Below, piece by piece: positions 1-64,000 of a stretch of DNA of 64,000 nt. The first letter of the stretch is position 1. Each line of letters begins with the position of its first letter. A program made the position numbers and the translations under genes. Under the pieces are notes generated by a model. It did not search any database, was not told the origin of the DNA, and was given only the letters and a program-made list of their open reading frames with translations. The DNA is taken from contig NZ_LR738724.1 in assembly GCF_902702775.1 (NCBI RefSeq), forward strand, positions 1,302,001 to 1,366,000, given 5' to 3'. The DNA comes from Streptococcus suis. Lineage in GTDB: Bacteria; Bacillota; Bacilli; Lactobacillales; Streptococcaceae.

Positions 1-205
1 ACTTGACAGTTGGTAAATAGTAATTCTTAACCCCTATCATTTTATAAAGTTGCTCATGCTTATCTTGTGGTTCCCCTCCTATTGCATGAGTAACATTTAT
101 AACTGTGTGTCCCAGTTGAATAAGGTACTTCATTAGATAATAAACAGACTTCTCCGCACCATTATCCATACTAGTAGTAGGAGAAATAAACAAAATACGT
201 TTCAT
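1..205 (-). CDS. Glycosyltransferase (probably GT4 family), N-terminal part only
   Basis: The reading frame starts at an ATG at 205 and runs off the left edge of the window, so only about 68 residues are visible. It begins MKRILFISPTTSMDNGAEKS, the opening of a Rossmann-type GT-B glycosyltransferase with a Gly-Ala-Glu stretch after the first beta strand, as in GT4 enzymes that build surface polysaccharides. Its ATG overlaps the stop codon of the upstream gene by one base (TAATG), so the two are translationally coupled and belong to the same polysaccharide operon. The donor and acceptor sugars cannot be read from this fragment. Being a glycosyltransferase is likely; the GT4 assignment is inference. 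Confidence 0.7.
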   Translation of the reverse strand, partial: MKRILFISPTTSMDNGAEKSVYYLMKYLIQLGHTVINVTHAIGGEPQDKHEQLYKMIGVKNYYLPTVK

Positions 206-2265
206 TAGACTAACTCTTCTTTCAAAAAATCATTAATTCTATTTGCTGTAGTGCAATGATTCATTACAAATTCAAAAGCATTTTCTGCTATTTGTTCTCT
301 CAAGTCTTGTTCAAGAATCAATCTCTCCAATTTACTTTCCCATTCGTTATCATCTGCTAGAACTCCAGTCACTCCATCTTGAATCATTTCTTCAAATGCT
401 CCGAGATTACTTGCAACGGTCACAACTTTAACTGCTGCCGCTTCTATCCATTTAATTTCCGACTTTGCTTCATTAAAAGTTGTGGTTACAAGCGGCGCCA
501 AGTTAATATCAACTTGTGAAATTAAATTTGGAAGCTTTCTCCAATCAACATACTCATGACTCACAATCTGTTTTTTGAATTTTTGGAATGGTTTAGGAAT
601 GTCTAAATATCCTACTATATGTAATTCCACTTGCGGGTACTTTTGAAGCAGATGTAGCAATGCTTGACTAATTAAATCAAAATTTTCGTTGTGTGTAATT
701 GACCCTGAGAAATATCCTATTTTGACTTTATTGTCGTTCGAATTTTTCTTAACTTGTAAACTACGCTCAACTAATTCTTTAGACATGACGTTGCGATTCA
801 AGATAACCTTGTTTTTATATTGTTCAAGCTCGTCTTTCAATTTCGAAGTTGATGTGATAGCATAGTCGCAGAGAGAAAGCATTTTTTTGTAAGCTAAGAC
901 ACTTGTATCATAGCCTTTTTTCTCTCTCTTGCTCAAACCTTGGGTAAATTCAAGTTCATCTGTAAATTTTGTATCAAAAACCAAATCATCAATATCAAAA
1001 TAAACAGGTCTGTTCTTTATGTGTGCCGCCCTACAAATTTCTTTCAGCATATCATTGAATGGAGCTCTATAAATAATAATATGACTAGCAAACTGTGCAT
1101 CCTGAAGTTGTACAAGAGAATTATTTATCACTCGAACTGTATAACCAAGTTCTCGCAATTGCTCAGCCTTATTTAACACACGATAACGTGTACATTGTGG
1201 AATAATATTTTCGACACCATCAATAATCAAAATATAAGATTGATTTTCTCTAGTTTTAAAATCTTCTAATATAGAAGACACCACTTCAATCGGATAATCT
1301 GTTTCCTTAGCAATATACTCCATCAAATCCGGAATCTCAGATTCTCTTTCTAAACCATGCCAAAAATATTGTTCTCTGTCATAATTTCTAAAGGCCGAAT
1401 ACTTAACTAATGGACAACCTTGCTTTAATAATTTAAGCGGATGAATATACAATGCACTATCTTTCGTGTCTTTAATCAATGCATCATACTTAAAGCCTCG
1501 ATCATAAAAATATTTTGCAAACACAGTTTCATGTTTTCCAATTGCCTTATTACGAGAATCCGTATCAGAGAGCTTTTCCCAATAATCATAAAATCCTTCA
1601 TACCTAAGCAAGCTATTTTCAACAACAACAAAATATGATTGTAAGTGCTTAGGAATTTTACCATAAGGGTTATAACCAGTAAAGTCTAGCTGCTCCTCAC
1701 CCATCGAAATTCCCCAAAAGTCTAGCTGATCGGAATTAAACTCAGAGAAAACCTCTTCCAAATCTCTAAAAGGACCAATATTCGTATCATTAACCAAGAT
1801 GAGCTGATTATATTGTTGTAACGTCTCTTTTCCAGTATGTATTATCCCATGTCGGAAAGCCGCAACATCATACCCCTCATTTTCTCTTTCCACAACCTTA
1901 CCATATTGTGCTAAACGATTTATATCAGCCTGTGGAAGTTTACCATTTACAACAATTAAAACATCTCGAGAAATTTTAGCCAATGCCTCTAAAAAAATTA
2001 CTTTATAGTCCTGTAAAGACGATTGATGTTCATAAATTGTGTAAATCAAGTAACGATTTTTGATATCTGAATAATTATTTCTACGTTGTTTATCACGTTG
2101 TAAAGCTAGTAGAGTTCGCTTTATATATTTTGGAATTCTCCAGAAAAACTTTGCAATATTTTTGGTAAGCTCTAATATATAAAACAATAGCTTGTATTTA
2201 CCTGATAAGATAAATAATCGCGTTGTGAAATTTCTAATCCACCTTTTCACAGTGTTACCAATCAC
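205..2265 (-). CDS. Rhamnan-synthesis RgpF-domain protein fused to a GT4-like glycosyltransferase
   Basis: This is a 686-residue two-part protein. Residues about 70-330 resemble the rhamnan synthesis protein F family: LILVNDTNIGPFRDLEEVF followed by DFWGIS and HLQSYFVV, the same landmarks seen in the RgpF of this cluster. Residues about 345-686 look like a GT4-type GT-B domain, with a YRVLNKAEQLRELGY opening, YFDIDDLVFD, KIGYFSGSITHNENF and a late EAKSEIKWIEAAAVKV segment. The likely job is to add two different sugars to a polysaccharide side chain in the cytoplasm. The start is GTG with only a weak Shine-Dalgarno sequence. It follows the GT2 gene by 9 bp and overlaps the next gene by 1 bp. 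Substrates are unknown. Confidence 0.8.
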   Translation of the reverse strand: MIGNTVKRWIRNFTTRLFILSGKYKLLFYILELTKNIAKFFWRIPKYIKRTLLALQRDKQRRNNYSDIKNRYLIYTIYEHQSSLQDYKVIFLEALAKISRDVLIVVNGKLPQADINRLAQYGKVVERENEGYDVAAFRHGIIHTGKETLQQYNQLILVNDTNIGPFRDLEEVFSEFNSDQLDFWGISMGEEQLDFTGYNPYGKIPKHLQSYFVVVENSLLRYEGFYDYWEKLSDTDSRNKAIGKHETVFAKYFYDRGFKYDALIKDTKDSALYIHPLKLLKQGCPLVKYSAFRNYDREQYFWHGLERESEIPDLMEYIAKETDYPIEVVSSILEDFKTRENQSYILIIDGVENIIPQCTRYRVLNKAEQLRELGYTVRVINNSLVQLQDAQFASHIIIYRAPFNDMLKEICRAAHIKNRPVYFDIDDLVFDTKFTDELEFTQGLSKREKKGYDTSVLAYKKMLSLCDYAITSTSKLKDELEQYKNKVILNRNVMSKELVERSLQVKKNSNDNKVKIGYFSGSITHNENFDLISQALLHLLQKYPQVELHIVGYLDIPKPFQKFKKQIVSHEYVDWRKLPNLISQVDINLAPLVTTTFNEAKSEIKWIEAAAVKVVTVASNLGAFEEMIQDGVTGVLADDNEWESKLERLILEQDLREQIAENAFEFVMNHCTTANRINDFLKEELV

Positions 2266-2274
2266 TTTCTATTA

Positions 2275-3255
2275 TTATCTACTTTTATAAATTTTCAAAA
2301 GTTTGTTTTGAATAAATGTTGATACATATATCCCCAGAACTCTGGTCATTAAACCTGAGATTCTAAACGAAACAAGTTCTACCCTATGTGAATATTTTAG
2401 CAAATATCTAAATTTTTTCACAAACATTTTTATATCAGAATTATTCAGATATGGAAAAACAAATGGCATGATGGAAATATAAGAATTTGATAAATAAATC
2501 AAAAGTGCTTCTTGTTTCTCATTCGATAGTTGTTTAAAATTCTTTAAATTTTCTTCAATTCCTCTAAAGGCATGATAGACTTTTTTTTGTGTAATTTTGT
2601 TAGTAAAACTTCCATCTCTATTTTGTCTATACATATAATTAGAATTTTCAATGACACAACAACAAGTTATTATTTTTAATAGGTCTGCACACCAAATACC
2701 ATCTTCGTACATTAACCCGTCTGGAAACATCAAAGAATCTGCAAATAGTTCTCTGCGGACACACTTGTTCCAAACAGGAGCAATCAATGCGCCTGTTTCT
2801 ACAAGTAGAACAGAATCAGTAATAATTTCATGTCTAGGTAATTTTTGAGGGAAATCACGAACTCTTATATCAGCATTACCATACCAGTATGAAAATGGAT
2901 AAATTACTGCATCTACCACTTCCTCGTGAGAATGTAGTTCATCATTGATTTCATCTAAAAAATGCACATCAGTCCAAAAATCATCACCATCTAGGAATAA
3001 AATATAATCACCACTAGCATTTTTTATTCCTGTATTTCTCGCAATTGATTGCCCACCATTAGACTGATGAAATACCTTCACCCTATCATCTTTAGCTGCT
3101 AATTTATCGCATATATTGGAGGTTTTACCATCTGTAGAACCGTCATCTACCAACAATATTTCAAATTCTTCATAAGTCTGATTCAGTACACTATACACAC
3201 ATTCTTCCAGATAATCAGCAACATTGTACGCTGGGATAATAACGGAAAACTTCAC
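2275..3255 (-). CDS. GT2 family glycosyltransferase
   Basis: This 326-residue protein has a GT-A fold. The N-terminus FSVIIPAYNVADYLEECVYS is the classic GT2 nucleotide-binding opening, followed by LLVDDGSTDG, ARNTGIKNASGDYILFLDGD (the DxD metal motif) and a downstream MYEDGIWCADLL acidic motif. The C-terminal third is basic and may associate with the membrane. The start is GTG; its AAGGAG ribosome-binding site lies within the last codons of the upstream GT8 gene, so the two are tightly coupled. It probably adds one residue to the side chain or repeat unit of the wall polysaccharide. The sugar transferred cannot be deduced. Confidence 0.87.
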   Translation of the reverse strand: MKFSVIIPAYNVADYLEECVYSVLNQTYEEFEILLVDDGSTDGKTSNICDKLAAKDDRVKVFHQSNGGQSIARNTGIKNASGDYILFLDGDDFWTDVHFLDEINDELHSHEEVVDAVIYPFSYWYGNADIRVRDFPQKLPRHEIITDSVLLVETGALIAPVWNKCVRRELFADSLMFPDGLMYEDGIWCADLLKIITCCCVIENSNYMYRQNRDGSFTNKITQKKVYHAFRGIEENLKNFKQLSNEKQEALLIYLSNSYISIMPFVFPYLNNSDIKMFVKKFRYLLKYSHRVELVSFRISGLMTRVLGIYVSTFIQNKLLKIYKSR

Positions 3256-3257
3256 AC

Positions 3258-4247
3258 CTAGACTCCTTTTTGTAATCTAATTTTCCTATATTTCATGAAT
3301 ACAGGAATTAAGACTGTAATAATTTTATAGCGCAACATAGGAAAAGGCTTCATAACCATGTTAAAAAGATTAAAGCAGAAAAAGTAAAGCTGCCAACCAC
3401 TCTCAAATTGAGTACCTTTCCATGGCGTCTGATTTAATGCAGAAACATAGTCCTCTCTAAATCGATGTTTATTCCCGATTCTCCATGGACGTTCTTCGCC
3501 TAAAAAATGAACAATACGTGGTTGCTTACGAATTTTTACAAATTCTTCTTTTGAAATAAACGTTGAAGGCCTACTTAATTTTTCCAATGTACGATATGGA
3601 TAAACATCAAAAATATTAAAATAATTATAAGTGATTGAGAGTGTTTTTATCTCTTCTTTCAACGCTCCATTCAGTGCATCTTGATCATTAGCAAAAAGCT
3701 CTCCATTTTTTTCTTTATAATACCCAAAAATAATTGTTCCTATACTTTTTGAACGCCACCGTTTCAAATCGATTAGAAGAACTCCCGCATTATGATATGT
3801 ATACGTACCCAAATTTAAGCCTTCTCTTCTCTCAGACGAAGCTGTCGGTTCTGGGCACATTCCAAGGACTTTCCCCTCCAAATCTACTTCCCATAGCTCC
3901 CGAATATTTTCTAAAACTAAAGTATCTCCATCTAAATAGATGATTCTATCAACTTCTTCGGGCAGTAATTTATCTACAAGTAATCTTGCAAGTACAACCG
4001 AAGCCCAACCATTTGTGTCAACTTCAAAATCAAAATATGATTCCAAGTTTTCCAATTCAACGATTGTCAATTTATTTCCTCCGTCGGTAACAAATTGATG
4101 AAGTTTTTCTTTATTCTGTTGACTAATACCATCTGAGAAAAGATAAAAATGGCATGTATCGTCTTCGTTTAATGTTCGCATGATTGAGCCCATACAAGCT
4201 GCTACTTGCGGAACAAAAGCATCATTCAATGTAAATAATATATTCAC
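3258..4247 (-). CDS. GT8 family glycosyltransferase
   Basis: This GT8 enzyme resembles bacterial galactosyl- and glucosyltransferases. It shows an NILFTLNDAFVPQVAACMGS N-terminus, RIIYLDGDTLVLENI with the DxD metal site near residue 100, HNAGVLLIDLKRWR and NDQDALN, followed by a HFLGEERPW segment, all typical of the family. The GTG at 4247 is preferred because the protein then begins VNILFTLND, as family members do, and GGAAGAGGG lies just before it. A GTG at 4262 would add five residues. The C-terminus is rich in aromatic and basic residues, as in membrane-associated enzymes. It is part of the side-chain block of the polysaccharide operon. Confidence 0.85.
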   Translation of the reverse strand: MNILFTLNDAFVPQVAACMGSIMRTLNEDDTCHFYLFSDGISQQNKEKLHQFVTDGGNKLTIVELENLESYFDFEVDTNGWASVVLARLLVDKLLPEEVDRIIYLDGDTLVLENIRELWEVDLEGKVLGMCPEPTASSERREGLNLGTYTYHNAGVLLIDLKRWRSKSIGTIIFGYYKEKNGELFANDQDALNGALKEEIKTLSITYNYFNIFDVYPYRTLEKLSRPSTFISKEEFVKIRKQPRIVHFLGEERPWRIGNKHRFREDYVSALNQTPWKGTQFESGWQLYFFCFNLFNMVMKPFPMLRYKIITVLIPVFMKYRKIRLQKGV

Positions 4248-4269
4248 GTTTCCCTCTTCCACTATCTTC

Positions 4270-5577
4270 TTACAACCAATAATAATCCACTATCAAAAAT
4301 AGATACATGATAAAGTTAATGACTACTGTGCCAGTGATCAACCGTATCAAATATTTCTGTTTTACCGATACACTTACCTGCTCTTTTAATATTAAACATG
4401 CCGGAAATAGATAGACTAAAAACGGAGTAAAGTATCTTCCTTGTGCCCCCTGAGAAATTATTGCATTTGGTCCAATAGCTGTCGGTGTCCATGCAAAATA
4501 CATGCCCGCTACAATGATAGCTACCTGAACAGGGAGTACAAATAACGAAGCAAGACCTTCTGTTTTACTTATCTTTAAATTTCCATCATTAAACAATAAT
4601 AACGTAAAAATGAAAATATCTATGAAAATTAACCAAAGAGGTAATTGAGTGACAAACCAGCCAAAATAACCAAAAATACCAACCGTTAAAATACCATTAA
4701 GATGATCATTTCTATTGTTGATAAATAAACTGTTTATCATCACTTTAACAAAGTGCACGACACCACCTCTATTATGTAGGAATAGATAGCTAACAAGTAA
4801 AACTAGTCCTAATCCCAAAATAAGAATTGGTAATCTTCTCTTTTGAATCCATTTTAAAATCGAATTAAACTTAGATAAGACACCTTCAAATTCAAAATCA
4901 ACAAAAAACAATAGTGCCAAAAGTAAAATATTATTTGCTTTTGTTAAATATAATAGCAAGGATAATAATATTAAATTAATAAATTTCCTGGTGGTCAGCA
5001 CCTTGTCTACCAATAAGTTAACATAAAAAACAAAAAATGCAACAACAGCCAGATAGTTCACCACATCATAAGACAGTGAACCAGCCTGCTGAATCATCAT
5101 AGGTAAAAGCGAGACAAAAAACAGCGTCATCTTCCCATACTTTATTTTTTTTATCAAATAGTAGATACCTATAATATAGACTATTGTATTAAAAAGGCGC
5201 CCTATAGTGACCATCATACCATATGACGGATAAATCAATTTACCTACAACTAGACCAATTAGCTGAGGTGTACTCATTAACGATTTCAGTGAAAAATCGA
5301 TAGATAATTTATCCTTTGAAAAATCACGAATTTTGGTAAAAAGGTTTGAATATTCTGTAGAATCAACTGCATGAATCTCCGGTTCTGAATACGTAAAATC
5401 TGCTGTCCGTAATTCATTCATTGCCTCTGTATCTCTACTTGTCGGAGAATCAAATAATATATTCCACGACATAAAAGCATGTGTTGCTTCATCAGGAACC
5501 TTTGTCACAGGCATAACAAATATTGAAATTAACAAAAAGGGGATTGCTAACCTTAAAAATAATTTTTCTATCTTCAT
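4270..5577 (-). CDS. DUF2142-like polytopic membrane protein, candidate GT-C-type transferase
   Basis: This protein of about 435 residues has roughly ten hydrophobic segments. The first helix (FLLISIFVMPVTKVPDEATH) is followed by an acidic PDEATH motif, as in DUF2142 and other GT-C-like families, where an acidic residue in the first outer loop is catalytic. The ATG at 5577 is chosen because it overlaps the flippase stop codon (ATGA); a longer frame would run back inside that gene. In group A Streptococcus a polytopic transferase (GacL) acts together with flippase GacK and adds side-chain sugars outside the cell. The position beside a flippase here suggests an analogous role, but that is inference by analogy, not by clear homology. 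Confidence 0.72.
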   Translation of the reverse strand: MKIEKLFLRLAIPFLLISIFVMPVTKVPDEATHAFMSWNILFDSPTSRDTEAMNELRTADFTYSEPEIHAVDSTEYSNLFTKIRDFSKDKLSIDFSLKSLMSTPQLIGLVVGKLIYPSYGMMVTIGRLFNTIVYIIGIYYLIKKIKYGKMTLFFVSLLPMMIQQAGSLSYDVVNYLAVVAFFVFYVNLLVDKVLTTRKFINLILLSLLLYLTKANNILLLALLFFVDFEFEGVLSKFNSILKWIQKRRLPILILGLGLVLLVSYLFLHNRGGVVHFVKVMINSLFINNRNDHLNGILTVGIFGYFGWFVTQLPLWLIFIDIFIFTLLLFNDGNLKISKTEGLASLFVLPVQVAIIVAGMYFAWTPTAIGPNAIISQGAQGRYFTPFLVYLFPACLILKEQVSVSVKQKYLIRLITGTVVINFIMYLFLIVDYYWL

Positions 5578-6833
5578 TCTTGTACTTCCCAATTCAAATG
5601 TTTTTGCAATTTTAGATATATTACTAAAGAAATTAAAAACCAAGTCCACATCGAACTAACAAAAGCAATAGCTGCCCCCAATATTCCATAATATTCTACC
5701 AGTGGATTAGAAATCAATATGGATAATAAACAAGAAACTGCAAATGAAATTACGAGATACTTTTGCTTCCTCAAAACAGTAAGCATGTTATCACAAATGG
5801 TTGCAAAGGTACTCGCAATTCCCCCAAGCATTGTTATAATAAAGCTTAGCCAGTATTTATTAAGATTCGTTCCATAGAGAATATTTAATACCGGAATCCC
5901 CAATACCATTCCCCCAACCAAAACTAACACAGCCAACCCGACAACCATTTTAACGATACGCTTCTGATATTGTTTAAATTGATTATAGTCCCCAGCTCTT
6001 CTATATATTGCCAACTGAGTTATCATGGGTCTAAACAAAATCAATAAAATATTCATTGAAAAAACAGGCATAAATAAAATGTTAAAATCTCTTTGAACAC
6101 CTGTTCCTATAACACCTCTCTCAAAAAAAGTATTGAGAGCATATTTAGGTTGATTATAGATAGTAACAAGTAAAAATGCATTAATAAATAACGGCAAGCA
6201 TTCTAATAATATATTTTTAATGGCTTTCAAATTAATTTCTTCTTTGATAATCCTCGTAAATTGAAACAAATTCGGAACATCAAAAAAGAAAACAAATAAA
6301 TATGAGCCAATTACTAGATAGATTAATGAGAGTAGCAGGTTATTGGTTATAAACAAACCAAGTCCAAATGTCAAAATCACAATAGAGTTTCTCAAAAAAA
6401 GTGATTTACCTGCAATATCTAGCCTAGCATTTTGTTGGAACAATCCTTGAAAAACATCCGATAGAGCATCACTTCCACGATACAAACATATTAGGAAAAT
6501 ACAAGCAGATTTTTGAAATTCATATTTAGACAGAAAAATATAGCTTAAGGCAAGTAATAGCATAATAGTGATTGTTATAAGCCTTGTTGCAAGATACTGG
6601 CTAAACGAAAACTTTTTCGAAACATCAGTCGCTTGATAATCTCTTACCTGAAAACTAGCAATGATTACAAAAAGATTTGCTACTGCATAAGCAAAACTAA
6701 AAATATCAGCCTCTAATTCCGTCAACAAACGTGTTACTAGTAACAATAAAAATATTGATATTGCTGCTGAAGAAATACTTCCTAATAAATTCCAAATAAA
6801 TATTGTTTTTGGTGATACTATTTTGCTCTTCAC
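5574..6833 (-). CDS. Wzx-like oligosaccharide/lipid-linked sugar flippase
   Basis: This 419-residue polytopic protein has about 12 predicted transmembrane segments and the polysaccharide-biosynthesis (MATE/PST-like) pattern: an N-terminal IFIWNLLGSISSAAISIFLL, an early YRGSDALSDVFQGLFQQ loop and a C-terminal half of paired helices. It probably flips an undecaprenyl-linked sugar or short oligosaccharide to the outer face of the membrane. The start is GTG preceded by GGGGAAG. The cluster also has an ABC exporter (rgpC/rgpD) for the backbone, so the flippase probably serves the side chain. A stop/start overlap couples it to the DUF2142 gene. Confidence 0.8.
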   Translation of the reverse strand: MKSKIVSPKTIFIWNLLGSISSAAISIFLLLLVTRLLTELEADIFSFAYAVANLFVIIASFQVRDYQATDVSKKFSFSQYLATRLITITIMLLLALSYIFLSKYEFQKSACIFLICLYRGSDALSDVFQGLFQQNARLDIAGKSLFLRNSIVILTFGLGLFITNNLLLSLIYLVIGSYLFVFFFDVPNLFQFTRIIKEEINLKAIKNILLECLPLFINAFLLVTIYNQPKYALNTFFERGVIGTGVQRDFNILFMPVFSMNILLILFRPMITQLAIYRRAGDYNQFKQYQKRIVKMVVGLAVLVLVGGMVLGIPVLNILYGTNLNKYWLSFIITMLGGIASTFATICDNMLTVLRKQKYLVISFAVSCLLSILISNPLVEYYGILGAAIAFVSSMWTWFLISLVIYLKLQKHLNWEVQE

Positions 6834-6865
6834 ACTATCTTCCCCTTGTTTGTCATCCGTTATCC

Positions 6866-8590
6866 CTAATTTTTTAATAGAGATTTCTTTATCATCTTAA
6901 ACACACTCACAATCCCAACAGATATTATCTTTAGTGTCCTTCTCAGTCCAATTTGTAAAAATTCCTTCTCTTCAATAATCAAACGCAATTCCCTTTCGCT
7001 GGAAAAACTAATCTTTTCCAATATTGGACTCACATTTTCAGTATTCTCGACCACTGCATAATCATTTGATAAATCCCACGCGCTATAAATAAATAATATT
7101 GGAACCAGCAATAATCTATCTTCTTTTGAAAAATCAATGTTTCTAAATTTCTCCTCAATCTTTTTATAGTGTTCTGTTTTTATCCAATACCAACTTACTT
7201 CTTCTCCGATTATATAAGGCACTTTATAAAAATTAACTTTCTTAGTTCTCGCAAGTGATTCATAGAGTATATTCAATTGACGAATAAGTTCTGGATTGGC
7301 CTCACGAAGGCTTTTTCTATCATATCTTTGATTAGTTGTTAAGTCTGGAATAACTACAGCCAAATTAGATTGTGATTCAAAATTAGAAATCACTGCATCA
7401 AATGATGTAAAAAACATTTTCCTCAACTGATACCTGTCAATAATATCCTCTACAGAATATTTTATTTCGTTTGTTTGTTTGACAGTTATATGAGCAAGAT
7501 ATTTGGCATCTCCCATATAGTTATTTACTATTTCAAAAAAATGCAATTCATCTGTGAGTTTTACAATCTGTGCTCTCAATTGGTAGGTGAATAAATATCT
7601 CTCAACTATACTAAAATTATTTGAAAAATCAGTTTCTGGCAATGTTATTAGTAACTGGCACCTATCGGCTATTTTGCATAACTCTTCAATATACTCTTCA
7701 AAAATAGACACTGATTCTATGTGAATACGAAGAAGCACCGATGTCGAATAACGAGCGGTTTCTGTTGTTTGCGAAACCCGTATTTGAGGAATAAAACTCG
7801 TACCCGGAATAATTATCTGCCTCAAATGCCTCTCGATTAATTCAACTGGATATTTCGTTTTCATCCTAATAAGATGTAATAAAGAATATATTCTGTCTGG
7901 ATATTCGGTAAAACTCTTTATTTTTATGAATGGAACATTATTTTTAAGTATAACTTCTGGATATTCTAGTGTAATGTTGCTATTTTCAAGGCTTTTACAA
8001 CAAATGGACGTATCTAATACACACTTATAGCTATAGCCCTCTGATAAAAGTATTTTTGTCAATTGGCTCTCATATAATTTTATAACATCTTGAATATCTG
8101 TTAACTCACTTACCGATGACCAAAAACCAACAAATGCTTGACTCTGCAAGATTCGTTTTTTAAATACCATAAAATATGACTGTAAATGTTCCGGGACAAC
8201 TACACTATCTATTTTTGTCTCTAAGTGATTGGTCATCCCCCAAAAATCTACATCAACATCACTGTCAAATTGACTATAATAATCCTCTAGGTTCCAGAGG
8301 GGGCCGAAACATGTATCATTCATCAGAGTTACCGAATCATATTGATAAAATGTTACCTGATTCAGCCCTTCTTTCCATGCCGCAAAATCATAACCAATAT
8401 TATCTCTTTGGATAAAAAAATCAATCAGTCGTTCCGACTGTAAATATTGTACTATGTCCTTTGAAACATGGCTGTTAGAAACAAAAACTATGTCTGAATA
8501 AATACTTCGTATCGACTTTAATTGATAATAAATATATTCACTGACAACATTATATTTATTATAGTGAACATATACCAACAAACGCGACAT
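6866..8590 (-). CDS. rgpF: Rhamnan synthesis protein RgpF (alpha-L-rhamnosyltransferase)
   Basis: RgpF family proteins build the polyrhamnose backbone of streptococcal wall polysaccharides from dTDP-rhamnose. This 574-residue protein starts MSRLLVYVHYNKYN and contains FIQRDNIGYDFAAWKEGL, VTLMNDTCFGPLWNLEDYYS, DFWGMTNH and PEHLQSYFMVFKK, the signature blocks of the family. The ATG at 8590 is preceded by CGGAGGCAGA; a longer frame back to 8629 would overlap the rgpD end and lacks a site. It lies 20 bp after rgpD. The usual rgpE glycosyltransferase is not found between rgpD and rgpF; its role may be taken by the GT genes downstream. Confidence 0.88.
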   Translation of the reverse strand: MSRLLVYVHYNKYNVVSEYIYYQLKSIRSIYSDIVFVSNSHVSKDIVQYLQSERLIDFFIQRDNIGYDFAAWKEGLNQVTFYQYDSVTLMNDTCFGPLWNLEDYYSQFDSDVDVDFWGMTNHLETKIDSVVVPEHLQSYFMVFKKRILQSQAFVGFWSSVSELTDIQDVIKLYESQLTKILLSEGYSYKCVLDTSICCKSLENSNITLEYPEVILKNNVPFIKIKSFTEYPDRIYSLLHLIRMKTKYPVELIERHLRQIIIPGTSFIPQIRVSQTTETARYSTSVLLRIHIESVSIFEEYIEELCKIADRCQLLITLPETDFSNNFSIVERYLFTYQLRAQIVKLTDELHFFEIVNNYMGDAKYLAHITVKQTNEIKYSVEDIIDRYQLRKMFFTSFDAVISNFESQSNLAVVIPDLTTNQRYDRKSLREANPELIRQLNILYESLARTKKVNFYKVPYIIGEEVSWYWIKTEHYKKIEEKFRNIDFSKEDRLLLVPILFIYSAWDLSNDYAVVENTENVSPILEKISFSSERELRLIIEEKEFLQIGLRRTLKIISVGIVSVFKMIKKSLLKN

Positions 8591-8610
8591 TCTGCCTCCG
8601 TTATATTTTA

Positions 8611-9828
8611 TTATTCTAGTAGTTCCCATTGGCTATTTCTCTGAATAAACCCGGTTGCTGCGTCTTCCTCTGCAATATTATCAGTACTAAACTTCCTACT
8701 AATAAAAATAGCTGGTGTGTCAGAAGTCTTGGCAAATAATAACGGCTGCTTATTACTATTTCGTACTGACACCGCCATTTTTAATTTTGCCTGATTAATT
8801 GAAGGTAGCTTACATTTCACTCGGAAAAACTTCTCGCCTTTGCCAAACGTTTTTAAATCCATAGAATTGTCGTTATATACATCAAAATGACGTTCTAAAT
8901 CTAAAAATGTAAATGCAACATGTGTTTCAATATCTTCTAAAACCGTATATCTAAACTCGATTTCAATTGATTCATCTGGTTCAATTTGATTTTTTGAGAC
9001 CAAGTTAATCTGCAAATCTTTTACAATATCACTCTGATGCAGAGGTTCTTCGTTTTCTGTAACTTCGCTTATTGAGGCAAGCACATTATCAAAACTGTAT
9101 TGATTAGCTACATCATCAGGTTCTCCTAATGCCTTGACGTATCCTTTCTCTATAAGAAGAGCTTTATTACAATACTTTTTCACAGCTCCCATATCATGGG
9201 TGACAAGAATGGTCGTTTTTCCACTTTTTTTACGCTCTAGAAAATAATCATTACATTTACGCTGAAAGGCCTCGTCACCGACTGCTAGAACCTCATCAAG
9301 TATCAGAATATCTCCTTGAGCTTTAATGGCAACTGAAAAGGCTAAACGTACCTGCATACCACTAGAATAATTTTTTAGCTTTTGATTCATGAATTCACTT
9401 AATTCCGCAAATTCAACAATATCATCATACATTGCATCAATTTCTTCTGCAGTAAATCCTAACATCGCACCGTTTAGGTATACATTTTCCTTACCAGTTA
9501 GTTCCGGATTAAAACCAACACCAAGTTCAATAAAAGAAACTAATTTACCATCCACAGCTACAGTCCCTCTTTCAGGAACATATATTTGAGATAAAATTTT
9601 TAACAGTGTCGACTTACCAGAACCATTGCGACCAACAATTCCAAAAAAGTCCCCTTTTTCAACTTCAAAACTGATATCCTGCAAAACATTATACTCTACG
9701 TAGCCTTTAATCCCTTTAAATAAATTGACTAAAGTAGTTCTTAGACTCTGACTACTCTCCGTTGGAAGCTTAAAACTCTTGCTAACATGTTCTACTTTTA
9801 CAGCAATATTATTATTATTTTTTACCAT
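8611..9828 (-). CDS. rgpD: Polysaccharide ABC exporter, ATP-binding subunit
   Basis: This 405-residue Wzt-type ATPase powers export of the undecaprenyl-linked rhamnan. The N-terminal 240 residues form the nucleotide-binding domain: Walker A GRNGSGKSTLLK, signature YSSGMQVRLAFSVA, Walker B ILILDEVLAVGD and the switch His in LVTHDMG. The region after about residue 250 is an extra beta-rich domain like the Wzt C-terminal domain, which in some systems recognises the finished chain; its specificity here is unknown. Its ATG overlaps the rgpC stop (TAATG), consistent with equal synthesis of both subunits. Confidence 0.93.
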   Translation of the reverse strand: MVKNNNNIAVKVEHVSKSFKLPTESSQSLRTTLVNLFKGIKGYVEYNVLQDISFEVEKGDFFGIVGRNGSGKSTLLKILSQIYVPERGTVAVDGKLVSFIELGVGFNPELTGKENVYLNGAMLGFTAEEIDAMYDDIVEFAELSEFMNQKLKNYSSGMQVRLAFSVAIKAQGDILILDEVLAVGDEAFQRKCNDYFLERKKSGKTTILVTHDMGAVKKYCNKALLIEKGYVKALGEPDDVANQYSFDNVLASISEVTENEEPLHQSDIVKDLQINLVSKNQIEPDESIEIEFRYTVLEDIETHVAFTFLDLERHFDVYNDNSMDLKTFGKGEKFFRVKCKLPSINQAKLKMAVSVRNSNKQPLLFAKTSDTPAIFISRKFSTDNIAEEDAATGFIQRNSQWELLE

Positions 9829-10634
9829 TACAAAATCTCCGCAAACTTTTTGGCATTTTTTCTAAACACAGTTATACCCAATAGGTAAACAACGACTGGA
9901 AGAATATACGGAATTGCCACAATAACAGGATTTTCAATCAATTCACTAACTGTAGTATTCCCAGAATAAACAATAAAATGTCTCAAGTCTTGAATAATTT
10001 GTGCAACAGGGTTCAACATCATCAATTTAGCAAATGTTACTTGCCCACGCTGTAAAATAAATGTCAATGAATAAATAATTGGTGTCGCATACAATCCAGC
10101 CTGTAAGAACACTTCCCAAATTGGACCAATATCTCTAAATCTTACAAATAAAGAAGATAGGATGAAAGCTATACCTGTTGCTAGTAATGCCAATTCAAAA
10201 AACAGTGGGATTATAACTAAAACGGACCAAGTAAAGGGAACCCCGTTAATAGCAGCAAATACAAACACAACCATTAAGTTAATGGCGTAATTAATTGCAG
10301 CTCCTGCAACTGAAGAAAAGACAATAATTTCTTTCGAAAAATTCAATTTACGCAACAAATCTCCACGAGAAACAATGGACATCATTCCCATGTTGGTTGC
10401 TTCAGTAAAAAAGTTCCAAGTAACCATACCAAGCAGTAAGCTTACTGCATAATGAGGTGTCCCATCATCAAAACGTAAAAATTGTACAAATACTAAGTAC
10501 ATAATTGTAAATAGCATTAGCGGTTTCAAAATCGACCATAGGTGTCCAATCAAAGAACCTTGATAACGCAGTTTAAAATCAGTTTTTACCATTTCTTTCA
10601 AAAGAATCTGGTTTTCTCTATTCAATAAGTTCAT
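9828..10634 (-). CDS. rgpC: Polysaccharide ABC exporter, permease subunit
   Basis: This 268-residue ABC-2 type permease of the Wzm/TagG/RgpC family has six predicted membrane segments. The amphipathic start (LLNRENQILLKEMVKTDFKL) with RYQGSLIGHLWSILKPL is the classic family N-terminus, and the ALLATGIAFILSSLFVRFRD and PVAQIIQDLRHFI blocks follow. It pairs with RgpD to move lipid-linked polyrhamnose across the membrane. It starts 2 bp after rgpB and is translationally coupled to rgpD. Confidence 0.93.
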   Translation of the reverse strand: MNLLNRENQILLKEMVKTDFKLRYQGSLIGHLWSILKPLMLFTIMYLVFVQFLRFDDGTPHYAVSLLLGMVTWNFFTEATNMGMMSIVSRGDLLRKLNFSKEIIVFSSVAGAAINYAINLMVVFVFAAINGVPFTWSVLVIIPLFFELALLATGIAFILSSLFVRFRDIGPIWEVFLQAGLYATPIIYSLTFILQRGQVTFAKLMMLNPVAQIIQDLRHFIVYSGNTTVSELIENPVIVAIPYILPVVVYLLGITVFRKNAKKFAEIL

Positions 10635-10636
10635 AA

Positions 10637-11566
10637 CTATTCCTTATAAGCAAATTTTGTAATAATGAGTGTTATAAATACCAATGTATGGAAAGCCTTA
10701 TTTTTCCTCAATCCATATTTTCTTAAAATCCTGAATCGTTCAAGCATTGGTTTATCCATAATGGTTACAAATGCTTCAATTAATTCTCTATTTGACTGAG
10801 ATAGAGGCATTTGTAGTAAGTGGCGGGCTTGTTTTTGACTATTTTTTATCAAATCCCAATAGACAGCAAATAAAATATGAGGGCGAATCCATTTTTTAAA
10901 GCGTTTTGAGAGAGTTCGAGCTCCTAAAACATTATCAGAATGCTGGCGGTACAGCTCCCCTGGTTGATCAATAAATACCAAATTTCCAAAGGCTGACGCA
11001 AGCAGGGCCAGATACCAATCATGCATCAAAATATCCTCAGTTACTTGCCACATTTCAGCAAGATGATGATTAATCATGGCGACACCGCCAGTCACAGTAT
11101 TCTCAGTCAACTCTTGCACCAATTCCGTATTGGCATGATGAGATTGAGATTTTACCATGCTTTCTGCCATAACCTCTAGATTTTGATTGACAACTTTGAG
11201 GTCCATATAAACCATCAATGGCAAATTTGTTGGATAGGCTTGTGCTTTTTTCAGGCTAACTTCCAGTTTATTTGGTAGCCAAACATCATCTTGGTCACTG
11301 AAAAAATAGAAATCAGCAGTATCATAATGAACTAGCCTATGAAAACTTTTGATGACACCGAGATTTTCATCTGTCTCAACATCTATGAAATGAATTCGCT
11401 GATCTTGTTCAACAAAATCTTTAATAAGCTCTCTTGTTCGATCACTGGAACCATCATCACGAATAAATAGTGTCCAGTCTGTGTAAGTCTGTTCTTGGAT
11501 AGAGCGAATTTGCTCAGCTAAGAACTGTTGACCATTGTAGGTCGACATGAGTATGTTTACTTTCAT
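10637..11566 (-). CDS. rgpB: Rhamnosyltransferase RgpB (GT2)
   Basis: This 309-residue GT2 enzyme has VNILMSTYNGQQFLAEQIRS at the N-terminus, then FIRDDGSSDRTRELI, FFSDQDDVWLPNKLE (DxD region) and MHDWYLALLAS, all typical of RgpB/GacC. In characterised streptococcal clusters RgpB adds rhamnose during early steps of backbone synthesis on the lipid-linked primer. Its start codon overlaps the rgpA stop by 4 bp, so the two are coupled, matching the canonical rgpA-rgpB-rgpC-rgpD order. Confidence 0.9.
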   Translation of the reverse strand: MKVNILMSTYNGQQFLAEQIRSIQEQTYTDWTLFIRDDGSSDRTRELIKDFVEQDQRIHFIDVETDENLGVIKSFHRLVHYDTADFYFFSDQDDVWLPNKLEVSLKKAQAYPTNLPLMVYMDLKVVNQNLEVMAESMVKSQSHHANTELVQELTENTVTGGVAMINHHLAEMWQVTEDILMHDWYLALLASAFGNLVFIDQPGELYRQHSDNVLGARTLSKRFKKWIRPHILFAVYWDLIKNSQKQARHLLQMPLSQSNRELIEAFVTIMDKPMLERFRILRKYGLRKNKAFHTLVFITLIITKFAYKE

Positions 11567-12711
11567 TGTAAAAATAATTCCTCGTACTCTTGGACGATTT
11601 TTTCCCAGGTGTATTCATCCTTCATGTGTTTTTTCGCAATTTCTCCTAATTCCACCGCTTCAGCATTCTCATCAATTTGGTTAATTAATTGACTCAGGCT
11701 ACCTGACTCCTTACTCCAATACCGAGCACTTTCTAGGGCAACTTTGCGGTTAAAATCGACACCTAAAACCAAATTTTCATTGGTTTGCGCCAGCGCTTCT
11801 AGGAGACTAGGATTGGTTCCTCCAACTTCATGTCCATGAATATAAGCTCGACATTCTTGGCGCAGATATTTAAGTAGTTCTTGGTCATATACTGTTCCTA
11901 CGAACTTAATCCGCTTATCGGATATAAAGCCTGTCTCATCTTTCAATTTTTGAAAATAGGCAGAGCCTTCATGGTTTGCAACGATGACTAAATCACGTCT
12001 CGTGTTGCTTGCCATAAACTCCCTAATTGCTGTCACATAGTTATTCTCAGGTACAAAACGACCGATAATCAGATAAAATTCTTTCTCTTTAATGTCCCAA
12101 TTTGTAAAATATTGGCGAACTTGTTCAGATTCTTTTGTTAACTTAGTCGGACTTAAATCTGTACCATAGGCAATAAAGCGTGTATTGGTAGCTAAGTATT
12201 CAGATTGAATATAATCCTCAATTCCCTCATTATCAGCAATAATCAAATCAGCATATTTGACCATCATTTTTTCAGAAAATTTTAGATACCTCTGGACTGG
12301 CTTAGCCCACTTGGCCCGTTTCCATTCCAAACCATCTGGATTGACAAACAAGATACCTCCAACAGAGTGAATCTTTTTCGCAAAAGGTGCTATGAAGCCA
12401 CCTATGGTATTTCCCAAGATATAGAAAATTGGTCTCTCTATCTGCTGTTCCTTAATGATTTTAAGGGCATAAGCGATCGCCATCATATCATAAGCAATCA
12501 CACGAGCCGGTCCAAGTTTTGGTGGATTAATGGTGAAGCAATCTGCACCTAAGTAGGTCGAATGTTGATGATGACTTGTATCCGATAAACAAGCCACATG
12601 GTAATGAATCTTCTCAGATTGCTGGTGACTGACCAATTGTTGGACAAAGGTCTCAAAGCCACCATATTTTGCTGGCAGTCCACGACTACCGATAATAAAA
12701 ACGTGTTTCAT
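11563..12711 (-). CDS. rgpA: Rhamnosyltransferase RgpA (DUF1972/GT4), first gene of the rhamnan operon
   Basis: RgpA/GacB enzymes add the first rhamnose to the lipid-linked GlcNAc primer. This 382-residue protein starts with KHVFIIGSRGLPAKYGGFET, the diagnostic DUF1972 block, and later shows the GT-B donor-site region YLIIGRFVPENNYVTAIREF and HGHEVGGTNPSLLEAL. The ATG is preceded by GAGAGGATTC. It is the most upstream rgp gene here, and the divergent gacH-like gene begins 213 bp away, so the operon promoter should lie in that gap. Length and motifs fit the family well. Confidence 0.93.
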   Translation of the reverse strand: MKHVFIIGSRGLPAKYGGFETFVQQLVSHQQSEKIHYHVACLSDTSHHQHSTYLGADCFTINPPKLGPARVIAYDMMAIAYALKIIKEQQIERPIFYILGNTIGGFIAPFAKKIHSVGGILFVNPDGLEWKRAKWAKPVQRYLKFSEKMMVKYADLIIADNEGIEDYIQSEYLATNTRFIAYGTDLSPTKLTKESEQVRQYFTNWDIKEKEFYLIIGRFVPENNYVTAIREFMASNTRRDLVIVANHEGSAYFQKLKDETGFISDKRIKFVGTVYDQELLKYLRQECRAYIHGHEVGGTNPSLLEALAQTNENLVLGVDFNRKVALESARYWSKESGSLSQLINQIDENAEAVELGEIAKKHMKDEYTWEKIVQEYEELFLQ

Positions 12712-12742
12712 GAATCCTCTCCATCAAATTGCAGTTCTTTTC

Positions 12743-12748
12743 ATTATA
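12743..12748 (-). promoter_or_regulatory. Extended -10 box upstream of rgpA
   Basis: On the minus strand the sequence reads TGGTATAAT, an extended -10 element, about 30 bp upstream of the rgpA start. No good -35 box is seen 17 bp further up, as is common for extended -10 promoters. It is the likely start of transcription of the polysaccharide operon. Confidence 0.55.
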
Positions 12749-12846
12749 CCATTTTTTAGTTTTTTTTCCTAATTCTATCCTAGTTTGGCTATAAAGCCTT
12801 TTCTTTTTCTACACTTCTAACTCCACAGTATAGATAAAAACAAATT

Positions 12847-12875
12847 TTGAGTTAATAAGAAAAATTTGATATAAT
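12847..12875 (+). promoter_or_regulatory. Promoter of the gacH-like gene
   Basis: TTGAGT at 12847-12852 and TATAAT at 12870-12875 are separated by 17 bp, about 50 bp before the start codon of the phosphoglycerol transferase gene. This is a near-consensus vegetative promoter, divergent from that of rgpA. Confidence 0.7.
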
Positions 12876-12924
12876 ATGTACTGGCTTTTACATAAAAATA
12901 TAAAACTTAGAATTGTTAATAAAT

Positions 12925-15474
12925 ATGAAATTAATCAAACAGCTTATTCACATACTAATCTCCATCGGATTGATTGGAAGTTTTTTTCTCTATGCACATC
13001 TCATTCAAAACGAATTAGGTTCTACCAAAAATGATGGAACTATAGAAATAATCGCAGAACAACCAAACCAAGTAATCGACAGCATCCAAATAAATGGACG
13101 CTATATTCATTCATCAGAAATTATAGAAAACCAATGGGGAATCAATGATGCTGATTTAATTCCTAACTTCTCTTCTCTAGGTGAGGAAAATTCACTCATA
13201 ATTAAATCATCCTCTTCTGTAAGAACCTTATCATTTGAATACTTTGTTAGTGAAAATCCGACTATTGTAAAAATTAAAGTTGGTGGACAATTGGTTGAAT
13301 CCGTTGACACATCAACTGGAGATAAATATAAAAATTTAGCCTTTATTGAACTTCCCTATACTTTACGGATAACTAAAGATAATCATTTTTGGTATCTCCA
13401 CTTAATAGTTCTTGCTTTAGGCCTATCATGCTTTATCTTAAATGGATCAACACGGAGAATCAAGAGAAGACATATCAGCATCTTAACAATATTATTAATC
13501 ACTCAATATATATTCACTACTTTTACATTCCCACGTTTATATCGCAACGAACTAGTACTATTTAATTCCAGTTTTAATAAAATGGAAACTCAACAGCTAT
13601 TAGTTGCACTGACTTACCTGATATTTTTTAGTCTTTTGGGATACAAACAACTCCGAGGTCATATCTCTAAAGCCTTCAAAACGATTAGTCTATCAGTGAT
13701 TTATCTTCTAGTTCCCATTTTTTCATTATTTATTATTGAAAATAGCTATTCACAATTCTCTACTCTTTCCCCAAACAGTCTTTGGAACAATCTAATCATT
13801 ATCGGAGTCCTCTACCTAATACTGGTCTTTACAACTAACCTACGATTTGCCAGCCTATTAATTCTGTCCGCTTCAGTATTTATTGGTATAAGTAACCAAC
13901 TTTTGATTGACAGCCGTGGTGCTCCTCTATTATTTTATAATCTTTTTCAAATCACAGATGGATTAAATGTAGCTTCTAGCGTAGCGATTAATATCAACAA
14001 TCGGATGCTACAAAGCATGGTATTTTCTTATATTTTATTGACCTTCTTTTTCTTTATCCCTAAATTATATTTACCAAAACTTCTACCTTCTAGAACGTTC
14101 TATTCTAGTTATGATTTCAAATGGCCGAAACGTTTCAGCAGAATCTTACTAGGATATATAACTTTAATAACAATCGTTCCAATGATTAATAAAACTGTCG
14201 TCTCTAATGCAAATATATCATTGAACTACTGGAGAATGTACGTGACCTACGGTCAATTTGGGCTGCCACTCTCGCTCGCCTCTTTCTATGAAGATAGTAA
14301 AATAACTAAGCCTGACGGATACTCAGTTCCCAAACTTAATGAAGTTCTTGAGAATTACTCTCCTGAAACAGAAAAACAAACAATCCGGCCTAATATTATC
14401 TTTATACAGAATGAATCACAGAGTGATTTTTCAAACTTACAGGGATTAAATATGGAGCCTGATCCACTTTCAAACCAACATGCTTTAACAGATAATGCTG
14501 TTCACGGTACATTAAACGTTTCTGTATTTGGAGGCGGAACAGCTAATACAGAGTATGAAGTTCTGACAAGTAACCCAATCAGTTTACTATCTTCTAATTT
14601 ATTTCCATATCAACAGATTATCACACAAGAACGACCAAGTTTTGCATCCTATCTAAAAGATAAAAATTATGAGACCGTGGCTCTACATCCTCAATCTGGA
14701 AATAATTACAACCGTCATGCAGTATATCCTCTACTAGGGTTTAATAAATCTTATTTTTTAGATTCGGAACCTGCTATTAGTAGCTTAGCACCACTAACAA
14801 TTAATCGCGGCTGGCCATCTGATCAATTCTTATTCAACGGAATAAAAGAACTTTATGCCCAAAAAGGAGACCAACCACTATTTAGCTTTGTTGTCACTAT
14901 GCAAGGACATGGAGGCTATCCAAGTACGGAAGAAATTTACCCTCGTGAAGTCAGCATTAATGGTTCAACATCTGAATACTTAGCTGAAACAGAATTTTTG
15001 ACCAGCATGAAGAAGACGGACGAAGCATTTGCTGATTTAATTACTTTCTTTAGCACTTACAAAGAGCCTACGGTCATCGTCATGTACGGCGATCACCAAC
15101 CTAGTTTGAGTCAAGAATTTTACGCGCAGTTTATGGATGAAAATAATCCTGCTGCTAAATATTCTACCCCTTTTGTGATTTGGTCTAATTTTGATATTAA
15201 GGAACGTGAATCTACAACTATTAGCCCAAACTATCTCGTTCCATATTTGATGGATATTTTATCCGAATCCGACTATGCCATTCCTCGATCACCTTACCAA
15301 CAATTTTTGAGCGATATGCAAATCGAAGCACCTATCATTACTAGTTGGGGAAACATCGATAATAGCGGTCAACAAATTGAAGACATGTCAAGCCTATCAC
15401 TTTACCAAACCTACTTACAACTAGAATACAATAGTGCCGTTGATAAACGACCTCTAACAGATCTATATGAGTGA
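12925..15474 (+). CDS. LtaS/GacH-like sulfatase-fold phosphoglycerol transferase of wall polysaccharide
   Basis: This protein of about 849 residues has an N-terminal membrane helix, an extracytoplasmic segment, a block of several membrane helices (about residues 155-430) and a C-terminal sulfatase/alkaline-phosphatase-fold domain from about residue 485. That domain shows IIFIQNESQSD, the VFGGGTANTEYEV block with the candidate catalytic Thr near residue 539, FVVTMQGHGGY and VMYGDHQPSLS metal-ligand motifs. GacH of group A Streptococcus and SccH of S. mutans have this plan and transfer glycerol phosphate from phosphatidylglycerol to the polysaccharide side chain. Here it is divergent from rgpA rather than inside the operon. 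The ATG at 12925 lacks a clear Shine-Dalgarno site. Alternative: a related LTA-synthase-like enzyme. Confidence 0.82.
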   Translation: MKLIKQLIHILISIGLIGSFFLYAHLIQNELGSTKNDGTIEIIAEQPNQVIDSIQINGRYIHSSEIIENQWGINDADLIPNFSSLGEENSLIIKSSSSVRTLSFEYFVSENPTIVKIKVGGQLVESVDTSTGDKYKNLAFIELPYTLRITKDNHFWYLHLIVLALGLSCFILNGSTRRIKRRHISILTILLITQYIFTTFTFPRLYRNELVLFNSSFNKMETQQLLVALTYLIFFSLLGYKQLRGHISKAFKTISLSVIYLLVPIFSLFIIENSYSQFSTLSPNSLWNNLIIIGVLYLILVFTTNLRFASLLILSASVFIGISNQLLIDSRGAPLLFYNLFQITDGLNVASSVAININNRMLQSMVFSYILLTFFFFIPKLYLPKLLPSRTFYSSYDFKWPKRFSRILLGYITLITIVPMINKTVVSNANISLNYWRMYVTYGQFGLPLSLASFYEDSKITKPDGYSVPKLNEVLENYSPETEKQTIRPNIIFIQNESQSDFSNLQGLNMEPDPLSNQHALTDNAVHGTLNVSVFGGGTANTEYEVLTSNPISLLSSNLFPYQQIITQERPSFASYLKDKNYETVALHPQSGNNYNRHAVYPLLGFNKSYFLDSEPAISSLAPLTINRGWPSDQFLFNGIKELYAQKGDQPLFSFVVTMQGHGGYPSTEEIYPREVSINGSTSEYLAETEFLTSMKKTDEAFADLITFFSTYKEPTVIVMYGDHQPSLSQEFYAQFMDENNPAAKYSTPFVIWSNFDIKERESTTISPNYLVPYLMDILSESDYAIPRSPYQQFLSDMQIEAPIITSWGNIDNSGQQIEDMSSLSLYQTYLQLEYNSAVDKRPLTDLYE

Positions 15475-15476
15475 TA

Positions 15477-15513
15477 AAAATAGCCTTGCTCGTTTTTGAG
15501 CAAGGCTATTTTA
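15477..15513. terminator. Bidirectional intrinsic terminator
   Basis: AAAATAGCCTTGCTC and GAGCAAGGCTATTTT form a 15-bp stem with a GTTTTT loop, A-rich on one side and T-rich on the other. It lies between the convergent phosphoglycerol transferase and glucosaminidase frames and can serve both strands. Confidence 0.9.
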
Positions 15514-15533
15514 TCATCAATCATCCAAAAAAC

Positions 15534-15971
15534 TTAATCATCTAAAAGATAAAGCTTGTAATTCTCGATAATTGATCGTAATTTTTCACCATATTTCGGA
15601 TCAGTAGCATATCCTGATTGTCTTAACGCAAGAATCGCTTGTTGATAATCAGTTGCCTCCCTAAAACTCTGGTAATTTTTTATTCTCCACGGAGTAGAGG
15701 TAAAGAACTTAGCATAGTCTGCTACACTTTCATTCCATGAATTATATTTTCTAAACAAGTGCTTTTCTTGCTTCTTCTCACCATCACGGTATTCATTGGT
15801 AATGATTTCAATTGTATCCCCCGTCCATGCAGCATTCGCTTTGATGCCAAAAAGATTATTCCCATGAGTCGCCAAGTATGACGTTCCCCATGCACTTTCT
15901 AGGATGGCTTGAGATAACATGACGCTAGAAAGGATAGAATTCGCTTTTGAATTTTGCTCAATTGCAGGCAC
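15534..15971 (-). CDS. Glucosaminidase domain in the -1 frame after the amidase gene (frameshifted or recoded C-terminal part)
   Basis: This frame encodes a FlgJ-like endo-beta-N-acetylglucosaminidase domain: MLSQAILESAWGTSYLA with the candidate catalytic Glu, NLFGIKANAAW, DYAKFFTS and SGYATDPKYGEKL. A GTG at 15971 could start translation, but no Shine-Dalgarno site precedes it and it lies inside the domain. The frame stays open upstream through SNDQKSFIANL and VGTAGTGIETGKLS to the stop codon of the amidase gene at 16040-16042. It has no signal peptide of its own. It is therefore best read as the C-terminal domain of the upstream autolysin, separated from it by a one-base shift, either a mutation or programmed -1 frameshifting at GGGAAAG. 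Confidence 0.8.
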   Translation of the reverse strand: MPAIEQNSKANSILSSVMLSQAILESAWGTSYLATHGNNLFGIKANAAWTGDTIEIITNEYRDGEKKQEKHLFRKYNSWNESVADYAKFFTSTPWRIKNYQSFREATDYQQAILALRQSGYATDPKYGEKLRSIIENYKLYLLDD

Positions 15972-16039
15972 TAGATTAGCTATGAAACTTTTCTGATCAT
16001 TAGAAAGCTTTCCTGTTTCAATACCTGTACCTGCAGTTC

Positions 16040-19000
16040 CTACTTTCCCTCTACAGCACCATACCAGTTCATCACACCTTGTGCCAATGCTTTCGCAAGA
16101 CGAGTGTGATAAGAATCTTGTTTGATAACTTGTAACTCCGAAGGATTATCCATAAATCCTAGCTCCACTAGAATAGCAGGAATTGCTGTCTCGCGAAGGA
16201 CTGCAAAAGTTTCTCTTCTTACGCCACGGTTAACTGCACCTGTTTCCTTAATTAAACTCTCCTGAACCTTGTTAGCTAAAATATCACTTTCAGCTAAACG
16301 AGTAGGGTTATTATGCATTTCTTTATTAATTTTAGGTTGGTATTCCGGATCGTATTGATACCAGTATGTTTCGATACCAGTTGCATTCGAAACTCCTGCA
16401 CCCGTCGCATTAAAATGGATACTAATAAATAAGTCTGCGTTGCTTGCATTCGTCATTCGTGACCTCTCTGTTTTGAAGTCTACATCATAATCACCTGTAC
16501 GGGTCATCAAAACATTGATTCCATATTTCAAGAGATTTTCACGCAACTTATTTGAAACAGACAAAGCAAGATTTTTTTCATGTACGCCTCCATAAGAAGC
16601 TCCTGAGTCTCGCCCTCCATGTCCTGGGTCAATATAGACTGTGTAGGAGCGCTGTACCGACGGGGTTGATAAATGAGTCGTTGTTCCACCTGCACCTGTT
16701 AGGCCACCACTTGAGTCCTTATAATATAAGTGAACCGTGTAGGTACCTGTACGATACTTATGGTTTTTCTTATTAACAGTTAACTTATAACTGCCATCTG
16801 ATTGACGAGTGGCTTCATACCAACGTATATCGTCTGACTGAGACCAGGTAGGTAAGAGAACACTTGCTATATCTTTCGGCGATGAAACATTAGTAACACG
16901 AACATCGAAGGTACCTTGGGCATCGTTACGATTTTCAATTGTGATGGTACCTGTTGGCTTCACTTCTGATAAATGAGTCGTTGTTCCACCTGCACCTGTT
17001 AGGCCACCACTTGAGTCCTTATAATATAAGTGAACCGTGTAGGTACCTGTGCGGTATTTATGATCTTTCTTATTGACAGTTAATTTATAACTTCCGTCTG
17101 CTTGACGCTTTGCTTCATACCAACGTAAATCATCCGTCTGTGACCAAGTGGGTAAAATAACACTTGCTATATCTTTCGGCGATGAAACATTAGTAACACG
17201 AACATCGAAGGTACCTTGGGCATCGTTACGATTTTCAATTGTGATGGTACCTGTTGGCTTCACTTCTGATAAATGAGTCGTTGTACCACCTGCACCTGTC
17301 AAACCACCATTTGAATCCTTGTAATATAGATGAACCGTGTAGGTACCTGTGCGGTATTTATGATCTTTCTTATTGACAGTTAATTTATAACTTCCGTCTG
17401 CTTGACGCTTTGCTTCATACCAACGTAAATCATCCGTCTGTGACCAAGTTGGCAAAATAACACTTGCTATATCTTTCGGCGATGAAACATTAGTAACACG
17501 AACATCAAAGGTACCTTGGGCATCGTTACGATTTTCAATTGCGATGGTACCTGTTGGCTTCACTTCTGATAAATGAGTTATTGTACCACCTGCACCTGTC
17601 AAACCACCATTTGAATCCTTATAATATAGATGAACCGTGTAGGTACCTGTGCGATACTTATGGTCCTTCTTATTAACAGTTAACTTATAACTGCCATCTG
17701 ATTGACGAGTGGCTTCATACCAACGTAAATCATCCGTCTGTGACCAAGTGGGTAAAATAACACTTGCTATATCTTTCGGCGATGAAACATTAGTAACACG
17801 AACATCGAAGGTACCTTGGGCATCGTTACGATTTTCAATTGTGATGGTACCTGTTGGCTTCACTTCTGATAAATGAGTCGTTGTACCACCTGCACCTGTC
17901 AAACCACCACTTGAGTCCTTATAATATAGATGAACCGTGTAGGTACCTGTACGGTACTTATGATCTTTCTTATTGACAGTTAATTTATAACTTCCGTCTG
18001 CTTGACGCTTTGCTTCATACCAACGTAAATCATCCGTCTGTGACCAAGTGGGTAAGATAACACTTGCTATATCTTTCGGCGATGAAACATTAGTAACACG
18101 AACATCGAAGGTACCTTGGGCATCGTTATGATTTTCAATTGTGATGGTACCTGTTGGCTTCACTTCTGATAAATGAGTCGTTGTACCACCTGCACCTGTC
18201 AAACCACCACTTGAGTCCTTATAATATAGATGAACCGTGTAGGTACCTGTGCGGTATTTATGATCTTTCTTATTGACAGTTAATTTATAACTTCCGTCTG
18301 CTTGACGCTTTGCTTCATACCAGCGTAAATCGTCTGACTGTGACCAAGTGGGTAAGATAACACTTGCTATATCTTTCGGTGACGAAACATTAGTAATACG
18401 AACATCGAAGGTACCTTGGGCATCGTTACGATTTTCAATTGTGATGGTGCCTGTAGGTTGTGTAACATTGACCGAACTGGAAGCTGTACTGACTCGAGCA
18501 CTTGGAACACTTGTAGAGCCATTCGAACTTCCTGCAATCGTATTGGAAGAACTTCTGGTCAGCGAATTCGAAGTACTACTTGTTGTACCTGCTGTCAAAC
18601 TAGAATTAACCGTTGAGCTTGTAGTAGCCGAAGTTGCTTCCTCCTCAATTTTAGACGAGATTGCATTGCTATTATTCAAAGCAGTAGGCTTCTCAGCCGC
18701 GCTTACAACATCCTTCTTCCACTCGAAACTATAATCTGATAAGGTCTGAAAACTTCCATCTGTTAATTGTGCTGTTAACTTCAGCGAAAAGACTTGGTCT
18801 TCCTCCGCAAATGTAGACCGATCCAAAACCGCTACGTATCTCCCCTGCTCATCCATTGAGAATGTGACAGTAATGCCGCTATTTGTTTCAGAGCTAAACT
18901 GGGCTGTAACACCAATAATTTCCCCTTGAATGTTCGATAGAATAGCTTTAATCTGACCAGCCTCATCAACGACAGATAGCTGCCCGCCAGTTTCAGCAAC

Positions 19001-19111
19001 CTGAGATGAAGAAACTTGACTAGATGGGGCATTTACCATATCCGCTTGAACAAGCTGAGCATTCAACGCGGATGCACACAAAGAAAGAAATAACAACGTT
19101 CTTTTTTTCAC
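16040..19111 (-). CDS. Secreted N-acetylmuramoyl-L-alanine amidase with six GBS_Bsp-like repeats
   Basis: The GTG at 19111, preceded by AAAGGAGATATTT, is preferred over an upstream TTG. It gives a 1023-residue protein with a signal peptide (VKKRTLLFLSLCASALNAQL) and an N-terminal beta-rich domain, then a Ser/Thr-rich linker. Six almost identical 100-residue GBS_Bsp-like repeats follow (about residues 219-818), then a zinc amidase_3 domain. Zinc and catalytic motifs are YTVYIDPGHGGRDSGA, VHEKNLAL, LFISIHFNA and AILVELGFMD. The enzyme should cleave the bond between MurNAc and the peptide stem outside the cell. The frame ends at TAG right after the domain, and a glucosaminidase domain continues in the -1 frame. 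The whole looks like a bifunctional autolysin used in daughter-cell separation or wall turnover. Confidence 0.88.
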   Translation of the reverse strand: MKKRTLLFLSLCASALNAQLVQADMVNAPSSQVSSSQVAETGGQLSVVDEAGQIKAILSNIQGEIIGVTAQFSSETNSGITVTFSMDEQGRYVAVLDRSTFAEEDQVFSLKLTAQLTDGSFQTLSDYSFEWKKDVVSAAEKPTALNNSNAISSKIEEEATSATTSSTVNSSLTAGTTSSTSNSLTRSSSNTIAGSSNGSTSVPSARVSTASSSVNVTQPTGTITIENRNDAQGTFDVRITNVSSPKDIASVILPTWSQSDDLRWYEAKRQADGSYKLTVNKKDHKYRTGTYTVHLYYKDSSGGLTGAGGTTTHLSEVKPTGTITIENHNDAQGTFDVRVTNVSSPKDIASVILPTWSQTDDLRWYEAKRQADGSYKLTVNKKDHKYRTGTYTVHLYYKDSSGGLTGAGGTTTHLSEVKPTGTITIENRNDAQGTFDVRVTNVSSPKDIASVILPTWSQTDDLRWYEATRQSDGSYKLTVNKKDHKYRTGTYTVHLYYKDSNGGLTGAGGTITHLSEVKPTGTIAIENRNDAQGTFDVRVTNVSSPKDIASVILPTWSQTDDLRWYEAKRQADGSYKLTVNKKDHKYRTGTYTVHLYYKDSNGGLTGAGGTTTHLSEVKPTGTITIENRNDAQGTFDVRVTNVSSPKDIASVILPTWSQTDDLRWYEAKRQADGSYKLTVNKKDHKYRTGTYTVHLYYKDSSGGLTGAGGTTTHLSEVKPTGTITIENRNDAQGTFDVRVTNVSSPKDIASVLLPTWSQSDDIRWYEATRQSDGSYKLTVNKKNHKYRTGTYTVHLYYKDSSGGLTGAGGTTTHLSTPSVQRSYTVYIDPGHGGRDSGASYGGVHEKNLALSVSNKLRENLLKYGINVLMTRTGDYDVDFKTERSRMTNASNADLFISIHFNATGAGVSNATGIETYWYQYDPEYQPKINKEMHNNPTRLAESDILANKVQESLIKETGAVNRGVRRETFAVLRETAIPAILVELGFMDNPSELQVIKQDSYHTRLAKALAQGVMNWYGAVEGK
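16043..16049 (-). other. GGGAAAG slippery heptamer next to the amidase stop codon
   Basis: On the minus strand the zero frame reads GAG GGA AAG TAG. The heptamer G-GGA-AAG fits the X-XXY-YYZ form for -1 ribosomal slippage and is immediately followed by the stop codon. After slippage the frame continues GTA GGA ACT and runs without a stop into the glucosaminidase domain. The same heptamer is used in phage lambda gene G/T frameshifting. Just downstream, TGAAAC and GTTTCA could form a weak 6-bp stem. Function is inferred, not shown. Confidence 0.5.
16658..18457 (-). repeat. Six tandem 300-bp units encoding GBS_Bsp-like repeats
   Basis: Units begin at a Pro codon at 18457, 18157, 17857, 17557, 17257 and 16957 and are each close to 300 bp (100 codons: PTGTITIENRNDAQGTFD and so on). 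They differ at few positions (RQADG or RQSDG, SQSDD or SQTDD, NRND or NHND), and variants are distributed mosaically. This is what unequal crossing-over or gene conversion would produce. The last unit is the most diverged and leads into the amidase domain. Confidence 0.93.
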
Positions 19112-19184
19112 AAATATCTCCTTTATGTATTTCACATGTAAAAACAACTATATTTCTCAAAATAGATGTAATTACACTAATCCT

Positions 19185-20228
19185 TTATTTTTCTTCTTGC
19201 TTCTTTGTCAATAGCCAACCAGCAAAAATTATTATGAGTCCTAGTACAGTTAATGGAAGACCAGATTTCCCTGAGGTTTTTGGTAGTACCTTAGCTTTAT
19301 CATTTGGTATAACCTTTTTCTTATCTGCTTCGGAAATACTACCTTTTCCTGTAGCTACATCAGAAATCTGACCATCCACTTGACCTGAAACATCTTGCAA
19401 ATCATTTGAGTCATTTGAAACGCTTTGACTTGTTTGTGCCCCAGTATTTTCAATATTAGCTGTACTTTTATCCTCGACTTTTGATTGTAGACTAGCAGTT
19501 AGTTCTGCAATCTGTCGGTCTATTTCTGAAAAATCATACGGAAATTTTGGTTGCGAAGCAGTTGCAAGAGCTTGACCATATCCTATAGTTGCAGATGTAA
19601 TAGATTCTAAATTAGAGTTTCCACTTTCCAACAATCCAGCTAATTCTTGTCCAGTTGCTTCTGCATAAGCAATATAATTATCAATCGCTGCCGACTCTTT
19701 ATTCAGTAGTTCAACGATAACTTCTCTAGCGTATTTCAATGCAGCCAACTCGGCTTCAGGAGTACTTGCATCATCTTCAGACTCGTACTTAGAAACTATA
19801 GCCGCTGCTTCTTCTCTTCCGCTTTTTCCAGCGACTGTAAGTGTCTCAAATAAGTAATGATAATGTTGAGCTATGCTACCAATTAAATTTGCTTTAAGTT
19901 CATCTAAAACAACAACTTGCTCTGCTGTTAAGCTTGCCTTCAAGTCTGCAATTTCTTCATCCCATGCAGCTTCAGCACTACCCGATGCCATTTCTTCCAT
20001 CATTCCCTCAAGAAACGCCAATCTATATTCTTGCATATCGATAGTCATTTTAGCTTGAATATATTCACGTACGGCAACTTTTTCATCATCAGTTAAATGA
20101 TAGGTCGTACCTTGACTTGTCTCTGCTGCTACAACTGGAACAGATCCGGACGGTAATATAGCACTTCCTAGTAAAGCAAGAAGGATTGCTGACGTCAACA
20201 ACGGCTTAACAATCGCTTTCTTTTTCAT
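19185..20228 (-). CDS. Sortase-anchored surface protein of unknown function, LPKTS motif
   Basis: This 347-residue protein starts at the ATG at 20228, chosen because AGGAG lies 6 bp upstream; the open frame back to 20303 overlaps rmlD. It has a signal peptide (MKKKAIVKPLLTSAILLALL...), a mostly helical, Glu/Ala-rich body (about residues 35-240) and a Ser/Asp/Gln-rich linker. The wall-sorting signal is LPKTS near residue 315, then a hydrophobic helix and a KKQEEK tail. The fifth motif residue is Ser, not the usual Gly. It lies only 16 bp after rmlD, so it is probably co-transcribed with the rhamnose genes. I do not recognise the family. Confidence 0.85.
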   Translation of the reverse strand: MKKKAIVKPLLTSAILLALLGSAILPSGSVPVVAAETSQGTTYHLTDDEKVAVREYIQAKMTIDMQEYRLAFLEGMMEEMASGSAEAAWDEEIADLKASLTAEQVVVLDELKANLIGSIAQHYHYLFETLTVAGKSGREEAAAIVSKYESEDDASTPEAELAALKYAREVIVELLNKESAAIDNYIAYAEATGQELAGLLESGNSNLESITSATIGYGQALATASQPKFPYDFSEIDRQIAELTASLQSKVEDKSTANIENTGAQTSQSVSNDSNDLQDVSGQVDGQISDVATGKGSISEADKKKVIPNDKAKVLPKTSGKSGLPLTVLGLIIIFAGWLLTKKQEEK

Positions 20229-20244
20229 ACACATCTCCTGTAGA

Positions 20245-21096
20245 CTATTTCTTTTCTTGTTTATAGAATGCTTCCAAAGCTTCTTGCCAAGTTGGGATGA
20301 CAAAGCCTGTCGTCTTTGCCTTGTCCAAGCTCATGGTTGAGTTGAATGGACGTTTTGCCTTGGCTGGGAATTGGCTAGAATCCACTGGCAATACCTTGGT
20401 GTTAGTATCCTTGAGGATTTCCGTAGCAAAGTCAAACCAAGTCGTATCTTCTACTGCATCGTTTGACAAATGGTAGTAACCAAATGCTTGCTTGGTGTCC
20501 ACCAAGTGTACCATGAATTCCGCAAGTGTGCGTGTCCAGGTTGGGCGACCGTGTTGGTCATTGACTACTGTTAAAGTGTCTCGTGTTTGAGCAAGATTTT
20601 GCATGGTGAAGACAAAGTTTTTGCCATAGTTACCAAAGACCCAAGCCGTACGCACTGTGTAGAACTTGTCTGCAAACTTCTCAACTGCTTCTTCACCCAA
20701 ACGCTTGGTACGACCATATTCTGATTGAGGATCTGGTTGGTCATCTACTTGCCACTCTTGACCGACTGGCAAATCACCGTTGAAAACATAGTCTGTTGAG
20801 ATATAGACAAGGGTTGCACCGTATTTTGCTGCTGCCTTGGCAACATTTTCAGAGCCTGTTACGTTAATCTTGTAGTTGAGTTCTTTGCCTTCATCTTCTG
20901 CCATATCAACAGCTGTATAGGCTGCACAGTGGTAAACAACGCTTGGCTTAACTTCTGCAAAAAAGGCATCCACCTTGTCGGCATCCGTGATGTCCATTTC
21001 TGCTACGTCAGCGGCAACGTACTCAACACCACGCTCATCCAAGAGATAACGCAACTCTGTACCCAACTGACCATTTGCACCTGTAATTAAAATCAT
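20245..21096 (-). CDS. rmlD: dTDP-4-dehydrorhamnose reductase
   Basis: RmlD makes dTDP-L-rhamnose in the last step of the pathway, using NAD(P)H. The 283-residue protein opens ILITGANGQLGTELRYLLDE (Rossmann motif) and has VVYHCAAYTAVDMAED, VYISTDYVFNG, the YGRTKRLGE catalytic Tyr-Lys pair and VRTAWVFG. The product feeds the rgp rhamnosyltransferases encoded nearby. It is the last of the four rml genes here, separated from rmlB by a 54-bp gap that holds a hairpin. Confidence 0.96.
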   Translation of the reverse strand: MILITGANGQLGTELRYLLDERGVEYVAADVAEMDITDADKVDAFFAEVKPSVVYHCAAYTAVDMAEDEGKELNYKINVTGSENVAKAAAKYGATLVYISTDYVFNGDLPVGQEWQVDDQPDPQSEYGRTKRLGEEAVEKFADKFYTVRTAWVFGNYGKNFVFTMQNLAQTRDTLTVVNDQHGRPTWTRTLAEFMVHLVDTKQAFGYYHLSNDAVEDTTWFDFATEILKDTNTKVLPVDSSQFPAKAKRPFNSTMSLDKAKTTGFVIPTWQEALEAFYKQEKK

Positions 21097-21115
21097 ATTT
21101 GCTCCTTATTTCAAG

Positions 21116-21143
21116 AAAGGCTTGGGCAAGAGCCCTAGCCTTT
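21116..21143 (-). terminator. Hairpin between rmlB and rmlD (weak terminator or attenuator)
   Basis: AAAGGCT and AGCCTTT plus an inner GGGC/GCCC form an interrupted 11-bp stem with a 4-base loop. The U-run after it is short (TTTCTTG on the minus strand), so it is more likely a partial terminator or mRNA stabiliser than a full stop. rmlD follows 20 bp later and needs read-through. Confidence 0.45.
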
Positions 21144-21150
21144 AATAGTC

Positions 21151-22355
<1,205 letters not shown>

Positions 22356-22373
22356 GCGATTGGCTCGCTTTCT

Positions 22374-22859
22374 TTACTTCAAGATTTCCTTCAAGTAAGC
22401 AATCTTGGCAAAGTCTTTTTGATTATTGTTTTCTGCACGGTAGGAATCTTTTGAAGAGGCTTGGTAGATTTTTAGGTATTGTCCAAGTGTCGGTAGGTAA
22501 TAGCGAACACCTGCTGTTTCTAGTTCTTCCAAATCTTCTAGCTCTACACCAGCAAATTCAGGCAGTGAATGTAGGCCTCCGAATTCAACAGATAAGCCAT
22601 CTTTATGAAATTCATGTTCGTGACGGTCAACCAGGACATAGCCGAGTTGATTCATCATGGCAATCAGCTCATCTGCACGGTAAATCCGTTCGTCGTCTGG
22701 GGCTTCCCAGCCACGTGGATCACTTGGAACATGAATATCTAAATCTCCTGCCTGCCAGTCCTTCCCTGTGCGCCTTTCCAAACCAACTGAGCCCATTAAC
22801 AAGGGAGTGAGTCCTAACTTGTTTAACTGCTCTGCTATTTCCAAAAAGGCTTGAAACAT
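22374..22859 (-). CDS. Nucleotidyltransferase-like protein within the rml operon
   Basis: This 161-residue protein contains LLMGSVGLERRTGKDWQAGD followed by LDIHV, the G-S...D-x-D pattern of the nucleotidyltransferase superfamily (aminoglycoside adenylyltransferase or MNT-like), and a later SVEFGGLHSLP. Its ATG overlaps the rmlC stop (TAATG), so it is translationally coupled to the rhamnose pathway. No nucleotidyl transfer beyond RmlA is needed for dTDP-rhamnose, so its role is unknown. It could be a stand-alone enzyme or a domesticated resistance- or antitoxin-like protein. Only the superfamily is proposed. Confidence 0.7.
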   Translation of the reverse strand: MFQAFLEIAEQLNKLGLTPLLMGSVGLERRTGKDWQAGDLDIHVPSDPRGWEAPDDERIYRADELIAMMNQLGYVLVDRHEHEFHKDGLSVEFGGLHSLPEFAGVELEDLEELETAGVRYYLPTLGQYLKIYQASSKDSYRAENNNQKDFAKIAYLKEILK

Positions 22860-23452
22860 TAGAGGTCCTCTTTTCTCAAAGGCTTAACGTCCTTGAGGAG
22901 TGGGTGATTCTCATCTGCTTCTGAAACTTCTGCTTCTTCTAGGTTTTCCCACTGGATGTCGAGGCTAGGGTCAGCGTAGTTGACGAAGGCATACTTAGGC
23001 TTGAGTTCCAAAGCCCAGTAGTCGTTGACCAAGTAGCTGTAAGCCACGAAATCTGACAAAACTTGGAAACCGTTGGCAACGCCACGTGGAACAAAGATAC
23101 CTTTTGAAGCATCGATAACTGTTTGATAGGTATTACCGAAGGTTTCGCCTTCACGAAGATCGACCCAAGTTCCCAAAACCTTACCGCTGTCCGCTACGGA
23201 GATATATTTATCCCAAGGCTCTGCGTGAAGACCACGAAGAACATTTTTGCGAGAGAAGGAAACATTATTTTGCAATTTTCCTTCTGCAAAGAAGCTTTCA
23301 GGGAAGCCTAGAGGCAACATTTTTTCCTTTTGGAAGTTCTCCTTGAACCAGCCACGGTTGTCGCCATGAACAGGAATATCGAATTCTAACATTCCTGGAA
23401 TAGCTTCAACTGGGCGAGCTGCTAGTGTTTTACCGAAAAAGTTTTCTGTCAT
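22859..23452 (-). CDS. rmlC: dTDP-4-dehydrorhamnose 3,5-epimerase
   Basis: RmlC epimerises the keto sugar at C3 and C5. The 197-residue cupin-fold protein has VHGDNRGWFKENFQKEK, LPLGFPESFF, NVSFSRKNVLRGLHAEPWDK (catalytic His region) and GIFVPRGVANGFQVLSDF. It is coupled to rmlA upstream and to the nucleotidyltransferase-like gene downstream by single-base stop/start overlaps. It is of the streptococcal type, with an active-site region slightly different from the enterobacterial enzyme. Confidence 0.95.
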   Translation of the reverse strand: MTENFFGKTLAARPVEAIPGMLEFDIPVHGDNRGWFKENFQKEKMLPLGFPESFFAEGKLQNNVSFSRKNVLRGLHAEPWDKYISVADSGKVLGTWVDLREGETFGNTYQTVIDASKGIFVPRGVANGFQVLSDFVAYSYLVNDYWALELKPKYAFVNYADPSLDIQWENLEEAEVSEADENHPLLKDVKPLRKEDL

Positions 23453-24321
23453 TAGGCTTCTCCAATCAAACGGAGCAAGTATTGTCCGTATTCATTTTTC
23501 TTAAGTGGCTGTGCTAATTCGTGGACTTGTTCTTTTGTAATATAGCCCATGCGGTAGGCAATTTCTTCCAAGTTAGCCACTTGAACGTTTTGCAAACGTT
23601 GAACCGTTTCGATGTACTGTGCAGCTTCCAAGAGGCTTTCATGCGTACCTGTATCCAACCAAGCAAATCCACGGCCCATAAGCTCAACAGACAAGTCGCC
23701 GCGTTCTAAGTAAGCCTTGTTGACATCTGTGATTTCCAACTCGCCACGAGGTGAAGGCTTGATATTTTTCGCAATCTCCACAACATCATTGTCATAGAAA
23801 TAAAGACCAGTAACAGCAAAATTCGATTTTGGCTCTTCAGGTTTTTCTTCGATAGAGATGGCATTCATATCTGCGTCAAACTCAACAACACCAAAACGTT
23901 CTGGGTCTTTTACTTGGTAACCAAAGACAGTCGCTCCCTTTTCTTTGCTGGCTGCACGTTGCAACATCTTGGTCAATCCATTGCCGTGGTAGATGTTATC
24001 ACCAAGGATCAAGGCAACATTGTCATCACCGATAAATTCTTCACCGATAATGAAGGCTTGCGCCAAACCATCTGGACTCGGTTGTTCTGCATATGAAAGT
24101 GAAATTCCAAGTTCAGAACCATCTCCTAACATATCCTTAAAACGTGGAAGATCTTGCGGAGTTGAAATAATCAAAATATCTTTGATTCCAGCCAACATAA
24201 GTGTTGACAATGGGTAATAAATCATTGGTTTATCGTAAATTGGCATCAACTGTTTTGAAGCTGCGCGCGTTAAAGGATACAAGCGTGTACCTGACCCACC
24301 AGCTAGAATAATACCTTTCAT
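23452..24321 (-). CDS. rmlA: Glucose-1-phosphate thymidylyltransferase
   Basis: This first enzyme of the pathway makes dTDP-glucose from dTTP and glucose 1-phosphate. The 289-residue protein opens [20 protein letters not shown] with [17 protein letters not shown], then [32 protein letters not shown] and [18 protein letters not shown]. It heads the operon; its own promoter lies just upstream and its stop codon overlaps the rmlC start. Confidence 0.97.
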
Positions 24322-24354
24322 ATAAGAGTACCTTCCCTAAATTAATATCAGTTC

Positions 24355-24384
24355 ATTATACCATATTTTTAAAGATATTGTCAT
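24355..24384 (-). promoter_or_regulatory. Promoter of the rml operon
   Basis: On the minus strand ATGACA (24379-24384) and TGG-TATAAT (24355-24360) are spaced by 18 bp, about 35 bp upstream of the rmlA start. The extended -10 makes this a strong candidate for transcription of rmlA-rmlC-NTase-rmlB-rmlD and perhaps the surface protein gene. Confidence 0.7.
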
Positions 24385-24390
24385 AAGAAA

Positions 24391-24414
24391 AAAGCCTGTA
24401 ACAACAGACTTTAA
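24391..24414 (-). terminator. Intrinsic terminator after the ZIP transporter gene
   Basis: On the minus strand AAAGTCTGT-TGTT-ACAGGCTTT forms a 9-bp stem (one G-U pair) followed by a T-run, directly after the stop of the metal transporter gene. Confidence 0.75.
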
Positions 24415-24418
24415 CAAA

Positions 24419-25252
24419 TTATCCTAAGGCAACATCCAAAATCATCATGATGATAAAACCGGCCATTAAGCCCAGAGTTGCAATATCCGTATTGCCATTT
24501 GTCTGCGACTCTGGAATGAGCTCTTCTACGACGACAAAAATCATGGCTCCTGCCGCAAAGGAGAGGGCATAAGGTAAAATAGGTGTCATAAAGGTAACCG
24601 CAAAAGCACCGATGACTGCTGCAATCGGCTCGACAATTGCTGACATTGATCCCCAGTAAAAAGCTTTCCACCTAGATGCACCGTCTGTACGAATTGGAAT
24701 AGCCAAGGCTGCCCCTTCAGGAATATTTTGTATACCGATCCCAATAGCAAGGCCGATTGCACCAATAAAAGCTGCTGGACTATAGTTAGAAGCAAGTGCA
24801 CCAAATGTCACACCGACCGCCAAGCCTTCAGGAATATTGTGAATTGTAATGGCTAAGAAGAGCAGGGCTGTTTTGGATAGATTTTTTCTCTCCTTCTCAC
24901 CACCGCCTTCTGCCTTGTCTTTATCATTTCCCAAATGTAAATGCGGAACCCAGGCATCTACCAAGCGTAAAAAAATACCACCTGCTGCAAAACCTACTGC
25001 TGCTGGTATCCAAGCCAAATTGCCGTATGAACTTTCAGCATACTCAATTGATGGGGCTAATAAAGACCAAAAAGAAGCCGCAATCATAACACCAGCTGCA
25101 AAGCCTAGCATGGTGTCTAGCAAACGACGACTAACTGTCTTAAAGAAAAATACAACGGCAGATCCCATAATCGTACAAAACCATGTGAATAAACCACCTA
25201 GCAAAGCCTGTAGAACTACAGACTGATTAGTAAACCAAGTCATAACTAACAT
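24419..25252 (-). CDS. ZIP family divalent metal transporter
   Basis: This 277-residue membrane protein has about eight helices. It carries the two ZIP signature helices IHNIPEGLAVGVTFGALAS and IQNIPEGAALAIPI, whose His, Asn and Glu residues line the metal site, and a charged cytoplasmic loop with HLHLGNDKDKAEGGG between helices 3 and 4. It should import zinc or a similar metal. It is a single-gene unit flanked by terminators. The ATG at 25243 (MTWFTN) is an alternative start; an AGGA element lies 9 bp before it. Confidence 0.9.
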   Translation of the reverse strand: MLVMTWFTNQSVVLQALLGGLFTWFCTIMGSAVVFFFKTVSRRLLDTMLGFAAGVMIAASFWSLLAPSIEYAESSYGNLAWIPAAVGFAAGGIFLRLVDAWVPHLHLGNDKDKAEGGGEKERKNLSKTALLFLAITIHNIPEGLAVGVTFGALASNYSPAAFIGAIGLAIGIGIQNIPEGAALAIPIRTDGASRWKAFYWGSMSAIVEPIAAVIGAFAVTFMTPILPYALSFAAGAMIFVVVEELIPESQTNGNTDIATLGLMAGFIIMMILDVALG

Positions 25253-25355
25253 CCTATCCTGTTTAATCTTGCATATCCTATAAATTAAGATACCCTAATT
25301 TATTATAAAATTCAAGCTTTTTCACTTAAATAAATAAGAAAATATCTAAAAAATA

Positions 25356-25393
25356 AAAGACCTAAAACTACATTAAATGTCGTCTTGGTCTTT
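25356..25393 (-). terminator. Intrinsic terminator after the nif3-like gene
   Basis: On the minus strand AAAGACC and GGTCTTT close an imperfect 18-bp stem with a small loop, followed by TTTTATTTTTT. It ends the dnaD-trmK-nif3 transcription unit. Confidence 0.75.
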
Positions 25394-25418
25394 CCATAAT
25401 TAGGTACTGATTAATTTA

Positions 25419-26213
25419 TCACAAATGTCTAAACGGATTGGTTGAAACAGTTGAAGGTAGAATTTCGACATCCCAACCTTCATTTGCCTTCCATGTTTCC
25501 AACAATTCAGCAATTTTCTTGATAAACAAGGCTTCGATATGATGGCCTGGATCAATAGCCAGCAAGCCCTGGGTCAGCATATCCTGACCCGTATGGTAGT
25601 AAATATCGCCTGTGATGTAAACATCTGCTCCCTTGGCAAGAGCCTCATGGTAATAGGAACCACCACTGCCTCCACAGATGGCTACACGGCTGACATACTG
25701 CTTGGCTTGATGCCCATAGGTCACTAGACGGACAGCATCTAGACCAAAGACAGACTTGACTTTCAAAGCCAAATCCTCCAAGGTCTGCTCTGCTATTGTC
25801 CCCACACGACCAAGCCCCTGCCCCTCGGCAGTTTCAATCAAGTAGGTAGTATCTTGAATTTCTAATAGTTCACAGAACCAGTCGTTGAGACCACCCTCAA
25901 CCACATCAATATCTGTATGACTGACATAGACTGCAATATCATGCTTAATCAAATCAAGATACATTTTAGTTTGCGGATTGTCAGCCACCAAATCCTTTAT
26001 AGGACGAAAAATCGGAGCGTGCTTGACGATAATCAAATCCACCTTTTTATCAATCGCCTCTGCCACTGTTGTCTCACGAATATCCAGAGCCACCATGACA
26101 CGTTGAATCTCTTTATTAAGGGTACCAATTTGCAGCCCTTTGACATCGCCTTCCATAGCCAAAGAAGGGAGACAAAAGGCTTGATAGCGCTCAATAACCT
26201 GACTAGCTAACAT
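25419..26213 (-). CDS. Nif3-like dinuclear metal-centre protein
   Basis: This 264-residue member of the Nif3/YqfO/DUF34 family has the N-terminal METAL motif region [15 protein letters not shown], a middle [20 protein letters not shown] and the C-terminal [11 protein letters not shown] and [12 protein letters not shown] with metal-binding His and Glu residues. The ATG at 26213 is chosen because AGGAGG precedes it by 6 bp; a longer frame to 26297 lies inside trmK. It overlaps trmK by 11 bp, a pairing conserved in Firmicutes. The biochemical role of the family is not settled. Confidence 0.88.
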
Positions 26214-26886
26214 GGAGTACCTCCTGAATTTGTTGGATTTTTTGGGAAATGGCAAAGCGGTCACCTTGGCGTTCAGATGGAACTTGTTCCAAAGCAAAAC
26301 TTAATTTTTCAAGTTCTCTTCTCCACTTTTTGACGAAAACTGGTGAAGCCTCCTCTAGTAGATAGGGACCAAAACGATGTTCAACTTCTGATAATCTCAT
26401 CTGTCCTGATTCTGCAACGAGGACTTCATATAACTTGCCATTTTCTTCCAGAATCTTTTCAGCAACCAATCTAAAACCATTTTTTTCCAACCATCGACGC
26501 ACATCATCTTCACGATTATTTGGCTGGAGTATCAACCGTTCAATGGTCGCAAGCTTTTCTTTTCCTGCTTCTAAGATTTCTGCAATCAAGCGTCCTCCCA
26601 TACCTGCTATGGTCACGGCAGTCATCTGGTCAGACGTCTCAAACGCACCTAAGCCATTTGCTAAACGGACTAGAATTTTTTCTGTTTGTCCCGCCTGCTC
26701 TACATTCTGGAGCGCTGACTGATAGGGGCCTTGAACGACTTCCCCCGCAATGGCAAAATCAATACGCCCCTGCTCTACCAAAAAAAGAGGGAGATAAGCA
26801 TGGTCACTCCCTACATCAACTAGACGTGCCCCTTGTGGGACAAAACTTGCGACTGTTTCCAGCCTTTTAGATAATTTTGTTTCCAT
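26203..26886 (-). CDS. trmK: tRNA (adenine(22)-N1)-methyltransferase TrmK
   Basis: This 227-residue SAM-dependent methyltransferase has [17 protein letters not shown] (motif I), [15 protein letters not shown] and [20 protein letters not shown], which are diagnostic for TrmK (YqfN), the enzyme that methylates A22 of some tRNAs. The ATG at 26886 (METKLSKRL) follows the dnaD stop by one base and has GGAAAG upstream; the longer frame runs into dnaD. Confidence 0.93.
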
Positions 26887-26887
26887 A

Positions 26888-27562
26888 TCAATCTTTCCAG
26901 AGATCCATTGCATCAAGAAAGTCACTTGAAACAGTCACATTCTTAGGAGTCTGAATTTCTCTTTCTGCATTTTTCGCTTCTACTTGCGCAACTGTAGTAA
27001 TTCCCTCACGGCGCCAGTTTCGTAGAATAGCTTGGATGTATTTCCAATTTGTTTTGTTGTTAAAAACAGCTTCTTTCAAGGCTGCACGAACCAAATCAAT
27101 CGAAGTTTTGTCATCCTCAATAGTCTTCTGCAAATCTTCGATTTCAAACGGCGATAAAAAGCGGCCCAATTCACGTTCAAAATCACCCACCAAGGTCTTC
27201 AAATCATTCTCTTGCTGCACAATCTCAACTGCCTGTTTTGGAGTTAACAGAGCATCCAATTTTTCAAAAGCAGGAAGCGCATCGAATATCATTTCAATTT
27301 CACCAGCAATACTGATTGTCTTAAATTCTAAGAGTCCAGCATCTTGGAGATTTTCAATAGCTTGATTGACCTGGGCAACTGTTTTACCAGTAGCTTGAGC
27401 AATCTCACTAGGCGCTAATGATTCGATAGCCGAAGAATTTTGATAAAAGAAAAACTGCCAAATCAAAAAATCATCTGCCGACGGAAAAAGCTCTTGATAG
27501 TGGAATAATATTGCTGCTGGCAGGACCAAATGTCCCTGACGAAATTGCTGTGAATAGTTCAT
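26888..27562 (-). CDS. dnaD: DnaD-domain replication initiation protein
   Basis: This 224-residue protein has an N-terminal winged-helix domain (SEIAQATGKTVAQVNQAIEN) and a C-terminal DnaD/DnaB-like helical domain (FERELGRFLSPFEIEDLQKT with a KTNWKYIQAILRNWRREGI tail that matches the YxxxIL-W signature). DnaD helps load the replicative helicase at oriC and PriA-dependent restart sites. It heads a tight unit with trmK and the nif3-like gene. The ATG is preceded by GGGGAAG. Confidence 0.92.
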   Translation of the reverse strand: MNYSQQFRQGHLVLPAAILFHYQELFPSADDFLIWQFFFYQNSSAIESLAPSEIAQATGKTVAQVNQAIENLQDAGLLEFKTISIAGEIEMIFDALPAFEKLDALLTPKQAVEIVQQENDLKTLVGDFERELGRFLSPFEIEDLQKTIEDDKTSIDLVRAALKEAVFNNKTNWKYIQAILRNWRREGITTVAQVEAKNAEREIQTPKNVTVSSDFLDAMDLWKD

Positions 27563-27571
27563 ACTTCCCCT

Positions 27572-28513
27572 TTAAAGACTAGCTGACTGGGCTGATTGTT
27601 CAAAGATATGCCAGTCGTATGGAGTTTCTTGATAGACAGCATAATTCACCCAGTTGGTAAAGAATTGTGCTGCTGGTAAATTCCAAGAGAGAGATGGTTT
27701 GCTTGTAGGGTCATCTTCTTTGAAATAATTTTCCGGTAAATGGGGATTTTTTCCAGCTATACAATCACGTTGGTATTCCTTAGCTAGGGTATCCCTATCA
27801 TACTCTAAATGTCCAAAACTATAAATTTCTCTTAAATCCTTGCTGGCTAAAATGGATAGACCAACTTCTGGACCTTGTGATAAAATCGTCAACCCACTCA
27901 GATGGGCAATATCTGCTTCTCTTACTTCCGTATAACGGGAGTGTGGCGAACGAAATTCATCGTCAAATCCACGCATAAGAGGGCTAGTTGGATTAGTCAC
28001 TTCTTGACAATATACGCCTGATAGTTTTCGAGACATACTGTGTTTGGGTACACCATAGCGTGCATACAAACCAGCCTGTGCACCCCAACAAATGTGCAAT
28101 GTTGAATAAACATGTGTTTTTGACCAATCAAAAACTTGAGTAAGTTCTTGCCAGTAATCAACTTCCTCAAAAGGTAAGTTTTCAACTGGTGCTCCTGTCA
28201 CGATGAGCCCATCAAAATAGCTATCCCTGACCTGCTCAAAAGTCTTATAAAACTGCTTCAAATGGTCCGAGTGTGTATTTTTGGACTCGTGACTAGCCAT
28301 GTAGAGAAATTCAACCTCTAGCTGTAAAGGAGTGTTAGCCAAAAGACGGAGCAACTGAGTCTCCGTCACTATCTTCTGTGGCATGAGATTGAGAATAAGG
28401 ATTTTGATAGGACGAATGTCCTGATGACTAGCTCGGTCACTATCCATCACAAAAATATTCTCTTTTCTCAAAATTTCAACTGCTGGTAATGATTTTTCAA
28501 TTTTAATTGGCAT
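27572..28513 (-). CDS. metA: Homoserine O-acetyltransferase (MetA/HTS family)
   Basis: MetA activates homoserine in methionine synthesis. This 313-residue protein contains [39 protein letters not shown] with the nucleophilic Cys, and [10 protein letters not shown] with a catalytic His. The Glu in APVE at the acyl-CoA selectivity position is the acetyl-CoA type; E. coli MetA, which uses succinyl-CoA, has Gly there. The ATG at 28513, after GGGAGGTTGCTT, is preferred to an upstream start at 28564. It has its own promoter and a candidate MET-box-like site upstream. Confidence 0.93.
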
Positions 28514-28540
28514 AAGCAACCTCCCAATTTTCTTATATTT

Positions 28541-28569
28541 ATTATAAGACAGGCTGCTATGCAATTCAA
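28541..28569 (-). promoter_or_regulatory. Promoter of metA
   Basis: On the minus strand TTGAAT (28564-28569) and TATAAT (28541-28546) are separated by exactly 17 bp, 28 bp before the metA start codon. Confidence 0.75.
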
Positions 28570-28589
28570 TTAGAATAAAAATAGGACCA

Positions 28590-28610
28590 GTTATAAGTTT
28601 TGGCTATAAC
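28590..28610. promoter_or_regulatory. Inverted repeat upstream of metA, MET-box-like or apt terminator
   Basis: GTTATA and TATAAC flank a 9-base centre. The site is about 20 bp upstream of the metA -35 box, where a LysR-type activator such as MtaR/MetR would bind, and it partly matches the streptococcal MET-box consensus (TATAGTTT-N-AAACTATA). It also follows the apt stop codon and is succeeded by CCTATTTTT, so it could be a weak terminator of apt. Confidence 0.4.
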
Positions 28611-28616
28611 CTTAGA

Positions 28617-29129
28617 TTAATAGTGCATCAAAACCTTGTAGTCGTAATCGCCGATTGCTTCGCGGCCTTTCAAATCATCTAGCTCAATCAAGAAGGCACA
28701 GCCAGCAACGATACCGCCAAGCTTTTCAATCATTTCGATCGTTGCTTTTACAGTACCACCAGTTGCCAACAAGTCATCGACAATCAAGACACGTTGTCCT
28801 GGTTTGATTGCGTCTGCATGCATCGTCAATGTATCTACACCATATTCTTTTTCATAGTCAGCTGAGATAACCTCACGTGGTAACTTACCTGGCTTACGAA
28901 CTGGTGCAAAACCGATTCCCAATTCAAAGGCAACTGGACATCCAACGATGAAACCACGCGCCTCTGGCCCAACAATCATATCGATTTGCTTATCTGTCGC
29001 ATACTGAACGATTTCACGTACTGCATAGCTATAAGCATTTCCATCTGCCATCAAAGGGCTAATGTCACGGAATTCGATACCTTCTTTTGGATAGTTAGGA
29101 ATTGTTGCGATGTAATCTTTTAAGTTCAT
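28617..29129 (-). CDS. apt: Adenine phosphoribosyltransferase
   Basis: Apt salvages adenine to AMP using PRPP. The 170-residue protein has the characteristic [20 protein letters not shown] and the PRPP-binding [20 protein letters not shown]. It follows the DUF3114-like gene by 14 bp, in the order recJ, DUF3114-like, apt. A TGGTATAAT element at 29166-29171 (minus strand), inside the end of the upstream gene, could give it a separate promoter. Confidence 0.97.
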
Positions 29130-29143
29130 TTGTCTCTCTCTTT

Positions 29144-30292
29144 TTAAAAATAATTTTTACTCTTCATTATACCATGAAATTGTTTTTTGGTACATTTCAG
29201 ACCTATATCTTTAGCAAATCGTCTCCTCACATTCGCCACACAAGCTGCCCTGCTATGCCCACCATAGGAAAAACTTCCTTGCTGATTAAAGTAAGACTGC
29301 TCCCAGCCAACCTCATTTCTTCCTTTTTGGTAGTGGCGCAAGCGAGTAGGCGATAAATAGACTCCCATCTTTGAGCGTAGCAATTCTTTCCGAAAAACGG
29401 GATCCTGCGTGCCAACTGGAGCCATATCAAGTTGTCTATGGCGCTTATTATTAGCTCTGGCATAATTGAAGGAAGCCCCGTTTACCACGCCATTGACATG
29501 TGGTCGTTCTTCTAAAATCAAGGCAAATTGTCCATCTTGATTTAGGATAAATTCACTGTGAAAATGAATCAAAATCTTCATATTGACTGGCAAGGTCTTC
29601 TGATTTTTCTTGCCGAACAGTTGTTTATTGTGTAGGCGGGCAGATTCTCGTAAGCGGTAAGACCACCGAGGTAGGCTACGTAAATAGGCTACTAGAGCCT
29701 GCCAGTCTGTTTTTCCTTTTCCAAACTGCTGACGTACCCAAAAAGCCTGCTGATAGGAAATAAGGTAGCGCAGTTGATGGACCTGTCTGTTTAACGGCCG
29801 TTTGACTTCTAATTCTCGAACTGGAAAAGCCTTATCAACTAGCTTAGCAAAGTACCGCCAAAACGGATGGTGTGGAGGACAATTCACATCCATCTTCTGC
29901 AAAAGTTCAGGTAATATCCCGTGACTTAATTCCTCAGGAAAATCTAACATATTCATACTTTGCTCCAATAAAGCCGTCGCTTTCTCTTGGTTTAAAGAGC
30001 GACTGTCAACTCTTATCAACTGATAAAAGCTAGTTGAGGCAAAAATAGCAGCTTCTTTTATCAAATTTTGAACAAATGCTGGGATGGCTTCTTGTTTTAG
30101 AGGCAACAGTTGTTTCAGGAAAACCTTTTTGATGGCTCTTTCTGACCATCCTACTCGCCGTAATTCAATCAGTGCGTGCTTTATTTCGGTTATCTGTTCA
30201 AGATTTTTCAACAGGCTTTTTTGCCTGAAAAAACTATAAGTGTAGAGAAGCGTTCCAAGCACTCCAACAATAACCAGAGCTTCTACTGTCAT
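29144..30292 (-). CDS. Uncharacterised protein with N-terminal membrane helix (DUF3114-like)
   Basis: The ATG at 30292 is taken as the start because it overlaps the recJ stop (TGATG), giving 382 residues. Residues 1-22 ([20 protein letters not shown]) form a membrane anchor. The rest is basic and rich in Arg, Gln and aromatic residues. It ends with [40 protein letters not shown] and a Lys/Arg-rich tail. No catalytic motif is recognised. The gene order recJ, this gene, apt is one I associate with streptococci carrying a DUF3114 protein, but the family name is recalled rather than verified. Starts at 30307 or 30313 would overlap recJ further. Confidence 0.65.
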
Positions 30293-32505
30293 CAAACGCG
30301 ACCACATAACCATTCATAAATTTCCTGAACGGTGCCAAGCGCCATCAACTCTTGTTGGATAACTGTTTCTTTCAATTCTTGATATATTTGACTTTCTGAA
30401 ATCTCTCGCTTCTGCGCCTCTTTGTTGACCCGCATAACCCCATCCGTAATGGTAACAAATTCTAATTCTTGGAAAATCTGAATCATTTTGACCAAGAGAC
30501 TGTCCTTAATTTTTAAGTAACCAGCCAAATCTTTCAGTTTGTAGCGGACATCAAACTCATCAAATTGGTAAATAGTCTTATACAATTTAGCGAATTGTTC
30601 TCGGCTACCATAACCATCTAGATAGTACGGTTTGGCAATTTCATTTTTAAAATAAATGGCCTCAAATTCTCTTTCCTGAAAATAGCTACGCAGACTACTG
30701 AGGTCCTCAGGCAAGTTAGCTAAGACAATTGCTTTGTTATCTGCTACTGGATTTTCAATGTCCAAAATTGGGACTCCTGCAGGAATAGGATGTTGTTTTC
30801 CACGAATATTATAAAGTTGAACACCATTGACCCGAGCATCAACCAACATGAGCTGAAGACTGGTATTACCATTCCATTGATTGACAGACAAGGTAACAGC
30901 TAGTTCTAAGCCCTTGGCCTGTGAAAATTCCAAGGCTAGATTACCCTTACCAAAAGCAACCACATCAAATCCAGCAGCACCTTTAGTAATGCGTAGTTTC
31001 AAATGGGCATTATTCTGCCCCATAGTTCTTGCTGATTCTACCTGAAAGTCTCTGATGTAGAATACAGGCTTTTTATTATCCATGCCGTAAGGCGCAAGCT
31101 TCTCGAAAGATTTTAGAGTATCTAGGGTTAATTCCTCTAAATCCAATTCTTCATCTAAGACCAGCGAAGACTTGCTGGATAAATCCAATTTATTTTCGAT
31201 AATGTAGTCTGCCAAGGTTAGAGCAAGCTCTTCAAGTTTGTCAACTTCCAAGGTCATACCTGCTGCACCAGCATGACCACCAAAGGCGATAAATAGGTCC
31301 TGATGATCTTTAAGGGCCTTGAAAATGTCAACCGCTTCAACAGAACGAGCCGAACCCTTTGCCTTACCATCTTCAATAGACAAGACGATAACAGGCTGGT
31401 GCAATTCTTCTAGTAGGCGTCCTGCTACAATCCCTAAAACACCTGGGTTCCAACCTTCTTTAGCCAGAACTTGAACAGGTCTATCATGACGGAGCATGGT
31501 TTTTGCTTCATCGTAAATTGCTTGGACAACGTCTTTGCGTTCTACATTTTTACTGTTAATCATGAGAGCAATCTCATGGGCCTCTTCGTCATCAAAACCA
31601 GTCAGTAATTCGATGGCTGGATTTGGATCATCGAGTCGACCAAGGGCATTCAACCTCGGAGCAAGTTGGAAGCCAACTGTTTCTTCATCAAGGCTATCCA
31701 TATCAATGCCAGCTATTTTCATCAATTCTTGGAGGCCTGCACGTTCGGTCTGTTTGAGAAGGGACAGACCATATTTGACCATGACACGATTCTCATCGGT
31801 CAAGCTAACCATATCAGCGATGGTGCCAATTGCGACCAAATCCAGCAAGTCTGCATGAACCGTTTCAAGAAGGGCACAGGCCAATTTGAAAGCCACACCG
31901 CAACCTGCCAAATGTTTGAAGGGATAATTTCCCTCTGGATGCTCTGGATGTACAATCGCATAGGCATTGGGAAGGGTTTCCTGCATGGAATGGTGGTCTG
32001 TCACGACAACATCGACACCCATTTCCTGGGCATAGGCAATCGCTTCATGACCCGCTACGCCATTGTCCACCGTCACAATAAGAGAAATCCCCTGCTGCTC
32101 GATAAAATACTTGTAAACTGATTGATTTGGCCCATAGCCATCTGTGAAACGATTGGGAAGATAAACTTGGACTTCTGCCCCCATTTCCTCCAGAGTTTCT
32201 TTCAGAATAGATGCCGAGGTCATGCCATCTGCATCATAATCTCCATAAATCAAAATTTGTTCGTAATCTTCGATTGCTCGGCGAATCCGCTCTACCGCCT
32301 TGTCCATATCATGTAGTAAATAGGGATCGTGAAGGTCTTCTAAGCTTGGTTGTATGAAAGTATGCAATTCTTCCGCCGAATGGATACCACGTTCATACAG
32401 CAACTTAGCCGCTACCGGGTCCACTCCTTCTTTTTTAGCAATTTTGATAAATTGTTCATCAGAAAAACCGGTCAATAATTGCCAGTCATAATTGGGTTTT
32501 ATCAC
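30292..32505 (-). CDS. recJ: Single-stranded-DNA-specific exonuclease RecJ
   Basis: This 737-residue 5'-3' exonuclease of recombination and mismatch repair has the DHH phosphoesterase motifs QILIYGDYDADGMTSASIL, VDNGVAG and VVTDHHSMQ and the DHHA1 region FIAFGGHAGAAGMTLEVDKL. An OB-fold and the longer Gram-positive C-terminal region complete it. The start is GTG with AAGGAG nine bases upstream. It overlaps the next gene by one base and is preceded by a small BOX-like hairpin. Confidence 0.96.
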   Translation of the reverse strand: MIKPNYDWQLLTGFSDEQFIKIAKKEGVDPVAAKLLYERGIHSAEELHTFIQPSLEDLHDPYLLHDMDKAVERIRRAIEDYEQILIYGDYDADGMTSASILKETLEEMGAEVQVYLPNRFTDGYGPNQSVYKYFIEQQGISLIVTVDNGVAGHEAIAYAQEMGVDVVVTDHHSMQETLPNAYAIVHPEHPEGNYPFKHLAGCGVAFKLACALLETVHADLLDLVAIGTIADMVSLTDENRVMVKYGLSLLKQTERAGLQELMKIAGIDMDSLDEETVGFQLAPRLNALGRLDDPNPAIELLTGFDDEEAHEIALMINSKNVERKDVVQAIYDEAKTMLRHDRPVQVLAKEGWNPGVLGIVAGRLLEELHQPVIVLSIEDGKAKGSARSVEAVDIFKALKDHQDLFIAFGGHAGAAGMTLEVDKLEELALTLADYIIENKLDLSSKSSLVLDEELDLEELTLDTLKSFEKLAPYGMDNKKPVFYIRDFQVESARTMGQNNAHLKLRITKGAAGFDVVAFGKGNLALEFSQAKGLELAVTLSVNQWNGNTSLQLMLVDARVNGVQLYNIRGKQHPIPAGVPILDIENPVADNKAIVLANLPEDLSSLRSYFQEREFEAIYFKNEIAKPYYLDGYGSREQFAKLYKTIYQFDEFDVRYKLKDLAGYLKIKDSLLVKMIQIFQELEFVTITDGVMRVNKEAQKREISESQIYQELKETVIQQELMALGTVQEIYEWLCGRV

Positions 32506-32520
32506 GTTTTTTTACTCCTT

Positions 32521-32561
32521 AATACTCAAAATCACAAGTAACCTGTAACTTTTTCGAGTAT
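32521..32561. repeat. Short BOX-like hairpin upstream of recJ
   Basis: ATACTC and GAGTAT ends with A/T-rich inner arms (CAAAA / TTTTT) match the termini of the full BOX-like element at 51184-51338. It lies in the recJ 5' region and looks like a deletion remnant or minimal BOX copy. Confidence 0.45.
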
Positions 32562-32596
32562 AAACTATCTTTCTATTATATCATTTTCCAAGAAAA

Positions 32597-32642
32597 ATGG
32601 AGCAAGGTAAGACCGAAACAGAATATCGATCCCTTGCTCCAT
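32597..32642 (-). terminator. Intrinsic terminator after cls
   Basis: ATGGAGCAAGG and CCTTGCTCCAT form an 11-bp perfect stem around a 24-base loop, followed on the minus strand by TTTTTC. It ends the cls transcript ahead of recJ. Confidence 0.75.
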
Positions 32643-32661
32643 GAAGAACTAATAGTGCAAT

Positions 32662-34209
32662 TTATAATAACGGCGAAATAATTCGCAGTAGGGCTCCTCC
32701 CAAACGCTTATACCAAGAGTACGTTTTATGGAAGGTTAGAAGGTTAATTTGCTGTGATTTTTTGAAGGAATGAGTAAAGTCATCCTTAATAGCTGCCAAA
32801 ACTGCTGAGTGATTGTAAATATAGAGACCGCACTCAAAATTAAGATAAAAAGAGCGAAAATCCATATTCACCGTACCAACAGTAGCTTTCTTATCATCGA
32901 CCAAAACAACTTTGGAATGGACAAATCCAGGCTGGAATTCAAAGATTTCAATTCCTGCTTCCAAGTAAGTCGGAAAATCAGTACGAGCAGCCAAATAGGC
33001 TGATTTTTTATCATAGATATGCGGGAGCAGAATGCGAACCTCGACTCCACGCTTCGCAGCATAAGTCAAATTATCAATCATTTCATCATCCAACACTAAG
33101 TAGGGTGTCATGATATAAATATAATCCGTTGCCGACTGAATCATGTCTAGGCAGACTCGTTTGGCTACCTCATCTCCATCAAATGGATTCTCGCCATACG
33201 GAAGGAAGAAACCTTCAGCATCAATGGTTTCCGTCTCTAAATCTTTATGCGTTTTGAGGTATTGTAGATCATCTGTCTCTGTCTTTTCATTGTAATTCCA
33301 CATTTGAAGGAACATCAACGTAAAGTTTGCAACAGCTTCTCCCCTAATCATAATCGCTGCGTCTTTCCAGTAACCAAAACGCACTTTCTTGTTGATGTAT
33401 TCATCTGCGATATTAATGCCACCAGTAAAGGCAACCTTTCCATCAATAATCGCAATTTTTCTATGGTCACGGTTATTTTGCACTGTAGATAAGGCTGGGA
33501 TAATTTGAGAAAATACTTTGGCTTTTATCCCATATTTTCTCAAGGTTTTATAGTAATTATAGGGAAGATTGGTCAGTGAATTCATCCCATCATACATAAA
33601 ACGAACTTCCACCCCTTGCGCTGCCTTTTCCTTCAAAATGTCAAGGATGGAATCCCACATATATCCCATATCGACAATAAAGTACTCCATGAAAATATAC
33701 TGCTCTGCCTTTTTCAATTCTTCTAGTAGAGCTTCAAATTTTTTCTGACCTGTCGAAAAATAGACGGCATCCGTATTGGTATGAATTGGGTAGCCAACGT
33801 ACTCACTCATAAAGTGAGCTAATTTCAGTTGCTCCTTATCTTCCCGCTCTAATGCCTTCATGACCTTTTCAGACGTCTTACTATACTCCCGAAGTCTTTG
33901 TGCTTGCTTATGAAAATTTTTACGATAGCGTTTGGTTTCGATGTTGGACTGCAAAATAAAATAGAATAGAGCACCAAAAATCGGAATACCAATGACAAAA
34001 ACAATCCAGGTTAACTTAAAACTGGTATTCATCGGTCTATTGATGATTGAAATAGCTACAAAAATCGAAAAAATTTGCAAAACAATCAATAAAGCAGGCA
34101 TATAGGTAGCTGCCGAACCTACCAACCATAGAATAAGGAAAATGGTTAGAACAATCAAACTAATGACGATAAAGGTCCGACTGTATATAATTTTCCAAAG
34201 TTTTTCCAT
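32662..34209 (-). CDS. cls: Cardiolipin synthase (phospholipase D family)
   Basis: This 515-residue protein has two or three N-terminal membrane helices (TFIVISLIVLTIFLILWLV and a second pair) and two HKD motifs: NRDHRKIAIIDGKVAFTGG near residue 248 and FVHSKVVLVDDKKATVGTVN near residue 430. It should condense two phosphatidylglycerol molecules to cardiolipin at the membrane. The ATG at 34209, after GGGAGAG, is chosen over an upstream frame start at 34236. It is a single-gene unit with its own terminator. Confidence 0.94.
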   Translation of the reverse strand: MEKLWKIIYSRTFIVISLIVLTIFLILWLVGSAATYMPALLIVLQIFSIFVAISIINRPMNTSFKLTWIVFVIGIPIFGALFYFILQSNIETKRYRKNFHKQAQRLREYSKTSEKVMKALEREDKEQLKLAHFMSEYVGYPIHTNTDAVYFSTGQKKFEALLEELKKAEQYIFMEYFIVDMGYMWDSILDILKEKAAQGVEVRFMYDGMNSLTNLPYNYYKTLRKYGIKAKVFSQIIPALSTVQNNRDHRKIAIIDGKVAFTGGINIADEYINKKVRFGYWKDAAIMIRGEAVANFTLMFLQMWNYNEKTETDDLQYLKTHKDLETETIDAEGFFLPYGENPFDGDEVAKRVCLDMIQSATDYIYIMTPYLVLDDEMIDNLTYAAKRGVEVRILLPHIYDKKSAYLAARTDFPTYLEAGIEIFEFQPGFVHSKVVLVDDKKATVGTVNMDFRSFYLNFECGLYIYNHSAVLAAIKDDFTHSFKKSQQINLLTFHKTYSWYKRLGGALLRIISPLL

Positions 34210-34333
34210 ACATCTCTCCCTTATTTTTTTTACCATTATAACAGATTTTAGTTCATTATCCTACTCAAAATAAATAGTCTTTATGATCCGATATTTCTGA
34301 ATATTTTAAATATATAAACATATTCAATTTATA

Positions 34334-34362
34334 TTGTAAAGACATATATTTTTTGATAAGAT
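34334..34362 (+). promoter_or_regulatory. Promoter of the M14 carboxypeptidase gene
   Basis: TTGTAA (34334-34339) and TAAGAT (34357-34362) with 17 bp between them, in a very AT-rich 216-bp gap. The start codon follows 64 bp downstream, with AAAGGAGGAAG as the ribosome-binding site. No operator was recognised in the rest of the gap. Confidence 0.55.
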
Positions 34363-34425
34363 AGGCATGAAATAACCCGTTTTAATTTACTACCCCGTAC
34401 ACATTATCAAAAGGAGGAAGTTCGT

Positions 34426-37400
34426 ATGAAACTTTCATATAAGAAAAGGCTGTTGAATCAAGTCCTACTTGCCTCAACGGTTCTTTTGGCTGCATCTCTC
34501 ACTCAGGGAACGGTCTTCGCAAATACAGAGGAGATGCCAACTACTGCTAGTGAAACAGTGACTCCACTGCCTGAAGAGACTCCTATCACGGAAACTAGCA
34601 CAAGCGAAGCTACAGATAATCTTGTAGAAGGGAAGGAGACAGAAAAACAAACTGAAGAAATAGCAGATACTTCTCCTACACCTGTTTCCACAGAAGAAGA
34701 TACAACATCTTCCGAGCCCAATGCCGAGGAAACTACGCTCAAATCAGCTAATAATGATAGTCAGGATCCTACAGAAGAAAAATCTGCCGTACCAACTATT
34801 GATACAATTACACTCGAAACAAAAACTGTCTATCTATCGGAAGCAGTCACTATCACAGAATCCGTCACTCTTCCAGATACGACTGAAAAAATAGAATGGA
34901 CATTGGATGGAAAGCCTATCTCCGAATGGAAAACATGGAATTTGAAAGAGGGAGATTTCACAGGCGATACATTTATCACAGTAGAAGAAAGCAGACAGGA
35001 TAACCAACTTCATTTGAATATCCAGCTCGCAGCTCTCTTTGGAGAAGATTTGAGTAAACGGACACCGAGTAATATTCGCCGTACCTATCGACATTTTATA
35101 AAAGATATGCTATTGGAAGGTACTAGTGCCGATGGAAACTTGATAATTTCAAAAACTCTTCATTTCCGTCCTTATGAAGCCTACCGTACACATGAGGAAA
35201 TGTTGACAGAGATTGAGGAAACTAAAAATAATGCCGCGACCGACCGCCTAGTAAGGATTGAGTCAATTGGTCAATCAGCTGAAGGTAGAGATATAAAAAT
35301 GGCCGTTGTGGCTAAAGATCAAGCAAGTATTGATAAATATCTTACTGAAACAACGCCACTCATGCTGACCCAACCCGACCAAATGCTGAAAGAGTTGCAA
35401 GCTGGAACCTTCGACTATAAATTACCTATTCTCATCAACAACACTCATGCTGATGAACAACCCGGCATAGATGTAGTAACTAGCCTATTCAAAGAATTTG
35501 CACAAAAAGATACCATCACCTTCCCATCTACAGATGCCGATGGAAATCCTGTTACTCTTCATTTAAAAGTGACAGATTTGTTAGATAAATTTATCTTCTT
35601 GTTCAATTTCACAGAAAATCCTGATGGCGATGTTAAAAACTTGCGTTCACTAGTAAATGGTTTGGACCCTAACCGCGATACTGGTTTCCAAGTGAATCCA
35701 GAAACACAAGCCATCGTCCGTCAAATCCACAAATGGAATCCAATATCTGTTTTAGATATTCATGGTTTTGTATCTGGATTTCTCATCGAGCCTGCCACTC
35801 CGCCACATGACCCGAACTTTGAATATGATTTACTAGCCGATATTATGCTGGAAAAAGCTCACGAAATGGGCCGAGCAGGTATTGCAAATTCTAAATATGA
35901 ACGCTACACCATTCCTAAAGTCCACTGGGGAGATGGTTGGGACGATTCCTTCTCAGGCTATACAGCGGTGTATGCAATGTACCACGGTATTCTTGGACAC
36001 ACGATTGAAATTCCAGAAGGAAATCAAGAATCATTCAAGGCGGGATTCTTTGCTGTTTTGGGCGGTGTTCACAATATGGCAACCAAGCCAGACAGTCTCA
36101 TGGAAATGCGTCTCAAATACTATTCACGCGGTGTCAATAAGGTAGAAGATCCAAAAGCAGAGTCTGAATTAGTCGGACCAGACGGAGCTGTTGTCGGACG
36201 TGTCAAAAAAGACCAGCCAAAATTCTTCCCAGACTACTATGTGATTCCTATGACGCTCGATAAACACAACGATATGCAAGAAGCATTTAAGATGATTGAA
36301 TATTTCAATCGTAATGGGGTTGTTGTCAAGGAATTAACTGAAGATGTTGGAAACTTCCGCAAGGGCGACCTAGTTGTCGATATGGCTCAAGCCAAACGAG
36401 GATTCGCTAACCATGTCCTCTACGCTGGTTCTGATGAATCTGCTTGGGGAGCCATGTATGCTGAATTGGTGGTCAACTTCCCAGATATGAAAGGCTTTAG
36501 CGCCAAGGCTATATTTGAAGAAAATGCCTTTAGCGGCAAATTAGGTAGCATCACATGGACAAAAGCTCCACGTACTACAGAAATTGATTTCAAAGCGCCT
36601 TACTATATCGTTGCAAACACATCTGAAAGCGCCGTTCAGGCCATTAATCAAGCCATCAAATCAGGTGCTAAGGTCTACCTTACAGACGATGGCTACATCA
36701 TGGAAACTAACCAATTTAGCCACTTACTGGACACCTATGCTCTATACGGCGAGCCTCTCTATAAGAAGCCTCTTGGACAAGAATTGAAAGCAATGAAGGT
36801 GTATGCTCCTTCTCACTCTTATAGTTGGGCAGGCGACTTTGCCATTCTTGCAAATGCTGCACTTGCGGTAGAACGAATGGGCTTTGAAATTGTCAATAGC
36901 GCAGATGAGGCTGATGCTATCATTCTCGAATCTGATCAATTCGATGCCAGTGTATTTGGTAAGAAACCAATTATCATCGTAGGTGGTGTCGCCATGCAAA
37001 AACTGGAGGAATTAGGAATCTTAGCAGGTTTCAATGCGGAACAATTTACAGATGGTGGTGACTATGAAGGTCTCATGCGGGCTATTATTGATGATAAAGA
37101 TCCATTAACAAGTGGCTACGCTATGAATGGACTTTTCTATTCCAACTCCGGTAATTGGATTGAAGGCATTCCTGAAGGATTTAAAACACTTGTTAAAATT
37201 GCTGACAAAGATTATTATATCGCAGGGTGGTGGCCTGGTCATGACAAATTAGCCAATAAAATTGTCGCCATCGCTGGAAATTATCAAGACCAACCTGTCT
37301 TTATTTATGCAGGTAATCCAACAAACAAGGTCCACCCTGTTCACTTCTTCCGTTGGGTGTCCAACGCCCTATTTGGTAGCCAATTAGCAACCTTAGAAGA

Positions 37401-37611
37401 CTTACCAGCTGTAGAAATTCTTGTACCACAACCTGAAATGCCAAAAAATATTCTGGATGAGGCGCCAAAAACTACTACAGTAGTACATACCACCAAGTCT
37501 ACCGATGCAAAACAACTACCTCAAACAGGTGAAAAAACAAACTATATCGCTATCGCATTAGGTAGCCTACTTCTAGGCAGTATCTCCTTACGTAGAAAAA
37601 AGCGTAGCTAG
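34426..37611 (+). CDS. LPXTG-anchored M14 family zinc carboxypeptidase
   Basis: This 1061-residue surface protein has a signal peptide (MKLSYKKRLLNQVLLASTVL...), a Thr/Glu/Ser-rich spacer to about residue 125, a beta-rich domain, and an M14 peptidase domain. The zinc ligands are His and Glu in NNTHADEQPG near residue 341 and His in VLDIHGF near 445; the catalytic Glu is in GHTIEIPE near 527. A long C-terminal region follows (about 560-1010), then LPQTGEKTNY near 1031, a hydrophobic helix and an RRKKRS tail. Sortase A should anchor it to peptidoglycan, where it would trim C-terminal residues from peptides. Similar proteins are known in S. suis, but the natural substrate is not known to me. Confidence 0.92.
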   Translation: MKLSYKKRLLNQVLLASTVLLAASLTQGTVFANTEEMPTTASETVTPLPEETPITETSTSEATDNLVEGKETEKQTEEIADTSPTPVSTEEDTTSSEPNAEETTLKSANNDSQDPTEEKSAVPTIDTITLETKTVYLSEAVTITESVTLPDTTEKIEWTLDGKPISEWKTWNLKEGDFTGDTFITVEESRQDNQLHLNIQLAALFGEDLSKRTPSNIRRTYRHFIKDMLLEGTSADGNLIISKTLHFRPYEAYRTHEEMLTEIEETKNNAATDRLVRIESIGQSAEGRDIKMAVVAKDQASIDKYLTETTPLMLTQPDQMLKELQAGTFDYKLPILINNTHADEQPGIDVVTSLFKEFAQKDTITFPSTDADGNPVTLHLKVTDLLDKFIFLFNFTENPDGDVKNLRSLVNGLDPNRDTGFQVNPETQAIVRQIHKWNPISVLDIHGFVSGFLIEPATPPHDPNFEYDLLADIMLEKAHEMGRAGIANSKYERYTIPKVHWGDGWDDSFSGYTAVYAMYHGILGHTIEIPEGNQESFKAGFFAVLGGVHNMATKPDSLMEMRLKYYSRGVNKVEDPKAESELVGPDGAVVGRVKKDQPKFFPDYYVIPMTLDKHNDMQEAFKMIEYFNRNGVVVKELTEDVGNFRKGDLVVDMAQAKRGFANHVLYAGSDESAWGAMYAELVVNFPDMKGFSAKAIFEENAFSGKLGSITWTKAPRTTEIDFKAPYYIVANTSESAVQAINQAIKSGAKVYLTDDGYIMETNQFSHLLDTYALYGEPLYKKPLGQELKAMKVYAPSHSYSWAGDFAILANAALAVERMGFEIVNSADEADAIILESDQFDASVFGKKPIIIVGGVAMQKLEELGILAGFNAEQFTDGGDYEGLMRAIIDDKDPLTSGYAMNGLFYSNSGNWIEGIPEGFKTLVKIADKDYYIAGWWPGHDKLANKIVAIAGNYQDQPVFIYAGNPTNKVHPVHFFRWVSNALFGSQLATLEDLPAVEILVPQPEMPKNILDEAPKTTTVVHTTKSTDAKQLPQTGEKTNYIAIALGSLLLGSISLRRKKRS

Positions 37612-37620
37612 TATACACGA

Positions 37621-37648
37621 AAATGCCGAGTTTTATTTCGGCGTTTTT
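37621..37648. terminator. Intrinsic terminator after the carboxypeptidase gene
   Basis: A GCCGA/TCGGC stem with flanking A-U pairs and a TTTAT loop is followed by GTTTTTCT on the plus strand. It separates the gene from the convergent SDR gene, which ends at 37649. Confidence 0.8.
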
Positions 37649-38404
37649 CTATTTCAAATTAAATACTGTACTGGCCAAGTAGTCTGCTATTCTTGGAAAG
37701 AGAGTATAGAGTTTATGAGCAGCTGCTAGTGACCGAGGCAGATTGATGTCCCGTTTCTTCGTTCCCATAGCTGAAACAATCTTCTTGGCAACATAGTCTG
37801 GCTGGAGTAAGAAAGCCTTGACGCTCTCTTGATAGCTTCCGTCTGGATCTGCTTGGTCGAAAAAGCTGGTTGCAATAGGTCCTGGGTTAACAGTTGTAAC
37901 CGTCACACCATACTGGGCTAATTCCAAGCGAATGGTATTGGAAAAACCCATAGCTGCAAACTTGGTCGCCGAATAAACGGATGACTTGCTTGAAGCGATC
38001 AAGCCTGACATGGAAATGATATTGATCATCTGCCCGCTCCGTCTTGCCTTCATTCGTTTACCTACTAAACGGCACATGGTCATCAGAGCAAAAGTATTGA
38101 TGTCAAACATAGCTTGCACCTGCTGGCTGGAAAAATTCTCAAAATCATCGTAAATGGCATAGCCAGCGTTATTGACCAAAATATCAATCTGACCAAACTG
38201 ACTATCCAGTTCATCGAAAAATGCCGTCAGAGCTATTTCATCTCGGATGTCTACATCAAAGACAGCCTTTTTTTCATGGTAAGCATAGAGCTGCTCAATT
38301 TTTTCGACATCACGACCTAGTAAAATCAAAAAATCATCCTTCAGCAAGGGCACCATTTCCTGTACCAAGCCACCAGAAGCACCTGTGATTAGAATGGTTC
38401 TCAT
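37649..38404 (-). CDS. Short-chain dehydrogenase/reductase
   Basis: This 251-residue classical SDR has [20 protein letters not shown] (cofactor motif, here GASGGL), [20 protein letters not shown] and the catalytic [12 protein letters not shown] (Tyr-x-x-x-Lys). [12 protein letters not shown] lies in the substrate loop. The substrate is unknown; the closest broad class is YqjQ-like reductases. It overlaps rnz by 4 bp, so it is translationally coupled to it, a pairing common in streptococci. Confidence 0.88.
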
Positions 38405-39330
38405 AGCTCAATTTCCTCTAAATCCTTGACAATATGAACCTGCTCGAAAATAGTACTTGCATCTTTCCGTAATTGACTAATATCCTTGGATAAAAATCGT
38501 GGACTGATATGATTCAGCAAGAGCTGCTTGACACCAGCATCCTTGGCAACCTGAGCGGCTTCCATATTGGTCGAATGCCCATGCTTGCGAGCAATCTTCT
38601 CATCACCTTTTCCGTAAGTCGCCTCATGCACCAGCACATCAGCATTGACAGCCAGACGGACACTAGCATGACACTTACGCGTATCACCAAGAATGGTCAC
38701 CACTTTACCAGGCCGAGGAGGAGAAATATAGTCGCTGGCAATGATTTCCCTGCCGTCCTCCAAGGTCACGTTTTGACCGTTTTTGATTTTTCCAAAAAGG
38801 GGGCCAAATGGTACACCTGCCGCGCGCAGAGCCTCTGCATCCAATGTCCCTTCCAAATCTTTCTGGATGACACGATAGCCGACACAAGGAATGGTATGGT
38901 CCAGCTTTTCAGCGAATACCGTGAATTTGTCGGTTTCTAGGACCTGACCTACCGTATCAACATCAAATTCATGAAAATGAATACGATAAGGTAGGCGTGT
39001 CCCTGATACTTTCAAACTTGCCAAGACAAAGGAACGGATGCCAACAGGACCGTAAATATCAATATCAGTCTGCTCCTCACTTGACTGGAAAGAACGACTG
39101 GATAAAAAACCTGGCAGTCCAAAAATATGGTCTCCGTGCAGGTGAGTGATAAAGATTTTTGCGACCTTACGTGGACGAATAGTCGTTTCCAAAATTTGAT
39201 TTTGAGTTCCTTCGCCACAGTCAAATAACCAAACCTGATTGACTTCATCCAAGAGTTTCAAGGCCAAACTGGATACATTTCGAGCCTTGGAGGGCTGACC
39301 AGCCCCCGTACCTAAAAATTGAATTTGCAT
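38401..39330 (-). CDS. rnz: Ribonuclease Z
   Basis: This 309-residue metallo-beta-lactamase-fold endonuclease processes tRNA 3' ends. It has [20 protein letters not shown] at the N-terminus, [20 protein letters not shown] (HxHxDH zinc motif), the flexible-arm region and [20 protein letters not shown] with [16 protein letters not shown]. Length is normal for the bacterial short form. It is part of the hflX-...-rnz-SDR run. Confidence 0.96.
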
Positions 39331-39340
39331 TGTTTACTTT

Positions 39341-39970
39341 CTAATGTTTTATATATAAAATTGCAGAGCGACCCGACCAGGCATAATAGCTCTGACCAGC
39401 ATATCCGTCCGCCACTTCCAGCACTTCTTCCTGATTAAAGCCTGAAATCTTGACCAAACCTTCTGTCGTCTCTACTTGAGTCAAGAGGTAGTCTGTTTCA
39501 ACTTCCTCTAACTCGACGTTCACAAAGGGATTGACTTTCATAAAAATCTTGCCCTCCTCCACAAAGACGACATAGTGGGGAAAGACTTGGGCAATTTCAA
39601 AGAGCAAGCTATCCGTCACTTCCTCTACTCCTTCCGAAAAAACCTGAGCCAGACCGTCCGCCGATACATAGGCAAATCCGAAAGACTTGCCTGACAAATT
39701 CAGGCGGACAAAGGGCTTGTCTTCTTCAAAGCTGGGCTCTTTTGGAAAAAGGCAGAGCTGCTGAGATAGAGTGAGATAGTAGTTCGTCGCCTCTTCTGCT
39801 CCTTGTTTCTGGTAGATTTCCGCAAAATAGGCATTGATAACCGAAGGCGGTGGCGTGATAAAATCTAGTTTTTGTTGGTCAGTCAAATCAGCTAATTTCT
39901 TCGCCAGATAGACCTTGTCCAGACTGGTAAAGCCACCGTATTTGATGGCCAAATCAAGATAATCCGTCAT
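39341..39970 (-). CDS. Conserved hypothetical protein between hflX and rnz
   Basis: This 209-residue acidic protein begins [20 protein letters not shown]. The ATG at 39970 is preceded by GGAAGAATTTT and overlaps the end of hflX by 17 bp; the frame could open at 40030, but that lies deep within hflX. The sequence alternates short beta strands and helices, with FVRLNLSGKSFGFAYVSADG in the middle and ends SYYAWSGRSAILYIKH. I recognise no domain and no membrane segment. Its place in the miaA-hflX-rnz run suggests a housekeeping role, but nothing more can be said. Confidence 0.75.
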   Translation of the reverse strand: MTDYLDLAIKYGGFTSLDKVYLAKKLADLTDQQKLDFITPPPSVINAYFAEIYQKQGAEEATNYYLTLSQQLCLFPKEPSFEEDKPFVRLNLSGKSFGFAYVSADGLAQVFSEGVEEVTDSLLFEIAQVFPHYVVFVEEGKIFMKVNPFVNVELEEVETDYLLTQVETTEGLVKISGFNQEEVLEVADGYAGQSYYAWSGRSAILYIKH

Positions 39971-41204
39971 AAAATTCTTCCAACTTCCATTTATTGCTGG
40001 AAGCGATATAGCCTGATACCACTTCCACATCCTCTTCGTAGGTCCGATTTTCTATCAGAGCTAGAGTAGCTAAATCGTGCAACTTGTAAGCTTCAGCTAG
40101 TGGGACCCTGACCTCAAACCGTTCAAACATGGTCTTAATCTTGGCCAAGACCATCATCTGTATATGGCCTTTGGCATTTTCATCCTTAGCGGACAGCATG
40201 ACATGAGGAAACTGACTGGGGGTAAAGCTGTCGTCCGTCTTGTCCAACTTGTTGTAGAGAGCTAGACGTGGAATGTCCAGCATATCCAGGTCTTTGAGAA
40301 TATCCAAGACCACCTGCTCCTGCTCGCTATGATTGGGGTCAGAAGCGTCTATGACATGGAGCAAGAGGTCCACGTTCATGGACTCCTCCAAGGTGGATTT
40401 GAAGGCAGAAATCAACTCAGTCGGCAGGTCCTGAATGAAACCAACCGTGTCAGTCAGGGTCACATTGAACTTGTCAGCCAAGTTAACCTGCTTGGTCGTG
40501 GCATCAAGTGTCGCAAAGAGTTCGTCCGCCTCATACTGTCGCTTATCCGTCATGGCATTCATAATAGTGGACTTACCAGCATTGGTATAGCCAATCAAGC
40601 CGATTTTGAACACGCCTGATTGCAGACGGCGTTCACGGACAGTCGCTCGATTTTTCTCAACTGTTTTGAGTTGGCGTTCGATGTCGTGAATCTGGTTGCG
40701 AATGCTCCGACGGTTGAGCTCCAACTGGCTTTCACCTGGTCCACGAGAGCCAATACCACCCGCCTGACGGCTGAGCATGATACCTTGTCCAACCAAGCGT
40801 GGCAACATGTACTTGAGCTGGGCCAAGTGGACCTGCAGTTTACCCTCGTGACTCCGTGCTCGCATGGCAAAAATATCCAAAATCAACTGCATACGGTCGA
40901 TGACCTTGACACCTAAAATCTCCTCCAAATTGACATTCTGACGGGGTGTCAGTCGGTTATTGACAATGACGGTATCAATCTCGTCAGCTTCGACCATCTG
41001 GGCAATTTCTTCTAGTTTCCCTGAGCCGACAAAGGTCTTGCTGTCGTATTTTTCACGTTTTTGAGTGTAGACTCCCTTGACCAGAGCGCCAGCTGTCTTA
41101 GCAAGGCTTGCCAACTCTTCCATGGACATGTCAAAATTATCTGTTTGCTGTAATTCCACTCCAATCAGGAGGGCGCGTTCTTGTTCTTTCTGCGTTTCAA
41201 TCAT
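39954..41204 (-). CDS. hflX: Ribosome-associated GTPase HflX
   Basis: This 416-residue protein has the HflX N-terminal domain ([20 protein letters not shown]), a glycine-rich [17 protein letters not shown] linker and a GTPase domain. The GTPase motifs are G1 [18 protein letters not shown]3 [10 protein letters not shown] and G4 NKLD. HflX splits stalled or hibernating ribosomes. It overlaps miaA by 8 bp, an arrangement conserved in many bacteria. Confidence 0.96.
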
Positions 41205-42081
41205 TTAAAAATTCCTCCACGGCGGTGAAAATCTGCGACTTGTAATCTGGCTCGCCTACTGAATAAAAGGGAACCTGCATCCGATTTCTAAACCAGGTCA
41301 ATTGGCGTTTGGCAAAGCGGCGGCTATTTTGCTTGACCTTATCAACTGCTTCTTCTAGGCTGATTTGATCTGCTAAGTATGGGAAAAACTCCTTGTAGCC
41401 AATTCCCATAGCAGCTTGGGCTTCTGGGTATTCTTGGTAGAGCCAGCTAACTTCATCTAGTAAGCCCGCCGCCACCATCTTATCCACTCGCTGATTGATG
41501 CGGTCGTAAAGAACCTGTCTATCATCCGTCAGGCAGATGTAAAGAGGCTCAAATTCTGACTCTGTATTTTCTAAATTCTTGCCAAATTTTTTCAACTCTA
41601 ACCCACGAATAATTCTCCGTCGGCTGTTTCCTTCGACCGTCAAACCTGCCTGCTCTGCCATTGATTCCAAATCCTCATCAGACAAGCAGTCGAGTTCCGC
41701 CCGATAAGCAAGAACTTGCTCTTGGTCAACCTGCCCGCCCAGATGGTAGCCTTCAAGCAGACTTTGAATGTAAAGCCCTGTCCCACCCACGATAATAGGC
41801 AACTTGCCACGACTAGTAATGTCTGCAATTAAAGCCTTGGCTTCTGCTACAAATTCATAAGCCGAATAGCCCTCGGTCACATCTCGGACATCAATCAAGT
41901 GATGCACCGCAGCAGCCTGCTCTTCAGGACTAGCTTTTGCCGTACCAATATCTAGTTTGCAATAGACTTGCTGGCTATCACCGCTGATAATTTCTCCATT
42001 GTAGCGCTGGGCCAATTCAATGCCTAAAGCAGTTTTTCCTACCGCAGTTGGTCCAATGACCACAATAACTTTAGTTTTCAT
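41197..42081 (-). CDS. miaA: tRNA dimethylallyltransferase MiaA
   Basis: This 294-residue enzyme adds a dimethylallyl group to A37 of tRNAs that read codons starting with U. The P-loop [20 protein letters not shown] is followed by [39 protein letters not shown] and [15 protein letters not shown] normal-length C-terminal domain contains [14 protein letters not shown]. It diverges from the DUF3042 gene. Confidence 0.97.
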
Positions 42082-42089
42082 CTTTTTCC

Positions 42090-42118
42090 TTGAAAATATT
42101 TTGTTTTTTCGCTAAAAT
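42090..42118 (+). promoter_or_regulatory. Promoter of the DUF3042 gene
   Basis: TTGAAA (42090-42095) and TAAAAT (42113-42118) are spaced 17 bp, with the start codon 31 bp further on after AAAGGAG. Confidence 0.65.
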
Positions 42119-42149
42119 CTATTATAACACAAGTAAAGGAGAAATAACT

Positions 42150-42320
42150 ATGGCTAAAGGTTTTGGTAAAGGTTTCTTGACAGGTGTTCTTTCTACAGTT
42201 GCTCTTGCAGCAGGTGCAGTCTTCACTGTTCACAAAACAATCATTGAACCAGAAGAAAAGAAAGAAGCCTTCATTGAGGAAAATCGTAAAAAAGCTGCTC
42301 GTAAACGTGTAGCACATTAA
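42150..42320 (+). CDS. Small DUF3042 membrane protein
   Basis: This 56-residue protein begins MAKGFGKGFLTGVLSTVALA, a short hydrophobic N-terminal helix. A charged C-terminal half follows (EPEEKKEAFIEENRKKAARK), the pattern of DUF3042 proteins in Lactobacillales. The ATG at 42150 has AAAGGAG nine bases upstream; the frame opens further upstream, at 42090, but without a site. It is monocistronic, with its own promoter and a terminator directly after the stop codon. The function is unknown. Confidence 0.88.
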   Translation: MAKGFGKGFLTGVLSTVALAAGAVFTVHKTIIEPEEKKEAFIEENRKKAARKRVAH

Positions 42321-42347
42321 AAAGCTGGCAAAGGTCCCAGCTTTTTT
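42319..42347 (+). terminator. Intrinsic terminator of the DUF3042 gene
   Basis: AAAAGCTGG and CCAGCTTTTTTT form a GC-containing stem with a short loop and a T-run directly after the stop codon. Confidence 0.85.
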
Positions 42348-42352
42348 TGTTT

Positions 42353-42415
42353 GACAAAAAAGCCCTTAGAAGCTCTGCCATTTTCACAGAAAAATGCCAG
42401 CCTTCTTAAGGGATT
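42353..42415 (-). terminator. Intrinsic terminator of the MFS gene
   Basis: CCCTTAAGAAG and CTTCTAAGGG form the base of a long stem with an inner TGGCATTTT/AAAATGGCA hairpin, followed by TTTTTT on the minus strand. Confidence 0.8.
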
Positions 42416-42420
42416 ATACT

Positions 42421-43587
42421 TTATAAAATAATATCTTCTCTTTCAATGAGAACAATAGTCCACATCATGGCAAGTGTGACGATAGCCAGAGAAAGAATCA
42501 ATGGCATCCAGTTTCCGAAGATTGGATAGCTATAACCGAGAAGGCCTGGTCCAAACGCTGCAATGAGATAGCCACCTGTCTGCACCATCCCTGATAGCTG
42601 GGCAGTAGCCTGGCTATTGCTTGTTTTCAAAGTAAAGCTCAACATCATATAAGGGAAGAGGGCTGCATTTGAAAAACTTAAAATAATGTGAAGTGCTGAC
42701 CAAAGAATGAGATTGGTCGGAATCAATGCCATCATAGCCAAGCCAAGCAAGGTAACAGAGGAAATAGCCAGCATGATATTTCGACGCATTTCTTTTGTCT
42801 GACGGGAAAGAACAGCTGGGATAATCATTGACATGGGAATAGCTGTCATATTAAAGAAACCAGCCATTAGACCTGCTTCTGCCTTACTAAAGCCAACTGA
42901 TTGAGAAATGGTTGGCAACCAGGTAATCTCTGTATAGTAGAGGACTGATTGTAGCCCACCAAATATCAAAAAGGCAATCGCTGCTTTATTTTTCCAGATA
43001 GATGATTTCTGTTTTCCTTGGTTCTCACTTGAAAATCGATGGTTATTTTTTACATTAGGCAACCAGATTAGGAAAGCCAGAAGCACCAATCCTGTAATTA
43101 ACAGAATAAAAAATTCCCAAGAACTAGAGGATACAATTGGAACAGCAATCATGGATGCAACTGTTGCCGCCACCCCCATGAGAGTGATATAAATCGTCGT
43201 ATATAGACCAATTTTCTTTGGAAAATTAGCCGCAACCAAACTTGGTAGCAAAACATTAATAAACGCTATTGTAGCACCAACAAGCATAGTACCAATGTAA
43301 AGGGCTGGTAAGTTGAGAACTCGCATCCCTGAACCAAGCACCATAACCAGTAAGACTAGGGCCATTAGTTTTTCCATGCCAAACTTAGCCGCAAGACGCG
43401 GTGCTAAGGATGAACAGAGAGCAAACATGATGAGCGGAATAGAGGTTAAAATTCCTAATGAACTCACTTCTACTCCCAGTCCTGCTGCAACATCTGTCAA
43501 AATAGCAGGTAAAGCTGTAAAGGGGGCACGCATCACGACCCCTAGCATGACGATTCCTGCAATTATAAAGGGTGATTGTTTTTTCAT
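42421..43587 (-). CDS. MFS transporter of the CynX/NimT type
   Basis: This 388-residue protein has 12 predicted membrane segments in two six-helix halves. The N-terminus FIIAGIVMLGVVMRAPFTAL with PAILTDVAAGLGVEVSSLGI is typical of the CynX/NimT/YycB carriers, which move cyanate, nitroimidazole or unknown anions. The central loop is charged (NVKNNHRFSSENQGKQKSSI). A minus-strand extended -10 box, TGGTATAAT, lies near 43632. The substrate cannot be assigned. Confidence 0.82.
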   Translation of the reverse strand: MKKQSPFIIAGIVMLGVVMRAPFTALPAILTDVAAGLGVEVSSLGILTSIPLIMFALCSSLAPRLAAKFGMEKLMALVLLVMVLGSGMRVLNLPALYIGTMLVGATIAFINVLLPSLVAANFPKKIGLYTTIYITLMGVAATVASMIAVPIVSSSSWEFFILLITGLVLLAFLIWLPNVKNNHRFSSENQGKQKSSIWKNKAAIAFLIFGGLQSVLYYTEITWLPTISQSVGFSKAEAGLMAGFFNMTAIPMSMIIPAVLSRQTKEMRRNIMLAISSVTLLGLAMMALIPTNLILWSALHIILSFSNAALFPYMMLSFTLKTSNSQATAQLSGMVQTGGYLIAAFGPGLLGYSYPIFGNWMPLILSLAIVTLAMMWTIVLIEREDIIL

Positions 43588-43682
43588 TTTTCTCCTAAGT
43601 CTCCTAATGTTCGGATTTCAGCACTTTCGATTATACCATAGTTGACAAATGATAGAAAGTTATTTCTGTCTTTTTTTCTAGT

Positions 43683-43699
43683 TATAGTTTTTAACTATG
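43683..43699. promoter_or_regulatory. MET-box-like operator upstream of the MetE-like gene
   Basis: TATAGTTTTTAACTATG matches the palindromic MET-box consensus described for the LysR-type regulators MtaR/MetR in streptococci (TATAGTTT-N-AAACTATA) at nearly every position. It lies about 85 bp upstream of the start codon. It suggests control of the gene by methionine availability. Confidence 0.65.
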
Positions 43700-43784
43700 G
43701 ATTTGCCATGAAAATAACTATTTTTCAAATGATAGCTTCTGAGTTAGAATAGGTTCATCACTAAAACGAAAGAGAGATACATAT

Positions 43785-44933
43785 ATGACAACTTCAAGAT
43801 TCCAATTAGTCGGTTCACTTCTTCGACCAGCAAACTTAGGAGAATTTAAACGTAAAATTGAGCATCGTGACAATATCCAATACCCATTCTACGACGCCTT
43901 TGATGGCTATCAAGAAACTGAAGCTGCAACTATCGAGGCGATTGTAGCTGAACAAAAAGCAAATGGTATTGATATTGTAACAGACGGTGAGTTTTCAAAA
44001 TCAATGTGGCATCTTGACTTTGTCTGGGGCTTCGATGGTATCGAGCGTTACATTGCTGAGCATGGTTATCCTTTTAAAGACCATGATGGACAAATTTTTG
44101 AAACACGTAAGGATATTGGATTGCGTATCACAGGTCCTCTTTCAGCAAAAAATCACCATTTCATTGACATTTATAAAAAAGTTAAAGAACTAGCTGGTGA
44201 AACTGATACAAAGTTAACTGTATGGGGACCTGCCCATGCCTTTACCGAGCTTGTTCTCTTCAATGGTCAAGTCGGTCCAGACCAAGTTTATAAAACACGT
44301 GAGGATTTGAAAGAAGGTTTATTGGCTGCCTATAGAGAATTTTTAGACCAGTACAAGGAAGCTGGTGGACAAATCGTTCAATTCGATGACTGCCTTTGGG
44401 AATTATTCGACCCTGCTAACCCTGTACCTTTCTTGCCACAAGACGATTCTGAAGCATTGGCTGCTTTGGCTGATGAGTTTGTTGCTATCAATAATGCTGT
44501 TATTGATTACGGACATGAAATTGGCTTAACCGTCTGGACGCACAACTGCCGTGGTAACTATGAAAGCCGCTCAGCAGCTGGCGGAACTTACGAAGCCATT
44601 GCTGAAAAATTCCTGCGTGACCAAAAATACGATCGATTCTTCCTTGAGTGGGATGATGAACGTGCAGGTGATTTAAAAGCTTTGGAAAGCTTGCGTGATA
44701 AGAATGTCGAAGTCGTTCTTGGTCTACTTTCAAGTAAAACTTCTGATTTGGATGATGAAGAACGTGTTTATAAATTACTCGAGGAAGCAAGCAAGATTAT
44801 TCCAAAAGAGCGTCTCTACTTGTCACATCAATGTGGATTCGCTTCATGCGATTCAGGTAATGAATTGGCCATCCCGCAACAGTGGGCAAAAATTAAACAA
44901 GGCCAAGAAATTGCAGAGAAGTTTTGGTCTTAA
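43785..44933 (+). CDS. Cobalamin-independent methionine synthase-like protein (YxjG/YxjH family)
   Basis: This 382-residue protein corresponds to the MetE C-terminal catalytic domain alone: FQLVGSLLRPANLGEFKRKI, DIVTDGEFSKSMWHLDFVWG, GQIVQFDDCLWELFDPANP and ERLYLSHQCGFASCDSGNEL, in which the Cys and His residues correspond to the zinc site. Such short proteins probably transfer a methyl group to homocysteine or a related thiol from a non-standard donor; the true donor is not known. The ATG is preceded by AAGAGAGA. The MET-box-like site upstream fits a role in methionine metabolism. Confidence 0.9.
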   Translation: MTTSRFQLVGSLLRPANLGEFKRKIEHRDNIQYPFYDAFDGYQETEAATIEAIVAEQKANGIDIVTDGEFSKSMWHLDFVWGFDGIERYIAEHGYPFKDHDGQIFETRKDIGLRITGPLSAKNHHFIDIYKKVKELAGETDTKLTVWGPAHAFTELVLFNGQVGPDQVYKTREDLKEGLLAAYREFLDQYKEAGGQIVQFDDCLWELFDPANPVPFLPQDDSEALAALADEFVAINNAVIDYGHEIGLTVWTHNCRGNYESRSAAGGTYEAIAEKFLRDQKYDRFFLEWDDERAGDLKALESLRDKNVEVVLGLLSSKTSDLDDEERVYKLLEEASKIIPKERLYLSHQCGFASCDSGNELAIPQQWAKIKQGQEIAEKFWS

Positions 44934-44956
44934 GCCACTTCTTGTTATTCGTGCAT

Positions 44957-44984
44957 AAAAGCCCCGCCATTTGGCAGGGCTTTT
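44957..44984. terminator. Bidirectional terminator between the MetE-like and GntP genes
   Basis: AAAAGCCCCGCC and GGCAGGGCTTTT form a 12-bp stem (one mismatch) with a 4-base loop and A/T-rich flanks, placed between two convergent genes. Confidence 0.9.
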
Positions 44985-45003
44985 ATTTGTTTGTTAATCA
45001 ATC

Positions 45004-46314
45004 CTAATATAGCAAAGGCGCCAACAGTAAAATCACAAGTAAGGCTAACAAATGCCCAACTGTCACTAGGATAAACGAATACTTGAGTCCTCGTTTCATA
45101 CTTAATTTCGAAAGATTGTGGAAGGTAATCATCACGCCAGACTGAGGCACAACTGTCAAGATAGCTGATGCAACAACTACTACACGATGCAGCAACTCTG
45201 GATTAATCCCCATTTCCAAATAGGCAGGGAGGAAATTACTTGAAGCAATACCTACCGCACCAGAAGATGAACCGATAATACCACTAACCAATGCTGTCGA
45301 AACAGATAAACTGATCAGCGGTGATCCTGGTATTTGTTGAATCCATTCTTGAATGACTGCAAAACCTGCTGACAAGGTTAACACCGTCCCAAATGCTACG
45401 GTACTAGAAGTTGCAAAAGCAGGCACTATAGATGCTGTTGTCGCAGCATTCAAAATTTCTTTTTGATTTGGCAGATATGGATAAAAAATCAAGGCTGATA
45501 GAAGAATAGAGACCAACAATCCGATTGCCAGGACATTCGGAGTTTTACTCATTAGGAAAATCGTCCCAATAAGACTGAATAGAGGCAAGACTGATAAAAA
45601 TAGATTTGGTGTCTTATCAGCTACCACTACTGCAGTTTCATCCTCTTCTTCCGTATACGTCTCTCCATTTGCTAGACTTTTCTTGAGGCAGTAGGCCATG
45701 TAGAGCAAGCCAAATACTAATAGCGTCAAGCTGGCTGCCAAACTGATAACGGGGGCCGCGGTCAAGCTAGTTCCCAAAACTTTTGTCGGAATGACATTTT
45801 GGATGGAAGGTGCCCCAGGAAGAGTTGTCATCGTATAGGTACCTGCTCCCAAAAAGACAGGAATCGGAAAAAGGGCCCAGTTGATATTCAACTCTTTAAA
45901 GAGGGGGCGTGAAAGGGGAAGCAAGGTAAAAATGACTACAAAAATACTCACACCACCATAGGTCAAAATGGAAGCAATCAAAGTGATGGCTAACAAGCCC
46001 TTATAGGGACTATCTTTTCCCATTACTTTCAAAATGCTATTGGCAATCGTCTGCGTAGCTCCACTCGCCTCCATATAACGTGCCAAGATAGACCCCAGCA
46101 TAAAGATGGCAAAATTATTAATCAAAAAACCTGCTAAGCCCGCCATATAAGACTGCTCTTTGCCCAACATAACTTCCAAAACATTCATCTGATTGGTCAG
46201 AATGATGATTAAACTAGCTAGTGGTGCCGCAATGATAACATGTAAATTTTTTGATGTCCAATAAATAATGGCTACAATAGCCAATAAAACCCCTAAAGTT
46301 GCTAAAATTGTCAT
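45004..46314 (-). CDS. GntP family permease
   Basis: This 436-residue protein has about 12 membrane helices and GntP-type landmarks: GSILARYMEASGATQTIANS near residue 80, ILTYGGVSIFVVIFTLLPL and GAGTYTMTTLPGAPSIQNVI, then IGSSSGAVGIASSNF and ILTVVPQSGVMITFHN. Members take up gluconate and related sugar acids by proton symport. The gene is alone, with no adjacent kinase, so the substrate is uncertain. Confidence 0.85.
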   Translation of the reverse strand: MTILATLGVLLAIVAIIYWTSKNLHVIIAAPLASLIIILTNQMNVLEVMLGKEQSYMAGLAGFLINNFAIFMLGSILARYMEASGATQTIANSILKVMGKDSPYKGLLAITLIASILTYGGVSIFVVIFTLLPLSRPLFKELNINWALFPIPVFLGAGTYTMTTLPGAPSIQNVIPTKVLGTSLTAAPVISLAASLTLLVFGLLYMAYCLKKSLANGETYTEEEDETAVVVADKTPNLFLSVLPLFSLIGTIFLMSKTPNVLAIGLLVSILLSALIFYPYLPNQKEILNAATTASIVPAFATSSTVAFGTVLTLSAGFAVIQEWIQQIPGSPLISLSVSTALVSGIIGSSSGAVGIASSNFLPAYLEMGINPELLHRVVVVASAILTVVPQSGVMITFHNLSKLSMKRGLKYSFILVTVGHLLALLVILLLAPLLY

Positions 46315-46364
46315 AAAACTCCTTTATCTATTCTATCCTCTAATAAACCTAGTATCAGAGGCAA

Positions 46365-46853
46365 CTATTTGAAAATTTTTATATCTTTTTGTTCCCCTAG
46401 TTCTGCAAGTAAGTCCGATACCACTTTTTTCAAAATTGGGTGACGGTAATCAGAAGCAATCTCAGCAAGAGGTTTGAGAACAAATGCTCTTTCATGGGCG
46501 TAGGGATGAGGAACAATCAGATTCTCTTCTTGAATCTTCTCCTCATCCCAAAAAATAATATCCAAATCAATGGTCCGTTGTCCCCATTTTTCAATCCGTA
46601 CTCGGTCCAACTCTTGTTCGATGTTCTGGCAAACGCTTAGAAAATCCTGAGCAGATAAATCAGTATACACTTGACAGGCTAGATTGAGGAAATCAGCCTG
46701 ATCTGTCTTACCCCAAGCTGGAGTTTCATAAATGTTGGAAACTAAGCCAAGCTGGCAACCTGGATGACTGGCTAATTTGTCTAGGGCTGCCTGTAAATAG
46801 GCTTGCCGATTGCCCATGTTCCCTCCGATACTGAGATAGGCTAGATGCTTCAT
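46365..46853 (-). CDS. folK: 2-amino-4-hydroxy-6-hydroxymethyldihydropteridine pyrophosphokinase
   Basis: HPPK of folate synthesis, 162 residues. It has AYLSIGGNMGNRQAYLQAAL, VSNIYETPAWGKTDQADFLN and WGQRTIDLDIIFWDEEKIQ (the RTIDLDI metal/ATP loop), then VPHPYAHERAFVLKPLAEI. It overlaps folB by 4 bp and is the last gene of the folE-folP-folB-folK operon. Confidence 0.97.
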   Translation of the reverse strand: MKHLAYLSIGGNMGNRQAYLQAALDKLASHPGCQLGLVSNIYETPAWGKTDQADFLNLACQVYTDLSAQDFLSVCQNIEQELDRVRIEKWGQRTIDLDIIFWDEEKIQEENLIVPHPYAHERAFVLKPLAEIASDYRHPILKKVVSDLLAELGEQKDIKIFK

Positions 46854-47212
46854 GGTCGTTCACGCTCCAATTCAATTCCGACAGAATCATAGTGTCCAGC
46901 AATGGGCGGATTTTCCTTGTAAATGGCCAAGCGAATCTTCTCCACCTTTGGAAATTGATCAAAAATCTCCTGACAAATAACACCTGCTACCTTTTCTATA
47001 AGGATGTAGGGCTTGCCTTCCACAACTGCTTTAATGGTATCAAAGACCATACCGTAGTGAACTGTGTCTTCTAAATTGTCAGTTTGTGAAGCTGCTGTCA
47101 GGTTAACAAATAAATCACAGTCAACTGTGAAAATTTGACCAAGAACTTGTTCTTCTTTGAAGGCACCATGGTAGCCGTAAAAGCGACATTTATTGAGAGA
47201 AATCTTATCCAT
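46850..47212 (-). CDS. folB: Dihydroneopterin aldolase
   Basis: This 120-residue protein of the T-fold superfamily has KISLNKCRFYGYHGAFKEEQ, VHYGMVFDTIKAVVEGKPY and LIEKVAGVICQEIFDQFPKV. It makes hydroxymethyldihydropterin from dihydroneopterin. It overlaps folP by 8 bp and folK by 4 bp, so the operon is translationally coupled. Confidence 0.96.
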   Translation of the reverse strand: MDKISLNKCRFYGYHGAFKEEQVLGQIFTVDCDLFVNLTAASQTDNLEDTVHYGMVFDTIKAVVEGKPYILIEKVAGVICQEIFDQFPKVEKIRLAIYKENPPIAGHYDSVGIELERERP

Positions 47213-48017
47213 GTTGACCTCCAGAAGTCAATTGGTCCCAAACTTTAACGATGTCACGGTTGGCAGCGACATTGTGAACACGGACCATTTTACAGCCTTT
47301 TTGGACTGCCCAGGCAGACAAGGCTGCCGTTGCTTGATCGCGGTCAGTCGGTAAGCTATTTCCACCAAGCAGATAATCTACCACGCGCTTACGAGATATT
47401 CCAAATAGAACGGGATAACCAAGAGCAGTAATCTGTTCCAGACCTTGCAAGAGGTCCAGATTATGTTGGACATTTTTTGAAAAACCAAATCCTGGGTCTA
47501 ACCAAATCCGGTCTGCAGAAACACCAGCATCAAGTGCTACTTGGGCACGCTCGGCTAGAAAGTTTTTGACCTCTCCAACAACATCCGCATAGCTTTCTTC
47601 TGTCTGGTTGTGCATGAGAATAATTGGTACCTTGTACTCCGCAGCCAAGGCTAACATATCTCCATCATAAAGTCCTGCCCAGACATCATTTAAAATATCT
47701 GCGCCTGCTTCCAAGGCTGCACGGGCTGTGCCTGTTTTATAGGTGTCAATGCTGACTAGACAGTCATAGTTTTCTTTGATAGCGCGTATAATCGGAACCA
47801 CACGAGCAATCTCTTCTTCTTCAGATACAAATGTTGCACCTGGACGAGTGGACTCACCACCAACATCAATGACGGTAGCACCCTCAGCCAACAACTTTTC
47901 TACTTGTACCAAGGCAGACTCCACCTCATTATAGTGACCACCATCTGAAAATGAGTCTGGCGTCACATTAAGAATCCCCATAATGGTTACTTGATTCGCT
48001 AACTGTTCGATTGACAT
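47205..48017 (-). CDS. folP: Dihydropteroate synthase
   Basis: This 270-residue TIM-barrel enzyme joins pABA to the pterin. Motifs are VTIMGILNVTPDSFSDGGHY, ATVIDVGGESTRPGATFV, VSIDTYKTGTARAALEAGAD, DPGFGFSKNVQHNLDLL, FGISRKRVVDYLLG and MVRVHNVAANRDIVKVWD. It is the sulfonamide target; I did not compare it with resistant variants. Confidence 0.97.
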   Translation of the reverse strand: MSIEQLANQVTIMGILNVTPDSFSDGGHYNEVESALVQVEKLLAEGATVIDVGGESTRPGATFVSEEEEIARVVPIIRAIKENYDCLVSIDTYKTGTARAALEAGADILNDVWAGLYDGDMLALAAEYKVPIILMHNQTEESYADVVGEVKNFLAERAQVALDAGVSADRIWLDPGFGFSKNVQHNLDLLQGLEQITALGYPVLFGISRKRVVDYLLGGNSLPTDRDQATAALSAWAVQKGCKMVRVHNVAANRDIVKVWDQLTSGGQHG

Positions 48018-48025
48018 AAAACCTC

Positions 48026-48589
48026 CTATTTATTGTGAATCATGGACAAGAGTTCACGGCGCAAGATGGCATCTTCCTTGTATTTGCCAAGGGCAACTGT
48101 GGTCACTGTCTTACTACCTGGCTTGCGAATACCACGCATACTCATGCACATATGCTCTGCTTCGACCATGACAAAAACGCCTTCTGGTTCAAGGGCATCT
48201 TGAAGTGCATGAGCCACTTGATGAGTTAAGCGCTCCTGCAATTGAGGACGACGGCTCGCCACCTCTACTGCACGCGCCAATTTACTAAGACCTGTCACAC
48301 GCCCCTTACTCGGAATATAGGCTACATGTGCAATACCATAAAATGGGACAAGATGGTGTTCACACATAGAATGAAAAGGAATATCCTTAACCAAAACAAC
48401 CTCTTCATATCCCTCTGAAAAGACAGCTGTAAATTGGTCTTTGGGATCCTCTTCTAGGCCGTTAAACATTTCTAAATACATCTTAGCGACCCGTTTAGGC
48501 GTATCTAATAAACCTTCACGATTCGGGTCCTCACCCAATAATTCCAATAATTGATAAATTGTTTGTTCGATTTGTTCTTGTTTTGACAT
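48026..48589 (-). CDS. folE: GTP cyclohydrolase I
   Basis: This 187-residue protein catalyses the first step of folate synthesis. It has [36 protein letters not shown] (zinc Cys and His), [20 protein letters not shown] and [20 protein letters not shown] with the second zinc Cys. The upstream gene folC, which often heads this operon in streptococci, is not present here; the divergent NUDIX gene is upstream instead. Confidence 0.97.
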
Positions 48590-48722
48590 AGTGCATCCTA
48601 AATAGTTTGATGTTCTTATTATACCTCAAAAACTGTTTTCAGAAAAGGGCTTTCAGTATTCTAATCCCAAAACTGTCCCCTACCAGAGCACCAAGCAGGT
48701 GTCCCTACTACCACCTTTGTGG

Positions 48723-48728
48723 TATAAT
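48723..48728 (+). promoter_or_regulatory. Extended -10 box of the NUDIX gene
   Basis: TGTGGTATAAT with TATAAT at 48723-48728 lies 28 bp before the start codon. No clear -35 box is present. Confidence 0.5.
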
Positions 48729-48755
48729 AGGATAAATCAATTACAAGGAGCCTTT

Positions 48756-49238
48756 ATGACCAAGAAACCCGTCCAACTCGCTACGATTTGCTACATTGAT
48801 AATGGTAAGGAATTTCTTCTCCTTCATCGAAACAAGAAAGAAAACGATGTCCATCAAGGAAAATGGATTGGAGTTGGTGGTAAACTAGAACCTGGCGAAA
48901 CACCACAGGCTTGTGCCATTCGAGAAGTCTTTGAGGAAACTGGGCTTACTGTAACAAAGCATGCTCTAAAAGGAGTGATAACCTTCCCAGACTTTACTCC
49001 AAACACAGACTGGTACACCTATGTCTTTAAGATAACTGGTTTTGAAGGAAGTTTGATTGATTGCAACGAAGGCGATTTAGAATGGGTTCCTTATGACCAA
49101 GTGCTCTCCAAACCAACTTGGGAAGGCGATCGCCATTTTCAAGAGTGGCTCTTGGAAAACCGTCCCTTCTTCTCTGCATGCTTTCGCTATGATGGGGATA
49201 AACTGCTGGATTACAGCGTTGATTTTTATGAGGAGTAA
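48756..49238 (+). CDS. NUDIX hydrolase, MutT/8-oxo-dGTP diphosphatase-like
   Basis: This 160-residue protein contains the NUDIX box GGKLEPGETPQACAIREVFE followed by ETGLT, and VQLATICYIDNGKEFLLLHR at the N-terminus. It is similar to streptococcal MutX-type enzymes that clean oxidised nucleotides. The ATG at 48756, after AAGGAGCCTTT, is chosen over an upstream frame start at 48699 that would lie before the -10 box. Substrate preference cannot be read from sequence. Confidence 0.9.
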   Translation: MTKKPVQLATICYIDNGKEFLLLHRNKKENDVHQGKWIGVGGKLEPGETPQACAIREVFEETGLTVTKHALKGVITFPDFTPNTDWYTYVFKITGFEGSLIDCNEGDLEWVPYDQVLSKPTWEGDRHFQEWLLENRPFFSACFRYDGDKLLDYSVDFYEE

Positions 49239-49253
49239 TTCTATAAATAGAAA

Positions 49254-49274
49254 AAGCCTTGGTTTTCAAGGCTT
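49254..49274. terminator. Terminator between the NUDIX and DUF4956 genes
   Basis: AAGCCTTG and CAAGGCTT form an 8-bp stem. The T-run is better on the minus strand (TTTTTC), so it mainly ends the VTC/DUF4956 transcript, but it can serve both convergent genes. Confidence 0.75.
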
Positions 49275-49281
49275 ACTTTCG

Positions 49282-49959
49282 TTATAAGAATTTTTTCTTA
49301 GGCATTTGCTTGTTCAATACGACATCCAGGGGACCAGCTGACAATACTGTATCTACCAAACGTTTATCTGTAATTTTTTTATCGAGGAGAACTTGATATT
49401 CTAAGATCAGCGCTTCTTTTTTCTTTTTGTACTTGAGGGAAATCAAGTCGGCTTGCTTGCAAGATTTACCAAATTGATTTTCAAAAAATTGATCATAGTC
49501 AAAATTCATTGGCACTGTCACCAAGAGATGACGACGATTTTGATTGACTTGAGCAAAGCTGATGTTCTCAAAAATCAAGATACAAGCAGATAGGATGACC
49601 GTCATAAAGACAGCCAAACCTAGGAAACCCATTCCTGTCGCTAGACCGATAGCCATCGCTAAGAGGACTGCAAGCATTTCCTTCGAAGAACCTGCTGCTG
49701 AGCGGAATTTAATTAGACTGAAAGTCCCTGCTACCGCAACACCCGCTCCCAAGTTACCATTAACTAATGCAATGATAACAGCAATCAAAGCTGGCATTAA
49801 ACTTAGTGTGATGACAAATTCCTTTGTATAATTAGATTTATATTTATAAACAGCCGCTAAGAGTACCCCCATGGATAGACTAACTCCAAAAACCATGGAC
49901 ATCTGCGCTAAGGTAATATTGCTATTGGCCGTTGAAAAGATACTATTAAACAGCTGCAT
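49282..49959 (-). CDS. DUF4956 membrane protein
   Basis: This 225-residue protein has four predicted membrane helices in the first 135 residues (MSMVFGVSLSMGVLLAAVYK, FVITLSLMPALIAVIIALVN and so on), the conserved GTFSLIKFRSAAGSSKEMLA segment between helices, and a soluble C-terminal domain. DUF4956 proteins are often encoded beside VTC-domain proteins, as here. Their joint role may involve polyphosphate or membrane-linked polymer formation; this is unproven for bacteria of this group. Confidence 0.85.
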   Translation of the reverse strand: MQLFNSIFSTANSNITLAQMSMVFGVSLSMGVLLAAVYKYKSNYTKEFVITLSLMPALIAVIIALVNGNLGAGVAVAGTFSLIKFRSAAGSSKEMLAVLLAMAIGLATGMGFLGLAVFMTVILSACILIFENISFAQVNQNRRHLLVTVPMNFDYDQFFENQFGKSCKQADLISLKYKKKKEALILEYQVLLDKKITDKRLVDTVLSAGPLDVVLNKQMPKKKFL

Positions 49960-50689
49960 GTTGGCTTACTTCCTCTCCAGGGATGTTGTGGGCAAGCTTA
50001 TAGGCATTGCCATATTTTGAAAATGATTGTTTTTCGATCTGGTATTTTTCAAGCAAGGCTACTAACCATTCTGGTCGCTCTTCTGGAACTTTTACTTCCA
50101 TGATTACTTTGGTTGGGTCTAATAGGTTCTTACCAAATTTACCTTCCATTGCATCCACATCGTAGTCTCGATACAGTAAGTTCTTATCGATTGTGAGACG
50201 AACTTTTTTGTCTTCGATTCCTTTATAGGATACGCGATCGTAGTAGATATACATCTTCGGCTTAATAGTCCCGTAGCGTTCTCTCAACATTTCGAGTTCT
50301 GAGGTTACCTTATCATCCTTGATTGTAGAATCAATCACTCCATTTTCGATATAATTTGTTACAGAAACAGGGTTTGAAGTTAAACGGTATTTGTAACCAA
50401 TTTTGTTTTCTTTTTTCTTGATTTCAAGAAAGGCTTGACTCGATTCAGATGGTGTCGCATCATAGACACGCATACGAATTTTCTCACGTCCATTCTTTTT
50501 GGCAAGTGAATCTTGAATCATATCAAAATCTTCATTATCAAAGTAGATATTGGTAATCGTTGATGTCGCAAATTCATCTGCCATCATGTACTGACGAAGT
50601 TCCTTTTCTAAAAGTTCAAAAGTTTTTTTATCAACGATATATTTAGTCTCTTTACGCTTAAACTGCTTTTGTACGATTCTTGTTTTCAT
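49946..50689 (-). CDS. VTC-domain protein, candidate polyphosphate polymerase
   Basis: This 247-residue protein has the tunnel-type triphosphate domain of the yeast Vtc4 family: FKRKETKYIVDKKTFELLEK, ITNIYFDNEDFDMIQDSLAK, REKIRMRVYD, QAFLEIKKKENKIGYKYR, and MEVKVPEERPEWLVALLEKY. Basic and acidic residues in these strands would bind ATP or polyphosphate and a metal. It overlaps the DUF4956 gene by 14 bp. Eukaryotic Vtc4 makes polyphosphate from ATP; a similar bacterial function is plausible but not demonstrated here. Confidence 0.85.
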   Translation of the reverse strand: MKTRIVQKQFKRKETKYIVDKKTFELLEKELRQYMMADEFATSTITNIYFDNEDFDMIQDSLAKKNGREKIRMRVYDATPSESSQAFLEIKKKENKIGYKYRLTSNPVSVTNYIENGVIDSTIKDDKVTSELEMLRERYGTIKPKMYIYYDRVSYKGIEDKKVRLTIDKNLLYRDYDVDAMEGKFGKNLLDPTKVIMEVKVPEERPEWLVALLEKYQIEKQSFSKYGNAYKLAHNIPGEEVSQHAAV

Positions 50690-50820
50690 TATTGTGCCTC
50701 TTCTATCCTAAATTTTGACAGGTCCCTGTCTTGTTTACAAGATATAGTTTACCGACCAAGCTTTAAATGAAACTGAAAATAAAATTAAACAAAACTTAAA
50801 CTGCAATAAAGTTGAAATTC

Positions 50821-50849
50821 TTTTGTCACATTCTAATCTATGCTACAAT
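50821..50849 (+). promoter_or_regulatory. Promoter of the small gene at 50882
   Basis: TTTTGT (50821-50826) and extended TGC-TACAAT (50844-50849) with 17 bp between them. The start codon follows 32 bp on, preceded by AAGGAG. Confidence 0.5.
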
Positions 50850-50881
50850 AGTCCTATCAATAGTAAGGCAAGGAGAAACCC

Positions 50882-51184
50882 ATGTACGAATTTGTCCTAG
50901 AATACGGCTCTTTCCCCGTAAAACTCATCGACAGTTTTGTCAACAATCGCTCAGAAATTCCTGATTTTCTCAAAGATGACGAAGAAATGATTGCCCGATT
51001 GAATGAGATTAACGAACTCTTCCACCAACTTTTCTTAACCATCGAATGCAAGTTTGACTACATCGGCAAGCAATTCCCTGACAAGATTGAACAACTACGA
51101 GCACTCTATCATCCCCTGGCAGACGATTTACTAGCCAAGTATAGCAACCAGATAGACTTGAAGATTGAACCTTTTATTTTGTAA
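50882..51184 (+). CDS. Small conserved hypothetical protein
   Basis: This 100-residue soluble acidic protein begins MYEFVLEYGSFPVKLIDSFV and is largely helical. A central DEEMIARLNEINELFHQLFL stretch could form a short coiled coil. AAGGAG precedes the ATG by 7 bp, and there is a plausible promoter, so it is likely a real gene. Its stop codon TAA shares its last base with the start of a BOX-like element. I recognise no family. Confidence 0.72.
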   Translation: MYEFVLEYGSFPVKLIDSFVNNRSEIPDFLKDDEEMIARLNEINELFHQLFLTIECKFDYIGKQFPDKIEQLRALYHPLADDLLAKYSNQIDLKIEPFIL

Positions 51185-51338
51185 TACTCAATGAAAATCA
51201 AAAGTAGCCTAGGAAACGAAGGCGAAGATAGAACTCTGTTACTGTCTTGTTTCAAGGTAACAGGCTGAAAAGCTCCACCGGAGCTTTTCACTCATCAAGG
51301 CAAGTTGACAACGGATAATTTTGATTTTCGAAGAGTAT
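51184..51338. repeat. BOX-like repeat element
   Basis: The ends ATACTCAATGAAAATCAAAA and TTTTGATTTTCGAAGAGTAT are nearly complementary (outer stem), as in streptococcal BOX elements. Inside are a CTGTTAC/GTAACAG hairpin and a perfect 10-bp hairpin GAAAAGCTCC/GGAGCTTTTC with an ACC loop. It follows directly on the small hypothetical gene. Confidence 0.82.
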
Positions 51339-51343
51339 AAGAC

Positions 51344-51371
51344 AAAAGAGATGACCGCAATCATCTCTTTT
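51344..51371. terminator. Bidirectional terminator next to the BOX element
   Basis: AAAAGAGATGA and TCATCTCTTTT form an 11-bp perfect stem with a 6-base loop and T-runs on both strands. It lies between two convergent genes. Confidence 0.85.
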
Positions 51372-51396
51372 CTTCTATTCTGTATTCCAAACCATA

Positions 51397-51627
51397 CTAA
51401 TCACGCGATAAGTAGCCATAATCCACCAAGTAGCGTCTCAATACAGCATAGTCATCATAAAACTCAGCTAGAAAGGCATTAACCTCTTTTTCAGTGAATG
51501 TTGAGCCCTTCTTAGCCAATTCCTCCTGTAAGTAAGCAAACAAGACCTGCTTACTTTTCAGCTTTTTCGGAATGACAAGTAACTTCCCTTCTCGGAAAAA
51601 TTTTTCTTGAATGTCTTGAGTACTCAT
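51397..51627 (-). CDS. Small DUF2087 domain protein
   Basis: This 76-residue protein contains LLVIPKKLKSKQVLFAYLQE, EKEVNAFLAEFYDDYAVLRR and YLVDYGYLSRD, which match the DUF2087 family, usually fused to or found with transcription regulators. It starts at an ATG preceded by GGGAGGGAGAT. It lies downstream of pheT, after a terminator. A DNA- or RNA-binding role is possible but not shown. Confidence 0.85.
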   Translation of the reverse strand: MSTQDIQEKFFREGKLLVIPKKLKSKQVLFAYLQEELAKKGSTFTEKEVNAFLAEFYDDYAVLRRYLVDYGYLSRD

Positions 51628-51640
51628 ATCTCCCTCCCAA

Positions 51641-51666
51641 AAATCCTAGCCCGCAGACTAGGATTT
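51641..51666 (-). terminator. Intrinsic terminator of pheT
   Basis: AAATCCTAG and CTAGGATTT form a 9-bp stem with an 8-base loop and a TTTTT run on the minus strand, 15 bp after the pheT stop codon. The DUF2087 start codon follows 14 bp further down. Confidence 0.8.
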
Positions 51667-51681
51667 GATAAGATCTACAAA

Positions 51682-54081
51682 TTAACGAATTTCAGCACCA
51701 AGCTCCACCAAAGCCTTACTGATTTTCTCCATGTATTTCGCCACTTCCTCATCCGTCAGGCTGTCCGCAGGATTTTGGAAGGTCAGGTTGTAAGCCATAG
51801 ACTTCTTACCAGCCTCGATATTGTTACCCGCATAGACATCAAAGAGCGTCACCTTGGTCAAGCGTTTCACGCCCGCACCAGCAATGGCATCCAAGACATC
51901 CTGATGCTTGACATCACTGCTCAAAAGCAGGGCAATATCACGGCTAACCACTGGGAATTTAGAGATTTCGGTAAATGGCTGAGCAGGCTGGAGAGCTTCT
52001 TCAATCGCATCCAGATTGATTTCAGCCACATAAGTCTCAGGAATACCGTAGTCCTTGGCCGTTTGAGGATGTACCTGACCGACAAAGCCGATCAAAGCCC
52101 CATTCAAATGGATTTCAGCTGTACGACCTGGGTGCAGAGCAGCAATCTCACTGGTCGCCACAAAGTCAACTGCCAACTTGTAATGAGCAAAGATAGCTTC
52201 CAAAATACCTTTAGCATGGAAGAAATCAACGGGTACAGCAGGTGTCTGGAAGTCTTTCTCAGCTACCAAACCTGTCAAAACAAGGGCAAATTTATTGATT
52301 TCTTGTGGCAGGTCCTCTTTTGGATTGCCAGACTGTTCAAAGATTTTACCGATTTCGTAGAGGGCCAAGTTCTTGTTCTTACGAGCCACGTTGTAAGCTA
52401 CCGTTTCCAGCATACCAGATACCATGTTCTGACGAAGGGCAGAGCGGTCAATGGTCATCGGCCACATGAGTTCGGTGACTGTGGTTGGACGAGCCGCAAA
52501 CTCCACAGCCTTTTCAGGTGTTGTCAAGGCATAGGAAATGATTTCTGTCAGACCTGCACCTTCTGCCAGGCTACGTACTTGGCGACGGATGTTCTGGGTC
52601 AGGGTCAACTCACCTGCTGTACCGTCCTCTTTCGGAAGAGTGGTCGGCAGATTATTATAGCCATAGATACGTGCGATTTCCTCTACCAAGTCTGCTGGGA
52701 TGCGAATGTCCCAACGACGACGCGGTACTGCTACTGTAAACTGACTTGCATCGCCAGTTGTTTCCATACCTAAACGACGGAAAATGTCTGCGATTTGGGC
52801 ATAGTCAAGATTGGTCCCGAGCGAGCGGTTGACATAATCAATGGTCGCTGTGACTGGGACATCAGAAGTGTCCACGCTACCCGCAGAAACGATGCCAGAC
52901 AAGACCTGACCGCCAGCCAGTTCTGCAACCATAGCAGCTGCTGTGTCCATAGCCTCCTTCAAAGTTGCTACGTTGATGCCTTTTTCAAAGCGAGAAGAGG
53001 ACTCAGAGCGAAGGTTGAGGCGACCTGAGGTCTTGCGGATAGACTTGCCGTCAAAGAGGGCAGCTTCCAGCACAACCGTCTTAGAGTTGTTGTCAATTTC
53101 TGTGTTGGCACCACCCATGACACCACCAAGGGCAACTGCCTTGTCCGCAACGGAAATGACGATGTCATCAGTAATCAAGTCACGCTCTTCGCCGTCAAGC
53201 GTTACCAAGTTCTCACCCTCTCTTGCCTGGCGAGCCACGATTTTCTTGCCGTCAAACTTGTCAAAGTCAAAGGCGTGCATTGGCTGACCGAAGTAGAGCA
53301 AGATGTAGTTGGTGATGTCCACCACGTTGTTGAGCGGGCGGATACCTGCGTTCATGAGCAGGTTTTGCAACCACTGTGGACTCGGTGCGATAGTCACATT
53401 TTCAATGACACGGGCTGTGTAGGCAGTCACCTTGTCTGATTCAATAGCCACTTCAATCACATCGCTGGCCTTCTTGTCGCTTTCCTCCAAGGTCACAGGC
53501 TTGAAGTTGACCTTGCTGTCATAGATAGCCGCCACTTCGTGAGCCACGCCACGCATAGAGAGGGCGTCGGCACGGTTCGGCGTGATAGACAGCTCGATAA
53601 TCTCATCGTCGAGGTCAAGATATGAAAAGACTGGCTCACCCACGACTGCATCTTCAGGCAGGTGGTAGATTCCGTCCGCATAGACTTTTGGCACCACAGA
53701 GTCGGACACGCCGATTTCGCTCAATGAGCAGAGCATACCCAAGGACTCAACTCCGCGGATTTTGCCTTTCTTGATCTTGTAGTTGCCAGCGATACGAGCT
53801 CCTGGCAGAGCGACGATCACCTTGATTCCTGGCTTGACATTAGGAGCACCGCAAACGATTTGCGTGATTTCCTCACCAACATTGACCTGGCAGATGTTGA
53901 GGTGGGTATCTGGAATTGGCTCAGCAGACACAACCTGACCGACAACCAACTTAGACAGGCCAGCACTCTTTTGCTCAACCCCTTCTACCTCAATCCCTGT
54001 TGTTGACATTTTTTCAGACAAGTCATGGCTTGTCGCATCAAAGTCAACGAGTTCTTTTAACCATTTGTAACTTACTAACAT
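51682..54081 (-). CDS. pheT: Phenylalanyl-tRNA synthetase beta subunit
   Basis: This 799-residue protein begins [20 protein letters not shown] and has an EMAP-like tRNA-binding domain (about residues 40-155), the B3/B4 editing region ([20 protein letters not shown]), the B5 domain and a C-terminal anticodon-binding FDX-ACB domain ([20 protein letters not shown]). It forms the alpha2-beta2 enzyme with PheS. It is separated from pheS by an unusual 488-bp spacer of structured repeats. The ribosome-binding site before the ATG is weak (AAAGAAAG). Confidence 0.97.
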
Positions 54082-54132
54082 AACTTTTCTTTCTTTATTT
54101 TTTTAGAAAACACTACTTTTTCAACTGTAAAC

Positions 54133-54568
54133 CTAGTGAGAGGAGTAGGTAGACCGCTAGAGCAGCTACCGCTTCTCTCAATCTACTAACTTTATCGGAT
54201 TACGACGCTCTAATGTTGAAAACGACATTTTTTCAACATTAGAACTAGTGAGGGGAGTAGGTAGACCGCTATAACAGCTACCGTTTCTCTCAAACAACAA
54301 TTTACTAACTTTAGCAGATTACGACGCTCTAATGTTGAAAACGATATTTTTTCAACATTAGAGCTAGTGAGACGATTAGACAGTTCGCCAAAGCGACTGT
54401 CGTCTCATAAATAGGTGCTTCAGCACCATTTATGAGTATCGAATTACGACGGATTTCAAGCAAAACGATATTTTTTGCTTGAAATCCTAGTAAGGTAGCT
54501 AGGGAAGTCGCAGAATAGCGATTCCCGTCTACTTAAGAGCTGACTTTATCAGCCTTAAGTAGTGCTAC
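54133..54568. repeat. Tandem array of four structured repeat units between pheS and pheT
   Basis: Units begin with CTAGTGAG or CTAGTAAG at 54133, 54245, 54364 and 54487 (112, 119, 123 and about 82 bp). Each has a hairpin such as GGTAG-ACCGCTAGAGCAG-CTACC, sometimes a second hairpin, then the word TTACGACG and a strong hairpin (CTAATGTTGAAAA with TTTTCAACATTAG, or GGATTTCAAGCAAAA with TTTTTTGCTTGAAATCC) joining it to the next unit. Units 1 and 2 are close copies; 3 and 4 keep the framework but differ in stem sequences, with compensating changes. The single element at 22224-22355 shares the plan. No protein-coding content is evident in this spacer. Confidence 0.8.
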
Positions 54569-54569
54569 G

Positions 54570-55613
54570 TTAAAATTGCTCCGAGAATCGTACATCGCCT
54601 TGATAGAATCCACGAATATCGTTGATACCGTAACGGAGCATGGCAATGCGTTCCTGACCGAGACCGAAGGCAAAGCCAGAGTACTTGGTTGAGTCAATGC
54701 CGCTCATTTCCAATACTTGTGGGTGGACCATGCCGGCACCGAGGATTTCAATCCAGCCTGTTTTCTTACATACGTTACAGCCGTCACCACCGCACTTGAA
54801 GCAGGAAACATCCACCTCAACAGAAGGCTCGGTGAATGGGAAGTATGATGGACGGAGGCGAATTTGACGCTCTTCACCAAACATTTTCTTGATGATCATT
54901 TCAAGCGTACCTTTGAGATCACCCATGGATACATTTTCACCGACAACCAAGCCTTCAATCTGGTGGAACTGGTGGCTGTGGGTCGCATCGTCCGTATCAC
55001 GACGGAAAACACGGCCTGGCGAAATCATCTTCAAGGCACCTTTTGAGAAGTCATGCTGGTCCATGGTCCGTGCCTGAACAGGTGAGGTATGGGTCCGCAT
55101 AAGGATTTCTTCGGTGATGTAGAAAGTGTCCTGCATATCACGTGCTGGGTGGTCTTTTGGCAAATTCATGCGCTCAAAGTTGTAGTAATCTTTTTCCACT
55201 TCAAATCCGTCAACGATTTGGAAGCCCATGCCCAAGAAAATATCTTCGATTTCTTCAGAAGTCTGAGTCAAGACATGGCGTTTTCCGACCTTAACCTGAC
55301 GACCTGGCAAGGTCACATCAATGGTTTCTGAAGCTAATTGCTGTTGAATTTTTGCGGCTGCAACCTTCTGAGCGGTTTCTTCAAAGGCAGCAGTCAGCAC
55401 ATCACGGACTTCATTGACCTGCTTACCAACAATTGGTTTCATGTCGTTAGATAGGTCTTTCAAGCCTTTCAACAAGTCAGTCAAGGACCCTTTTTTACCC
55501 AAAACCGCAACACGCAGGTCTTGTAGTTCTTTTTCTCCTTGGTGCTGGATTTCTTTTAATTGTTCAAGTGTAGTTTGGCTTAATTCAGCCAACTGTTGTT
55601 CAATGTTTGACAT
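54570..55613 (-). CDS. pheS: Phenylalanyl-tRNA synthetase alpha subunit
   Basis: This 347-residue class II synthetase has an N-terminal coiled coil, motif 2 [20 protein letters not shown] and motif 3 [18 protein letters not shown], with [11 protein letters not shown] and [11 protein letters not shown] between. The ATG at 55613 ([11 protein letters not shown]) is preceded by TTGGAGGAATT; a longer frame to 55649 lies in the T-box terminator. It catalyses aminoacylation with PheT. Confidence 0.97.
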
Positions 55614-55619
55614 AATTCC

Positions 55620-55826
55620 TCCAATAAAAAAACGCATGACACCACTCATATCGGAGCGTTGTCACGCGGTACCATCCGTTTTCATCTGCTAGGCAGACCT
55701 TAGTTCTAAGTCTTTGCGTGAGTGAATTCGACCAATTTTCACTGATTGAGCTTACAGTCACGGCTCAACTCCCTGGACAGTTTCCATAGGTGTACTAGTC
55801 TCACAGACTTCTATTCAATTAAGAAT
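55620..55826 (-). promoter_or_regulatory. T-box riboswitch leader of pheS
   Basis: On the minus strand GGATGGTACCGCG (55665-55677) is the T-box antiterminator sequence. It is followed by a terminator stem GCGTGACAACGCTC/GAGTGGTGTCATGC and a run of seven T. A stem I region with GAATTCAC contains a candidate TTC (Phe) specifier near 55724-55726. Uncharged tRNA-Phe should favour antitermination and raise pheS-pheT expression. The specifier assignment is tentative; the T-box itself is clear. Confidence 0.9.
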
Positions 55827-55855
55827 ATTCTATCAAAAATAAGAAAGTTTGGCAA
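55827..55855 (-). promoter_or_regulatory. Promoter of the pheS T-box transcript
   Basis: On the minus strand TTGCCA (55850-55855) and TAGAAT (55827-55832) are spaced 17 bp, just upstream of the T-box leader. Confidence 0.7.
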
Positions 55856-55869
55856 GAAATCTTCCTAGA

Positions 55870-56004
55870 AAACTCCCTCTATCTAGGATAGAAAGGAGTT
55901 TACATTTAGAACATGTACTTACAAGCGAAGCACTTTTAAATAAGAACTAGTTTTTCGCTCATAAAGATAGTATTTTGAAAAAACTAGCCTTAGATGAAAG
56001 TGCT
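55870..56004. terminator. Two stem-loops between the GH3 gene and the pheS promoter
   Basis: A nested structure pairs AGCACTTT (55929-55936) with AAAGTGCT (55997-56004) and, inside it, CTAGTTTTTC with GAAAAAACTAG. Beyond it, AAACTCC-TCTATC and GATAGA-GGAGTTT (55870-55901) form a second hairpin. They lie downstream of the glucuronate operon on its coding strand and probably end or stabilise its transcript. T-runs are short, so termination strength is uncertain. The rest of this gap holds no gene that I can see. Confidence 0.5.
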
Positions 56005-56023
56005 AAACTGTTGATACAGGTTC

Positions 56024-57748
56024 TTATAGTTTTGCCTGCCATTTATTGGCCCAAACATTCTCATTTGGCACACCATAGAATGTATCTTTTCCTTCTAATT
56101 TATCAAGGAGGGATTCGATCGTGTTTTTATTATGATGGTAGGCATTGATAGCAGTTTTGACCATGGTAACATCGTGAAGGTGAGTTGTATAGTTTAGCGA
56201 AACGAAAATGGTTGGAACTTCATGTACATACCAAGGAACTTCATTGGACATGGCTGTTTTCCACTGGATACGATAGTTATTCTGCGCTCCGTATCCAATG
56301 ACATTGGCAACAGTCAAGGCTAGATCAACTTCTTCTCGGTATTGCAGCGTTTTTCCTTTGATTCGAGTTGTGCCATCATTGACAGTCACTTCATAACAAC
56401 GCGCCTCTAGGGCAGCTTTAAGGTTATCAACCACTTCTGTACTTGCCGCAATAATCCCTTCTTTTTCGCCTTCTAGGTAATACAAACGGATTCTGCGATG
56501 GGTTTCTGGACTGATTGGAAGATTTTTCTGTGTATCTTTCAACAAGGTAATCGCCTTATCTGCTGCTTCACGTTGCCAAGCCAAGTGTTCTTCACAGCCG
56601 ATAATAGCCAATTCATCAGCTGATTTTAGTAAGTTTCCTTCTGCTTGCTTGATATACAGATTGAGTTTGGCTTTCAGACCTAAAATGCGACGGAGAGCAT
56701 CATGAAGGCGTTCTTCAGTAATCACTCCCTTGCGGTAGCCATTGAGCATAAATCCAAAATCTTCTTCTAAGTTATTGAAGAATAAGAACATATCGCAACC
56801 CGCAGCAATGGCTGCTGGGACATAATCTTCACGACGCATCGCTGCTGTCATCCCCAACATGTGGCTGGCATCTGTTATGACCAAGCCATTGAATTCCAGT
56901 TTTTCTTTCAATAAATCTTGAATCAATTCAGGAGCCAGTGTTGCAGGCAAAATGTCTTCATCCTTCAAAGTTGGATTGAGTCGTTGTTGGTAATATGGCA
57001 AGGCTATATGACCCGCCATAATCATCTCAACACCAGCTTCAATATGATGACGATAGACACGACCAAAACTCTTGTCCCATTCTTCTGGAGAGAGCTCATT
57101 GACACCGAGGACTAGGTGCTGATCACGTTCTTCTGTACCATCTCCTGGGAAATGCTTGATGCATTGAATAACATCTCTTTCAGCAGTCAATCCTTCTAAA
57201 TAGGCACTGGTATAGGCAATAACATCATCAGAATTTGTACCGTAGGCTCTGGTATTGACGATAGTATTGCGCCAGTTCTGAACAATGTCCACGCAAGGGT
57301 CAAAATTGACATTTACACCTAATGCAGTCTCCTCGCGCGCAGATACGAGACCTGCTAGGTAGGGGATACGAGGATCCCGACTGGCTTCAGATTGAGCACC
57401 TGAGGAAATATAGGTTCCTCCTTTCACAGCTCCATCTCCACCTGAGTCGCAGTTCGCTGCAACCAAGAGAGGTACTTTTGAATAGCTTTGCAACTCGTTA
57501 ATCAGTCCTTGTACCTGTTCTGGACTACCATTCATATAGCGGGCGCCACCTATGTGGTATCGATTCATCAATTCCTGATTACTCAGATTATTTCCGCTAA
57601 AAGCGTCTCCTCCGAAGAAGAATAGATTGACAAACAATTGACCGATTTTTTCTTCATCAGTCAGATGAGCCAAGGTAGTTTCCACCCAAGCAATCTGCTC
57701 TTCATTCAAACAATAGGGTTTCTTCCGTAAATCAACCAATCTAGGCAT
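56024..57748 (-). CDS. GH3 family beta-N-acetylhexosaminidase-like glycosidase (copy 1)
   Basis: This 574-residue cytoplasmic-type GH3 protein has no signal peptide. It shows KHFPGDGTEERDQHL near residue 200, which carries the Asp-x-His pair replacing the NagZ general acid/base dyad, and LVITDASHMLGM near residue 292 with the likely Asp nucleophile. A C-terminal alpha/beta domain follows residue about 390. Substrates are probably beta-linked amino sugars or disaccharides containing them. Its N-terminus (LVDLRKKPYCLNEE) is nearly the same as that of the next gene, so the two arose by tandem duplication. It starts 10 bp after that gene with AAGGAGGAAGTA before the ATG. Confidence 0.87.
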   Translation of the reverse strand: MPRLVDLRKKPYCLNEEQIAWVETTLAHLTDEEKIGQLFVNLFFFGGDAFSGNNLSNQELMNRYHIGGARYMNGSPEQVQGLINELQSYSKVPLLVAANCDSGGDGAVKGGTYISSGAQSEASRDPRIPYLAGLVSAREETALGVNVNFDPCVDIVQNWRNTIVNTRAYGTNSDDVIAYTSAYLEGLTAERDVIQCIKHFPGDGTEERDQHLVLGVNELSPEEWDKSFGRVYRHHIEAGVEMIMAGHIALPYYQQRLNPTLKDEDILPATLAPELIQDLLKEKLEFNGLVITDASHMLGMTAAMRREDYVPAAIAAGCDMFLFFNNLEEDFGFMLNGYRKGVITEERLHDALRRILGLKAKLNLYIKQAEGNLLKSADELAIIGCEEHLAWQREAADKAITLLKDTQKNLPISPETHRRIRLYYLEGEKEGIIAASTEVVDNLKAALEARCYEVTVNDGTTRIKGKTLQYREEVDLALTVANVIGYGAQNNYRIQWKTAMSNEVPWYVHEVPTIFVSLNYTTHLHDVTMVKTAINAYHHNKNTIESLLDKLEGKDTFYGVPNENVWANKWQAKL

Positions 57749-57758
57749 TACTTCCTCC

Positions 57759-59549
57759 TTATTTTCCTCGCCAAATACGTGTATCTACCAAACCACAGTA
57801 GGCATCTACAGGCGATACTCCTGTAAAGGCTGACTCTCCTGCTAATTTAGTAACCAAGGCTTCTAAAGTGACAGGCAAGCCATCGTAGGCATTGATATAG
57901 GTTGCAACCTGTGGCATATCTGCAAGTGCAAATGGGTGCTGAACAGAGACAACAATGGTTGGAATTTCGTGAACATAGAAAGGCTGGTCTGGTGTTCCCT
58001 TGGCAGCTGGCCAAATAATCCGCTGAGTTGTCCCGCCTGAGTTGACATCGACTAAATTGATAATCAAATCATAGTGTTCTGTAATTTCGGCAATAGGACG
58101 CTTGGAAGCATAGACATTTGCAATAGCTGCTGGTCTTTCTTCTTCTGGCAATTTGGCAATCCGTGCTTCTGTATTTTCCCAGATAGATACTTGGTGACCT
58201 CGAGCTTCTAATAGTTCTTTCAGCGTATCGGCTGCTCTCTTCTTGCCAGCATTGATCATGGCGCCAAAACCACCCTTATAGCCATCTACTTCTACCAACA
58301 AAATCCGTTTGTAGCGTTCTGGATTGACAGGGAAAATTCCTTCTTGCTTGGCTTTTACCAAGGTAATCGCCTTGTCAGCTACTTCTTTTGCAAGCTGTTT
58401 CGCCTCATCTCTACCAATCAAATCCAGCGCTTCTTCTTTTGGCACCATGATTTCCTGACGGCGACCTTCAAACTGGTGAAGACCGAGTTTAGCTTTCAAG
58501 CCCAAGGTACGACGAAGGGCATCATGGAGGCGTTCCTCAGAAAGCAGACCATTTTCCAATCCTTCTTTCATCCATTGCAAATCTTCTTCTGGATCATTGA
58601 AGAAAAGGAAAAGATCACATCCTGCCTCAATAGCTGTAGGCAATAGCTCACGACGCGGCATAGAGGCTGTCATACCGATCATGTGACTGGCATCCGTGAC
58701 GATGGCTCCATTGTAACCTAATTCCCCACGAAGCAATTCATCCAAGAGGATTTTATTCAGCGAAGCTGGCAACATGTCATCCAATTCACGTTCTGGATGC
58801 ATTTCTTTCTCAACATTTGGCAAATGAATATGTCCCGCCATAATACCTGGAAGACCTGCGTCAGCCATCTCACCGTAAATCCGTCCAAATGTTTCCATCC
58901 ACTCAGACTTGGTCATAGGATTCGAAGCAAAAGAGAGATGATGGTCACGTTCATCAATACCATCGCCTGGAAAATGCTTAGCAAACGGCACAATGCCTTG
59001 CTCCATAATGCCACGCATGTATTCTTTAGATAATTCAATGACTTGGTCTACATTAGCTCCCCAAGTTCGGTTTGCAATGATTGGATTGCGCCAATTACGA
59101 CTTAGGTCCATAATCGGTGCAAAGGAGGCATTGCAACCTACCGCAGCTGCTTCAAGACCTGCAACTTTCCCCATTTCATAAGCATAGCGGGGATCGGCTG
59201 TCGCAGCAATCTTGATTTCATCCCCAATTTTCGTTCCATCCGTAACAGCACCATTCCCACCAGATTCGGTATTGGCTGCAATCAAGAGAGGAATCTTAGA
59301 CTTGGTCTGCAAAATATAGTTTTGCTCCCAAATATCTGCAGCAGGTCCAGGATTGTAACGAACAGCAGCAATCTTATAATCATTTAATACTCCAGTCAGA
59401 TATTCTTCCGTCCGCTGGCTCCCCATGTTGACAAAGAGATGACCGATTTTTTCATCCAAGGTCATCTGAGCAATGGTTTCTTCAATCCAAGAAATAGCCT
59501 CTTCATCAAGGCTGTAAGGTTTCTTCCGTAAATCTACTAAATGTGTCAT
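57759..59549 (-). CDS. GH3 family beta-N-acetylhexosaminidase-like glycosidase (copy 2)
   Basis: This 596-residue protein is paralogous to its downstream neighbour. Key sites are FAKHFPGDGIDERDHHLSFA near residue 195 (Asp-His dyad) and AIVTDASHMIGMTAS near 285 (nucleophile Asp), plus LIAANTESGGNGAV in the substrate loop. It has no signal peptide, so it acts on imported oligosaccharides. Its ribosome-binding site GGAGG directly follows a terminator T-run, suggesting attenuated expression. The Asp-His dyad type includes both hydrolases and phosphorylases, so the reaction is not certain. Confidence 0.87.
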   Translation of the reverse strand: MTHLVDLRKKPYSLDEEAISWIEETIAQMTLDEKIGHLFVNMGSQRTEEYLTGVLNDYKIAAVRYNPGPAADIWEQNYILQTKSKIPLLIAANTESGGNGAVTDGTKIGDEIKIAATADPRYAYEMGKVAGLEAAAVGCNASFAPIMDLSRNWRNPIIANRTWGANVDQVIELSKEYMRGIMEQGIVPFAKHFPGDGIDERDHHLSFASNPMTKSEWMETFGRIYGEMADAGLPGIMAGHIHLPNVEKEMHPERELDDMLPASLNKILLDELLRGELGYNGAIVTDASHMIGMTASMPRRELLPTAIEAGCDLFLFFNDPEEDLQWMKEGLENGLLSEERLHDALRRTLGLKAKLGLHQFEGRRQEIMVPKEEALDLIGRDEAKQLAKEVADKAITLVKAKQEGIFPVNPERYKRILLVEVDGYKGGFGAMINAGKKRAADTLKELLEARGHQVSIWENTEARIAKLPEEERPAAIANVYASKRPIAEITEHYDLIINLVDVNSGGTTQRIIWPAAKGTPDQPFYVHEIPTIVVSVQHPFALADMPQVATYINAYDGLPVTLEALVTKLAGESAFTGVSPVDAYCGLVDTRIWRGK

Positions 59550-59560
59550 GTTTGGCCTCC

Positions 59561-59590
59561 AAAAAAGCTAGAGGGCATAGCGCCTCTAGC
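59561..59590 (-). terminator. Intrinsic terminator abutting the RBS of GH3 copy 2
   Basis: GCTAGAGG and CCTCTAGC form an 8-bp GC-containing stem with an 8-base loop. On the minus strand it is followed by TTTTTT and directly by GGAGGCC, the ribosome-binding site of the second GH3 gene (start codon 59549). It lies between the HAD gene and the GH3 pair. Confidence 0.8.
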
Positions 59591-59598
59591 CCTTCTCT

Positions 59599-60399
59599 CT
59601 AGTCGTCTAAATTATTCCAAAATGCCTGTGTCAATTCTGTTTCTTTCTCATCTGTGAATGCTTGATGAGCAAATTCATCTGCAATCGTTTCTGTCAAATC
59701 TGTCCAAGATTGCATCTCTCGTCCTACTAAAATAGGATAGAAATGGACACCGTTCAATTCCGCTGCCTTCAAATCACCAGGCGAGTCACCAATCATCATA
59801 ATCTTATCAGGACAATACCCTTCCTCTATTAACAGTTTGATGACATCTTCTTTCTTACCACGGTCTTGACAGTACAATTCTGTAACACAGTCCATCAAAC
59901 CTTGGTCTGTCCACTCTTCTTCTACTGCTTCCTTATTAGCAGAAGAAACCACGTAGACTTTTCCTAACTGGCTCAATTTTTCCAAGCCCTTGTGAACGCC
60001 GATGAAGGCTAAAACAGGACCGCTATAATGCTTAATGGCTTGATTGACCTGATTGGACCATTTTAAAGCGAGTTCCAAATCTTTAGACGGCTGCTCCTCT
60101 ATCAATCTTTCCAGAGAAGCATTTGACAAAGAATCTGTGGTCGCGACCCAATTTTTCAAGTTGTCTATACCCGTCACACCTGCAAATTCTAGGCCTTTAA
60201 CTAAGCCTACAAAGCGGTTAATGCCACGTTCTCGAGAGTAGAGATTGACTCGATTCCATTCAGCTAAAAACGGTTCTTTATCTTTGACATCAAAAACATC
60301 TGCAGCCAAGGGACCGAAAAAGAGTTTATGTTTGTAGGTCATGGTATCCATGGCGCAGCCATCAGAGTCCACACAAAATACGTATTCCATCTTCATCAT
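59599..60399 (-). CDS. HAD family hydrolase (phosphatase-like)
   Basis: This 266-residue HAD protein has motif I FCVDSDGCAMDTM (Asp-x-Asp), motif II YVVSSANKEAV, motif III Lys in GKKEDVIKLL and motif IV MMIGDSPGDLKAAE. A helical cap lies between residues about 20 and 130. It likely hydrolyses a phosphorylated sugar or shifts a phosphate group within one. Its ATG overlaps the SDR stop (TGATG), with AGGAG upstream; a second ATG at 60396 is equally usable. The context of uronate catabolism suggests a sugar-phosphate substrate. Confidence 0.85.
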   Translation of the reverse strand: MMKMEYVFCVDSDGCAMDTMTYKHKLFFGPLAADVFDVKDKEPFLAEWNRVNLYSRERGINRFVGLVKGLEFAGVTGIDNLKNWVATTDSLSNASLERLIEEQPSKDLELALKWSNQVNQAIKHYSGPVLAFIGVHKGLEKLSQLGKVYVVSSANKEAVEEEWTDQGLMDCVTELYCQDRGKKEDVIKLLIEEGYCPDKIMMIGDSPGDLKAAELNGVHFYPILVGREMQSWTDLTETIADEFAHQAFTDEKETELTQAFWNNLDD

Positions 60400-61238
60400 C
60401 AGACTCCTGAATAGGCTGAGAAGCCACCGTCAATCGGTAAAACAACACCGTTGACAAAACTTGCCAAATTCTCATCCGCCAAGAAGAAGACTCCTCCCAC
60501 CAACTCTTCGGCTTCACCAAACCGTCCCATCGGTGTATTGGTCAAAATCTTGTTAGCACGTGCGGTCGGTTGACCTGACTCATCAAATAGCAAACCACGG
60601 TTTTGGTTGGTTACCAAAAATCCTGGAGCAATCGCATTACAGCGGATGCCAACTTTTGAAAAATGGACTGCTAACCATTGGGTAAAATTACTAATAGCAG
60701 CCTTGGCACCTGAATAGGCTGGAATTTTTGTCAAAGGAGTAAAGGCATTCATGCTGGAAATATTGATAATATTTGCTCCCGAGCGACCGATCATATCCTG
60801 TGCAAAGACCTGTGTTGGCAATAAGGTTCCTAGATAATTCAGATTGAAAACAAAGTTAATCCCTGCCTCATCCAAGTCGAAGAAAGTTTTGGTACCAGCC
60901 GGCAACCCAATTTCATGGAACTCATTGTCCGTTGTCGCTTTGGGATTATTGCCTCCTGCACCATTGATTAATATATCTACAGGACCAAAATCTGCTAGGA
61001 CTTGCTGGCGAACTTCTTCCAAATTTTCCTTAGAAAGAACGTTAGATTTATAGGCTTTTGCAACGCCTCCTGCTGCTGCAATCTCATCAACGAAGACCTG
61101 AGCCGCAGCCTCATTCAAGTCCAAAAGCGCAACCTTTGCACCTGCCTTAGCAAATTCTTTTGCCAAATAGCCACAAAGAACGCCTCCTGCGCCTGTAATA
61201 ACAACAACCTTATCCTTAAACTCAATAACACGTGACAT
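60399..61238 (-). CDS. D-mannonate oxidoreductase of the SDR type
   Basis: This 279-residue SDR shows KVVVITGAGGVLCGYLAKEF (cofactor site), VDILINGAGGNNP, IINISSMNAFTP and the catalytic AYSGAKAAISNF. The ATG at 61238 is chosen because AAGGAG lies 10 bp before it; the frame upstream of it lies within uxuA. Placed directly after mannonate dehydratase and glucuronate isomerase, it most likely interconverts fructuronate and mannonate, the role of UxuB, though UxuB of E. coli is from a different family. Confidence 0.88.
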   Translation of the reverse strand: MSRVIEFKDKVVVITGAGGVLCGYLAKEFAKAGAKVALLDLNEAAAQVFVDEIAAAGGVAKAYKSNVLSKENLEEVRQQVLADFGPVDILINGAGGNNPKATTDNEFHEIGLPAGTKTFFDLDEAGINFVFNLNYLGTLLPTQVFAQDMIGRSGANIINISSMNAFTPLTKIPAYSGAKAAISNFTQWLAVHFSKVGIRCNAIAPGFLVTNQNRGLLFDESGQPTARANKILTNTPMGRFGEAEELVGGVFFLADENLASFVNGVVLPIDGGFSAYSGV

Positions 61239-61239
61239 A

Positions 61240-62340
61240 TTAGCTCTCCTTATTTCCAACTGTTTTGACTGTAATTCCAAAATCTGGTGTTTTGCCTGCT
61301 GCTCGCATATTGGCTTCATAGAGACCGTTAAAGTAGGTTGCCCCAAGGGCTCGGTCATACAAACCATAACCAGGTGTCTTGGTCTGGTCTCCCCAGATAC
61401 GACGACCGTGGTCTGGACGCAAGGCACCCGTCCAGTCATAGTCTACCAATAATTTAACAACAGCGTTCATGTCAATGTCACCAGCCTGTGACAGATGTGC
61501 TGTTTCTTGGAAGCCCCAAGCACCTGCTGTCACATTGCGCGTATGCATAAAATTGATGCGATTGCGTTTGAGAGCATATTCTGTCATGGCAAGGACATCA
61601 TTTTTCGGATCAGAAGCATAGGATCCGACACACATGGTAATTCCATTGTGCTCGGAATCGTAGAGATTCAAAAATCGTTCAACGGCTTCTTGACCAGTGA
61701 TGATGCGCGGTAAACCAAAGATTCCGTAGGGAGGATCATCAGGGTGAATGGCCATTTTGACACCAGCCTCCTCAGCCGTTGGCATAATCGCCTTGATGAA
61801 ATACTCCAAATTCGCCCATAAATCTTCTTCGGAAATATTCTGACGATAATTTTCGATAATAGCCTTCATTTCTTCCTTGGAATAGGATGAATCCCAACCT
61901 GGTAAGTTCAAATCATCCGCCACAGGATCAACACCTGCCAAATCAGATTTAAGGAAAGCTAAAGAAGTTGAACCATCTGGAAGTGGATGGTGCAAGTCTG
62001 AACGGGTCCAGTCAAACACAGGCATGAAATTGTAGCATACAACTGGAATACCTGCAGCTCCGACATTACGGATGGACGTTTTATAGTTTTCGATTAACGC
62101 ATCACGATTTGGCTTCCCTTGTTTGATGTCTTCATGAACAGGAATGGATTCAATAACAGTAATTTCAAGTCCTGCCTCTTCTACCATTTTTTTCAGCTCT
62201 AGAATATTTTCAAGGGGCCAAGCTTGACCAACTGGCACATCATAGACAGCAGTTACAATCCCCTGCATACCAGGAATCGCCTTAATCTCTTCAAGTGTCA
62301 CAGGATCCTTTTTCCCATACCATCGAAATGACATTTTCAT
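61240..62340 (-). CDS. uxuA: Mannonate dehydratase
   Basis: This 366-residue enzyme removes water from D-mannonate to give 2-keto-3-deoxygluconate. It has MKMSFRWYGKKDPVTLEEIK, VVCYNFMPVFDWTRSDLHHP, MAIHPDDPPYGIFGLPRI and CVGSYASDP, then FMHTRNV and RPDHGRRIW, with metal-binding Cys, His and Asp. It precedes the mannonate oxidoreductase gene by one base. AAAGGAG precedes the ATG. Confidence 0.96.
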   Translation of the reverse strand: MKMSFRWYGKKDPVTLEEIKAIPGMQGIVTAVYDVPVGQAWPLENILELKKMVEEAGLEITVIESIPVHEDIKQGKPNRDALIENYKTSIRNVGAAGIPVVCYNFMPVFDWTRSDLHHPLPDGSTSLAFLKSDLAGVDPVADDLNLPGWDSSYSKEEMKAIIENYRQNISEEDLWANLEYFIKAIMPTAEEAGVKMAIHPDDPPYGIFGLPRIITGQEAVERFLNLYDSEHNGITMCVGSYASDPKNDVLAMTEYALKRNRINFMHTRNVTAGAWGFQETAHLSQAGDIDMNAVVKLLVDYDWTGALRPDHGRRIWGDQTKTPGYGLYDRALGATYFNGLYEANMRAAGKTPDFGITVKTVGNKES

Positions 62341-62353
62341 GATTTACTCTCCT

Positions 62354-63754
62354 TTATTGTTCAAAAAATTCTTTGGCATTGTAATAGGATATGGCTTCTA
62401 CAAACCGCCCTAAACGATTGTAATCTTCAGGCACTTCTTCATCAACAATCCATTGGCCGACATAAGTCGCTAAAATACGTCTGAAATAATCATGTCGTTG
62501 ATAAGACAAAAAGCTACGCGAATCTGTCAACATCCCAACAAAATTAGCAAGCATGCCCTGTTCTGCATAGGCATTCATCTGGTCAATCATACCCAACTTT
62601 GTGTCATTGAACCACCAACCAGCACCAAATTGTAGCTGGCTACGAAGCCCTTCCTCATTGGACTGGAAATTCGCCAAAGTATTGGCTAGAGCAATGTTGT
62701 AACTTGGATTGAGATTGTACCAAATCATTTTTGGAAGGGCATTTTCCTTGACCAAGTTATCTAACAAACGATTCAAATTCACAGTCAGATATGTCTGGTC
62801 TCCAATCGAATCCACACCTACATCTGCTCCAAGTTTTTCAAACAGTCCGGTATGGTTGTTCCGTAGGGCACCAAAGTGAACTTGGGTCACAAAACCATGT
62901 TTCTTGTACAATCGACATAATTCTCTAAAGATGGCAGTCTGCCATTTATTGATACTGGATTGGCCAGCCTCTTTACCTGCAAGTCTTGCTAGTAAAATAT
63001 CATCAAGCTCTTCAAGGCTTGCTTCTTCGTATGAAATAGCCGTAAAGCTAATGTCACTTGCTCGGCAACCGTGTTGAGCAAAATAGGAAACGCGCTGACC
63101 AAGTGCCTCTACAAAACGTGCAAAGTCTCTTACCGCTACCCCTGTTACTTCCTCCAAGCGTTTAATAAATGGATTGAAATTTCGATGTTCTATAAAGGCT
63201 TCATCTGGGCGAAAAGTTGGTGCCACTACAGTATCTATAGTTGAGTCCTCAGCCAAGCGCTTATGCCATTCCAAGCTATCTAGTGGATGGTCAGTTGTCC
63301 CAATAAAGGTCACCCTAGCATCCGCAATCAGCTTCCGTGGACTCATTTGATGTTCTTGTAAATAAGCATTGAGCTGATGATAGAGTCGCTCTGCATTTTC
63401 TTTGGTCAACAATTCCTCAACACCAAAAACTCGTCGCAATTCTAAATGACTCCAATGATAGAGAGGATTTCCGAAAGCCCGTTCCAAGGTTCTTGCCCAG
63501 GCCTTAAACTTATCTAGTTTACTTGCTGAACCTGTGATTTCTTCTTCTGAGATACCATTAGCCCGCATCAAGCGCCACTTATAATGGTCACCCCCCAGCC
63601 ACAGATCAACAATATCTTCATAAACCTTATCTTCAAAAATTTCCTTAGGATCCAAGTGGCAATGGAAATCATAGATAGGAAGCTCTGCTATTTTCCCATA
63701 AAGCTCCTTAGCAGGCTCATTTTTTAGCATAAAGTTTTTATCATTAAAACTCAT
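62354..63754 (-). CDS. uxaC: Glucuronate isomerase
   Basis: This 466-residue enzyme converts D-glucuronate to D-fructuronate. Its motif [20 protein letters not shown] is the metal-dependent amidohydrolase-like His-x-His site; [31 protein letters not shown] and [20 protein letters not shown] are also typical. The ATG at 63754 has TTTGGAGGGATGAA upstream and overlaps the kdgA region; the frame back to 63790 lies inside kdgA. Confidence 0.96.
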
Positions 63755-63755
63755 T

Positions 63756-64000
63756 TCATCCCTCCAAAGCTGCAACAAAACTGCGAGCAATCGTCGTTAC
63801 ACTTTCATAGCCTTCAGCCTGCACTCGACTTGCCAGAGCCGAACCGACTCCAACAGCACAAGCACCTGCCTTTTTCCAATCTGCAACATTTTCAACCGAT
63901 ACACCACCAGAAGGCATCAAATCCACTTGGGGTACAGGGCCGTGAATATCCTTGATAAATCCAGGTCCCAACACACCACCAGGGAAAAGCTTGATAATAG
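63756..64000 (-). CDS. kdgA: KDPG/KHG aldolase, C-terminal part (cut by window edge)
   Basis: The visible 81 residues begin IIKLFPGG, which holds the Schiff-base Lys of the class I aldolase family, and continue [20 protein letters not shown] with [20 protein letters not shown], the classic phosphate-binding end. It cleaves 2-keto-3-deoxy-6-phosphogluconate to pyruvate and glyceraldehyde 3-phosphate, the last step of this uronate route. The 5' end lies beyond 64000. KDG kinase and the transcription regulator are not in the window. Confidence 0.93.

What the first reader, a model, noticed from the sequence alone, without database searches (positions are those of the whole stretch)
16040..16052. 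Candidate programmed -1 frameshift joining amidase and glucosaminidase domains
The amidase gene ends GAG-GGA-AAG-TAG. GGGAAAG is a valid X-XXY-YYZ slippery heptamer (the phage lambda G/T frameshift uses it), and the next codon is the stop. Slippage by -1 gives an unbroken frame into a complete FlgJ-like glucosaminidase domain that lacks its own signal peptide and Shine-Dalgarno site. The cell could make two autolysins in a fixed ratio: amidase alone and amidase plus glucosaminidase. A plain one-base deletion in an A-run would look the same; the exact heptamer in the right frame makes recoding worth testing. No strong downstream pseudoknot was found, only a weak 6-bp stem.
Basis: partly seen in the sequence, partly recalled or inferred. 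Interest (0 to 1): 0.75.

Follow-up and report, generated by a model that had tools for sequence, protein, structure and literature searches.

The report
Conserved frameshift making two-enzyme autolysin
A Streptococcus suis cell-wall-cutting enzyme ends at a built-in ribosome slip site that very probably lets some ribosomes change reading frame and add a second cutting enzyme, and related species keep the same arrangement even where the surrounding DNA has changed.

Summary
The amidase gene (minus strand, 19147-16040) ends GAG-GGA-AAG-TAG. The -1 frame runs from the heptamer GGGAAAG into a complete GH73 glucosaminidase domain.

Among 284 Streptococcus genomes I found 19 loci with this amidase directly before this glucosaminidase. 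Fourteen are out of frame and all 14 carry GGGAAAG in the same phase; 13 have an intact -1 domain. Five are natural in-frame fusions and none has GGGAAAG.

Its pairing exceeds dinucleotide shuffles in 13 of 13 intact loci (interrupted by mismatches in one), in 0 of 5 in-frame fusions and not in the decayed locus. Arm sequences differ between lineages but still pair.

All 117 listed amidase records at 99-100% identity end GAVEGK; no window-type fusion appeared among 112 fusion-length hits. The P1/7 genome paper calls this domain a gene fragment (SSU1126).

No protein data were available; frameshifting itself is inferred.

The parts
16040..19147 (-). 0-frame gene: secreted autolysin with six GBS_Bsp-like repeats and a C-terminal Amidase_3 domain, ending GAG GGA AAG TAG
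   Evidence: signal peptide judged by eye from the N-terminus
16043..16049 (-). slippery heptamer G_GGA_AAG in the 0 frame
   Evidence: same heptamer in the same phase in 14 of 14 out-of-frame loci
16040..16042 (-). 0-frame stop TAG directly after the heptamer
   Evidence: directly after the heptamer in 12 of 13 intact loci, one codon later in G248
16027..16035 (-). 5' arm (TGCAGGTAC) of the long-range stem, 7 nt after the heptamer
15963..15971 (-). 3' arm (GTGCCTGCA) of the long-range stem, at the start of the glucosaminidase domain
15534..16049 (-). -1 frame coding region from the heptamer to its TAA (169 residues after the shared Lys)
15537..15971 (-). GH73 glucosaminidase domain (PF01832 positions 2-123 of 123)

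Best explanation
This is a programmed -1 ribosomal frameshift site. Most ribosomes read GGA AAG, meet the stop and release the amidase autolysin. A fraction, paused by the stem that starts 4-9 nt after the heptamer, slip back one base on GGGAAAG and continue for 169 residues through a GH73 glucosaminidase domain. The result is a minor, secreted, two-enzyme autolysin sharing the signal peptide and Bsp repeats of the major product. Shown here: the sequence anatomy, its conservation, selection on the -1 frame, and the stem with lineage-specific pairing arms. Inferred: that frameshifting occurs, its efficiency, the fixed ratio, and the use to the cell.
For: (1) 14 of 14 out-of-frame loci carry in-phase GGGAAAG; 0 of 5 in-frame fusions do. 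(2) The -1 domain has dN/dS 0.09-0.58 (median 0.16) over 15 pairs of the six closest loci; G256b and G260 both keep the site at glucosaminidase dS 1.5. (3) Stem: dinucleotide-shuffle p 0.001-0.048 in 13 of 13 intact loci, 0.16-0.44 in 5 of 5 in-frame, 0.56 in the decayed locus; Fisher over one locus from each of six lineages 3e-10, over four in-frame loci 0.22. Protein-preserving shuffle, same loci: 1.4e-7 against 0.47. (4) Own arms pair better than swapped arms: 2 of 720 assignments as low, the true one included. (5) In G246, G251, G255 and G256a the -1 frame opens exactly at the heptamer, so the shift must lie within GGGAAAGTAG. (6) In three of those four there is no ATG, GTG or TTG before +129, inside the domain; the fourth (G251) has only a GTG at +90, also inside the domain. 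(7) All 117 listed amidase records at 99-100% identity end GAVEGK; the domain stands alone in a cluster of 401 sequences. (8) A review calls G_GGA_AAG highly shift-prone in E. coli (PMC5009743, passages).
Against: No peptide, reporter or ribosome-profiling evidence. For the window sequence alone, the fold of the 100 nt from the heptamer is not remarkable (z -1.24, 20 of 200 shuffles as good), and the protein-preserving stem test gives p 0.08 (G253 0.22). Short downstream windows (40 nt) show no stable fold in any locus beyond shuffles, so everything depends on the long-range pairing; its test windows were set after seeing the stems. In G253 the pairing is interrupted. No clear upstream Shine-Dalgarno-like stimulator and no H-type pseudoknot. 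In-frame fusions in relatives show recoding is dispensable in some lineages; trees do not settle which state is ancestral. dN/dS of the -1 domain is higher than that of the amidase (0.02-0.09).
Confidence: 0.9

Rival explanations
1. A plain frameshift mutation split an ancestral fusion gene; the glucosaminidase is a remnant, as annotated in strain P1/7 (gene fragment SSU1126).
For: In-frame fusions exist in relatives; Holden et al. 2009 call the domain a gene fragment (PMC2705793, passages); one locus, G250, really has a decayed domain.
Against: The same heptamer in 14 of 14 out-of-frame loci, purifying selection on the domain, and a downstream pairing that is significant in intact out-of-frame loci and not in in-frame ones. 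G250 keeps the heptamer but has neither an intact domain nor a significant stem.
Confidence: 0.05
2. The glucosaminidase is made separately, by re-initiation after the amidase stop or from its own start.
For: Some distant relatives have an ATG in the linker (G260 and G256b at +66, G063, G259 and G248 at +93); the window has a GTG at +78; one promoter-like match lies just upstream of the junction on this strand.
Against: Three near relatives (G246, G255, G256a) have no ATG, GTG or TTG before +129 and G251 only a GTG at +90, all inside the domain. The window's GTG at +78 lies in the stem's 3' arm and is GTA in those four. A separate product would lack the signal peptide. Two promoter-like matches were found where shuffles give 2.1.
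Confidence: 0.03
3. Transcriptional slippage at the G/A run yields mixed mRNAs.
For: It would give the same two products from the same DNA; some relatives have five G followed by three A.
Against: The runs are short (slippage usually needs longer homopolymers, recalled). A downstream stem at ribosome spacing and the fixed codon phase fit ribosomal slippage.
Confidence: 0.02

Closest known systems
Bacterial -1 programmed frameshifting at A/G heptamers followed by a stem (dnaX, IS3-type elements, phage tail G-GT; recalled apart from the PMC5009743 passages)
   Same: In-phase X_XXY_YYZ heptamer, stop shortly after, stem a few nt downstream, C-terminal extension in the -1 frame
   Different: Cellular gene for a secreted cell-wall hydrolase; the extension is a second catalytic domain; the stem closes a large loop (30-78 nt); the stop abuts the heptamer in 12 of 13 intact loci; no clear upstream Shine-Dalgarno-like element
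Natural in-frame Bsp-amidase-glucosaminidase fusions in other streptococci (records named S. ruminantium, S. parasuis and, near 53-54% identity, S. suis)
   Same: Same domains; same domain order in the five loci read here
   Different: One reading frame; in the five loci read here no GGGAAAG and no significant stem; all product would be two-enzyme
Staphylococcal Atl bifunctional amidase-glucosaminidase (recalled)
   Same: One gene supplies both activities
   Different: There the two enzymes are separated by proteolysis of a single precursor; here the choice would be made by the ribosome
S. suis Atl as described (PMC9377611, passages)
   Same: Bsp-like domain plus MurNAc-LAA amidase, apparently the 0-frame product (identity inferred from architecture)
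   Different: The passages seen name no glucosaminidase ('glucosaminidase' occurs 0 times in the main text)

Membership tests
-1 programmed ribosomal frameshifting | X_XXY_YYZ heptamer in the 0 frame | tested here: met
   G_GGA_AAG at 16049-16043; 14 of 14 out-of-frame loci
-1 programmed ribosomal frameshifting | Downstream structure at a spacing of about 5-9 nt (range recalled) | tested here: met
   Stem of 8-13 bp in 12 of 13 intact loci; spacer 6-9 nt in eight of them and 4 nt in four near-identical ones; interrupted in G253
-1 programmed ribosomal frameshifting | Heptamer and open -1 frame conserved across divergent relatives, with selection on the -1 frame | tested here: met
-1 programmed ribosomal frameshifting | Upstream Shine-Dalgarno-like stimulator (common in bacteria, not universal; recalled) | tested here: inconclusive
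   only weak anti-SD pairing, partly in the heptamer itself
-1 programmed ribosomal frameshifting | Trans-frame protein demonstrated | not testable with these tools
   no proteomic data
H-type pseudoknot stimulator | Loop pairs with sequence 3' of the stem | tested here: not met
   loop-downstream duplex p 0.03-0.95 over 12 loci; only G063 (0.033) and G259 (0.030) below 0.1
GH73 glucosaminidase (PF01832) | Full-length domain with conserved active-site Glu (residue role recalled) | tested here: met
   PF01832 positions 2-123 of 123; E25 of the alignment invariant in 14 of 14; FlgJ structures match

The most novel reading that the evidence does not exclude
Streptococci keep a tuned -1 frameshift that sets a fixed ratio of a one-enzyme to a two-enzyme secreted autolysin. 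Its stem has been rebuilt with different paired sequences in several lineages, and is absent where the two domains are fused in one frame. It would be a cellular, non-mobile use of -1 frameshifting to control cell-wall digestion.
Probability: 0.6. Interest if true: 0.85.

Novelty: new member of a known kind. Interest (0 to 1): 0.78.

Why it matters
Conserved -1 frameshifting in ordinary bacterial chromosomal genes is known in few cases (recalled). Here it would act on an exported autolysin of a zoonotic pathogen, adding a second catalytic domain to a minority of molecules. It would turn an annotated gene fragment into a working gene, and would mean that work on S. suis Atl may have studied only the major product. 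Natural in-frame relatives make the question of why the ratio matters directly testable.

Tried and rejected
H-type pseudoknot: not supported. Rfam: no match at E <= 1 over 15500-16300. Upstream Shine-Dalgarno-like stimulator: nothing convincing. Viral contigs searched with the junction pattern: 0 matches. Frameshifted versions outside Streptococcus: none seen in the loci examined. Of 93 loci scanned (the 80 kept of 574 relatives, and 13 genus loci L018-L030 with 1500-nt flanks), only S. suis-named loci and G250's L027 had the amidase directly upstream; Jeotgalibaca L048 is a separate gene with its own start. Of 29 loci from the order-level search (L144-L172; one search matched 339 of 395 genomes) 11 had an amidase hit; amidase and glucosaminidase differ in frame in L144 and L145 (the S. 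suis group) and in L153, L155 and L161, where 588-741 nt lie between them; those three were not read further. The first alignment mixed strands and was discarded; redid it. A branching order for out-of-frame versus in-frame loci could not be resolved (three label changes on the trees drawn, one or two forced by well-supported branches). Ten paper searches listed no report of this frameshift that I recognised from titles and abstract starts; the library is open-licence only. Not done: upstream amidase check for glucosaminidase matches below its best loci; named DNA for many S. suis strains.

Full report
What is there. On the minus strand the window holds a 1035-aa ORF (19147-16040) with six GBS_Bsp-like repeats and an Amidase_3 domain. 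It ends GAG GGA AAG TAG. GGGAAAG lies in the X_XXY_YYZ phase, and the -1 frame continues to a TAA at 15536-15534, covering a full PF01832 glucosaminidase. In-phase GGGAAAG occurs once in 18,660 codons of the window's larger ORFs. Neighbours are a gene weakly like lipoteichoic acid synthases (far below that family's cut-off) and a protein with an LPKTS motif. This fits S. suis P1/7 SSU1125-1128, where a sulphatase, a glucosaminidase gene fragment (SSU1126), an amidase (SSU1127) and an LPXTS protein follow one another (PMC2705793, passages); the correspondence is by order and description, not by sequence.

Relatives. The glucosaminidase was searched in 284 Streptococcus genomes: 158 had a match at E <= 0.001. 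I examined the 30 loci returned (junctions read for L001-L019; L018-L030 by tblastn), the 14 junction-pattern hits in 13 genomes, and 18 larger stretches. Nineteen loci in 18 genomes have this amidase directly before this glucosaminidase. Thirteen have the glucosaminidase intact in the -1 frame: G000, G246, G251, G253, G255, G256 (two copies), G261, G260, G063, G259, G248, G218. A fourteenth, G250, has a decayed domain. All 14 carry GGGAAAG in phase. Five are natural in-frame fusions (G179, G252, G150, G247, G254) and none carries it. The next matches (49-52% identity) showed no amidase directly upstream; in G175 and G181 an amidase in the same frame lies downstream instead (continuity not checked). 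The 0-frame stop is TAG, TAA or TGA directly after the heptamer in 12 of 13 intact loci and TGG TAA in G248.

Selection. Over 15 pairs of the six nearest loci the glucosaminidase dN/dS is 0.09-0.58 (median 0.16) and the amidase 0.02-0.09 (NG86). G256b and G260 keep the arrangement at dS 1.5 in the glucosaminidase, G000 and G063 at 2.1. In G246, G251, G255 and G256a the -1 frame opens at the heptamer itself, so the change of frame must happen within about ten bases. Three of these four have no ATG, GTG or TTG before +129, inside the domain; G251 has a GTG at +90, also inside the domain.

The stem. Twelve of 13 intact out-of-frame loci have an uninterrupted stem of 8-13 bp whose 5' arm begins 4-9 nt after the heptamer and whose 3' arm ends 66-108 nt from the heptamer start; in G253 the pairing is interrupted. 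Using fixed windows (5' arm +9 to +28, partner +48 to +118) the pairing beats dinucleotide shuffles at p 0.001-0.048 in 13 of 13. The five in-frame loci give 0.16-0.44 and decayed G250 gives 0.56. Against shuffles that keep the encoded protein, p is 0.002-0.08 in 12 of 13, 0.22 in G253, and 0.26-0.53 in the five in-frame loci. Fisher over one chosen locus from each of six lineages (G000, G261, G260, G063, G248, G218): 3.2e-10 and 1.4e-7; over four in-frame loci (G247, a near copy of G150, left out): 0.22 and 0.47. Those windows were chosen after seeing the stems, so the p-values are somewhat favourable. Swapping arms between the six lineages weakens pairing (mean -17.8 own, -11.0 cross; 2 of 720 assignments as low, the true one included); G261, G063, G259 and G248 share a related stem, the other groups do not. 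In a scan of 251 positions nothing outside the site is stronger in 8 of 13 loci; 2-15 positions are in the other five (G253, G261, G063, G259, G218), and 91-157 in the five in-frame loci. Ordinary folding is a weaker test: 80-nt windows give z -0.8 to -5.5 in the 13 loci and +0.2 in in-frame G179, while 40-nt windows show nothing, and for the window alone the 100 nt from the heptamer are unremarkable (z -1.24). The case rests on the comparison.

S. suis as a population. The amidase-domain search listed the best 120 of 3866 proteins. All 117 at 99-100% identity end GAVEGK, most of them named S. suis and some unnamed; the other three (77% identity, YSIRK-type, named S. suis) end GAVGGK; none of the 120 is annotated with PF01832. 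The glucosaminidase exists as stand-alone records, one cluster of 401 member sequences. Ten of 40 such records checked begin with the -1 reading of the amidase end (MVW...GKV), a gene-calling artefact that shows the same junction. A search for fused proteins gave 112 hits: S. ruminantium at 97-98%, the rest at 54% or below, none near the 81% expected for the window type (the expectation is).

Mechanism. G_GGA_AAG is described as highly shift-prone in E. coli (PMC5009743, passages). Two tRNA-Lys genes with anticodon UUU were found and no CUU version by the same loop pattern; other CUU genes are not excluded. The shared signal peptide and Bsp repeats would export both products. The two-product ratio and its use to the cell are inference.

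Noticed in passing
records P0004-P0120; window 16043-19147: Amidase records come in length steps of about 100 aa (635, 735, 835, 935, 1035), which suggests that the number of Bsp-like repeats varies between strains.
   Followed up: no
L040 and L044 (genome G256): One genome carries two different copies of the amidase/-1 glucosaminidase arrangement, both with GGGAAAG.
   Followed up: partly
L110 (S. suis DE406T, G250): The glucosaminidase domain is decayed (stop and frame break inside) while GGGAAAG remains and no significant stem is found.
   Followed up: partly
stand-alone glucosaminidase records P0123-P0154: Ten database proteins beginning MVW...GKV are the -1 reading of the amidase end, a gene-calling artefact that marks this junction.
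   Followed up: yes
window 15470-15520: An inverted repeat (AATAGCCTTGCTC/GAGCAAGGCTATT) lies between the two convergent genes and may end both transcripts; the terminator scan did not list it.
   Followed up: no
L148 and L149 (G175, G181): In these genomes the glucosaminidase lies before an amidase in the same frame: the reverse domain order (continuity of the frame not checked).
   Followed up: no
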